From the NCBI GenBank assembly GCA_027082955.1, contig JALWTA010000039.1:1-41845 (forward strand): a stretch of DNA of 41,845 bases, in the 5' to 3' direction. Under the pieces are notes generated by a model that saw only the letters and a program-made list of their open reading frames with translations, had not been told where the DNA came from and made no database searches. The position numbers were made by a program, and so were the translations under genes. This document shows positions 1 to 41,845 of the stretch, piece after piece (within the stretch, counting starts at the first letter, position 1; each line of letters starts with the position of its first letter). This DNA comes from Sulfurovum sp. (GTDB lineage: Bacteria; Campylobacterota; Campylobacteria; Campylobacterales; Sulfurovaceae).

Positions 1-126
1 TGTGATTCTTGTTAGAAAAAATTTAAATCCAACACATTTTCCTTGTTGTTTCGAGGATTTTTTGTGTCAAGTGACGGGTTTCTCCTGAAAATGTGTCGGT
101 TGGAAATCTCTATTTCGAGATTTGGG
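1..126. repeat. 126-bp terminal repeat, left copy (perfect inverted copy at the right end)
   Basis: Bases 1-126 are the exact reverse complement of 41720-41845, and the match stops abruptly at base 127. The inner edge carries the tip CCCAAATCTCGAAATAG (read outward), which also ends the 160-bp element at 38806-38965. Inside it, ACACATTTTC and GAAAATGTGT form a 10-bp inverted pair. I infer the outward-facing part of a dispersed MITE-like repeat at which the assembly stopped. A length of 126 equals k-1 for k=127, so the real repeat may be longer than what is shown. Confidence 0.9.
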
Positions 127-192
127 GTACGAAATTGGAAGTTCTTTTTTGTTATTATATCGTACTATGAATCATGATGCAGAGGGGATAGT

Positions 193-879
193 TTGACAGC
201 GATAAAAGAAGGTGCACTGTTTATTGCAGACTCCCATTACCCCCATCACGGCGATGCCTTTTTAAGACTCTTACAAAAGCTTGAGCGTGGCGAAGTACAG
301 ACGCCTCAGCTCTTTTTGATGGGCGATAACTTTGATTTGCTCTTTGGGTACAATGACTACATTCAAACTTTCTCCCATGAAGCCATCGCGCTTCTTCAAA
401 GACTCTCCGAAAAGATGGAGATTCATTATTTTGAAGGCAACCACGACTTCTGTCTGTCGCCGATTTTCCCGAACATTCATGTCTACAGCAGACAGATGCA
501 GCCGGTCCATTTTCGGATGCAGGGGAGGCGTGTTGGCATCTCACATGGCGACCGTTTTGTGACAGGTGTGGGCTATAACCTCTACAGTACCATACTGCGA
601 AACAAGACGACGCTGCGCATCTTAAAACCATTTGAGAAGTTGATTATCGATCATCGTATGCATAAGCTCTCACAAAAGCAGATCTGCCATAAGTATGTAG
701 GGTTTGAAAAGCGTGTCGAGGCGATATTGGCACACTACGAGGAAGCTGATCTCGTCATTGAAGGGCATTTCCATCAGGCAAGGATCATAGGCAAATATGT
801 TTCTCTCCCTTCACTTGCCTGTCAAAATCAGATCGCACTTGTAAAAAATGGTAAGATTCTCTTTCAGCCATTTGTATGA
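193..879 (+). CDS. lpxH: LpxH-like metallophosphoesterase (probable UDP-2,3-diacylglucosamine diphosphatase)
   Basis: A 228-residue calcineurin-type metallophosphoesterase. The metal-binding motifs occur in the usual order: D-S-H near residue 13, GDNFD near 44, GNHDF near 82, HGD near 118 and GHFHQ near 191. Length and motif spacing fit the LpxH family, which hydrolyses UDP-2,3-diacylglucosamine to lipid X at the inner face of the cytoplasmic membrane. Three other lipid A or acyl-chain genes (lpxA, fabZ, lpxB) lie in this window, which agrees. The start is TTG, preceded by AGAGGGG at 181-187. The last codons overlap the next gene (ATGA). A generic phosphoesterase of the same fold cannot be excluded. 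Confidence 0.7.
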   Translation: MTAIKEGALFIADSHYPHHGDAFLRLLQKLERGEVQTPQLFLMGDNFDLLFGYNDYIQTFSHEAIALLQRLSEKMEIHYFEGNHDFCLSPIFPNIHVYSRQMQPVHFRMQGRRVGISHGDRFVTGVGYNLYSTILRNKTTLRILKPFEKLIIDHRMHKLSQKQICHKYVGFEKRVEAILAHYEEADLVIEGHFHQARIIGKYVSLPSLACQNQIALVKNGKILFQPFV

Positions 880-1292
880 TATACCTTAGCCTCTTTTTTG
901 TCGCTTTTGCTTCTGCCACACTGCTGCCGCTTGGCAGTGAGGCGCTGTTGCTGTACGATGTATCACAGTACGGCAATGCTATGCTCTTTTGGCTGGTTGC
1001 AACACTGGGCAATACGCTTGGGGCAGTATTGAACTACTGGCTGGGTTTGAAAGGAGAAGTGTACCTTGAGCGTAAAGGTTACCTTGGCAAAGCAAAGATG
1101 CAAAGCGCACATCGCCACTTTGAAAAATGGGGTGGTTGGGTACTGCTGTTAAGCTGGATGCCCGTCATTGGTGATCCTCTGACCTTTGCTGCGGGAGTTT
1201 TGAAGTATGATCTCTACCGGTTTCTTATGATTGTTGCTGTGGCAAAAGGGTTGCGTTATGCAGTGATTGTGCTTTTAAGTGCAGGTACATGA
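876..1292 (+). CDS. YqaA/DedA-like small integral membrane protein
   Basis: A 138-residue hydrophobic protein with about four membrane segments. A central cytoplasmic stretch (about residues 55-85) is followed by a W-M-P-V-I-G-D-P-L turn and a G-V-L-K-Y segment, both typical of YqaA-family members of the DedA/SNARE-associated superfamily. These proteins are thought to act in membrane lipid transport or envelope homeostasis, but the exact role is not established. It starts four bases before the end of the lpxH-like gene (ATGA), so the two are surely co-transcribed and probably translationally coupled. That pairing suggests an envelope role. Confidence 0.7.
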   Translation: MIYLSLFFVAFASATLLPLGSEALLLYDVSQYGNAMLFWLVATLGNTLGAVLNYWLGLKGEVYLERKGYLGKAKMQSAHRHFEKWGGWVLLLSWMPVIGDPLTFAAGVLKYDLYRFLMIVAVAKGLRYAVIVLLSAGT

Positions 1293-1307
1293 GTGGTGGG
1301 GAGGAGC

Positions 1308-1616
1308 TTATTGCTCCTTCCCGTTTCCGTAGTGCTTGAAAAGGTAGTTGACAATGATCTTGCGGTCGCTGTCGCTAATAGGAGCTTTAAAGTGGACGAT
1401 CATTTTGTTCACTTTTCCTGCCCAGAATTTTTTAGGCTGTCTTCCCTGGTTGAGAATGTAGCCAAAAGAGTGGCACATCAGACAGTTCGCCTGTACGGTA
1501 TCAAACCCTTTACCCATTTTGATAGGGAAAGGGATGTAGGGTACTTCTATCTTCTCTTTAACCTGTGCCATCATTGGTGTAGCGGCAACCAGCGCTGTTA
1601 AAACTATTTTCTTCAT
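1308..1616 (-). CDS. sorB: Monoheme c-type cytochrome subunit of sulfite dehydrogenase
   Basis: A 102-residue protein with an N-terminal Sec signal peptide (MKKIVLTALVAATPMMA) and one heme c site, C45-L-M-C48-H49. It lies 20 bp downstream of the molybdenum sulfite dehydrogenase gene on the same strand. The order and sizes match the sorA-sorB pair of Campylobacter (Cj0005c-Cj0004c). In that system the periplasmic cytochrome takes electrons from the Mo subunit and passes them to the cytochrome c pool. I chose the ATG at 1616 because AAGAAG stands about nine bases upstream and the signal peptide then starts correctly. The reading frame is open further upstream but lacks a sensible start. Confidence 0.8.
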   Translation of the reverse strand: MKKIVLTALVAATPMMAQVKEKIEVPYIPFPIKMGKGFDTVQANCLMCHSFGYILNQGRQPKKFWAGKVNKMIVHFKAPISDSDRKIIVNYLFKHYGNGKEQ

Positions 1617-1636
1617 CAATTTCATCTTCTTTATCC

Positions 1637-2842
1637 TTATACGACTTTTACTGTAACGACATCGATACCGTTGTATTTGTATCCGCCATGGTTCCATTTG
1701 ATATCTTTGGCAAGCGGCTGCTCTTCACCAAGCTTGTTGATCGCTTTTGCCATGATCTTCATTTCACCCAGTTTTTTAGGCTTGAATCCGTAACGGAAGG
1801 TTCTGTAGGCATAGCGTCCGAGTTTACCGCTATCAAGGATTGCTTTGTCCCATGTTTTCCCGCCGTCAAGAGAGATCTGTACCTCTTTGATACCTGCACC
1901 GCCGTCCCATGCAACACCACGTACCACTGTTTGTGATTTGAGTGTCAATTTAGCACCGTCATTTGGATATCCGATAATAGATTTAACGTTCATCCACCAG
2001 ATTGGCTTTGTTTTCTTGGCATGTTTTTCCGGTGTTTCACACTCGCATTCATTGTCCGGAATGACATAGGCTTTGTCCATGAAGAAAAGGTTTTGGTATT
2101 TGTCAGTTACGGTAATATCTGTGATCATTTTGATCCAGCTGTCAGAATATACTCCCGGTACAACAAGTCTAACAGGGAATCCGTTCAAATACGGAAGGTC
2201 TTCTCCGTTCATCTGGTAGGCAATAATGACGTGGTCATCAAGGTCATCAAGGTGCAGTTCACGGATGAAATTTGGCGTTTTGTAGTAGGCAGCTCTTTCG
2301 CTTCCCTGTACTGCAAGCCATTGTGCTCCTTTTTTAAGTCCCGCTTTTTCAAGTACATCACGCAGGCGTACCCCTTTCCAGAGTGCACATCCCATTGCAC
2401 CGCTTCCCCACTGAATACCGCCTGGGGTAGGTGTGAAAGCAGAACGGCTGTTACCGCCACACTGCATGACCGCAGCAACTTCTACCTGCTCAAAATCTTC
2501 TTTAAGTTCTTTGAGCGATATTTTGAGCTGCTGCTTTACCAGCCCTTTGATATTGATAGTGAATTTGTCCGGATCAATGTATGTTGGAATATCCGGCATA
2601 TGCCAGCGGACAAAGAACTGATCATTGGGTGTCAGTGCAGAGGTAAATACCTCACGCGGTGCCTCAAGCAGAGGCGGTCTGTCAGAATAGGTGATCATTG
2701 GACGCTTTTCAGGAAAAGCGATGTCGGCGACCTTTCTGTTGTCTATTGGCTGGTGAGTGGTTCCAGCATCCAGTGACGATGTCCCCAAAGCTGCTGCACC
2801 GGCAGTGACAGCAGCCTTTTTAAAGAAGTCTCTTCGTTCCAT
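1637..2842 (-). CDS. sorA: Molybdopterin sulfite dehydrogenase (SorA/SoxC-like), Tat-exported
   Basis: A 401-residue protein of the sulfite oxidase family. The N terminus has a twin-arginine signal (RRDFFKKAAV at residues 3-12). The molybdopterin domain follows, with the expected Mo-coordinating cysteine at about C128 in Q-C-G-G-N-S-R, then a C-terminal immunoglobulin-like dimerisation domain (from about residue 285, with S-L-D-G-G-K-T-W). It oxidises sulfite to sulfate in the periplasm and feeds the adjacent cytochrome. ATG at 2842 is chosen because AAAGG lies about eight bases upstream and the Tat signal is then at the very N terminus. SoxC is the main alternative, but no soxD follows and the small monoheme partner favours SorAB. 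Confidence 0.85.
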   Translation of the reverse strand: MERRDFFKKAAVTAGAAALGTSSLDAGTTHQPIDNRKVADIAFPEKRPMITYSDRPPLLEAPREVFTSALTPNDQFFVRWHMPDIPTYIDPDKFTINIKGLVKQQLKISLKELKEDFEQVEVAAVMQCGGNSRSAFTPTPGGIQWGSGAMGCALWKGVRLRDVLEKAGLKKGAQWLAVQGSERAAYYKTPNFIRELHLDDLDDHVIIAYQMNGEDLPYLNGFPVRLVVPGVYSDSWIKMITDITVTDKYQNLFFMDKAYVIPDNECECETPEKHAKKTKPIWWMNVKSIIGYPNDGAKLTLKSQTVVRGVAWDGGAGIKEVQISLDGGKTWDKAILDSGKLGRYAYRTFRYGFKPKKLGEMKIMAKAINKLGEEQPLAKDIKWNHGGYKYNGIDVVTVKVV

Positions 2843-3058
2843 ACATATAACCTTTAGGTAGATGATTAATATAATTTTACTCAATGTAAACTATACAGTG
2901 AGATTATGGTGTTTCTATGCTTAATCAGGACTGAAAAAAGGGATTTTTGGAAGATAAAGCAAGATTTTTGTGCAAAGATTATTAATAAATAATATTGAAG
3001 CCTTTTTAAAAACACTTAAATTTATTTTATATATAAAAAAAATGAATTGACGGTGTTT

Positions 3059-3634
3059 TTACTCTTTTTGTACGACGATTGCCTGTTTCCTCATTCGGTA
3101 TATCTCATGAGATTCGTTCCAGAACTCTTTGTAGGCAAGTAGTGTAAAATCGGTGTCAAAGAGGCTTTTTAGCTCTTCTGGTGCAAGGAGGAAATCGGGA
3201 TTGGTCTCTTTCTTTTCATTTTCAGGATGCTGCATATATGTTTCGACAATAAAGAGCGCGTTTTTTTTGAGCGTTTCAGATGTTCTTCGTATCAAAGCTC
3301 TGTCAAGATAGTTGGTCATGACGATCAGGTCGTATGCCTCTTTGTGTGGTGTGAAAGTATCCAGATCGGATTGGGTCAATGTAATATCATATTCTTGTGT
3401 CTTCATGCGAAGGTGAGAAAGGGCAACGGATGATATATCTACCGCATCGACATGGAAGCCTTGCTTGGCAAGAAAGAGGGTATGGCGTCCTGAACCGCAG
3501 GCAAGGTCAAGTGCCTTTTTCCCAGGGGCACGGTCACAATATTTTACAAGCATAGAGCTTGGGGGTCGGGTTGAGAGAAGTTCCGGTTTCTGCTGATATT
3601 TTGTATCCCACTTTTCTTTGTCTTTAATACTCAT
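3059..3634 (-). CDS. Class I SAM-dependent methyltransferase (TehB-like)
   Basis: A 191-residue protein with the SAM-binding motif I (A-L-D-L-A-C-G-S-G-R-H, about residues 41-51), an acidic motif II end (V-D-A-V-D-I), and a motif near residue 105 (Y-D-L-I-V-M-T-N). Overall it resembles TehB/YdeE-type small-molecule methyltransferases, but the substrate cannot be told from the sequence. The start overlaps the end of the HIT-protein gene by 11 bases, so it is the last gene of a four-gene minus-strand run starting near 5089. Confidence 0.75.
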   Translation of the reverse strand: MSIKDKEKWDTKYQQKPELLSTRPPSSMLVKYCDRAPGKKALDLACGSGRHTLFLAKQGFHVDAVDISSVALSHLRMKTQEYDITLTQSDLDTFTPHKEAYDLIVMTNYLDRALIRRTSETLKKNALFIVETYMQHPENEKKETNPDFLLAPEELKSLFDTDFTLLAYKEFWNESHEIYRMRKQAIVVQKE

Positions 3635-4007
3635 TGGTCACCTCTTGCAGTGTGGTTCTTATCTTTTTGCAGAATGTTTCAAATGACGGCAGGTTCAATT
3701 GGCTTTTTCGTTGCTCGCTGCCCCACATCGGTTCAGGGAAATGGCTGTCATTCCGGAAGCGTGCCATAATATGCCAGTGTACATGGGGCACATAATTCCC
3801 AAATGAAGCAATATTTATCTTGTCCGGATGATAGTAGGCGATCATCTCTTTTTCAATGATGTCAAGTGTATCATATATCTCAAATTTGATGGCAGCAGGT
3901 ACCTCACTCATCTCGCGGTAAGGGAGTTGAGTAAAGACCTTTAGCCAAGGTATATCAGCTGTTTCCGTCTCTATGCGTAAATGTTCGTTCTCAAAAATTG
4001 TAGACAT
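3624..4007 (-). CDS. HIT-family nucleotide hydrolase
   Basis: A 127-residue histidine-triad protein. The catalytic triad motif H-V-H-W-H-I lies near residues 76-81, close to the C-terminal third as usual for the family. HIT proteins hydrolyse nucleotide phosphoramidates or dinucleoside polyphosphates in the cytoplasm; the exact substrate is not deducible. The ATG shares one base with the stop codon of the upstream Sua5-like gene (TAATG), and the 3' end overlaps the methyltransferase gene, indicating tight translational coupling. Confidence 0.8.
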   Translation of the reverse strand: MSTIFENEHLRIETETADIPWLKVFTQLPYREMSEVPAAIKFEIYDTLDIIEKEMIAYYHPDKINIASFGNYVPHVHWHIMARFRNDSHFPEPMWGSEQRKSQLNLPSFETFCKKIRTTLQEVTNEY

Positions 4008-4441
4008 TATCGTATCCTTTTGTGGCAGCTTTTTCCCAGTTTATAGATAGCTGAGGGAGATCCTGCTGTATTGAGCGGTGAAACAACAACATCAGCAGCG
4101 TCTTTGGCAAAGGCTTCATCATAGCTGCTACCGCTGCGATTGGCAGAGGTGGTGTAGGCATATCCAAGCCGATCAAGCAGCAAGAGGTGATGACGGGAGC
4201 GTACTACCCTGTATGAATGACCGTTAGGCATCACAAAGGTTGTCCTTCGTGCTCTACGTACCCTGTTTTTATGTATTGACGGTACTCTTGTAAATGTTTG
4301 GAGCTTGGCAAGTGAGGGGAGTGCCATAATGTAGTATTTGCTCGGCGGACGTTGTTTTATTTCGGTCAGTCTATGCGCGTTTTGTGAGACGAACCCTATG
4401 GCGGTATCGGTTTTGGTCAGAAATACTTTCTCTTTAAGCAT
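4007..4441 (-). CDS. Sua5/YciO/YrdC/YwlC-family protein
   Basis: A protein of about 144 residues. Near the N terminus it has T-K-T-D-T-A-I-G-F, then K-Q-R-P-P-S-K (KxR-type RNA/ATP-binding segment), and later the T-T-S-A-N-R-S-G motif, all typical of YrdC folds. True TsaC/Sua5 makes threonylcarbamoyl-AMP for the t6A modification of tRNA. This copy is shorter than the usual 180-200 residues, like the divergent short paralogues common in Campylobacterota, so the t6A role is uncertain. I prefer ATG at 4441, which puts the Q/K-T-D-T motif at the N terminus. A TTG at 4495 would add 18 unremarkable residues. Confidence 0.7.
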   Translation of the reverse strand: MLKEKVFLTKTDTAIGFVSQNAHRLTEIKQRPPSKYYIMALPSLAKLQTFTRVPSIHKNRVRRARRTTFVMPNGHSYRVVRSRHHLLLLDRLGYAYTTSANRSGSSYDEAFAKDAADVVVSPLNTAGSPSAIYKLGKSCHKRIR

Positions 4442-4501
4442 AGGGTATTGTACTGCATTTCCTGTTGAAAGTAGGCTTTTGCAGGAAGAAAGCAAGAGGG
4501 A

Positions 4502-5089
4502 TCAGGAGAATTTTTTCTTCCAGTAACGTATCCATACCTCTCTCAGCCGGCTTCTTGGAATAGAACTGAGTGCCTTAGGCAGGTTATGTCTGAGATTGCG
4601 CTCAAGTCTTTTGGTAAGTTTTTTCTTTTTCATAATTGCATGAAATCCGCCTGCACCTTGCTGATGGGATCCATAAATGGAGAATGCGCTGATCTTGATA
4701 CCGCTTCGTTTTAGGCTGATAATATTGTCTTTGAGTATGGCATGGAAAATCCTGTCCTGATTTTTAGGTCGTTTCCATTGGCTGTAAGGGATGTGAAGCT
4801 TTTTTGCATAGGCTCTTGCGGTCTTAGGCATGATCTGGTAGCGTCCATAAGCACCACTTTTTTTATTGTATGCAGTATAACTGCCTGTTGTGGTCTCAAT
4901 ATGAATAACCTTATGGATAATATGTTGTATCTGCTGTTTGCTCAAGCCCGCCACAGCTGCGAGTGATGTTTGTGCGCGAGAGGGTACCGCTGAAAAGAAA
5001 ATGAGAAAAAAGAAAACGATGATAGAGAAACGTGAGATATAACTGCCAAGAGATGTTGTGCCCTCAGAACGATTTACTGTACTAAACAT
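4502..5089 (-). CDS. Lysozyme-fold (SLT-type) peptidoglycan lytic protein
   Basis: A 195-residue exported protein: hydrophobic segment at about 22-36, then an SLT/lysozyme-like domain. E65 in the I-E-T-T-T-G context is the likely catalytic acid, followed by Y-G-R-Y-Q-I-M-P (81-88) and a later S-I-Y-G-S-H-Q-Q-G-A-G-G motif, all typical of lytic transglycosylases. The basic C-terminal tail may bind the cell wall. It is first in the minus-strand run that ends with the methyltransferase gene. Three 11-bp direct repeats 77-109 bp upstream suggest control by an OmpR/PhoB-type regulator. Confidence 0.75.
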   Translation of the reverse strand: MFSTVNRSEGTTSLGSYISRFSIIVFFFLIFFSAVPSRAQTSLAAVAGLSKQQIQHIIHKVIHIETTTGSYTAYNKKSGAYGRYQIMPKTARAYAKKLHIPYSQWKRPKNQDRIFHAILKDNIISLKRSGIKISAFSIYGSHQQGAGGFHAIMKKKKLTKRLERNLRHNLPKALSSIPRSRLREVWIRYWKKKFS

Positions 5090-5165
5090 AAGATCCTTTA
5101 CGTGAGATGGAATAGGATTCTAGTAATCAAAAGAGAATCCGAAGTGTTGGTGGAATGATAGTAGA

Positions 5166-5198
5166 ATAAAATTAACAAAAAGGTAACATAAACTTAAC
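5166..5198 (-). promoter_or_regulatory. Three phased 11-bp direct repeats upstream of the SLT gene (OmpR/PhoB-type site candidate)
   Basis: Read on the minus strand, three units follow without gaps: GTTAAGTTTAT, GTTACCTTTTT and GTTAATTTTAT. Each starts with GTTA and the period is exactly 11 bp. That one-helical-turn direct-repeat arrangement is typical of OmpR/PhoB-family response regulators. A TATCAT hexamer (5155-5160) lies five bases downstream and could serve as the -10 element. The regulator is unknown; AT-richness could mimic part of this pattern. Confidence 0.5.
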
Positions 5199-5240
5199 TT
5201 TATCTTATGTTATGCAGATATTTTGGAGATATTGTATGCA

Positions 5241-5258
5241 TGTGCCTTTTGAGGCACA
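5241..5258 (-). terminator. Hairpin just downstream of carB
   Basis: TGTGCCT-TTTG-AGGCACA forms a perfect 7-bp stem with a 4-base loop, 8 bp past the carB stop codon. There is no clear U-run after it on the minus strand, so it may be a weak terminator or a 3'-end-stabilising hairpin. Confidence 0.45.
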
Positions 5259-5265
5259 GAACAGA

Positions 5266-8200
5266 TCAGGAGAGATAGTCCTGAAGTGCTTTTGGATCAA
5301 GGCAACCATCTTGGGCTTTAAGCTCTGCAATTGCAAGGGCGGTTGCTCTGGCAGCAGCGATGGTGGTGAAGTAGGCGACATTGTTGGCTAGGACGGATTG
5401 GCGGATGATTTTTGCATCGTTTTTGCTTGCTTTGTTGTCACTGGTATTGATCGCCAGTGCGATCTCTTCGTTTTTGATCATATCATCGATGTTTGGGCGA
5501 CCTTCGCTGATCTTGAGTACTTTGGTCGATGGTACGCCTGCAGCTTCGAGTGCCGCGTGTGTACCGGAAGTTGCCACGATCTCAAAGCCAAGATCGACAA
5601 ACATTTTACCGATTTCACCCGCATTGGGCTTGTCGATCTCTGTTAATGAGAGGAAGAGCTTGCCTTGAAGCGGAATGTTGTTTTTGGAGGCAAACTGTGA
5701 CTTGGCAAAACTCATGCCGAAGTTCTCGCTGATTCCCATTACTTCTCCGGTTGACTTCATCTCTGGTCCAAGAATGAGGTCGGAGCCTGGGAGTTTGTTG
5801 AACGGGAATACTGCCTCTTTGACTGCTACGTGGTTTTTGAGGGTTGGCTCCATGATCTTCTTGTCGAAATTGACCACACCAAAGGTGTCGTAGTACTTCA
5901 GAGCCTCTTTGAGGTTGCCTTGTATCATGACACGGGTAGCGACTTTGGCAAGCGGTACCCCTGTCGCTTTGGAGACAAACGGTACAGTACGTGAGGCTCT
6001 AGGATTAACCTCGATCAGGTAGATTTCCCCTCGGTGGATGGCATACTGAATATTTAGCAGTCCTACTACTCCAAGACCCAGCGCGATCTTGGCAGTTTGT
6101 GTTTTGACCTCTTCGACAAGTGCTTCTGATATGCTTACCGGCGGCAGAGAACATGCAGAGTCACCGGAGTGAATCCCTGCCTCTTCGATATGCTGCATAA
6201 CTGAGCCTATGTAGACATCTGTGCCGTCACTGATCGCATCGACATCGAGCTCTATGGCATTGTCGAGAAATTTGTCGATGAGGACAGGTGCTTCATTGGA
6301 AACACTGACAGCCTCATCGAGATACTCCCGCAGTTCCGCATCGTTATAGACAGTACGCATTCCGCGTCCGCCAAGGACAAAACTTGGACGGATGAGCACA
6401 GGGTATCCGATACGGTTGGCGATCGCCATCGCTTCATCTTTGGCAAAGGCTGTGCCGTTGTCGGGCTGTTTGAGCCCAAGCTCTTTGATGAAGTTGCTAA
6501 AGAGCTCTCTGTCCTCGGCAAGATCGATCACCTTGGCGGAAGTACCGCTGATCTTTGCACCGATAGCAGTGAGGTTCTTGGCAAGTTTAAGCGGTGTTTG
6601 ACCACCAAAATGGACGATGACACCATCTGGGTTTTCACGCTCGATGACGCTTCTGACATGCTCAAAATCAATCGGCTCAAAGTAGAGGATATCAGAGGTG
6701 TCGTAGTCGGTAGAGACAGTTTCGGGGTTACAGTTGTACATGATCGACTCAATGCCCATATCTTCAAGGGCAAATGAGGCATGCACACAGCAGTAGTCAA
6801 ACTCGATACCCTGACCGATACGGTTTGGACCGCCACCGATGACAAGCACCTTTTTCTTCTCTTGTGCCTGCTGCTCAGGTTGTGGAAGAGGTGTGATATT
6901 GGTTGTCGAATAAAGATAAGGAGTAAGAGCTTTGAACTCTGCCGCACAGGTATCGACCTCATTGTACTCCAGTGCGATGCCCAGCTTCTCTCTGGCAGTG
7001 TAGATATCGTTCTCTGTAAGGCTTAGACCCTCTTTTTTGTTGATTACTTCTGCGATGTAAGCATCACTAAAGCCGTCAGCTTTTACTTCTCTAAGGCGTG
7101 TTGCATCGGAGAGTAGGGCAACATCCATCTCTTTTTCACGTGCTACAAGCTCTTCGAGTTGATAGAGGAACCATCGATCGATTTTGCACAGATCGAAGAT
7201 CGCATCGACACTCATACCGCGTCTAAGGGCTTCATAGACATAGAGCATACGCTCGGCATTGGGACGTCTGATCTCTCTGACAAGGGTTTCACCGTCACAT
7301 TTGATCTCATTGAAGCCTGTCAGTCCTGTTTCAAGAGAGCAGAGGGCTTTTTGGAAAGACTCTTTGAAGGTTCTTCCAATCGCCATCGCTTCACCGACTG
7401 ACTTCATGGCAGTAGTGAGGGTAGAGTCTGCCATCGGGAACTTCTCAAAAGTAAAGCGTGGCAGTTTGGTGACGATGTAGTCGATGACCGGTTCAAAAGA
7501 GGCAGGGGTACCTGTAATGTCGTTGGTGATCTCATCAAGGGTGAAGCCTACGGCAAGCAAGGTTGCAACTTTGGCGATGGGGTATCCGGTCGCTTTGGAA
7601 GCCAATGCAGAAGAACGGCTCACACGCGGGTTCATCTCAATGACGATCATACGTCCTGTTTCGGGGTTGATGGAGAACTGTACGTTCGATCCGCCTGTAT
7701 CGACACCGACCTCTCTGAGGATGGCAAAAGAGGCATCACGCATACGCTGGTACTCTTTGTCAGTCAGCGTGAGGGCAGGGGCGATGGTGATAGAGTCACC
7801 GGTATGCACACCCATCGGATCGAAGTTTTCGATGGAGCAGACGATGATACAGTTGTCCTCACGATCACGGATGACCTCCATTTCGTACTCTTTCCAGCCA
7901 AGCAGAGACTCTTCGATGAGGATCTCTGAGATGGGTGAGGCTTCCAGACCGTTTTGGACGATCTCTTTGAACTCATCCATATTATACGCTACACCCGAAC
8001 CGCCGCCGGCAAGGGTATAAGAGGCACGGATGATCAGCGGGAAACCTATCTTCTTGGCAGCATCGAGCGCCTCGTCCATATTGTAGGCGTACTGGGAGAT
8101 GGGCAGATCCATACCGATCTTGATCATCGCCTCTTTAAACGCCTGTCTGTCTTCACCTTTTTTGATCGCTTCGGGATTGGCTCCAAGAAACTCCACACCT

Positions 8201-8526
8201 TCTAGCATCCCTTTTTCATACATGCTCATCGCAACGTTGAGCGCTGTCTGTCCTCCCATAGTAGGCAAAATGGCATCGATATTCTCTTTTTTGATGATCT
8301 TGGCGATCACCTCTTCGGAAATTGGCTCGATATAGGTACGATGGGCAAACTCAGGATCGGTCATGATCGTTGCCGGGTTTGAGTTGATGAGTACCACACG
8401 GTAGCCAAGCTCTTTGAGTGTCTTGGCAGCTTGTGTGCCGGAGTAGTCAAATTCACAGGCTTGTCCAATGACGATAGGTCCTGATCCGATAAGTAAAACT
8501 GTCTTGATGTCTTCGCGTTTTGGCAT
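5266..8526 (-). CDS. carB: Carbamoyl-phosphate synthase large subunit
   Basis: A full-length 1086-residue protein (E. coli CarB is 1073). It shows the duplicated ATP-grasp synthetase halves: the first begins [12 protein letters not shown] near residue 10, the second repeats as [13 protein letters not shown] near 560. A C-terminal MGS-like allosteric domain has the switch region [14 protein letters not shown]. It makes carbamoyl phosphate from glutamine-derived ammonia, bicarbonate and two ATP for arginine and pyrimidine synthesis, as a complex with CarA. carA is not in this window. A ribosome site (AAAGG) precedes the ATG. Confidence 0.98.
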
Positions 8527-8598
8527 GGAGAAATACCTTTGGTTTTTAGTTCGATATTATAGTCAAAAGAGACCAAAACCGCCCTTAATACAGGGAGA

Positions 8599-9675
8599 TT
8601 AGAAGAGGTCTAGTCCCTGTGGTGCGGGAGGCTTCCTGTGAGGATGCGCTTTCTTGATGTGTTTTGGTTTTGGTGTGTCAGTATGTGGATGTTCCTGTGG
8701 TATCTCCGGCTCAATAACCTCTGCCTGTGTCTGGTCGATTTGCTGTGGTATGCTGGAGATAGTTGGACGGCTTATATTGTTTTCCTGTGTCACGTTGGCA
8801 TCTACGGTTGAAAGATTTGTTTCGTTGTTCTCCAAAACACTCACAGTTGGAGCAGGCATGCAGAGAGGTATGTCAGTTGCATTGGCGTCAAAATCCTGTG
8901 TCAGTGTTGCTGCTGCATTGTTCACGAGGAAAAAGACTTTCGGATGAAAAAGGTTGGCATAGGTTTTGATGTATGCAACCTTGTAAGCACTTTGTACATC
9001 AACTTTGGTAACGACCCCCACAGGTATATCGGCGAAGAAAATATCATCCAAACCGGATGTAAAGACTTTGTCACCCTGCTTGATATTGTGCCATTTTGGA
9101 ATGAATTTGATAATCATCGTATTGTTGGGTTTTCCAATAGCAATACCAGGAGCTTTCTCTTCCCCGACAAAGACGGCAAACCTGCACTTGTTATCAGAAG
9201 CGAGATAGCCATAGAGCTGACCATTCTGTACTATGGCGATACCTGCGGCGACACTGCCTTGAATAAGGCCGTAGAGATGTCCCTCACTCAAGCCTTTTGG
9301 ACGGGTCAGTATAATCTGTGAGAAGCTGTTGAGTTTGACATAAGAGATGGTACTGGCAAGCGAAATGTTATGCAATGGATAGCGGCTTAAACGGGGAAGG
9401 ATATGGTAAATGTCTTTTACCTGTTTGATATAGTGTGTCTGTTCAAGCAGACGTTTTCTCAAGATCCGGTTCTCTTTGCTGAGTTTTTCGATGTTCTCTT
9501 TTTGGAAAAGATAGCTGTGCCCTTTGTCTTCTATCTCTTGTGTCAGCGCTTTGTAGTTCTGTTTGATAGGATTGATAATATGCAGCAGTGCATTGGTGAT
9601 GCGGTCATCGTTACGTGTCAAAAGTACTCCCAGAATGAGCAGGAGTATGATGATGATAACGATTCTAGTCTTCAT
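8599..9675 (-). CDS. mreC: Rod-shape-determining protein MreC
   Basis: A 358-residue protein with one N-terminal membrane segment (about 4-20), a coiled coil (about 50-80) and the periplasmic beta-barrel core with the pattern F-T-S-G-L-D-D-I-F. The C-terminal 60 or so residues form a low-complexity Pro/His/Lys-rich tail beyond the usual core. MreC bridges MreB to the elongation machinery (RodA and PBP2). It overlaps the mreB 3' end by 11 bases, so the two are coupled. Confidence 0.93.
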   Translation of the reverse strand: MKTRIVIIIILLLILGVLLTRNDDRITNALLHIINPIKQNYKALTQEIEDKGHSYLFQKENIEKLSKENRILRKRLLEQTHYIKQVKDIYHILPRLSRYPLHNISLASTISYVKLNSFSQIILTRPKGLSEGHLYGLIQGSVAAGIAIVQNGQLYGYLASDNKCRFAVFVGEEKAPGIAIGKPNNTMIIKFIPKWHNIKQGDKVFTSGLDDIFFADIPVGVVTKVDVQSAYKVAYIKTYANLFHPKVFFLVNNAAATLTQDFDANATDIPLCMPAPTVSVLENNETNLSTVDANVTQENNISRPTISSIPQQIDQTQAEVIEPEIPQEHPHTDTPKPKHIKKAHPHRKPPAPQGLDLF

Positions 9676-10699
9676 ACGCCATTTGCTGGAGAAGGTCTAT
9701 CTCATCAAGTGCTTTTCCGGTTCCTTTTGCAACAGCTAAGAGCGGATCTTCAGCGATATAGACAGGCAGTTTCACAATATCGGAAAGATATTTGTCCAGA
9801 CCTCTGATCAGTGCACCGCCTCCTGTGAGGACTATACCGTTTTCTACAATGTCTCCGGCAAGTTCAGGCGGAGTGTGTTCAAGCACATCTTTGAGGGCAT
9901 CTGCAATTTGCTCGATGGAATCCTTCATAGCTGCACGAATATGCTCTGAGGTGATCTCAATAGAGGTAAGACTGCCTTCCACCTGATCCCGCCCCCTTAC
10001 TGTAGTTACCAGCTCTTCATGAAGCGGTATGGCAGTACCGATCTTGATCTTGAGCTCTTCTGCGACTCGGTCACCAATGAGCAGGTTGAAGTTCTTCTTG
10101 ACATAGTCGACAATCGCCTGATCGATATGGTCACCCGCGACACGGATGGATTTACTCTGCACCAGCCCGCCAAGAGAAGTAACGCCGATCTCCGTAGTAC
10201 CACCCCCAATATCGACCACAAGGTTTCCGTTAGGGTCTTTGACGGGGATACCGGCACCGATCGCGGCTGCCATCGGCTCTTCAATAAGGTAGACATAGCG
10301 TGCACCTGCATTCTCTGCCGAGTCTTTGACAGCACGTCGTTCCACCTGTGTCAGCCCGTAAGGTACACAGATGATGATACGTGGTGAGAAGAAGCCTTTA
10401 CGTTTGTGTGCCTTTTCAATGAAGTATCGGATCATCATTTCGGTCACTTCAAAATCAGCGATGACACCATCTTTCATAGGACGTATGGCACGGATGTTCC
10501 CCGGTGTTTTTCCTACCATGTCTTTGGCTTCCTGACCTACGGCAAGGATACGCTGCTGTCCGTGTTTGTCATACTGAATGGCAACGACGGAAGGTTCGTT
10601 GATACTGATGCCCTGTCCTTTGACAAGCACCAGTGTATTGGCAGTACCGAGGTCAATGGCGAGATCGTTTGAAAATATGCCCAGAAATTTTTTGAACAT
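9665..10699 (-). CDS. mreB: Rod-shape-determining actin homologue MreB
   Basis: A 344-residue actin-fold ATPase. Phosphate-1 motif I-D-L-G-T-A-N-T near residue 16, phosphate-2 V-V-D-I-G-G-G-T-T-E-I near 162, adenosine motif G-I-V-L-T-G-G-G-A near 288. It forms membrane-associated filaments that guide lateral wall synthesis. It sits between clpX and mreC; with rodA elsewhere in the window the elongasome core is well represented. Confidence 0.97.
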   Translation of the reverse strand: MFKKFLGIFSNDLAIDLGTANTLVLVKGQGISINEPSVVAIQYDKHGQQRILAVGQEAKDMVGKTPGNIRAIRPMKDGVIADFEVTEMMIRYFIEKAHKRKGFFSPRIIICVPYGLTQVERRAVKDSAENAGARYVYLIEEPMAAAIGAGIPVKDPNGNLVVDIGGGTTEIGVTSLGGLVQSKSIRVAGDHIDQAIVDYVKKNFNLLIGDRVAEELKIKIGTAIPLHEELVTTVRGRDQVEGSLTSIEITSEHIRAAMKDSIEQIADALKDVLEHTPPELAGDIVENGIVLTGGGALIRGLDKYLSDIVKLPVYIAEDPLLAVAKGTGKALDEIDLLQQMAYED

Positions 10700-10719
10700 G
10701 CTGAGAATCCTTTTGAAGC

Positions 10720-11946
10720 TTATGCTGATTTTTTATCTTTGATATAGAGCGGCTTTGCACCATGCTCCACGACATCAGGGGTAATGATGACCTCATACCC
10801 ATCCAGTTCTGGCAGCTCATACATAATGTCAAGCAGTACTTCTTCCATGATTGAACGGAGCCCTCTGGCACCTGTCTTCCTGTCGAGCGCTTTTTGTGCT
10901 ATCAACGAAAGTGCTTCATCTTCAAAGGTCAGTATGACATTGTCGATCTCGAAGAGTTTTTGGTACTGTTTGACCAGAGAATTTTTCGGTTCGACAAGAA
11001 TACGTACCATATCTTCTTTGCTGATCTCATTGAGTGTTGCAAGCACATGCAAACGACCGATCAGCTCAGGGATGAGCCCGTAACTGACAAGGTCGTCGGC
11101 TTCAACCATTGGCAGCAGGTTCTCCTCCTCTTTTTTGGAACGTTTGGTCTGTCCAAATCCAAGTACATTGGCGCCGAGTCTTCTTTTGAGAATGTCATTG
11201 AGACCGTCAAAAGCACCACCGCAGATAAAGAGGATATTGGATGTGTCTATCTGTATAAAGTCCTGATTAGGGTGCTTTCTACCGCCTTTTGGCGGGATGT
11301 TGACCACTGATCCCTCAATGAGCTTGAGGAGAGCCTGCTGTACCCCCTCACCAGAGACATCACGTGTGATGGAACGGTTTTCTCCCATGCGGGCGATCTT
11401 GTCGATCTCATCGATGAATACGATTCCCTGTTCGGCACGTTTGACATCGCCATCTGCTGCCATGAGCAGTTTGGTAAGGATGTTTTCTACATCTTCACCG
11501 ACATAGCCTGCCTCAGTGAGGTTGGTTGCATCGGCGATCGCAATAGGCACATTGAGAAACTGTGCAATGGTTTGTGCAAGCAGGGTTTTGCCCGAACCGG
11601 TAGGTCCTATGAGCAGAACATTAGATTTGGAGATTTCTGTATCGTTCTCTTCTACAGTGTCTCTAAAAATACGTTTATAGTGGTTGTAAACGGCTACTGA
11701 AAGCGTTTTTTTCGCATTTTCCTGCCCAATAACATAGGCATCAAGCATAGCGTTGATCTCTTTTGGCGTGTAGAGTGTATGTGTCTGTGCATCATAGGAA
11801 GATTCCTCTTCGTTCTCTTCCTCACCAAAGAGTATCTTGTATGCCGAAACGACACAATTGGAGCAAATATAGGCGTGTTCTCCGGCAATTAACGGATTTT
11901 CTTCACTCTCTATCGCAGAACAAAAACTGCAAGCTTTTAATGACAT
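10720..11946 (-). CDS. clpX: ATP-dependent Clp protease ATP-binding subunit ClpX
   Basis: A 408-residue AAA+ unfoldase. An N-terminal zinc-binding domain has C6-x2-C9 and C28-x2-C31. Walker A is G-P-T-G-S-G-K-T, Walker B is I-V-F-I-D-E-I-D, and the ClpP-docking I-G-F-type loop is represented by the N-V-L-G-F-G segment. It unfolds substrates for ClpP in the cytoplasm. It is 20 bp upstream of mreB and downstream of lpxA, a cluster order seen in Campylobacter and Helicobacter relatives. Confidence 0.97.
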
Positions 11947-11977
11947 GGTCTATCCTCTAAATGGTTAAAATTGTATT

Positions 11978-12769
11978 TTATTTATTATACTGTTTTCTGT
12001 TAAATGGTATGCCGCGTTTGGATGTTTTAATAAATCTACATAGATTTTTAACGTGTACCGAATCATCATGCTCAAACAGGTTTTGTGCAGTCTCCTGAAG
12101 CGGTTTCCCCTGTTCAAAGAGCTCGCGATAGGCACTTTTAAGTGCATTGATGTCGTCTCTCTCGAGTTTTCGTCTGAGTCCAGTAAGATTCAGCCCTCTA
12201 AGCACGGCACGGTTTCCTTCTGCAAGACAGTAGGGCGGTATATCCTGTGCAACGGCACTCGCCCCGCCGATCATGGCATAGTCGCCTATGTGTACAAACT
12301 GATGTACCGGTGTCAAGCCTCCAATGACCACGTGGTTGCCAAGCTCTACGTGCCCTGCAAGTGTCGCACCGTTGGCAAGGATGCAGTGGTCTCCAAGTAT
12401 AACATCGTGTCCAAGATGGACATACCCCATCAGCAGGTTATGGTTACCAATTTTTGTTACCATCCCGCCGCCTTTGGTGCCCGGATTGAGCAGAGTAAAT
12501 TCGCGTATGGTGTTATGGTCACCGATAATGAGTTCACTCTCTTCACCGTCATATTTGAGATCCTGAGGGATCGTACCGACTGCAGCGTGTGGAAAGATAC
12601 GGTTGTACTTTCCTATGGTCGTTTTCCCTTCAATAACGGCATGGGAAGCTACACTGCTACCTTCGCCAATGGTAACCTTCGGACCGATATAGGCAAAAGG
12701 ACCGACAGTGATATCGTCGGCAAGTACGGCACCTTTTTCAACGATGGCGGTAGGATGGATATCTGGCAT
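11978..12769 (-). CDS. lpxA: Acyl-ACP:UDP-N-acetylglucosamine O-acyltransferase LpxA
   Basis: A 263-residue left-handed beta-helix protein made of hexapeptide repeats ([I/V]-G-x-x-x-x units from residue 15 to about 180), with a helical C-terminal domain. The G-H-D-V-I-L-G-D-H and V-H-Q-F-V-H-I-G segments carry the active-site histidine region. It catalyses the first step of lipid A synthesis. The ATG is two bases after the fabZ stop codon, coupling acyl-chain supply and use. Confidence 0.97.
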   Translation of the reverse strand: MPDIHPTAIVEKGAVLADDITVGPFAYIGPKVTIGEGSSVASHAVIEGKTTIGKYNRIFPHAAVGTIPQDLKYDGEESELIIGDHNTIREFTLLNPGTKGGGMVTKIGNHNLLMGYVHLGHDVILGDHCILANGATLAGHVELGNHVVIGGLTPVHQFVHIGDYAMIGGASAVAQDIPPYCLAEGNRAVLRGLNLTGLRRKLERDDINALKSAYRELFEQGKPLQETAQNLFEHDDSVHVKNLCRFIKTSKRGIPFNRKQYNK

Positions 12770-12771
12770 AC

Positions 12772-13221
12772 TTATTTGTCCACGATCATGGCTTTGAGTT
12801 CAGCCTGTGCAACTATTTTGCCATCAACATATGCTTTTCCGTCAAGTTGCCAGATAGCACCTTTATTTTTAATGACACTGAGTCTGTATACCAGCTGATC
12901 TCCCGGAGTGACAGGTGAACGGAATTTCGCTTTGTCTATGCTCATGAAGTAGACCACTTTGTCCTCAACGGCTTCCTGGGAAGCATCATCCATGCTTTTG
13001 AATGCCAGTACACCACCAGCTTGAGCCATCCCTTCGATGATCATAACACCCGGATAGATCGGGTGTCCGGGGAAGTGCCCCTGAAAGACAGGTTCGGAGA
13101 TGGAGATGTTCTTGTAGCCTTCAATGAACTCGCCTTCTTTCAGTTCGGTAATGCGGTCAACCAGTAAAAACGGGTATCGGTGGGGAAGAATTTTTTGAAT
13201 ATCAACAACATTGTACAACAC
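12772..13221 (-). CDS. fabZ: 3-hydroxyacyl-ACP dehydratase FabZ
   Basis: A hot-dog-fold dehydratase of 149 residues. The catalytic segment [12 protein letters not shown] with E in I-I-E-G-M-A-Q is intact, and the N terminus has the family's [10 protein letters not shown]. It dehydrates 3-hydroxyacyl-ACP in type II fatty acid synthesis and competes with LpxA for the same substrate. The start is probably GTG at 13221, seven bases after AAAAGG. TTG at 13227 lies only one base from that SD. Confidence 0.95.
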
Positions 13222-13288
13222 GTGCAAACCTTTTATAAAATTTGCTCATTTTATCTAACTGTTGGTAAAAAACGGTTGAGAAGAACGA

Positions 13289-14380
13289 TTAGGAATGCGC
13301 GGTTTCCTCAATGAGTTTTTCCTGAACATCACTGTAGGTTTCGCTCTGGATGAGCAGTTCTATTTTGTTCTCCGGTATCTCCTCAGTGACAACGACAGCG
13401 GAGAGATCAAACGCTGAAAATCCGAGTCTGTTACGAAGGGTAACTTCTTTCTCGAACAGCGGTGGATTGAAAAGGAGTTCGGTGACCGAATCGTAAGCTG
13501 TCTGCATCAATCTATTGTAGGTTTCTAGTGTAATGAACTTGACCTCGTCACGGCTCATATGGTACACATCACCTGTAGCGTAGTCTATCTTGCCGCGTGT
13601 ATATTCGCCTCTGAGTGTAGAGTAGGGCAGTATGTGTGCGGGAACAACCTCTTTACGTACCTTGAGTGTTGCAAACTTCAGCCGCCAGTTGAGAAAACGC
13701 TGTTTGACGATGCGGTAAGGGGTGCCTTCTTCTTCCAACTCCCACCGTTTTTCATAGAGAGCAATACGCGCTTCGATGGACTCAGGCTGTACCTGAGCGG
13801 AGATGGGGACAAAGAGCTCATCGGCAAGTTTCTGCTGCTGGTCACGCTGCATGGTCAGTCCAAAAAGGCAGCCGCAGTAGTCTTGTCGGTAGAGCTGATC
13901 GGCTTTGGCAAGGATATTCTGCTCCTGTGTACCCGAGGCTTTACGGTAGTCTGGTGCGACAAAGGCGATGCCAAACTTCTTGGCGAGTGCATCACCGGCG
14001 GTTTTGAGCTGTTTGAGCGACTTTTTAGGAGAGGTCAGCAGGGTGGAAGTAAATGTCTTTTCACCTATTTGGGCAGCTTTTTGTGCACTTACTTCAAAAC
14101 GTCTGTCAAAACAGACTGCGCAGCGTGCTCCCTTTTCAGGCTCATGCTCTAACCCTCTGACAGCCTCGAGCCAGTTTTCGGTGTCATACTCCCCCTCTAT
14201 CAGTTCTATACCTAACATCTTGCAGCTGCGTTTGACATCGAGCAGCCGCAGGTAGTACTCTGAGTAGGGGTGGATGTTGGGGTCGTAGAAAAAACCTACC
14301 AGTTTCTCATCCGGATAGTCCTTTTGAAGCTTTTGGAGGAAGTAGTGGCTGTCGACGGAGCAGCAGATATGCACTAACAT
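13289..14380 (-). CDS. queH: Epoxyqueuosine reductase QueH (long form)
   Basis: A 363-residue protein of the QueH (former DUF208) family. Cysteines fit the family: C6-C7 near the N terminus, C87-x2-C90, and C169-G-C171. QueH carries out the last step of queuosine synthesis in tRNA and binds a [4Fe-4S] cluster and iron. Canonical QueH is about 180-200 residues; here residues about 190-363 are an extension I do not recognise. The ATG follows AAAGGAGAGAAG, and this SD lies inside a perfect 8-bp hairpin (14382-14400). Confidence 0.88.
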   Translation of the reverse strand: MLVHICCSVDSHYFLQKLQKDYPDEKLVGFFYDPNIHPYSEYYLRLLDVKRSCKMLGIELIEGEYDTENWLEAVRGLEHEPEKGARCAVCFDRRFEVSAQKAAQIGEKTFTSTLLTSPKKSLKQLKTAGDALAKKFGIAFVAPDYRKASGTQEQNILAKADQLYRQDYCGCLFGLTMQRDQQQKLADELFVPISAQVQPESIEARIALYEKRWELEEEGTPYRIVKQRFLNWRLKFATLKVRKEVVPAHILPYSTLRGEYTRGKIDYATGDVYHMSRDEVKFITLETYNRLMQTAYDSVTELLFNPPLFEKEVTLRNRLGFSAFDLSAVVVTEEIPENKIELLIQSETYSDVQEKLIEETAHS

Positions 14381-14381
14381 C

Positions 14382-14400
14382 TTCTCTCCTTTGGAGAGAA
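14382..14400 (-). promoter_or_regulatory. Hairpin enclosing the queH ribosome binding site
   Basis: TTCTCTCC-AAA-GGAGAGAA on the minus strand is a perfect 8-bp stem with a 3-base loop. Its 3' arm contains the GGAG Shine-Dalgarno five bases before the queH ATG. If it folds in RNA it would occlude the ribosome site. Confidence 0.55.
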
Positions 14401-14432
14401 AGTGAAGAGTGAAGAGTGAAGAGTGAAGAGTG
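14401..14432. repeat. Tandem heptamer AGTGAAG, about 4.5 copies
   Basis: Four complete AGTGAAG units and a partial fifth lie between queH and lpxB. Related AGTGAAG-like repeats adjoin lpxB's stop codon (14582-14600, minus orientation) and the amidase stop codon (31294-31317). Confidence 0.85.
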
Positions 14433-14460
14433 TCGGTATGCGTTGCATTGCAACGCTTTT
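14432..14460 (+). repeat. REP-like hairpin after the heptamers (GGTATGC head, GCGTTGC stem)
   Basis: GCGTTGC-ATT-GCAACGC (14440-14456) is a perfect 7-bp stem following the heptamers and a GGTATGC head. The same head at 14558-14580 (minus) and 31324-31348 (plus) has the stem GCTTTTC/GAAAAGC instead, so stem sequence changes on both sides while pairing is kept. Confidence 0.7.
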
Positions 14461-14493
14461 ATGTGAAAGAGGCTTTTTGAAGAAAAGCAAACT

Positions 14494-14540
14494 TTCATTC
14501 CTCATTCCTAATTCCTCATTCCTCATTCTTCTGTTCCTCA
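14494..14540. repeat. Imperfect tandem heptamer ATTCCTC
   Basis: Several ATTCCTC/ATTCCTA units run in tandem between the two hairpin elements of the queH-lpxB gap. The unit length of seven matches the AGTGAAG and AGCAAGT arrays elsewhere in the window. No coding potential is seen here. Confidence 0.7.
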
Positions 14541-14551
14541 TTTTTAATTAA

Positions 14552-14600
14552 ACAAAAGCTTTTCGTTAGAAAAGCATACCACAACTCTTCACTCTTCACT
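14552..14600 (-). repeat. REP-like element next to the lpxB stop codon
   Basis: On the minus strand AGTGAAGAGTGAAGAG is followed by TTGTGGTATGC and a 7-bp hairpin GCTTTTC-TAAC-GAAAAGC (14558-14575). It begins directly after the lpxB stop codon. A close copy, in the same position relative to a stop codon, lies at 31297-31348. Confidence 0.75.
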
Positions 14601-14601
14601 A

Positions 14602-15648
14602 TTATCTCTTCACTAAAATGTTCGCCACATTCTCACTGCTTCCATGCCCCAGATATGCCCTGAGCTCTGCAGCTTTGTCAGCGAACTTTTTTCGGTCGGT
14701 ATTGTAGTATTCTGCAAGCAGATTGTCAACCGTTACATTTTCCTGAAGCAGTTCGTTGTGAAGTGTCGTTCCGTTGTGGTGGGTGAGGATGATGTTTGCC
14801 AGCCCAACCTGTTTGATGCCAAAAAGCTTGGTGCCTATGAAATAGTCGAGCTTTTTTGCAATGTAGGCAAGTGTGAAGGGAGTGCCTATGAGTGCGGCTT
14901 CAAGTGTGGCGGTGCCTGAACAGATAAAGGCGAACTCTGCACGTTCAAGTGCCTGCTGAGTATTGCGGACAATTTCGAAGTTGTGGTTTCCGATGTAGAG
15001 CTTTGCGATCTGCTGGCGGCTAAAATGCGGTGGGATGACAAGCAGCGGTCGGATGTCTGGCATCTGTTTGCGTACCTCTAGGAAAACAGGCATGAGACGC
15101 TCTATCTCACTTTTCCTGCTTCCGGGAAGAAAGGCAACACACCCTTTATTCTCTTCAGGTCTGCAGGTTGCGTCTATCTCGTCAAGCAGCGGATGACCCA
15201 CGTATTCCGCTTTGCCGCTTGGATAGTACGCTGTTTCAAAGGGCAGAATGCCCAGCAGTCTGTCGCAGTAGCGCTCAAGCTTCTCCACACGTTTGGGGCG
15301 GCTTGCCCAGACCTGAGGGAGGATGTAGTAGATGATCTCCTTGTCAGGGTAGGCAGTTTTGAGCTTTTTTGCCAGAGGAAGATTGAAGCCTGAACCGTCC
15401 ATGAGAAGCACTTTGTCGGCATTTTTGGCAAGGGCTACCATCTCATCGGCAACCTTGAAGAACCAGGGCAGTTTTTTCACCGCATCGACCACCCCCATGA
15501 TCGCCATATCGCTGATGTCATACAGCGGCGTACCCGCATCAATGCGTTTGTCGAAAATGCCTGTTAGTGTGACATTTTCGGTATGTTTGAGTACCTCGCG
15601 AAGATGCAGGTTCGAAGAGGGTTCCAGTGCGGATACAAGCAATCTCAT
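14602..15648 (-). CDS. lpxB: Lipid-A-disaccharide synthase
   Basis: A 348-residue GT19-family glycosyltransferase. Recognisable segments are Y-Y-I-L-P-Q-V-W-A-S-R (about 115-125), A-F-L-P-G-S-R-K-S-E-I (about 183-193), and the C-terminal S-G-T-A-T-L-E-A-A-L nucleotide-sugar site. It joins UDP-2,3-diacylglucosamine and lipid X, the product of the lpxH-like gene, to form the lipid A disaccharide. Slightly shorter than E. coli LpxB (382), as in related Campylobacterota. Confidence 0.95.
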   Translation of the reverse strand: MRLLVSALEPSSNLHLREVLKHTENVTLTGIFDKRIDAGTPLYDISDMAIMGVVDAVKKLPWFFKVADEMVALAKNADKVLLMDGSGFNLPLAKKLKTAYPDKEIIYYILPQVWASRPKRVEKLERYCDRLLGILPFETAYYPSGKAEYVGHPLLDEIDATCRPEENKGCVAFLPGSRKSEIERLMPVFLEVRKQMPDIRPLLVIPPHFSRQQIAKLYIGNHNFEIVRNTQQALERAEFAFICSGTATLEAALIGTPFTLAYIAKKLDYFIGTKLFGIKQVGLANIILTHHNGTTLHNELLQENVTVDNLLAEYYNTDRKKFADKAAELRAYLGHGSSENVANILVKR

Positions 15649-15757
15649 AGTGCTTCCTTAAGCAAGATTTTTTGAGAGTATACACCAAAATTTGACAATT
15701 ACAAAGTTTAGTGATATAATGAAATAAAGTTTAGTCGATGACTATAAAGGTGTAACC

Positions 15758-16768
15758 ATGACATATCATCCAAGATTTGAATATTATACCCCCAAAGGGA
15801 ACGGGAAGATCGTTTGTAACCTCTGCCGGCACAGCTGTCAGCTCAAAGAGGGACAGGTGGGCATCTGCGTGGTGAACCAGAATGTAGAAGGCAGACTCAA
15901 GACACTGGTTTACGGGCATCCCATTGCCGTACATGTAGACCCGGTCGAGAAGAAACCGCTTTACCATCTGCTGCCCAACTCGAAAGTGCTTTCGTTTGGG
16001 ACAGTAGGGTGCAACTTCAAGTGTCCCTTCTGTCAGAACTGGGACATCTCACAGAGCAAAGAGGTTAATGAGAACATAGAGGTCTCACCCGAGCAGATGG
16101 TACAGCTTGCCATCGAGCATGGCGCAAAGTCCATCGCCTATACCTACAACGAACCGACCATCTTCTACCCCTATGCCAAAGATATTGGGCTGATCGCTAA
16201 AGCCAGAGGCATCAAGAACATCTTTGTCAGCAACGGCTTTGAGAGCAAGGAGATGATTGACGATATGGCAACATGGGTCGATGCAGCCAACATTGACTTG
16301 AAAAGCTGGGATGACAAGTACTACAAAAAGGTACTCAAAGGCGGGCTTGAAGAGGTAAAAGATACCCTCAGACGCCTTGTGAAGAACGGTGTATGGGTAG
16401 AGGTGACCACGCTGCTTATCGAGGGTGAAAATGACAGTGACAAAGATATTGAAGAGATGTCATCGTTTATTGCCAATGACCTTGGTGTGCATGTGCCATG
16501 GCATCTGAGTGCGTTTTACCCCAACTACAAAATGCAAGATCATCAGGCAACATCACTGGCAACGCTAAAACGGGCAGAGGCTATCGGAAGAAAGGCGGGT
16601 TTGAAATATATCTACCTTGGCAATGTAGGACAGGATTCACCGACACGCTGCCACCATTGTGACACCATTCTTATCGCCCGCAACGGGTACGGTCAGATAG
16701 AAAACCGTGTTCAAGAAGACGGTTGCTGTCCGGTATGCAGCAGCATTATAGAAGGAGTATGGAGATGA
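15758..16768 (+). CDS. amrS: AmmeMemoRadiSam system radical SAM enzyme
   Basis: A 336-residue radical SAM protein. C85-x3-C89-x2-C92 is the canonical SAM-cluster motif, preceded by an N-terminal four-cysteine segment (C20, C23, C27, C37), with a C-terminal zinc-ribbon-like C-H-H-C ... C-C-P-V-C. It is closest to the PflA-like enzymes of the AmmeMemoRadiSam family, whose substrate is unknown. It is first of three coupled genes, and its stop codon overlaps the amrB start (ATGA). The divergent lpxB lies 109 bp upstream. Confidence 0.9.
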   Translation: MTYHPRFEYYTPKGNGKIVCNLCRHSCQLKEGQVGICVVNQNVEGRLKTLVYGHPIAVHVDPVEKKPLYHLLPNSKVLSFGTVGCNFKCPFCQNWDISQSKEVNENIEVSPEQMVQLAIEHGAKSIAYTYNEPTIFYPYAKDIGLIAKARGIKNIFVSNGFESKEMIDDMATWVDAANIDLKSWDDKYYKKVLKGGLEEVKDTLRRLVKNGVWVEVTTLLIEGENDSDKDIEEMSSFIANDLGVHVPWHLSAFYPNYKMQDHQATSLATLKRAEAIGRKAGLKYIYLGNVGQDSPTRCHHCDTILIARNGYGQIENRVQEDGCCPVCSSIIEGVWR

Positions 16769-17580
16769 GTGCAAGAGAGACAGCCGTTGCAGGACAGTTC
16801 TATCCGGCAACTGCAAATGAGATAGAGAAGATGATAGAACACTACAACACTATTTTGGATGCACATGCCGACACAGATGCGCTGTTTTCGCTCAAAAGCC
16901 GTGCGGTGATCGTGCCGCATGCGGGGTATGTCTACAGCGGCTTTACCGCCAATGTCGCCCTGCGTCTGCTTGGGATGCAGGATGTGCGGCGTGTAGTGGT
17001 CATTGGTCCCAGCCACCGTGTCTATCTGGAGGGGGTTTCGGTAGCGGAGTATGACAGCTACGAGACACCCTTTGGTGCATTGCGGGTGGACAAAGCCCTT
17101 GTTGCAGAGCTTAAAGCGATGTATGGGGTGCATTTCTATCCGGAGGCACACCATGAGCACAGTACTGAGGTACAGATGCCTTTGGTGAAGTACTATATGC
17201 CTGATGTGAGTGTGGTAGAGCTTGTTTACGGGGATGCATCGCCTGCAAAGATCGCCGAAATGATCGATTATCTGCTAGAAGATCCGCATACGGCAGTGGT
17301 CATCAGTACCGACCTGAGCCACTATTATGACATCGAGAAAGCTAAACGGCTTGACAGCATTTGTCTGGATGCTGTGATGAAGCTTGATGTGTCCGAACTC
17401 CATCAAGGGTGTGAAGCGTGCGGGAAGATCGGTGTGGAGGCGATGCTGATCGCTGCGCGGCACAAAGGGCTCAAACCACACATTCTGGACTACCGAACCA
17501 GTGCGGATGCCAGTGGTGACAAATCGCAGGTGGTCGGCTATACCAGTGTTGCATTTACCAAGGAGGAAGACAATGGATAA
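16765..17580 (+). CDS. amrB: AmmeMemoRadiSam system protein B (Memo-like)
   Basis: A 272-residue protein of the MEMO1/AmrB family, related to extradiol dioxygenases. Family landmarks: A-V-A-G-Q-F-Y-P-A at the N terminus, V-P-H-A-G-Y-V-Y-S-G, G-P-S-H-R-V-Y, E-H-S-T-E-V-Q-M-P and S-T-D-L-S-H-Y; the histidines form the metal-site candidates. The biochemical role in bacteria is unknown. ATG at 16765 is preferred, seven bases after AAGGAG; an in-frame ATG at 16759 lies too close to the SD. Confidence 0.92.
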   Translation: MSARETAVAGQFYPATANEIEKMIEHYNTILDAHADTDALFSLKSRAVIVPHAGYVYSGFTANVALRLLGMQDVRRVVVIGPSHRVYLEGVSVAEYDSYETPFGALRVDKALVAELKAMYGVHFYPEAHHEHSTEVQMPLVKYYMPDVSVVELVYGDASPAKIAEMIDYLLEDPHTAVVISTDLSHYYDIEKAKRLDSICLDAVMKLDVSELHQGCEACGKIGVEAMLIAARHKGLKPHILDYRTSADASGDKSQVVGYTSVAFTKEEDNG

Positions 17581-18130
17581 AAAAGAGGTATTACTGAAAC
17601 TGGCACGCGCTGCCATTGCCGAGTCGTTCGGTATCGATTATGGGGTCGATATGGAGGCGTTGAGGCATGCCAATCCGTGGCTTGAGAAGAAGGGGGCGGC
17701 ATTTGTCACACTCAACAAGAAAAACAGCGGTGCACTCCGAGGCTGCATCGGCTCCATCGTCGCCCACCGCAAGCTCTATGATGACATCATCAGCAATGCC
17801 AAAAGTGCCGCATTTCACGATCCGCGCTTTGTGGCACTGACGCCTGAAGAGTTTAACGACATTACCATAGAGGTCTCACTCCTAACCGACCCAAAACCAC
17901 TGCCGTACAGCTCTGCGGAAGATCTGAAGTCCAAACTCAGACCCGGCATTGACGGTGTCATTTTGAAAAAGGGGAACTATCAGGCAACCTACCTGCCACA
18001 GGTATGGGAACAGTTGCCGACATTTGAGAGCTTCATGGCGCATCTGTGCCAAAAAGCGGGCATGTCATCGGACTGCCTTTCACAGCATCCGGATGTCTAT
18101 GTCTATCAGGTAGAGGAGTATCACGAGTAG
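17573..18130 (+). CDS. amrA: AmmeMemoRadiSam system protein A (AMMECR1 domain)
   Basis: A 185-residue AMMECR1-domain protein with the hallmark L-R-G-C-I-G segment (about residues 53-58) and H-D-P-R-F. The AMMECR1 fold is conserved from archaea to humans without an assigned reaction. The ATG lies inside the end of amrB after AAGGAGG, giving an eight-base overlap, so amrS-amrB-amrA is one translationally coupled operon. Its end is only 5 bp from the convergent polX gene. Confidence 0.92.
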   Translation: MDKKEVLLKLARAAIAESFGIDYGVDMEALRHANPWLEKKGAAFVTLNKKNSGALRGCIGSIVAHRKLYDDIISNAKSAAFHDPRFVALTPEEFNDITIEVSLLTDPKPLPYSSAEDLKSKLRPGIDGVILKKGNYQATYLPQVWEQLPTFESFMAHLCQKAGMSSDCLSQHPDVYVYQVEEYHE

Positions 18131-18135
18131 GGTAG

Positions 18136-19866
18136 TTAGATTTTAATAGACCTGAGCAGTTTTTGGAGTGCTGAGAGGGAGAGAGTGTTGAGTACATCCT
18201 TCTTCTCCAGCCATCCCCGTCTTGCCTGCCATATACCGTAGCACATGAGGTCGAGATCGTTAAGAGAGTGTGCATCGGTTGAGATGGCGATGCGTACACC
18301 CATTTCTTTTGCCATTTTGCAATGTATATCGTTAAGGTCGAGTCTGTCCGGCTGTGCATTGAGTTCGAGGATGCATCCGCGTGCTTTTGCCTGCTGCATT
18401 ACCGCCTCTATGTCGATGGCGTAGGGTTCGCGCAGTCCTATGAGCCTGCCTGTAGGGTGGGCAAGGATGGTAAAGTACGGATCCTCCATCGCTTTGAGTA
18501 TACGCTGTGTCTGCTTCTGGCGAGAAAGATTAAACTTGGTATGCACAGAACAGACGGTAAGATCAAGTGCCTCCAAAACCGAGCGCGGCATATCAAGCGA
18601 ACCATCTTCAAGAATGTCCACCTCGGCAGATTTTAAAATGGTGATCCCCTCTAGTCTTTCGTTGAGTGCATCGATCTCTTCAAGCTGCGCTCTAACCCGC
18701 TTCTCATCCATGCCGTGTGCGACTTTGAGGTGTTCGGTGTGGTCGGTGATGGCGATATACTCATAGCCAAGTGCCTTTGCCTGTAGTACCATCTCCTTGA
18801 TAGATGCCAAACCGTCACTGTAGGTAGTGTGCAGGTGCAGATCACCTTTAATGTCTGATTGCAATATAAGCTTTGGTAGAGCATGCTTCTGTGCCAAAGC
18901 GATCTCTCCTCGGTTTTCCCGCATCTCCGGCTCAATGTACTGCATGCCGAAGGCATTGTAGATATCTTGCTCCTTCTCACCGCCAATGCGTTTTTCGCCC
19001 TGCCAAATGCCGTATTCGTTGATCTTCATCTTCTTTTCTACCGCCATTTTTCGCAGGGTAATGTTGTGTGCTTTGGAGCCGGTGAAGTGGTGCAGCGTGG
19101 CACCAAAACTCTCAACGGGTACTACACGCAGATCAACACTCATGCCGTTTTCAAGCACGATTGTAGAGCGGGTGGTGCCTTTCATTACGATCTTTTGGAT
19201 CTTTGGCAGGTTGAGAAAGTAGACCATCGTATCACTCTGGGCTTCGCAGGCTGCGACCAGATCGATGTCGTGTACGGTCTCTTTTCTGCGCCGCAGACTG
19301 CCTGCGATCTCCACATGTAGGGCACCTCTGGTCTTTTTGAGGATTTTGACGATCCACTCTGCTACGGGGAGTGCTTCGGAGAGTTTGAAGCGGTGCGCTT
19401 CATAGCGTCTGGTTTGAATACCGTTTTCGATTTTGGCAATGAGTTTTTTCCCAAATCCGGGAACCTTTTCGAGTTTTCCTTCATGGAGTGCTTTTTCAAG
19501 GTCATCGAGCGAATTGATGTGCAGCAGTTCATGCAGCAGCCTTACACGACCGGGTCCAAGACCCGGGATCTTCAGCAGTGCCTCAATCTGTGGCGGGTGG
19601 GTTTGTTTGAGCGTTTCAAGGTACGCCAATCTTCCTGTCTGAACCATTTCGTCAATCTTCTTGGCAAGCTCTTTGCCAATGCCTCTGAGCGTGGTCAGAT
19701 CAAACCCCTCTTCGACAAGATCAGCCATCTGGCGAGGATAGCCCAATACAGTACGAGCGGCATTCCTGTAGGCGCGAACCCTGAAAGGGTTTTCACCGTC
19801 AATGTCAAGCAGATCGGCGATCTCGTTGAATATCTCGGCGATCTTCCGGTTGGTAACTTTTGGCAA
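18136..19866 (-). CDS. polX: DNA polymerase/3'-5' exonuclease PolX
   Basis: A 576-residue family X polymerase with a PHP domain. Order: N-terminal helix-hairpin-helix region with G-I-G-K-E-L-A-K-K-I and G-L-G-P-G-R-V repeats (about 60-125); nucleotidyltransferase palm with G-S-L-R-R-R-K and D-I-D-L (about 190-205); C-terminal PHP domain with D-L-H-L-H-T-T-Y-S-D, I-T-D-H-T-E-H, H-P-T-G-R and S-T-D-A-H metal ligands. Acts in base-excision repair. TTG at 19866 is the likely start, five bases after AAAGGAG; an ATG at 19887 would include the SD in the coding region. Confidence 0.92.
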   Translation of the reverse strand: MPKVTNRKIAEIFNEIADLLDIDGENPFRVRAYRNAARTVLGYPRQMADLVEEGFDLTTLRGIGKELAKKIDEMVQTGRLAYLETLKQTHPPQIEALLKIPGLGPGRVRLLHELLHINSLDDLEKALHEGKLEKVPGFGKKLIAKIENGIQTRRYEAHRFKLSEALPVAEWIVKILKKTRGALHVEIAGSLRRRKETVHDIDLVAACEAQSDTMVYFLNLPKIQKIVMKGTTRSTIVLENGMSVDLRVVPVESFGATLHHFTGSKAHNITLRKMAVEKKMKINEYGIWQGEKRIGGEKEQDIYNAFGMQYIEPEMRENRGEIALAQKHALPKLILQSDIKGDLHLHTTYSDGLASIKEMVLQAKALGYEYIAITDHTEHLKVAHGMDEKRVRAQLEEIDALNERLEGITILKSAEVDILEDGSLDMPRSVLEALDLTVCSVHTKFNLSRQKQTQRILKAMEDPYFTILAHPTGRLIGLREPYAIDIEAVMQQAKARGCILELNAQPDRLDLNDIHCKMAKEMGVRIAISTDAHSLNDLDLMCYGIWQARRGWLEKKDVLNTLSLSALQKLLRSIKI

Positions 19867-20021
19867 GTACACTCCTTTATTTAGCATATATTATTGTACC
19901 ATTTTGCTGAAAAAATTAATGTTGATATTAAATATAGATTAAGTAGATTTTAGATAAATTTCTTTTCTGAATAACTATATATTATACTATGTTATTCAAA
20001 AATAATTGTAAGGAAGAAGAA

Positions 20022-20429
20022 ATGGCAACACTTTTCTCGGATGAGTGGATCAACAAGTTGAAAGATGCATGGAATGATGAACCTGAAGTGAAAGACAAAC
20101 TGGCTGAGATTGATTTCAATTCAGTTATTACATGTGGATTTAAAAATGAGGAAGAGCCAAGATGTGTTTTTATTGTCGAAAAAGGTGAAGCAGTACGTGC
20201 GGGACTCTACAATGGAGAAAATCCAGATTGGGATATGCGTGCTGATGTTGATGACTGGATGAAATGGGTACGTAAGCCTTTGGGCATGACAGGTATGGGA
20301 ATCGCTTTCTCAACTGGAAAGTTAAAATTTAAAACGGGAGATTTTAAGTCAATGATCAAAAATCCTTCTATGGCTGGTCCGTTTATTAAAAGTTTTGCTT
20401 TGATGACAAACATTGATACTGAGGCATAA
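20022..20429 (+). CDS. SCP-2 sterol-transfer-fold protein
   Basis: A 135-residue soluble protein. The pattern resembles bacterial SCP2/UbiJ-like lipid-binding domains: a C-V-F-I-V-E-K-G-E-A-V beta strand, D-W-D-M-R-A-D-V-D-D-W, and a closing G-K-L-K-F-K-T-G-D with K-N-P-S-M-A-G-P-F. It may carry a hydrophobic ligand in the cytoplasm; the ligand is unknown. The ATG at 20022 follows AAGGAAGAAG. It stands alone between the divergent polX and a small minus-strand gene, with an AT-rich promoter region in front. Confidence 0.65.
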   Translation: MATLFSDEWINKLKDAWNDEPEVKDKLAEIDFNSVITCGFKNEEEPRCVFIVEKGEAVRAGLYNGENPDWDMRADVDDWMKWVRKPLGMTGMGIAFSTGKLKFKTGDFKSMIKNPSMAGPFIKSFALMTNIDTEA

Positions 20430-20590
20430 GCAATAGGTTATATCAGTAAAAAAGTATTGGACAGGGAAAAAGTGTTGATATCCTTTAATGGTATCTGCTT
20501 TCCTGTCGATTATAAAATATTGTGGGGTGTTGTGTCATATTTAAAAGCACATAACATTCTCTAAGAGATCAATTTAGCATGACGGATAAT

Positions 20591-20884
20591 TCATGCAGCA
20601 TGGGATGCGTTGTTGTAGCGGTGCCAGACCTCCCAGATATCATCTGCCATCTGCACATAGGTTGCTTTGTCGCCAACCTCTTCTCTGCCGTACCAGCTCT
20701 GAAACTCTTCGTAGACGATATCGGCAAGCTCCTCTTTGGTATGTACCTCTTTGATGCGGGAGAGAATAGTCGCTGCTTCGAGATCATACTCGTCGGTTTC
20801 TGCTACTGTACCGACATGCATGGGGTCGTACTTCAGAAGGATGGCACTGATATCAAGATGAAGTGCTCTGTTTTTCTTTTTCAT
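20591..20884 (-). CDS. Small acidic protein of unknown function
   Basis: A 97-residue soluble protein with a good ribosome site (AAAGGAGG about ten bases before ATG). The A-I-L-L-K-Y-D-P-M-H-V ... D-E-Y-D-L-E-A arrangement is reminiscent of small DUF1871/YugE-like proteins, but I do not claim that family. The rest is helical and charged, with three Trp near the C terminus. Its neighbours give no functional clue. Confidence 0.6.
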   Translation of the reverse strand: MKKKNRALHLDISAILLKYDPMHVGTVAETDEYDLEAATILSRIKEVHTKEELADIVYEEFQSWYGREEVGDKATYVQMADDIWEVWHRYNNASHAA

Positions 20885-20997
20885 GATGATTGCCTCCTTT
20901 TGTTTGAAATATTGAAAAATATAGTATAAAAAATGAAGGTTTATGGATGGTTAACAAATTGGATGAGGATGGATGAGGAGATTGCCCAAGTATTACT

Positions 20998-21029
20998 GTA
21001 GGGTGTTGTCCCCTGACAACACCGACTAC
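20998..21029. repeat. REP-like hairpin with GTAG ends
   Basis: GTAG-GGTGTTGTC-CCCT-GACAACACC-GA-CTAC: a 9-bp perfect stem extended by a GTAG/CTAC pair. It lies just past the stop codon of the heme-binding protein gene (minus strand) and is preceded on the plus strand by GGATGAG-type repeats. GTAG is also the head of REP elements mobilised by TnpA-REP (RAYT) transposases. Confidence 0.7.
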
Positions 21030-21035
21030 GAAGCG

Positions 21036-21470
21036 CTACTCCAGATCGAAGGCCGCTTCACTTGCCCAGTCACTGATGGCTTTTTTGTCAGCATCGGTGA
21101 GTTTGGCATCTTTGTGGATCAGCAGGTAGCTTGGAAGCGGCATTTTGCTTTTGATCGCTTTTGGGATCTTTTCAAGGAATTTTGCCTTTTTCTCATCGCT
21201 ATAGCTGTTCCAAGTAGAGAAGTTCATATGCTCTCTTCCCTCTTTGACATGCATTTTGGTAAAGAACGATACCGGCGCTACAGAACTGTACCACGGGAAG
21301 TTGGTGTGGTTGGAGTGACAGTCGTAACAGGAGCGCTTGAGTATCGCTTCTACCTCTTTTGGTGCCTGGAGGGCATCACCCTCTTTGTCCGGCACATCCG
21401 CTGGGACGTTATAGGGAACAAACTGCATCCCTATAAAAACAATGATAACAAATAGTAATAGCTTTTTCAT
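21036..21470 (-). CDS. Exported heme-binding-domain protein (cytochrome-like, CYDCH)
   Basis: A 144-residue protein with an N-terminal signal/anchor (M-K-K-L-L-L-F-V-I-I-V-F-I-G) and one heme c attachment motif C-Y-D-C-H near residues 48-52, followed by S-N-H-T-N-F-P-W-Y-S. That layout matches the Haem_bd domain family, monoheme periplasmic proteins often near peroxidases or sulfur enzymes. Function unknown; probably a periplasmic electron carrier or sensor. Its 3' end is bounded by the GTAG hairpin. Confidence 0.8.
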   Translation of the reverse strand: MKKLLLFVIIVFIGMQFVPYNVPADVPDKEGDALQAPKEVEAILKRSCYDCHSNHTNFPWYSSVAPVSFFTKMHVKEGREHMNFSTWNSYSDEKKAKFLEKIPKAIKSKMPLPSYLLIHKDAKLTDADKKAISDWASEAAFDLE

Positions 21471-21518
21471 AACGTGAACTATAATGCATATTTTCTTAAA
21501 GCATGCTGGGGAAATGGC

Positions 21519-22898
21519 TTAGATGGTCAAATAGCCGGTCACCAAAAATGCCAGTGCCGCCAGTACCCCGCCAAGGAGTGCATAGGGCAGCTGTGTACGT
21601 ACATGCGCTACATGGTCGCAGCCTGCTGCCATGGAGGAGATGATGGTGGTGTCACTAATGGGTGAAGCGTGATCGCCAAATATCCCGCCGCTAATGACTG
21701 CGGCGATGACCAGCGGGATGTCAAGATGCATACTCGCTGCCAGTGCCAGTGCAATAGGCATCATAATGCTAAATGTACCCCAGCTTGTACCGGTAGAAAA
21801 TGCCGTAGCAGAAGCGACAAGGAAGATCAGCATCGGTATGAGTATGGGTGAGATGCTGCCTGTAAGCAGATGTGCAAGGTACTTGGCAGTGCCAAGATCG
21901 CCGATGACTTTGCCGATGAAGATGGCAAAGAAGAGGATGGCAGCCACAGGCAGCATCTCGCCCATTCCCTTAAAAAACCCGTCGAAATAGGCACGGTGGG
22001 AGAGCCTGCCGCTGATGACATAGTAAAGATACATCACCATCAAGGTTACGATTGTGGCGTAGTAGACCGAAGTTGAGCCAGAGCCTTTGAAGATGTCGCC
22101 TTTACCTGTGATGTAAAGCCCCGCCGGTACGGCAAGCACCATTACCAGTATGGGAAGAAGCATTGGCATAAGGGCAGGTTTGGTGTGGCTGTTGACCTTG
22201 CTTGGATGATAGTCGCAGGGCAGTGCCTCTTTCATGGGACCAATCTCCCACTTTTTATAGATGACAATCAGCACGATCAGCAGTGTAAAGAGCCCATAGA
22301 AGTTGTAGGGAATAGAGGCGATCAGCAGGGCGACACCCTCACCGCTGATCACTTTGCCGTCAATCGCTGAGACAATGAGCCCAAGCAGCAGCGCACCCCA
22401 TGCATTAAGCGGAATAAGTGAACAGATGGGCGCTGAGGTGGAGTCGCAGATATAAGCAAGCTTTTCACGGCTGACACCGTTGCGGTCACACAACGGTTTG
22501 GCGACAGTGCCTGCCACAAGCGATGTGATGGAGGATTCGATAAAAATAAAGACACCAATCGTGTAGGCAAGTATCTGTGCCCCAATGGGAGAGTCGATCT
22601 TTTTGGCGTACCTGTCAAGAAAAGCGACAAAACTCTCTACTGCATGGGAGCGTTCAAGCAGCTTGATGACCGCACCGACAAAGAGTGAAAAGAGAATGGT
22701 TTTGGTTATCCACCTTTGCGAAAACTGTGTAATGGTGCCGTTAAAGAGCTCGGTAAAAGCAACAAGCGGGTTGTAGCCATGCAGTACCATCAACCCCAAA
22801 AAGATACCCCCAAGCAGCGAAACGATGACATCTTTTGTTATAATAGCCAGAATGATTGTCAGCATCGGGATGGCGATGCTGAGGATGCCGTATTCCAT
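21519..22898 (-). CDS. Na+/H+ antiporter NhaC-family protein
   Basis: A 459-residue polytopic membrane protein with about 11-12 hydrophobic segments. Family marks are L-L-G-G-I-F-L-G-L near the N terminus, the central C-D-S-T-S-A-P-I-C-S-L-I-P segment and the late G-T-S-W-G-T-F and F-G-D-H-A-S-P-I-S-D-T-T motifs characteristic of the NhaC/YqkI ion transporter superfamily. It probably exchanges sodium (or an organic acid) for protons. ATG at 22898 follows GGAGG by five bases. A divergent gene starts 38 bp away. Confidence 0.88.
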   Translation of the reverse strand: MEYGILSIAIPMLTIILAIITKDVIVSLLGGIFLGLMVLHGYNPLVAFTELFNGTITQFSQRWITKTILFSLFVGAVIKLLERSHAVESFVAFLDRYAKKIDSPIGAQILAYTIGVFIFIESSITSLVAGTVAKPLCDRNGVSREKLAYICDSTSAPICSLIPLNAWGALLLGLIVSAIDGKVISGEGVALLIASIPYNFYGLFTLLIVLIVIYKKWEIGPMKEALPCDYHPSKVNSHTKPALMPMLLPILVMVLAVPAGLYITGKGDIFKGSGSTSVYYATIVTLMVMYLYYVISGRLSHRAYFDGFFKGMGEMLPVAAILFFAIFIGKVIGDLGTAKYLAHLLTGSISPILIPMLIFLVASATAFSTGTSWGTFSIMMPIALALAASMHLDIPLVIAAVISGGIFGDHASPISDTTIISSMAAGCDHVAHVRTQLPYALLGGVLAALAFLVTGYLTI

Positions 22899-22936
22899 GA
22901 AGCCTCCAAAAAAAGATTTGTAAGGATTATAACACA

Positions 22937-23650
22937 ATGCGTACTGTTTTAGCGATGATGTTTTTGATGTTTGGGCTTGCTTGTGCCGATACGCTCTCTA
23001 AGAGTAAACAGCTGATTGTCGTACAGACCAAGGGATGGAACGACAACAGCGGCACACTGCAACGCTATGAGAAGGATGCCAAAGGGTGGCACAAGGTAGG
23101 AGAACGCATAGATGTAAGGCTTGGACGCAACGGACTGGGGTGGGGTATAGGGCTGCACCATACGCCCAAAGATGCCAAATATATTAAAAAAGAGGGTGAT
23201 GGCAGATCTCCCGCAGGTATCTTCGCACTTAAACAAGCGTTTGGCTATGCGCCTTTTGTGGTGGACTACCCCTACAAAGTTTACAAAGAGACCGACCACT
23301 GTGTGGATGATGTGCACTCGAAGTACTATAACAAGATCGTCGATTCTACCAAGATCACACCGGACTATCACAGCATGGAGCATATGAAGTTCCCCAAAAA
23401 CTACTACAAGTACGGCATCGTGGTCAACCACAACCACATCGATGAAGATGGTGCCCTGCCGGGAGCAGGTTCGTGTATCTTTTTGCACATCAAAGAGATC
23501 CCCACTGCGGGCTGTACGGTGATGAAGGAGGAGCAGATCAAAGAGATCATCCGGTGGCTAGAGGAGAAAAAGCAACCGTTGTTGCTGCAAGCGCCCCATG
23601 ATGTTAGTAAAGCACTTGCAGAGAACTATTTCTCTTTGAGTTTGGAATAG
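22937..23650 (+). CDS. L,D-transpeptidase-like (YkuD-fold) exported protein
   Basis: A 237-residue protein with a Sec signal peptide (about 1-17). The E-G-D-G-R-S-P-A-G-I-F segment and the terminal H-I ... T-A-G-C-T-V-M carry the H/C catalytic signature of YkuD domains (catalytic Cys near 194). Such enzymes cross-link peptidoglycan or attach lipoproteins in the periplasm. It resembles the standalone YkuD proteins of Campylobacterota that may cut or shape wall peptides. Divergent from the NhaC gene; the 3' end overlaps the convergent hemerythrin-like gene by 25 bp. Confidence 0.8.
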   Translation: MRTVLAMMFLMFGLACADTLSKSKQLIVVQTKGWNDNSGTLQRYEKDAKGWHKVGERIDVRLGRNGLGWGIGLHHTPKDAKYIKKEGDGRSPAGIFALKQAFGYAPFVVDYPYKVYKETDHCVDDVHSKYYNKIVDSTKITPDYHSMEHMKFPKNYYKYGIVVNHNHIDEDGALPGAGSCIFLHIKEIPTAGCTVMKEEQIKEIIRWLEEKKQPLLLQAPHDVSKALAENYFSLSLE

Positions 23651-24057
23651 ACATTTTTTTCTTCAAATTGAATACGTTCTCCAACTGCTTCGACGATTTC
23701 ATTGAATTGTTTAAAAAATGCATCATCTAATGGAACTTCAGGTTTGGAGTAATGGCTTAGAAATTCCATTAGTGCAAGTTTCGTTTTTTTGAAGCTTTGC
23801 ACAAACTCCTTGACCATTCTTTCAGTATTGAAGTCTAAATCTTTGTCATCATGTACCAACTTAAAAAGTTCAATATCTTCATTCATTACATGGTCAACTG
23901 TTAGATCATTAAGTTTTTTGAGGTACTTTTTGGCACCCTCATGGTTATTTTTGGCATACTCTGCCATTACTTTATGTGCCAGATCGACAATCTCTGTGTG
24001 CTCATCATGCCATTTATTGACCAATTTCTTGTTTTTAGATGCAAAAAAATCGAACAT
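23626..24057 (-). CDS. Hemerythrin-like domain protein
   Basis: A 143-residue four-helix protein. W-H17-D-E-H20 in helix A, H56-V-M-N-E60 in helix B and later His/Glu residues suggest a di-iron site of the hemerythrin type, but the last helix lacks the textbook H-x3-H pair, so ligands may be a Glu-rich variant. Such proteins bind O2 or NO or sense iron. AT-rich codon use compared with neighbours. ATG at 24057 follows GAGGAGG; the GTG upstream is part of the SD. Confidence 0.7.
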   Translation of the reverse strand: MFDFFASKNKKLVNKWHDEHTEIVDLAHKVMAEYAKNNHEGAKKYLKKLNDLTVDHVMNEDIELFKLVHDDKDLDFNTERMVKEFVQSFKKTKLALMEFLSHYSKPEVPLDDAFFKQFNEIVEAVGERIQFEEKNVYSKLKEK

Positions 24058-24134
24058 ATTTTCTTTCCTCCTCACTGAAATATAATAATTGTAACATATT
24101 CTATTATATAAAACAATAAATATTTAAAAAATTA

Positions 24135-25082
24135 TCAATAAAGCTGATAATTCACATAAAACACAATCTTCGTCTTTGTCTTGGGTCTCGGATAGTCTTT
24201 GTAGGCGATCTGGATCACGGCGATGGTGTTCTTGTCGAGCGCCTCATAGCCCATGGGTTTGACGAGCCTGAGGTTTGAGATGCTGCCGTCTGGGTGCAGA
24301 TAGAAAGAGACGACATTGACCCCTTGCTGGTGTGTACGTATGGCAACTTCGGGGTAGCCGTTGATGTAGAGGGTGTTCTGAGTGATGCGGTAGATCTCTG
24401 AAAGATGGTTCCGGATGAACTTTTTCTGCGTTTTGGTAAAGGAGTAGAACTCTTTTCCGTAAAGCCTTGAGATCATCCTGTCTGCACCGCTTGATGCACG
24501 TCTTGCAGACTGCTGATGCAGTGTTCTGCCCGAATTGAGCAGAGCATTGGCAAGTTTGTCCTTGGAGCGTTTTGGCAGATGGAAATGCTTTGGCAGCGGC
24601 TGCTTTATGGCAACATGTTTTTTGGTGCTTCTCTTTTGTTTTTTTACGATCTTCTTTTTGGGCTTTTCTTGTTTCTTTTTCGCCTTTGTTTTTATTTTGG
24701 CAATTTTGGTCGTATTGTTCTCCTCTTTGGAGACTTTGGCTACCTCAAATCCTTTTTTCTTCTCTACATGTTTCTTCTGTGCAGTTTTGACCGGTGTTTT
24801 TGGGGGTTCAACAGGCTTTGGCACCGGCAGAGGAGGCATTGGTTTTTGGGGCACAGGTTTGGGGAGAGGTTTGGGGGTTGGCTTTGGTTTGCTGACCGGT
24901 GTTGGTTTGGGAGTTGGCGGGGTGAACTTGGAGAGGTTCAGTGTGATCTTTTTGGGTTCTTTGGATGACGGCGGCGGGATGAGGTGCATCTTGTCGAACG
25001 AGAGAAAAAAGAGCAGAAAAATGAGCAGGTGCAGCAGGAGAGAAACAACAAATCCCGTTACCGTCCGTCGTGTATCTCTCAC
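24135..25082 (-). CDS. tonB: TonB-like energy transducer
   Basis: A 315-residue protein: N-terminal membrane anchor (about 9-28), then a long Pro/Lys-rich periplasmic linker (about 35-165) and a C-terminal TonB domain with I-N-G-Y-P-E-V-A-I-R and F-Y-L-H-P-D-G-S-I-S-N-L near residue 250. It couples proton motive force via ExbB-ExbD to outer-membrane receptors; no exbB, exbD or receptor is in the window. Divergent from hemL with 55 bp between. Confidence 0.88.
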   Translation of the reverse strand: MRDTRRTVTGFVVSLLLHLLIFLLFFLSFDKMHLIPPPSSKEPKKITLNLSKFTPPTPKPTPVSKPKPTPKPLPKPVPQKPMPPLPVPKPVEPPKTPVKTAQKKHVEKKKGFEVAKVSKEENNTTKIAKIKTKAKKKQEKPKKKIVKKQKRSTKKHVAIKQPLPKHFHLPKRSKDKLANALLNSGRTLHQQSARRASSGADRMISRLYGKEFYSFTKTQKKFIRNHLSEIYRITQNTLYINGYPEVAIRTHQQGVNVVSFYLHPDGSISNLRLVKPMGYEALDKNTIAVIQIAYKDYPRPKTKTKIVFYVNYQLY

Positions 25083-25137
25083 CTTTTAGTCCCTGTAGTG
25101 TATAATCTGCGCAATTATACATAATGAGGATTAATAC

Positions 25138-26430
25138 ATGGCATATGATAAAAGTATTGCAGCATTTGAAGAGGCTTACAAAGTCATCCCCGGAGGGGTA
25201 GACTCTCCGGTAAGAGCATTCAGCGGTGTGGAGGGAACACCTCCGTTCATCGATCACGGCAAGGGCGGTTATCTGTACGACATTGACGGCAACCGTTACA
25301 TCGACTATGTGCAGAGCTGGGGACCGCTGATCTTTGGTCACTGTGACAGCGACATAGAAGCAGCGGTCATCGATGCGGTCAAGCGCGGCTTGAGTTTTGG
25401 TGCGCCGACGACGGTCGAGACAGAACTTGCCCAGGAGATTGTTGACCTGTTTGAAAGTATCGACAAAGTACGATTCGTCAGCTCCGGTACCGAAGCGGTG
25501 ATGTCAGCGATCCGTCTGGCACGTGGGTTTACAGGACGTGATGATATTGTCAAATTTACAGGATGTTATCATGGACACAGTGACTCTCTGCTGGTACAGG
25601 CAGGAAGCGGTGCCGCGACATTTGGCAACCCAAGCAGCCCGGGAGTTCCGGCAGATCTGACCAAACATACGCTGCTTGCAACCTACAATGACATCGAGAG
25701 TGTCAAGCAGTGTTTTGCCGACTCCAAAGAGGGGATCGCGTGTGTGATCATCGAACCGATCGCGGGTAATATGGGGCTTGTTCCTGCGGATGAGAGCTTC
25801 TTGCAAGAGCTCAGAGAACTCTGTAATGCCAATGGCACGTTGCTGATCTTCGATGAGGTGATGAGCGGCTTTAGAGCTTCTTTGAAAGGTGCACAGGGGA
25901 TCACTCAGGTCAAGCCGGACATGGTGACCCTTGGCAAAGTCATTGGTGCGGGGATGCCAGTGGGTGCTTTTGGTGCCAGAGCCGAGATTATGGCGCATCT
26001 CTCTCCTGAAGGACCGGTCTATCAGGCAGGAACGCTTAGCGGAAACCCTGTCGCGATGGCAGCGGGACTGACCAGTCTGCGCAAACTCAAGCGCAATCCT
26101 TCTGTCTATGTCGATCTTGGCAACAAAGCCAAAAGACTCATGGAGGGCTTCAAAAAAGTGGCAGATGCGGCAAGTGTGCCGATGGTGACCGATGTCCGCG
26201 GCAGTATGTTCGGTTTCTTCTTCTCCGACAAGCCGGTGAAAAACTTTGCCGATGCGATGGAAAACGACCAGAAGATGTTCGCCAAGTTCCATAAGGGGAT
26301 GCTTGACCGCGGCATCTACCTTGCCTGCTCCTCCTTTGAGACAGGCTTCATCTCTACCGCAACAACAGACGAGATGATAGAAGAGAGTATCAAAGCGGCG
26401 TACGAAACACTGGCGGAAGTGAGCAAGTAG
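25138..26430 (+). CDS. hemL: Glutamate-1-semialdehyde 2,1-aminomutase
   Basis: A 430-residue class III PLP enzyme of full length. [11 protein letters not shown] (114-124), Y-H-G-H near 144, F-D-E-V-M-S-G-F near 238-245, and the PLP-binding lysine K267 in T-L-G-K-V-I-G-A-G. It makes 5-aminolevulinate in the C5 heme pathway. Its stop codon falls inside a tandem AGCAAGT-type heptamer array that leads into a REP-like hairpin (26448-26469). Confidence 0.97.
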
Positions 26431-26469
26431 CAAGTAGCAAGTAGAAGGTAGGGTGCGTAATCACGCACC
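26422..26469. repeat. Heptamer array plus GTAG-headed hairpin at the hemL stop codon
   Basis: GCAAGTA units (about three, then a GAAGGTA variant) start at the hemL stop codon and lead to GTAG-GGTGCGT-AATC-ACGCACC (26448-26469), a perfect 7-bp stem. Followed by only AAAA, so it could also act as a weak terminator. Same layout as the elements near 14600, 21000 and 31330. Confidence 0.75.
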
Positions 26470-26570
26470 AAAAGGAGATATGATATGACGCAGTCATCTG
26501 AGCCGATAGGTGAAGCTTTAGTGAGAGGAATTTTTAAGAAGCTTTGCTTTATGAAAAGGAGACATGTACA

Positions 26571-26873
26571 ATGAAACAAGAGCCCAAACTCAAAAAGGTA
26601 GTCGATGCCGCTGACGGGCTCAGTCTTGGCATCTCTATTGTCGTTGCCATTATCATCGGAGTTGCCATCGGTATCGGGTTGAAAAAGCTTACAGGGCATA
26701 CATGGACACTCTGGATAGGGGTGTTCATCGGTGTAGGTGCTGCGATCAATAATGTCTATATCGCTTACAAAAAGCAGAAAAGATCCCTCGATGAACTGGC
26801 AAAAGACCCGCGTTACAGACCGGGCAGAGAGATCAAAGCAGAAGAAGATGAGGATGATGATGAACGGTACTAA
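26571..26873 (+). CDS. AtpZ/AtpI-like small membrane protein
   Basis: A 100-residue protein with two membrane helices (about 22-40 and 48-66) and a charged acidic C-terminal tail. G-L-S-L-G-I-S-I-V-V-A-I-I-I-G and T-L-W-I-G-V-F-I-G-V-G-A-A-I-N-N fit the AtpZ/AtpI family, assembly or ion-supply factors for F-type ATP synthase. No atp genes are nearby, and it follows hemL instead. ATG at 26571 follows AAAAGGAG. The end overlaps the next gene by 14 bp. Confidence 0.75.
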   Translation: MKQEPKLKKVVDAADGLSLGISIVVAIIIGVAIGIGLKKLTGHTWTLWIGVFIGVGAAINNVYIAYKKQKRSLDELAKDPRYRPGREIKAEEDEDDDERY

Positions 26874-27396
26874 CCGGAAGATCGTCAGTGCACTTCTTGT
26901 TGCAGACGGTATGCTGCTTGTCGCTTCAGGACTCTTCTTTGATGAAACGGTACTGCTCAATACGCAAATAGGATTCCTTACCTCTGCACTTGTGATGCTG
27001 GGTTCCATGAAGAGCTACCGTCGTATGGTTGAAGCAAGGGTGGAAAATGAGATTATCACTACTGACATAGACAAAGATGTCATTGACAGACTCGAAGATC
27101 CACACGATCTTTATTCTGAAGAGATCAAAGAGGAGCCGGTGGAAGATATACGCAGTGCGATCAAAGAAGAAAAAGCACGTCTCAAAGCCAACCGACGTTC
27201 TCTTTTTGAAGTGCTTAGAGATACCAAAGCGGCACTTTCGCTTTACCGCATCGGTGCCTATATTCTTCTGATCCTTGGGTTTATGTACCTCAATAGACAT
27301 GGAGTGTTACACCTTCCGCCATATCTTCTCTCTCTTGGGTTACCGCCGTTTTTGATAGCATGGATGATGCTGCGTGACTCTTCTAAGAACGTGTAG
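26860..27396 (+). CDS. Membrane protein of unknown function downstream of atpZ-like gene
   Basis: A protein of about 178 residues. One pair of hydrophobic helices lies at the N terminus (about 10-45), then a charged cytoplasmic middle (about 55-125, many E/K), then another helical pair near the C terminus (about 128-170). Several ATG codons run in a row at 26848-26862; I chose 26860, six bases past GAGG. Overlap with the AtpZ-like gene indicates co-expression. I do not recognise the family. Confidence 0.65.
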   Translation: MNGTNRKIVSALLVADGMLLVASGLFFDETVLLNTQIGFLTSALVMLGSMKSYRRMVEARVENEIITTDIDKDVIDRLEDPHDLYSEEIKEEPVEDIRSAIKEEKARLKANRRSLFEVLRDTKAALSLYRIGAYILLILGFMYLNRHGVLHLPPYLLSLGLPPFLIAWMMLRDSSKNV

Positions 27397-27416
27397 ATAC
27401 CCAACAGAGTAGGGGA

Positions 27417-28022
27417 TCAGACATGCTCTTCACACTCTTTTATGATAAGATCGGCACGTTTGATACAGCCATTCTCTTCAAGCTCTTCTATCATCCTTAG
27501 TGTTTTTTCGTAAAGTGCTTCATACTCTGCACTAAAATACGCAAATTTTTTCTGCTCTTTTTTAGCATACCAGTAGGCTGCAGCGATGGAGAGTGCGAAT
27601 AGTCCGTAGATCCACCACTGCCATGCTTTGAGATCAAGCAGAACAATGAAGTATTGCACCGAAAACAGTACAAAGAACTCTACAGAGAAGATGATGACAA
27701 GTGTGGCGCTCTGTTCGAAGTCGAGCGTGTACTTCTCTATCTCACGCAGTCTTGCAAGGTTGACATTGACCGACTTTGCATTCTCTTTGCACCTGTCGTC
27801 AAGCTTATCGGTGTCGATGTCGCGTATGTGAATATTGCTGATGTTGTACTCGACATTGAGCTGCTTGTAAGCTTCGAGAATCTCAGGATGGGTCTTGAGG
27901 ATCTCTACAATCTCATCTTCGCTGAGCTTTTTTTTGCCTGCTGCCTGCTGTACATCCTGTAAAATGAGGTCATACAAACCGACATTTTTGATTTCGAGTG
28001 CGACACGCTCAAGGTGTATCAA
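27417..28022 (-). CDS. Membrane-anchored protein with coiled-coil segments, unknown function
   Basis: A protein of about 201 residues: a helical cytoplasmic N-terminal half (to about 105), two membrane helices (about 108-150) and a Lys/Glu-rich coiled-coil C-terminal tail. TTG at 28022 is the probable start because AAAGGAG stands five bases before it; the frame is open further upstream into the heme-copper gene, which I reject. Located 46 bp downstream of the heme-copper subunit I gene, same strand, so it may belong to that transcript, but function is not deducible. Confidence 0.6.
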   Translation of the reverse strand: MIHLERVALEIKNVGLYDLILQDVQQAAGKKKLSEDEIVEILKTHPEILEAYKQLNVEYNISNIHIRDIDTDKLDDRCKENAKSVNVNLARLREIEKYTLDFEQSATLVIIFSVEFFVLFSVQYFIVLLDLKAWQWWIYGLFALSIAAAYWYAKKEQKKFAYFSAEYEALYEKTLRMIEELEENGCIKRADLIIKECEEHV

Positions 28023-28068
28023 TGTTGCTCCTTTGTTACGACCGGGGCGAGCCCCAGGCGCATCGAAA

Positions 28069-29754
28069 CTATTTTGCAAAGGCCGGGTCATCTGCCGGCT
28101 CCAACTCTTCGTCTATGCCATAAGAAGGTGTAGGGTCCTTTGCCGGCATAAAGATACCGACAAGTCCTTTGATCCCTACAGACATGACAATGTTGTAGAG
28201 GAAGATCGCCCATGCTGCAAGCAGCATCGTACCACAGACAGCTGCGAAAATCATCAGCGGATTGAATTCGCCATGCACATAGAGGTGGCGTCTGAGCATT
28301 CCGTCAAGCCCTGCCATTCCCATGAAGGCACCCATACCGATACCACCGATGAGGTGTAGCCAGAAGTGGGCGTTGGAGAGTTTGTGCGAATAGAGCTTGG
28401 TGTTGTTGGTGACAATAGGCCAGAGTACATACACCGCTGAGTAGAGTGTCATGTAGAGACCGACAATAATTGCGATGTGCACGTGTGCACCGATGATCCA
28501 CTGTGTGTTGTGCAGCACACGGTTTAGCCCCATGTCTGCCTGGATGATCCCTGCGGGTACTGCCAGACCGAAGCCTACCAGACCGCCAAGGAGGTATTTG
28601 AGTTCCATTGTCATTTTGAGCGGTCTTGCTTTCCAAAGTGTCACGAGTGTAATGAAAAGTGCAAGTCCCTGTGTGAGCAGTTCGAATGCGGTGACCATCT
28701 CACCGGAGATCAGTTTCATCATTTCAGGCTGCGGCTGATCAGAAAGCAGGTGGTGAGACCATACCATCCATGAAACCAGAAGTTCAAGCATCAGTGCCGC
28801 ACGTGCGACGTTTTCCATGAAGAGCTTCTGACCGGTAATGAGTGTAGCAAGCAGGTACCACGAGCCAGCTACATAGATGAGAACCAGACCGTCAGCAACG
28901 AGGTCGAGCCCCCACCAGAACCAGTTCTTGTAGAGCAGCGCATCGATGGCGTTCATGTCCCAGTGCAGGCCGCCAAGGTCAGCGATGAGATAGACAAGTA
29001 CCAATACCCCGGCGCCTAGAATGACGATAGCATCGAGGAAAGTATCGACTGTACCACGGAAGATGGCGACAACAGGCAGTGCCAGTGCCGGTTCTTTGGA
29101 GTATGGCTGTTTGCCTCTAAGTTTGTTGAAGAGGTTGAGCATACCGTCAATACCAAAACCGGAGATGAGCAGTTCCTTGGTCGTTTTGTCCTTGTGCACG
29201 CCAACTCTTGCAAAAATGGTCGCATAGATATTGTAGATGAAACCAAATGTTCCAAGCATAATGAGTGCCACACCGACGATAAAGACAATGCCGCCCACTT
29301 CACTAAACTGCTTGGTATCAACAGGCAACGGCCAGTAGAGCGTATAGAGCGGTGCGTAGTGCCACGCAAATGCCGCAAACCAAGCCATCGCCGTACCGAC
29401 AGTAATAAGAAGCCATGTCCAGTTGGCAAGTTTGATGCTGTAGAGCGGTTTCTTTGTCAAATACGGCACCAGAAAAGTAAAGGCACCAAATACCAGCTGA
29501 TAGGTTGATCCGAAAATACCGACGATAGGGTGTGCAGTCATGATTGCAAAGAAGTGCTCAGGATGAAAGAACATCTCCGGAATAGGTGCAACTTCTTTTC
29601 CTGTTTCAACCATACGCATGATCATTCCCTCAATGGCAACCAGTCCATAAAACAAAAATGCCATTACAACAGCTCTAAGTGTCACTTTTTGCAGTGCATT
29701 GAGACTGTCCGGATTGAAGTTCGTTCCGTTAATCAGGTTCTCTTTCCAACTCAT
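28069..29754 (-). CDS. Heme-copper oxidase superfamily subunit I, NO-reductase-like (gNOR-type)
   Basis: A 561-residue protein with about 12-14 membrane helices. Heme ligands are intact: H75 in T-A-H-P-I-V-G, and H424-V-H426 in helix X. Two metal-site histidines, H334-H335, are present. The helix-VI position that should be the third His is Asp284 (exactly 50 residues before H334, as His240-His290 in bovine COX), and the cross-linked Tyr position four residues later is Asp288. Loss of that His and Tyr argues against an oxidase. It agrees with NO-reductase-type members known from Campylobacterota (gNOR by memory). ATG at 29754 overlaps the subunit II stop codon; AAGGAGG precedes it. Confidence 0.8.
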   Translation of the reverse strand: MSWKENLINGTNFNPDSLNALQKVTLRAVVMAFLFYGLVAIEGMIMRMVETGKEVAPIPEMFFHPEHFFAIMTAHPIVGIFGSTYQLVFGAFTFLVPYLTKKPLYSIKLANWTWLLITVGTAMAWFAAFAWHYAPLYTLYWPLPVDTKQFSEVGGIVFIVGVALIMLGTFGFIYNIYATIFARVGVHKDKTTKELLISGFGIDGMLNLFNKLRGKQPYSKEPALALPVVAIFRGTVDTFLDAIVILGAGVLVLVYLIADLGGLHWDMNAIDALLYKNWFWWGLDLVADGLVLIYVAGSWYLLATLITGQKLFMENVARAALMLELLVSWMVWSHHLLSDQPQPEMMKLISGEMVTAFELLTQGLALFITLVTLWKARPLKMTMELKYLLGGLVGFGLAVPAGIIQADMGLNRVLHNTQWIIGAHVHIAIIVGLYMTLYSAVYVLWPIVTNNTKLYSHKLSNAHFWLHLIGGIGMGAFMGMAGLDGMLRRHLYVHGEFNPLMIFAAVCGTMLLAAWAIFLYNIVMSVGIKGLVGIFMPAKDPTPSYGIDEELEPADDPAFAK

Positions 29755-30344
29755 TGTTTCCCTCCTTTGTCGCATCCGACCACTTTCATAAAGTGTTTTA
29801 CAAGCATTAGATCTTCTCCCTCTTCATTGTATTGTGCCGGACCTGAGTACTCAGTTGATGTCAAATCAAAATCACCATTGTGATTGAACGTCCAGTAGAT
29901 GTCGTTATTGTGTCCGGGGTCAACCTGCATCTGCAGTACCATCGTACCATCCTGTCTGAAAAGACCAAAGCCGTAGGTCAGGTCATCACTGCTGACATCG
30001 AAAGCGATAGTTTGTCCACACTGTACGATAATAGGCGTTTTGGGAAGACGCCATTTGTGATCCCCAACCTCTATTTTGTAACGAGCATCTGGCTTGGTGT
30101 TATGTCGAGTAATATCTTGCGATACCCATGGGATGGCATTGTAGGTAAAGATATGGTGTCCTACCCCCATAATGACCAAAAATGCCATATATCCGTAGAA
30201 GGGAATCCTTACAATCGATTTGACCTTCTCTTTTCGTCCCAGGTTGTAGCCAAACCACGCTACGATCGAGATGATCATAAAGGCGTAGATGGTATAGACG
30301 ACCCAGTGAAAAGAGAGCAGTTCAAGTGAGTTTGAAAATGTCAT
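29751..30344 (-). CDS. Heme-copper enzyme subunit II lacking the CuA site
   Basis: A 197-residue protein: two membrane helices (about 13-34, 46-64) then a cupredoxin domain of the COX2 type. Aligned to COX2, the CuA ligands are replaced: first His by Y124, the two cysteines by S163 and S167, second His by Q171, although E165 and G168 keep their places. No binuclear CuA can form. Electrons must therefore enter another way, perhaps from quinol or a cytochrome direct to heme b. It is followed by subunit I with an ATGA overlap. A perfect Crp/Fnr palindrome lies 67 bp upstream of the ATG. Confidence 0.8.
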   Translation of the reverse strand: MTFSNSLELLSFHWVVYTIYAFMIISIVAWFGYNLGRKEKVKSIVRIPFYGYMAFLVIMGVGHHIFTYNAIPWVSQDITRHNTKPDARYKIEVGDHKWRLPKTPIIVQCGQTIAFDVSSDDLTYGFGLFRQDGTMVLQMQVDPGHNNDIYWTFNHNGDFDLTSTEYSGPAQYNEEGEDLMLVKHFMKVVGCDKGGKQ

Positions 30345-30382
30345 TGTCTCTCCTTAATGGTTTTCCTTTGAAGTGAGCAGAT

Positions 30383-30424
30383 ATTTTATGTGTTTAATCA
30401 TGGAAAATAATTGATTGTGATCAA
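30383..30424 (-). promoter_or_regulatory. Crp/Fnr-type palindrome and -10 element for the heme-copper operon
   Basis: TTGAT-TGTG-ATCAA (30411-30424) is a perfect FNR-type palindrome. A -10 candidate TAAAAT (30383-30388, minus strand) sets the transcript start near 30376, which puts the palindrome centre at -41.5, the classic class II activator position. Which Crp/Fnr-family protein binds is unknown. Confidence 0.65.
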
Positions 30425-30579
30425 GTTTGGAATCATTGGATTGTTTAAAATTTATACAGCTTCTTGATAAACCTGTACTTATAATAATGATTTTGATTAA
30501 AAATAATACATTCAAGCAGAGAAGCCTTCCATATATAAAGATACGGTACAATAAACCATTGTATTGATAAAGGATTTGT

Positions 30580-31296
30580 ATGATGAGATATCTGCTTGTT
30601 TTATTTGGTATTCTCGGGTTTGCAGGGTGTACGGTACAGACACCTCCAAAAGCATGTAAAACAATTGTACCGCCGCCATCCTACACACTCAAGATCATAG
30701 ACATGCCCATTGATTTTGGAAAAGCACGCATAAAGATGACCAAAGCCTACATAGCAAAGCATTACGGCAAACGGGTCAAAGACATTACAATCACGCCAAA
30801 GATCATTGTACTGCACTGGACGGCTGAGGGGGATTTTGATAAGTCGTTCAATCGCCTCAAGCCGCAATATCTTCTAAGTGACCGTAAAGACATCGCCAAA
30901 GCCTCACGGCTCAATGTCTCGGCACACTTTTTGGTAGACCGTGACGGCACGATCTACCGTCTGATGCCGGAGACATGGATGGCACGTCACGTCATCGGGC
31001 TTAACTACTCTGCGATCGGTGTAGAGAATGTCGGCGGTAAAGACAACAAGATCGATGATCTCACTCCGGCACAAAGAGAAGCCAACAAACGTCTGGTACG
31101 TTATCTCAAAGAGAAATATCCGACCATCGAGTATCTCATCGGTCACCATGAGTACCGCCGTATGGAAAAGACGCCGCTATGGCTGGAGAAGGACAAGGGC
31201 TACCGTACGATCAAGCATGATCCCGGAGAAAAGTTTATGCGTGAAGTCAGAGATGCAGTCAAAGATCTGGGACTTAAAGCACCGCCGAAACAGTGA
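30580..31296 (+). CDS. N-acetylmuramoyl-L-alanine amidase lipoprotein (Amidase_2)
   Basis: A 238-residue lipoprotein: signal peptide ending in a lipobox G-F-A-G-C16 or so. The zinc amidase domain shows I-V-L-H-W-T-A (zinc His), V-S-A-H-F-L-V-D-R-D-G-T-I-Y-R, and I-G-H-H-E-Y. It cuts the amide between MurNAc and L-Ala in peptidoglycan, probably for recycling or turnover at the outer membrane. ATG at 30580 follows AAGG; a second ATG follows directly. Its stop codon opens the heptamer-hairpin element at 31297-31348. Confidence 0.88.
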   Translation: MMRYLLVLFGILGFAGCTVQTPPKACKTIVPPPSYTLKIIDMPIDFGKARIKMTKAYIAKHYGKRVKDITITPKIIVLHWTAEGDFDKSFNRLKPQYLLSDRKDIAKASRLNVSAHFLVDRDGTIYRLMPETWMARHVIGLNYSAIGVENVGGKDNKIDDLTPAQREANKRLVRYLKEKYPTIEYLIGHHEYRRMEKTPLWLEKDKGYRTIKHDPGEKFMREVRDAVKDLGLKAPPKQ

Positions 31297-31348
31297 AGGG
31301 TGAAGAACGAAGAGTGAATAGTTGTGGTATGCTTTTCTGGCGAAAAGC
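31297..31348 (+). repeat. REP-like element after the amidase stop codon
   Basis: Heptamer-like GTGAAGG/GTGAAGA variants start at the stop codon and lead to GTTGTGGTATGC and the hairpin GCTTTTC-TGGC-GAAAAGC (31331-31348). This is a near copy of the element beside the lpxB stop codon (14552-14600). Confidence 0.75.
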
Positions 31349-31370
31349 TTTAATTTTGTAGGAGAGAGTG

Positions 31371-32294
31371 ATGGATTATCAGGCGATACTGGAAGAGATA
31401 TATGAAGAAGTGAAGCCCGAACTGATGCGAGGGAGGGTAGCAGACTACATCCCCGCACTCGCAGAGGTAAAGAAGGGGCAGTTTGCCATGACAGTGACCC
31501 TCGAAGACGGCTCTGTTTTTTCTGTGGGAGATGCGACCAAGCCCTTTTCCATCCAGTCCATCTCAAAAGTATTTACCTTTACTCTTGCACTTGAGATCTA
31601 CTCGACAGAACTCTACCGCAGGGTAGGGGTGGAGCCATCGGGCAACCCGTTTAACTCGCTGGTACAGCTGGAGTATGAAAACGGTATCCCCCGCAATCCT
31701 TTCATCAACGCCGGTGCCATTGCCATTACCGATGCGCTGGTGACACACTATAAAGACCAGTACAAAACACTTGAAGTGATCATGAACTTTGTGCGTGATC
31801 TCTCTGGCAATCCGTCACTCTCTTTCGATCAGGAGGTCGCCAACTCGGAGATGGCACACGGTGACAGAAACCTCGCACTTGCCAGACTCATGAAGAGTTT
31901 TGGAAACTTTGAAAACGATGTTATCGAGACAGTGATGACCTACTTCAAACACTGCTCCATCACCATGAGCACCGAAGAGCTCTCCCGAGCCTTTCTCTAC
32001 CTTGCATTTGGCGGCAAAGACCCCATCAGCGGCATAGAGTTCATCTCAAATAGAAAAGCCAAACGTATCAATGCGGTGATGCTCACCTGCGGACACTATG
32101 ATGCCAGCGGAGAGTTCGCCTTTCATGTTGGACTCCCTGCCAAAAGCGGCGTGGGCGGCGGCATCGCAGCAGTGGTACCGGGGAAGATGTCCATCGCCGT
32201 CTGGTCACCGGCACTGAACAAGTACGGTAACTCACACGCCGGCACACTGGCACTGGAGAAGTTTACGACCAAGACGGGTGTGTCTATTTTTTAG
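31371..32294 (+). CDS. glsA: Glutaminase
   Basis: A 307-residue serine-dependent glutaminase. The catalytic S-x-x-K motif is S-I-S-K (in S-I-Q-S-I-S-K-V-F), with E-N-G-I-P-R-N-P-F-I-N-A-G-A and a C-terminal G-V-G-G-G-I-A. It hydrolyses glutamine to glutamate and ammonia. Length matches GlsA (about 308). ATG at 31371 follows GGAGAG by a few bases; the GTG just before is less likely. Confidence 0.95.
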   Translation: MDYQAILEEIYEEVKPELMRGRVADYIPALAEVKKGQFAMTVTLEDGSVFSVGDATKPFSIQSISKVFTFTLALEIYSTELYRRVGVEPSGNPFNSLVQLEYENGIPRNPFINAGAIAITDALVTHYKDQYKTLEVIMNFVRDLSGNPSLSFDQEVANSEMAHGDRNLALARLMKSFGNFENDVIETVMTYFKHCSITMSTEELSRAFLYLAFGGKDPISGIEFISNRKAKRINAVMLTCGHYDASGEFAFHVGLPAKSGVGGGIAAVVPGKMSIAVWSPALNKYGNSHAGTLALEKFTTKTGVSIF

Positions 32295-32393
32295 ATATGG
32301 AACATTTTTTTCTAACGATATCGAGTAATTTTCCTTTGTTTATTACATTGTTTTCTCTAAAAATCAAGGGAATGTTTCAAGTGTCTGTTAATA

Positions 32394-32445
32394 TTGGGGT
32401 TTAAGAGCAATATGCATATAATATTCCTTGAATAAATAGGAATAT
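32394..32445 (+). promoter_or_regulatory. Promoter and operator-like palindrome of the FRG gene
   Basis: TTGGGG (32394-32399) and TATAAT (32417-32422) are separated by 17 bp. The palindrome ATATTCC-N11-GGAATAT (32421-32427 and 32439-32445) overlaps the -10 and the expected transcript start, nine bases before the ATG. It fits an operator, perhaps for autorepression. Confidence 0.5.
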
Positions 32446-32453
32446 ATAGTAGT

Positions 32454-33236
32454 ATGGATTATTTTAATACTGATTTTTTTGGAAGAGTAGCTTTGCCCTC
32501 TTCTTTAACAGAGATACTTGTATTAGTCAAAGAACATGCTGGTGAACGACGAAATGTTCATTTATGGCGTGGGCAAAGTAATATATCCTGGCAAATACAT
32601 AGTTCTGCCTATAGAAGATTAAAAAGAACACAAAACACTGTTACAGAAAAAAGTATGCAAAGATATGAAGCATATTTATTAAAACATGCAACTCATCAAG
32701 GATATCGCTTTGAAGCTGGTAGAGAGTTGTCAGATTTTGAACTATTGGCAAAACTTCAACATCACGGTGCAGCAACAAGGCTCATTGATTGTTCAAGAAA
32801 TATAATGGCTGCTCTCTGGTTTGCATGTTCTTCTGAACCAGACACACCCGGTTTACTATTTGGTATTCATTCTGATTATTTGGGTGGTAGTGAAAACAAA
32901 CCTGAAATGCGAAAATATAAAGACATTTTCGATGGGATTGAAGGTCTCAATTACCCTCAAACTTGGCAACCACCGATTGTTTCTAAGAGAATTGCAGCAC
33001 AAGGTGCACAATTTCTTTATAGCACAGTAAAAGATAATAAAATGGGTAGCTTAGCAATTGATGAATGTCCAGAAAGCTACATTGCAATTGGTATTTCTCC
33101 CAGTCTAAAAAAACTTGCACTTGAAGAACTTGCAGGCATTTTTGATATTCGCTACCTCACATTATTCCCTGATATCGATGGATTTGGTTATGCAAATAGT
33201 TTTAGGTTTAATGAATATGAGAGTGAGCGGTGGTAA
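32454..33236 (+). CDS. FRG-domain protein
   Basis: A 260-residue protein. The name-giving F/L-W-R-G-Q motif is L-W-R-G-Q (37-41), and L-Q-H-H-G-A-A-T-R-L-I-D-C-S (101-114) with A-A-L-W-F-A completes the typical FRG signature. The domain's activity is not settled; it recurs in mobile and defence-linked loci. Base composition is clearly AT-richer than the neighbours, and a lipoprotein of similar composition plus a mazF remnant follow, so I infer recent acquisition. No SD is obvious. TATAAT sits 32 bp before the ATG. Confidence 0.8.
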   Translation: MDYFNTDFFGRVALPSSLTEILVLVKEHAGERRNVHLWRGQSNISWQIHSSAYRRLKRTQNTVTEKSMQRYEAYLLKHATHQGYRFEAGRELSDFELLAKLQHHGAATRLIDCSRNIMAALWFACSSEPDTPGLLFGIHSDYLGGSENKPEMRKYKDIFDGIEGLNYPQTWQPPIVSKRIAAQGAQFLYSTVKDNKMGSLAIDECPESYIAIGISPSLKKLALEELAGIFDIRYLTLFPDIDGFGYANSFRFNEYESERW

Positions 33237-33259
33237 TTCCTAACAAATCAAAGGAAAAA

Positions 33260-33613
33260 ATGAGAAAGACATTTGTCTTTATTACATTGGTACTATTGGT
33301 TGGATGCGGCACAGACAAACAGGTGTATATGATTCCTGACATTACTAAACAGTCGACGATTACGCTGAGGAAGTTACCCTCCCAAGGCAATATCCACAGT
33401 ATAACAGTTACTGGGAAGGGGCACATTGACGGCAATGCAAAAATAGTCCTTATTTTAAGTGGAAAACCTTATAAAACAGAAAGTCTTTCTGGGGATATTG
33501 ATTTTAAGTGGGGTGGTGACTGGTATTCAGACTCAGCGACGATTGAATATAAGCCTTCTTCAATCAAAAGTGGATACTTGAATATACGGTACAGTTTCGA
33601 TGATTTACAGTGA
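33260..33613 (+). CDS. Small lipoprotein of unknown function
   Basis: A 117-residue protein with a lipobox (L-L-V-G-C16) and a short mature domain predicted as beta-rich (G-D-I-D-F-K-W-G-G-D-W-Y-S-D-S near residue 85). ATG at 33260 follows AAGGA. It begins 23 bp after the FRG gene and shares its AT-rich composition, so the two were probably acquired together. I do not recognise its family. Confidence 0.65.
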   Translation: MRKTFVFITLVLLVGCGTDKQVYMIPDITKQSTITLRKLPSQGNIHSITVTGKGHIDGNAKIVLILSGKPYKTESLSGDIDFKWGGDWYSDSATIEYKPSSIKSGYLNIRYSFDDLQ

Positions 33614-33667
33614 AACTGTTAACAAATCATTGGAGAGAAATATTTGACCCTGCGTTTAACTCAGTCG

Positions 33668-33844
33668 TTACAAACGAAACATTTCAACCAAAGTATCTGC
33701 AATTTCCACTGCCTTCTCTTCTGGAAGGCTGCCAATTTTTTTGACAAGCCGGCTTTTGTCAACTGCTCTGATTTGATCTAACAGTACCAAACCTTTTTTG
33801 TTTTGAAACGTGATTTTGGGTCGAAAAACAAGGAAAAGAGGGTA
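33668..33844 (-). pseudogene. C-terminal remnant of a PemK/MazF-family toxin
   Basis: The minus strand reads 58 codons to a TAA. The string K-G-L-V-L-L-D-Q-I-R-A-V-D-K-S-R-L-V-K-K is the classic MazF C-terminal core. The frame hits an in-frame stop just before Y-P and no N-terminal half or antitoxin gene is present. The fragment overlaps the symporter's upstream region and sits at the end of the AT-rich patch, so I read it as a decayed toxin-antitoxin module. Confidence 0.75.
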
Positions 33845-33877
33845 TTATTAAACAAACTTGAATTTTGAGGAATCTTC

Positions 33878-35407
33878 ATGCACTCAGCTTTCAGCACACT
33901 TGACTGGATGGTCTTTGGCAGCTACTTTTTGGTGTTGGCACTTACCGGTGTGCTCTTTTCACGCATTAAGGTTAGCAATGCGCGGGACTACTTCGTCGGG
34001 GGCAACAGTGTTCCGGCATTTGCTGCGGCGATGTCCGTACTGGCAACTTCACAGTCGGCTGCCACCTTTCTGGGAGGACCGGAGTACAGCTACGGTAAAG
34101 ACCTGACCTTTTTGGGCTTTTATGCTTCGGCATTTATTGCCGTATGGTTTGTGGCGCGTGTGCTGATTCCGCGTTTTTACGCCATCGGTGCGGTGACAGT
34201 CTATGAGCTTTTGGAAAAGCGCTATGGAAGCAGCGCTAAGAAGCAGGCGGGGGTGATGTTCCTTGTTGGGCGGCTCTTTGCCAGCGGGGCGAGGCTCTAC
34301 ATCGGTGCACTGGCGATCTCGATGATCTTGTTTTTGGATGTCAGCGCCCCTCATGTGGCACTCTCTATTGGAGTGCTGATGCTTGGTGCGTTGATGTATG
34401 CCTACTTTGGCGGTGTGAAGTCGATCATCTTTTCCGACATCATTCAGGCAGTCACTTACATAGGTGCGGGTATTGCGGTACTGGTCTATCTGTATGTTTC
34501 GCTCAATACCGATTTTGCCACGGTGGTTAGCACTCTTCAGGCAGAGGGTAAACTGCGGCTTATAGACACTTCACTCACGGGCGGTTTTAGCATCTGGGCA
34601 CTGCTTGGCGGATGGCTGCTACTCAACATCGCTGCCTACGGGCTTGATCAGGATATGACCCAGCGGGCACTCACCTGCAAAAACACAAAAGAGGCGCAAC
34701 GTTCACTGATGATGAGTATCTACATGACCATTCCTGTGGCACTGCTCTTTTTGTGCATCGGGCTGCTGCTCTACCTTTTTTACAAACACCCCGAACTTTC
34801 CGGTGTGCAAGGCAGTGTCGTGCAGCAGTTTGACGGTGAGAAGATCACTGTGTTTATGTACTACATCCTCCACCAGATGCCAGAAGGGATGCGCGGGCTT
34901 GTAACCGTGGGCGCGGTAGCAGCGGCACTGAGCAGCTCCAACTCGGTACTGGGTGCCATGGCATCGGTTGCCGTGGAAGACCTCTATCGACCGTGGAGAC
35001 AAAAGCAGGGCATCACCGATGAAGCACACTTCATCAAAGCAGGGCGTGCTGCCGTTATACTCTTTGCCATTGCACTTAGCTTCATGGCAATGCTCAGCTA
35101 CTACTGGCAGCACGCCACAGATCTGCCGCTGCTAAGCTTCGCCCTTGGTGTGATGGCATTTGCCTACACCGGACTGCTTGGGGTGTATGGCGCAGCCATC
35201 TTTACGTATCGGGGCAATGCACGCACTGTACTCTGGGCACTCATCGGCGGCTTTGTGACGGTGTTGCTACTACAGCCCTATGTGCTGGGAGGTCTGCTTG
35301 GTATCAAGCTCGGCTTTGCATGGCAGATTGTTGTAGGAACAGTGGTGGCGTTTGGGGTGATGATGGTGGGGAAGAGTGAGGAAGCAGGATTGAGGGTTAA
35401 GGATTAA
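33878..35407 (+). CDS. Sodium:solute symporter (SSS family)
   Basis: A 509-residue transporter with about 13 membrane helices. Marks are R-D-Y-F-V-G-G (about residues 36-42), S-A-A-T-F-L-G-G-P with the family's early glycines, and a conserved S-S-S-N-S-V-L-G-A-M-A-S in the helix-9 region that matches the sodium-site serines. The substrate cannot be deduced. ATG at 33878 follows TTGAGGA. The end has a short degenerate tail (gattgag/ggttaag) of heptamer flavour. Confidence 0.88.
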   Translation: MHSAFSTLDWMVFGSYFLVLALTGVLFSRIKVSNARDYFVGGNSVPAFAAAMSVLATSQSAATFLGGPEYSYGKDLTFLGFYASAFIAVWFVARVLIPRFYAIGAVTVYELLEKRYGSSAKKQAGVMFLVGRLFASGARLYIGALAISMILFLDVSAPHVALSIGVLMLGALMYAYFGGVKSIIFSDIIQAVTYIGAGIAVLVYLYVSLNTDFATVVSTLQAEGKLRLIDTSLTGGFSIWALLGGWLLLNIAAYGLDQDMTQRALTCKNTKEAQRSLMMSIYMTIPVALLFLCIGLLLYLFYKHPELSGVQGSVVQQFDGEKITVFMYYILHQMPEGMRGLVTVGAVAAALSSSNSVLGAMASVAVEDLYRPWRQKQGITDEAHFIKAGRAAVILFAIALSFMAMLSYYWQHATDLPLLSFALGVMAFAYTGLLGVYGAAIFTYRGNARTVLWALIGGFVTVLLLQPYVLGGLLGIKLGFAWQIVVGTVVAFGVMMVGKSEEAGLRVKD

Positions 35408-35483
35408 AGAGTCTTCTTGAAAATGAGTCGCGTTAGCAGGAAACAAATGATGGACTACAATCTGTATATGTGGGGTTTAGAGG

Positions 35484-35560
35484 TGGTGGGTCCTCAGGGA
35501 CTCGAACCCTGGACCGCCCGGTTATGAGCCGGGAGCTCTAACCAGCTGAGCTAAAGACCC
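35484..35560 (-). tRNA. tRNA with CAT anticodon (Met elongator or Ile2)
   Basis: A 77-nt cloverleaf including encoded CCA. Acceptor stem starts GGGTCTT; the D arm AGCTCAGCTGGTTAGAGCT and TψC arm GGTTCGAGTCC are canonical. Anticodon loop is CTCATAA on a CCCGG/CCGGG stem. G1-C72 pairing excludes initiator tRNA. I cannot separate elongator Met from lysidine-modified Ile2 by eye. It lies 17 bp downstream of rodA on the same strand. Confidence 0.95.
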
Positions 35561-35577
35561 GAATGGTTGTAGAAATG

Positions 35578-36717
35578 TCAGTGAAAATCTTTGGTCTGCA
35601 TGACGATTTTCGAGTCAGAAGTATATCGACTGTAGTCTTTAAAAGCAATTAAATTTTGCAAAATTCCAAAGAGCACCGCAAAGATGATAAAAGAGGTGCC
35701 ACCGTGGCTAAACATGGGCAGGGGAAGCCCTACGACGGGTGCCAGTCCGATGATCATGAAAATGTTCACCCCTGTGTAGACAAAAATAAGAAAAGCAAGT
35801 CCTCCGGCAAAGGTTTTGATATAGTAGTCTTTTTTGTGTTTCCATGAAATATAGAGCAGGTTGAAAATGAGCAAAATGTAAAGTCCGATGACTGTGACCA
35901 TTCCCTTAAAGCCAAGCCGCTCTCCGAGATAGGCGAAGATGAAGTCAGTAGATGAAACAGGCAGGAACTTGAGCTGGGTCTGTGTGGCATCCTCTTTTGG
36001 TTTGCCTTCCATACCTCCGCTTCCGATGGCAATGAGTGCCTGACGTACCTGATAGCTCGGTTTGTTGAGCATGTCGTGGATACGTTTCTTCTGATAAGGT
36101 TTGAGACCATATTCGTAGAGCATCGGAGCACCTGCGCCGGCAAGAATGAGCAATACCATCCATATTTTCCAGTTCACCCCTATGAGAAACAGAATACCGT
36201 AGCCTGTTATGAGCAATACCAGCGCAGTGCCGAGGTCGGGTTCTTTTGCTATGATCAAAAAAGGGATCACAATGACCAGTGAGAGTTTGATGAACTGAAA
36301 AAAACCATACCCGCGTTCAGGTGGTGGTGTTTTGCTAATGAGGTAGGCAAGCAGCATGATGACATTGACCTTGATGAACTCAGAAGGCTGGATTGTGACA
36401 TGAATGCCGGGCAGTTCTATCCACCTTTTTGCACCAAGTATGCTTTTACCAACAAACTCAACAGCAATAAGGAGTCCGAGGTTTGTCAGGTAGAACAACG
36501 GCGCAAACCACCACATGATACGCCGCCACGGAATAAATGCAACAACGGCAAATGCAAGTGAAGCGATAAAGTAGTAGACCATCTGCTTGTTGAAGAGTTT
36601 GATGTTGATCTCATGTATCAGGTAAGAAGAGATGGCAAATATAGGCAGAAGTTGCAGCATCAACAGATAGGAGAAGTTCTTAAAGATACGTTTGTCAAAG
36701 TCAAACCAACCCTCCAT
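35578..36717 (-). CDS. rodA: Peptidoglycan polymerase RodA
   Basis: A 379-residue SEDS-family protein with ten hydrophobic segments. Family marks: R-W-I-E-L-P-G (after K), F-I-K-V-N-V-I, K-E-P-D-L-G-T-A-L-V (catalytic Asp), and the terminal M-F-S-H-G-G-T-S. RodA polymerises glycan with PBP2 in the elongasome organised by MreB and MreC (here about 26 kb away). ATG at 36717 follows AAGGAG by eight bases; the frame is open for 82 further codons upstream but that part is the shadow of pgeF. Confidence 0.94.
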   Translation of the reverse strand: MEGWFDFDKRIFKNFSYLLMLQLLPIFAISSYLIHEINIKLFNKQMVYYFIASLAFAVVAFIPWRRIMWWFAPLFYLTNLGLLIAVEFVGKSILGAKRWIELPGIHVTIQPSEFIKVNVIMLLAYLISKTPPPERGYGFFQFIKLSLVIVIPFLIIAKEPDLGTALVLLITGYGILFLIGVNWKIWMVLLILAGAGAPMLYEYGLKPYQKKRIHDMLNKPSYQVRQALIAIGSGGMEGKPKEDATQTQLKFLPVSSTDFIFAYLGERLGFKGMVTVIGLYILLIFNLLYISWKHKKDYYIKTFAGGLAFLIFVYTGVNIFMIIGLAPVVGLPLPMFSHGGTSFIIFAVLFGILQNLIAFKDYSRYTSDSKIVMQTKDFH

Positions 36718-36776
36718 ACTTGCTGCTCCTTCATAAATTTTGGATATTATATCGTAAAGAATTAAGAAGGAAAACA

Positions 36777-37541
36777 ATGACCGCACTTTACCGATTTTCC
36801 CTTTTGTCCGCGTTGCCATGCTGTATGCATGCTGTGACGCAAAAAGTACTTTCTTTGCCTTGTCAGTTTTCTCTGGCACTGCATACGGGGGAAGAGAAGG
36901 GTGCTGTGAGGGCAAACCGAAAGCTGCTTCAAGAGATGTTGGAAAATAATGGAAAATATGCATTTGTGACCGCTTCTCAAACGCATAGTGATCATGTCCA
37001 TATTGTCACCAAGAAAGAGAGCAGAGGATGGAGAGATATGGAGGATGCTGTTGCAGACTGCGATGCATTGGTCACAGATCAAAAAGGGGTGATGCTGTGT
37101 ATTTTGACCGCAGATTGTGTGCCGATATTGCTGTGTGACCCGGTAAAAAAGGTTGTTGCGGCTGTGCATGCAGGATGGAGAGGCACGGAGGCGAAGATCG
37201 TTGCCAAAACGGTTGGGAAGATGAAAGAGGCGTTTGGATGCAATCCATCCGACATTGTTGCGGGCATCGGCCCTGCCATAGGGGCATGTTGTTATGAAGT
37301 TGGAGAAGATGTTGCTAAGCATTTTAGGGATAGACCGGATGTTTTAGAAGAGAAAGAGGGTGGTAAATATATGCTCAACCTGCCTTTGGAGAATCGTTTA
37401 CAGCTTATGGGTGCAGGTGTACCCCAAGCGCAGATAGACCAGAGCGGTATCTGTACGGCTTGCGAGAGTGACAGCTACTTCTCGTACCGAAAAGAGCAGG
37501 GATGCAGCGGAAGGTTTATGAGTCTGATAGGTCTTGTTTAG
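36777..37541 (+). CDS. pgeF: Peptidoglycan editing factor PgeF (YfiH/laccase-domain)
   Basis: A 254-residue protein of the YfiH/YlmD family. Metal-ligand segments are Q-T-H-S-D-H (His near 65), A-D-C-V-P-I-L-L (Cys near 118) and V-H-A-G-W-R-G-T (His near 135). In E. coli PgeF removes misplaced L-Ser from peptidoglycan precursors; relatives have purine-nucleoside phosphorylase activity. It is divergent from rodA over about 60 bp, and its end overlaps the convergent flavoprotein gene by four bases. ATG at 36777 follows AAGAAGGAAAA. Confidence 0.9.
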   Translation: MTALYRFSLLSALPCCMHAVTQKVLSLPCQFSLALHTGEEKGAVRANRKLLQEMLENNGKYAFVTASQTHSDHVHIVTKKESRGWRDMEDAVADCDALVTDQKGVMLCILTADCVPILLCDPVKKVVAAVHAGWRGTEAKIVAKTVGKMKEAFGCNPSDIVAGIGPAIGACCYEVGEDVAKHFRDRPDVLEEKEGGKYMLNLPLENRLQLMGAGVPQAQIDQSGICTACESDSYFSYRKEQGCSGRFMSLIGLV

Positions 37542-38734
37542 ATCTCACATGCCGCTATTTGACGGTATCCTTTCCGGGCAAGATACCATAGCGGCCATTT
37601 GTAGCTTTTTTCGATGATCTTTTTCATAAGATAGGCAGGATATCCAGACAGACGCAGGATGTGTATATCGATGACCGCATATTTCCCGCCAAGTGCGATG
37701 GCAATGCCTTTAATGCGCAGTTTTGCTACTTTTGGTGTTTTGCCGTGATAGATGCGAAGCAGGTTTTCTGCTGCCGTTCTGCCGCTTGCGATAGCGGTCA
37801 TAGCGGTGGGAGGCAGCGGATTTCCTTCTGCATTTTTCAATGCGGCCGCATCGCCGACAACATAGATATGCTCATTGTCCGGTACTTTTAGATAGGGGTC
37901 AACGAGGATCTGCCCTTTTCTGTTTTTGGGAACATCAAAACTTTCAAGTACCGGGGTAGTGGTTGTCCCTCCTGCAAAGATCATGAAATCAAAAGGGATC
38001 TTCTCTCCGCTCTCAAGCAGTGCTTCATGTGCATCGATACTTTTGATACGGCTTTGGGTGTGTATGGCAACATGCAGTGACTCAAGACGTTTTGTCGTCA
38101 GGGCAATGACACGCGGATGCATGCCGTGAAGTACCGTTTCACGGCTGGCGATAAGATGAATGTTGAGGGTTTTACATGAGAGGGTGTTACTGCGGTAGTA
38201 GTCGTTGAAAAAGTGCTGCATACTCGCAGCAATCTCCACACCGGAGAGTCCGGCACCTCCGATGATGATGTTGAAATTCTCTTTGGCATGTTTGGCAGAC
38301 TCGAGCCGTTTGTAGAGCTCATCCTGAAAAAATCGGTTGAGTTTCAGTGCGCCGCGCAGACTCTTTGCACCGCTTGAGTAGTTGTAGACTTCTGTGTCAC
38401 ACTCAAACCGTTTTGTCACCGCACCCAGTGCAATGATCAGTGTGTCATACGCTACTGTGCCGTCACTCAATGTGACCGTACGAGCCTCTTTGTCAATCTC
38501 TTCTACTACGGCATGTCTGAAGGTGACATTGGGAAAGTTGGCACACAAGGAGGTAAGGTTTACGATCGTATTGTCAAAATAGGTATCTCCTGCGATAAGT
38601 TCATATCCTTCTGTCTGAAGATAATGGTAGGGGTGGCGGTCTATCAGGGTAATACGGAGCGTTTTCTCTTTTTGAAGTTTTCTGAGTGCCGCAATGCCTG
38701 CATAGCTACCGCCAAGTATGACCACATGATGCAT
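37538..38734 (-). CDS. NAD(P)/FAD-dependent oxidoreductase (NDH-2-like)
   Basis: A 398-residue pyridine-nucleotide-disulfide-type flavoprotein. N-terminal FAD site V-I-L-G-G-S-Y-A-G-I-A-A (4-15), a second dinucleotide site I-I-I-G-G-A-G-L-S-G-V-E (about 155-166) and the terminal FAD motif V-V-G-D-A-A. No conserved redox cysteine pair is seen, favouring type II NADH dehydrogenase over sulfide:quinone reductase, though both remain possible. Probably feeds the quinone pool at the membrane surface. A MITE-like element follows its promoter side. Confidence 0.8.
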   Translation of the reverse strand: MHHVVILGGSYAGIAALRKLQKEKTLRITLIDRHPYHYLQTEGYELIAGDTYFDNTIVNLTSLCANFPNVTFRHAVVEEIDKEARTVTLSDGTVAYDTLIIALGAVTKRFECDTEVYNYSSGAKSLRGALKLNRFFQDELYKRLESAKHAKENFNIIIGGAGLSGVEIAASMQHFFNDYYRSNTLSCKTLNIHLIASRETVLHGMHPRVIALTTKRLESLHVAIHTQSRIKSIDAHEALLESGEKIPFDFMIFAGGTTTTPVLESFDVPKNRKGQILVDPYLKVPDNEHIYVVGDAAALKNAEGNPLPPTAMTAIASGRTAAENLLRIYHGKTPKVAKLRIKGIAIALGGKYAVIDIHILRLSGYPAYLMKKIIEKSYKWPLWYLARKGYRQIAACEI

Positions 38735-38805
38735 GGACAGCCTTTTTGGATATTATAGTGATATGATAGCAGATATGTGTGTAGATGTTGTGTAATTGAC
38801 ATTAT

Positions 38806-38965
38806 CCCAAATCCCGAAATAGAAATTCATGATTTTACGCCATCATCGCATTCACGGATTTCACATAAAATCATCGTCGAACCTACGGGTGCGACTCAAA
38901 TTTTATGCAAACCCCGTAAATACGAGCATAACGCAAACTCAAAGAATCCTATTTCGAGATTTGGG
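38806..38965. mobile_element. 160-bp MITE-like palindromic element with ATTAT target duplication
   Basis: The ends are inverted: CCCAAATCCCGAAATAG at left, CCCAAATCTCGAAATAG (reverse complement) at right, one mismatch in 17. ATTAT flanks both sides (38801-38805 and 38966-38970) as a direct repeat, fitting a 5-bp target duplication. Internally there are two hairpins: ATGATTTTA/TAAAATCAT (38829-38874) and TTATGC/GCATAA (38903-38931). No reading frame for a transposase. The same 17-bp tip ends the contig-terminal repeats. Confidence 0.75.
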
Positions 38966-38966
38966 A

Positions 38967-39674
38967 TTATCTAAAGAGATCTGCTTCAGTGTCGCACGTC
39001 AAGGTCAGTTCATAGATCCACTGCTGAAGATCAAACATATCTTCATAGATCCTGAAATTTTTGTCGATGATCGCTTCGGAGTGGAAGGTGTCATCCGGAG
39101 GGAATGTAGTATAGGCGTAAAGAGCGCCCATTTTGTAGAGATAGCTGTGGGTGTCATCACCATCACACCCTCTCGGGAACTTTTTGTATTTGGGATCGGG
39201 GAGTTGATAGCCTTTGGCTTTAAGGTTTTCAAGAATGCTATGGAGTTCTGTGCGATGCTCATCATTCTGGATGTACGTTCTATAGGCTTTGAGCAGTGTT
39301 GGTTTGAAGTTGCGTATGCCTGTGGCGACAAAGATTTCATGCGGCTCGTAGTGCATGTAAAAGCTGCTGCTTTGCATCCTGTGACCGCTGCCTTGCCACA
39401 TGATGATGCCGATGCGGGTTTTGATGGGGTCGTTTAGATGAAAACGGGCATCCCTGTAGATGCGAAAGAGCGAGCGGTTGACCTTGGGTTCGGCATGGAT
39501 GGTAGGGACAAGAATTTGCAGATGTTCTCCCATCTCTTCGACATAGGCTTTGTTGGGGGCAACGATGAACCGTTCATACTCCTCTTTGTGTGCATCGAGC
39601 CATGCTTTGGAGTTGTTGGTGATGATTTGTGAGAGGAACTGCAGCCCCTCTTTTGGAAAACCGTTGAATTGCAT
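38967..39674 (-). CDS. DUF2461-family protein
   Basis: A 235-residue protein matching DUF2461 (TIGR02453): N-terminal F-N-G-F-P-K-E-G-L-Q-F-L, then F-R-I-Y-R-D-A-R-F with N-D-P-I-K-T-R-I-G and Y-M-H-Y-E-P. No function is known for the family. Its TAA stop codon lies within the ATTAT direct repeat flanking the MITE-like element, so the insertion touched the gene's last codon. One base separates it from the upstream ElyC-like gene, indicating co-transcription. Confidence 0.85.
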   Translation of the reverse strand: MQFNGFPKEGLQFLSQIITNNSKAWLDAHKEEYERFIVAPNKAYVEEMGEHLQILVPTIHAEPKVNRSLFRIYRDARFHLNDPIKTRIGIIMWQGSGHRMQSSSFYMHYEPHEIFVATGIRNFKPTLLKAYRTYIQNDEHRTELHSILENLKAKGYQLPDPKYKKFPRGCDGDDTHSYLYKMGALYAYTTFPPDDTFHSEAIIDKNFRIYEDMFDLQQWIYELTLTCDTEADLFR

Positions 39675-40436
39675 TTATGCTCCTTTGATCTTTTGCCAGA
39701 GTATGCCAAGGTATTCATGCATGGCAATTGTAGAGCCTTTGAGGGCATCAGTGGAAAATATCTTCAGGTAATTGGGATGAATGGATGAAGCGATGTGATA
39801 TGTAGGTGCAGGGTAGGGGTGGAGTCCCTGGTGGATGAACCACTTTATCGCTCTTGGCATATGATAGGCAGAAGTGACCAAAATCATAGGTTTGTGTTTG
39901 GTGATCCTTTTTGCTGCTTTCGCTTCCTCTTCGGTATCGGTCGCTTTGGGTACGAGAATGATAGCCTCTTTGGGAATTCCAAGAGAAAGAGCAAGTTTTT
40001 GCTGCATAATGGCATGCGGAGTAGGATCATGCAGACCGGTGTAGCCCGAAAGGATGAGTTTCGCTTTTCCATGAAGAGCCTGATAAAGACGGATACCCTC
40101 AGCCAGCCTGACTACTGCTTCTTTACCCACCTGTGAAGTGATGGAGAGTGACTTATTGGTATGGTGAGCATGTCCGAGTACATAGATATATGCAGTATCT
40201 TGGGGTATGGAAAGCAGTGCGTTATAGCGATGTTCAAGTGGATGCAGCAGTATGTTTGCAAATGGTCCATAGGAAAATAGAAAAAGCCATGCAACACCAC
40301 CAAGCAGCAAATGGCGTGCCGTTGAGGTGCGATTTTGGTAGAGTTTCCATACGCCCAGAAGGAGAAGTATCATCCCAAAGGGCAGCGGCATCAAAAAGAA
40401 AGAGATGGTTTTTTTCAGCAGCAGTCCAAATGTCAC
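39675..40436 (-). CDS. YdcF/ElyC-like membrane protein (DUF218 domain)
   Basis: A 253-residue protein with two N-terminal membrane helices (about 10-25 and 38-55) and a DUF218 domain: I-Y-V-L-G-H-A, L-I-L-S-G-Y, D-T-E-E-E-A and L-V-T-S-A-Y-H-M-P-R-A. E. coli ElyC of this type affects lipid-linked precursor use in envelope synthesis. Here it sits between the carboxynorspermidine dehydrogenase and DUF2461 genes with one-base gaps on either side, so all three form one operon. Confidence 0.85.
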   Translation of the reverse strand: MTFGLLLKKTISFFLMPLPFGMILLLLGVWKLYQNRTSTARHLLLGGVAWLFLFSYGPFANILLHPLEHRYNALLSIPQDTAYIYVLGHAHHTNKSLSITSQVGKEAVVRLAEGIRLYQALHGKAKLILSGYTGLHDPTPHAIMQQKLALSLGIPKEAIILVPKATDTEEEAKAAKRITKHKPMILVTSAYHMPRAIKWFIHQGLHPYPAPTYHIASSIHPNYLKIFSTDALKGSTIAMHEYLGILWQKIKGA

Positions 40437-40437
40437 C

Positions 40438-41661
40438 CTATGCCTCTTTTACTTCCAGTGAAGCATCGACGTCCAGTTCCATCACCTGCCACGGCAGTCC
40501 CTGTTTGTTAAGCTCCTCCATAAACGGATCGGGGTCGAACTCTTCCATATTGTGCACACCCTCTTGGTGCCACTTTTTCTCCAGCATCAGTTTGGCACCG
40601 ATCATCGCTGGTACGCCTGTGGTGTAGCTGACCGCTTGGCTCATGACCTCTTCGTAGCACTTCTCATGGTCGCTGACCTGGTAGATGTAGACGGTTTTGG
40701 GCTCACCGTTTTTGATACCTTTGACAAAGACACCGATGTTGGTCTTGCCTTTGGTGCGTGGGCCAAGGCTGGCAGGGTCAGGCAGAAGGGTTTTGAGAAA
40801 CTCGATGGGAATGATCTTTTGTCCTTGATGTTCTACCGGTTCGATGCCGAGCATCCCGACATTCTCCAGTACTCTCATGTGCGTCAAGTAGCTCTCGCCA
40901 AAGGTCATAAAGAAGCGGATACGCTTGAGATGCGGGATGTTTTTGACCAAGGACTCCATCTCTTCGTGATAGAGCAGATAGCTATCCTTAGGACCCACTT
41001 CGGGGTAGTCCCACACCTGTTTGATTGCCATGGGTTCGGTCTCTATCCACTCACCGTTTTCCCAGTAACGCCCCTTGGCACTCACTTCACGCAGGTTGAT
41101 CTCTGGGTTGAAGTTGGTCGCAAAGGGGTAGCCGTGATCGCCTGCATTACAGTCGAGGATGTCGATGGTATGGATCTCGTCAAAGTAGTGCTTTTGCGCA
41201 TAGGCGACAAAGACATTGGTTACGCCCGGGTCAAACCCGCTGCCAAGCAGTCCCGTAATGTGCTGTTCTCTAAAGAGCTGGTCTCTTTCCCACTGCTCTT
41301 TGTACTCGAACTTCGCCTCATCAGGGTGTTCGTAGTTGGCAGTATCGAGGTAGTCTACCTGACATGCCGCACAGGCATCCATGATGGTCAAGTCCTGATA
41401 AGGCAGTGCCACATTGATGAGGATATCCGCGTGGGTCTCTTTGATGAGTGCGACGAGCTCTTCTACACTGTCCGCATCAACTTGTGCTGTATTGATGGCA
41501 ACACCGGTTTTGGCTTTAACATTTTCGGCGATGGCATCGCATTTGCTTTTGGTACGGCTCGCAAGCGTGATCACTCCGAATATATCAGCATTCATCGCAC
41601 ATTTGAACGCAACAACATTCCCGACACCGCCGGCACCGATAATGAGGGTTTTGTTTGACAT
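40438..41661 (-). CDS. Carboxynorspermidine/carboxyspermidine dehydrogenase (saccharopine-dehydrogenase family)
   Basis: A 407-residue NAD(P)-binding enzyme: L-I-I-G-A-G-G-V-G-N-V at residues 5-15, then the saccharopine-dehydrogenase core with A-S-R-T near 34 and L-L-G-S-G-F-D-P-G-V-T-N near 138. In Campylobacter the homologue condenses carbonyl donors and diamines to carboxyspermidine in an alternative polyamine pathway. The partner decarboxylase (nspC-like) is not in the window. The gene begins 58 bp inside the right terminal repeat and leads a three-gene operon. Confidence 0.85.
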   Translation of the reverse strand: MSNKTLIIGAGGVGNVVAFKCAMNADIFGVITLASRTKSKCDAIAENVKAKTGVAINTAQVDADSVEELVALIKETHADILINVALPYQDLTIMDACAACQVDYLDTANYEHPDEAKFEYKEQWERDQLFREQHITGLLGSGFDPGVTNVFVAYAQKHYFDEIHTIDILDCNAGDHGYPFATNFNPEINLREVSAKGRYWENGEWIETEPMAIKQVWDYPEVGPKDSYLLYHEEMESLVKNIPHLKRIRFFMTFGESYLTHMRVLENVGMLGIEPVEHQGQKIIPIEFLKTLLPDPASLGPRTKGKTNIGVFVKGIKNGEPKTVYIYQVSDHEKCYEEVMSQAVSYTTGVPAMIGAKLMLEKKWHQEGVHNMEEFDPDPFMEELNKQGLPWQVMELDVDASLEVKEA

Positions 41662-41719
41662 GGAAGCTCCTTGGGTAAAGTAGCGTTATTTTAGCATAAG
41701 TGGGGTTATTGCAGGTAGA

Positions 41720-41845
41720 CCCAAATCTCGAAATAGAGATTTCCAACCGACACATTTTCAGGAGAAACCCGTCACTTGACACAAAAAATCCTCGAAACAA
41801 CAAGGAAAATGTGTTGGATTTAAATTTTTTCTAACAAGAATCACA
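41720..41845. repeat. 126-bp terminal repeat, right copy
   Basis: Exact reverse complement of bases 1-126. The inner edge, reading outward, begins CCCAAATCTCGAAATAG, then an inverted ACACATTTTC/GAAAATGTGT pair. It represents the start of a repeat that continues beyond the window. Confidence 0.9.

Follow-up and report, generated by a model that had tools for sequence, protein, structure and literature searches.

What does a heme-copper enzyme do when two aspartates stand in its active site and its second subunit holds no CuA ligands? A sequence-only reading of a 41,845-nucleotide stretch of DNA (hereafter the window) from a Sulfurovum-type vent bacterium raised this question for a gene pair at 28069-30344, for which it proposed an NO-reductase-type function and pointed to a similar pattern in the gNOR proteins of Campylobacterota. 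By sequence, the enzyme is a member of the named gNOR family, itself proposed in the literature. On our data, the locus most likely encodes a quinol-fed NO reductase of this kind, with a 2-His/carboxylate non-heme metal site and acting beside cNOR. A conserved third gene belongs to the operon, so that the feature extends downstream of the original pair. Its elements, in window positions, are as follows.

30411-30424, no strand assigned: FNR/DNR-type palindrome TTGATTGTGATCAA, 67-80 bp upstream of the subunit II start.
29751-30344, minus strand: gNOR subunit II, 197 aa, with a CuA-type cupredoxin domain (Thermus CuA profile match, conservation, hydropathy).
28069-29754, minus strand: gNOR catalytic subunit I of the heme-copper superfamily, 561 aa (Pfam COX1, ba3 profile match, AlphaFold2 fold).
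29530-29532, minus strand: His75 codon, low-spin heme ligand (codon check, conservation).
28903-28905, minus strand: Asp284 codon, at the helix-VI metal-ligand His position (HMMER alignment).
28891-28893, minus strand: Asp288 codon, at the catalytic Tyr position (HMMER alignment).
28750-28755, minus strand: His334-His335 codons, remaining metal-B ligands (codon check, conservation).
28477-28485, minus strand: codons from His424 (high-spin heme) to His426 (low-spin heme) (alignment, conservation).
27417-28022, minus strand: third operon gene, a 201-aa two-helix membrane protein directly 3' of subunit I, with a profile limited to gNOR carriers.

The open reading frame of subunit I runs from 28069 to 29775 on the minus strand and overlaps that of subunit II. 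Translation almost certainly begins at the internal ATG at 29754, because a relative with 97% identity has a stop codon just 5' of that Met; a GGAGG stretch precedes the ATG. The residue numbering of the sequence-only reading (H75, D284, D288, H334, H335, H424, H426) corresponds exactly to the resulting 561-residue form, and the codons agree. Subunit I matches Pfam COX1 (5.3e-50), and the NCBIfam oxidase models, CtaD and ccoN included, all score far under their cut-offs; the names that Pfam and NCBIfam offer for it are limited to oxidase subunit I. For both subunits the closest solved relative by sequence is the ba3 oxidase of Thermus thermophilus (subunit I profile match, 2.5e-11). This match was obtained with a profile of more diverse relatives (A2), which was used because one restricted to closer relatives (A3) matched nothing in the PDB at 1e-9. 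No chain of a qNOR or cNOR was matched in the PDB at E 0.001. For subunit I, AlphaFold2 modelled the 12-helix oxidase fold, with bo3 as the top match and caa3 and ba3 also among the best. The model's confidence is low around the active site (pLDDT <50 at residues 271-298 and 310-361), and the model was therefore used for the fold only and not for metal geometry.

Helix VI of subunit I (FWWGLDLVAD) aligns in HMMER, without a gap, to FWWTGHPIAY of T. thermophilus ba3. D284 lies opposite the helix-VI metal-ligand His and D288 opposite the cross-linked catalytic Tyr, which we take to be His233 and Tyr237 in ba3 numbering. His334, His335, His424 and His426 fall on the remaining ligand positions within the aligned stretch, and His75 was placed as a ligand by motif and position. 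No variation was seen at the seven catalytic positions in 101 relatives, a set spanning about 60-98% identity, and the substitutions are therefore not a product of chance or decay. This conservation rules out a decayed oxidase, just as the ungapped ba3 match rules out a misaligned helix VI. Two claims of the sequence-only reading are thereby upheld: that the heme His ligands and the H334-H335 pair are intact (codons, alignment and conservation), and that the two aspartates are positional substitutions. At the same site, the cNOR of this genome reads HLWVE; the carboxylate at +4 is thus common to gNOR and a true NOR, whereas Asp in place of the first His is not. We know of no characterised NOR in which the non-heme metal is coordinated by two His and one Asp.

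Subunit II is predicted from its hydropathy to have two N-terminal transmembrane helices. A profile of 11 subunit II sequences matches the Thermus CuA domain (6pty, E 4.8e-9; 2cua, 2.7e-6) and places Y124, S163, S167 and Q171 opposite the CuA ligands. Codons and profile alignment together bear out the earlier claim that these ligands are replaced while the fold is kept. Among 101 sequences, Y124 is kept in all and S163 in 98 (two T, one P), position 167 is S in 92 and A in nine, and position 171 is variable, with no His seen. With the four examined ligands absent, CuA is very unlikely to be bound. The cupredoxin domain also has invariant motifs, such as EY-x-GP. A search of subunit II found no CxxCH motif, and a sequence check of both subunits found no heme c site.

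These features coincide with gNOR as it has been described. Table A4 of PMC8756737 gives D as its active-site residue and Sulfurimonas, Sulfurovum and Persephonella as its hosts, in line with the match made in the sequence-only reading, and that paper describes the second subunit as having a cupredoxin fold and not heme c. In other papers, gNOR is quinone-oxidising and non-electrogenic, with genes named norGH (PMC8906906), and is reported in Ca. Methylomirabilis (PMC6094997). PMC11388526 counts cNOR, qNOR, bNOR and eNOR as biochemically characterised, and sNOR, gNOR and nNOR as proposed and B-family-related. Our locus shares with norGH the active-site Asp (D288 opposite the ba3 Tyr, 101/101), the two-subunit heme-copper architecture, a cupredoxin-type subunit II (Thermus CuA profile match, no CxxCH) and the host taxa, and quinone dependence would be expected of it too; no feature conflicting with these accounts, as far as they extend, was found. 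A scan of named genomes matched gNOR in 315 stretches. The best 80 of the 315 belong to Sulfurovum, Sulfurimonas, Nitratifractor, Sulfuricurvum, Aliarcobacter and other Campylobacterota or Epsilonproteobacteria, and the nearest named loci among these 80 are from Sulfurovum and Sulfurimonas, at 85-98% identity. A search of plasmids for relatives found none.

Better-known relatives fit less well. cNOR (NorBC) shares the expected substrate and the carboxylate at helix VI +4 (Glu in HLWVE). However, it has three His metal ligands and a heme c subunit, in contrast to the Asp for one His and the CuA-less cupredoxin seen here; it was ruled out by DxxxD rather than HxxxE in helix VI and by the lack of a NorC at the locus, the real cNOR lying on another contig. 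qNOR was ruled out since the enzyme consists of two chains (561 and 197 aa) and not of a single fused chain with a NorC-like domain. E. coli bo3, the top fold match, likewise has a cupredoxin subunit II without CuA but differs in being an O2 reductase with the usual Tyr and three-His CuB. The B-family ba3 oxidase of T. thermophilus differs in its normal CuB, Tyr and CuA.

The genomic distribution of gNOR points to NO metabolism. It occurs in 27 of 249 Campylobacterota genomes (seven families, 12 genera), 24 of which encode NirS and 23 cNOR, compared with 13 of the 222 other genomes in each case (Fisher p about 1e-19 to 1e-21, shared ancestry ignored). The carriers without NirS are G156, G177 and G257, the last of which has NosZ. 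In three genomes of different genera (G235, G049 and G234), gNOR lies inside or beside a cNOR-nirS-heme d1 cluster (nirJ/nirE); at locus L127, models confirmed NirS, NirJ and uroporphyrinogen methyltransferase. G177 and G257, which lack both NirS and cNOR, carry an Rrf2-family regulator gene divergent to gNOR (L132:6992-7402 and L133:7367-7765). Rrf2 is the family of NsrR, and the regulator is possibly NsrR-like; it scores 51.8 bits against the NsrR equivalog model, whose cut-off is 182 bits.

In the window's own genome, NirS, cNOR, NapA and a cbb3 oxidase are all encoded on other contigs, with nirS, norB and norC (a regular cNOR) at L130:9500-14206 on contig C35 of the assembly (G000). gNOR would thus be a second NOR of this genome and not its sole one, and with the cbb3 oxidase O2 reduction is covered elsewhere. 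No nosZ was detected in the genome, which is about 96% complete, and N2O may therefore be its end product. Nearer to gNOR, a few kb downstream, the window encodes a hemerythrin-domain protein (23626-24075, minus strand; Pfam 1.1e-6); proteins with this domain can bind O2 or NO. The plus strand encodes a stand-alone FRG-domain protein at 32454-33236 (Pfam 1.3e-15) and, after it, what may be a small lipoprotein.

The promoter box points in the same direction as the distribution. The palindrome upstream of subunit II is the only perfect TTGAT-N4-ATCAA in the window, where 0.14 would be expected. In 67 of 97 loci, this one among them, a relaxed form (TTGAY-N4-RTCAA) is found 60-95 bp upstream, compared with a mean of 0.036 and at most one in mononucleotide shuffles; the loci are related and hence not independent. 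Relaxed boxes also occur in the nirS/cNOR cluster of the same genome (L130:14215 and 14724). From the box common to both, we infer that gNOR shares its FNR/DNR-type control with nir and nor. Gene context, co-occurrence with NirS and cNOR, and promoter box together lend support to the NO-reductase-type function first suggested from the sequence.

On this basis a catalytic scheme can be proposed. The low-spin heme would be held by H75 and H426 and the high-spin heme by H424, and the non-heme metal by H334 and H335, with Asp284 standing in for the third His. Iron is the typical occupant of such a 2-His/1-carboxylate set, so that the metal is probably FeB, which cNOR and qNOR also use, and not CuB. 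Asp288, at the position of the cross-linked Tyr of oxidases and the catalytic Glu of cNOR, probably serves as a metal ligand or proton supplier. Given the loss of CuA from subunit II, menaquinol would most likely feed its electrons directly into the low-spin heme, the route taken in E. coli bo3. The expected reaction is 2 NO + 2 e- + 2 H+ -> N2O + H2O. The enzyme would work alongside the cytochrome c-dependent cNOR and be induced with the nir/nor genes through an FNR/DNR-family regulator, and the next gene would encode a third membrane subunit or a dedicated assembly factor.

The electrons of such an NO reductase could instead come from a soluble periplasmic carrier, docking either on the CuA-less cupredoxin or at heme b itself. 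Strict conservation of the domain, with its invariant EY-x-GP, suggests that it still has some role, and genes for cNOR, NirS and small cytochromes c are present in this genome or in the common clusters; but neither subunit offers CuA or heme c, and E. coli bo3, which uses quinol, has likewise retained a cupredoxin domain devoid of CuA. PMC8906906 calls gNOR quinone-oxidising. We therefore consider a soluble donor unlikely, and menaquinol is retained in the scheme above.

That the genome already has a cNOR for respiration would suit a detoxifying NO scavenger, or other NO chemistry such as the dismutation proposed for NOD, and NOD is also a heme-copper NOR relative in which one metal-ligand His is replaced. 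According to PMC3413370, however, NOD has a qNOR background in which Asn replaces one metal His and Gln the catalytic Glu, and it has no quinol site; identity with NOD was ruled out by the Asp/Asp pair and the B-family-like background of gNOR. The occurrence of gNOR in denitrifiers with NirS likewise weighs against scavenging or dismutation, which we judge to be improbable. Least credible of all is an unusual enzyme reducing O2 at a modified active site. The heme-copper fold and the ba3, caa3 and bo3 oxidases as closest solved structures speak for it, but the metal-ligand His and the catalytic Tyr are both missing in 101 of 101 sequences, the genome has a regular cbb3 oxidase, and gNOR tracks NirS. 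With D284 and D288 at the first His and Tyr positions, the enzyme lacks the three-His CuB and catalytic Tyr that characterise the A-, B- and C-family O2 reductases. Quinol-fed NO reduction by gNOR remains the reading that we prefer.

For the third gene, the most likely start codon is a TTG after AAAGGAG, which gives 201 aa, the usual length of the family. Wherever the locus has enough sequence, the gene almost always follows subunit I directly; the exceptions are L057 and the more distant L115, L121 and L122. Searched against the 249 Campylobacterota genomes, a profile of the third protein matched 23, all of them gNOR carriers and each beside gNOR, and none of the 222 genomes without gNOR; a more distant copy is also present at the gNOR locus of G234. 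In a more distant gNOR group of about 60% identity (L134, L131 and L136), the gene is absent from the locus. The protein has a very conserved hydrophobic stretch (FSIEFFVLFSVQYFIVLL...) flanked by less conserved soluble parts. It gave no convincing Pfam, NCBIfam or PDB sequence match, its weak Pfam matches differing between members and being taken as chance, and a comparison of its model (pLDDT 75) with the PDB returned nothing at a meaningful E-value.

The simplest reading of this pattern is that the 201-aa protein is a dedicated gNOR subunit or assembly factor. A more specific version, to which we give somewhat less than an even chance, is that gNOR of Campylobacterota has more than two subunits, the 201-aa protein being a dedicated third (for example, part of quinol or proton entry), and that two His and one Asp coordinate the non-heme metal of the enzyme. 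The sections on gNOR in the literature cited here contain no mention of the third gene or the promoter box. Both are new here, as are the nirS co-occurrence and the gene-cluster context; the third gene and the regulon link are most worth pursuing.

Taken together, we infer from gene context and promoter sequence that gNOR is tied to the denitrification regulon and that its unit comprises three genes. The invariant Asp pair in place of His and Tyr makes the metal and acid requirements of an NO reductase accessible to mutation. To judge by the 315 stretches matched in one genome scan, gNOR is widespread among the Campylobacterota of vents and sediments, where it would be a source of N2O if the proposed activity is true.
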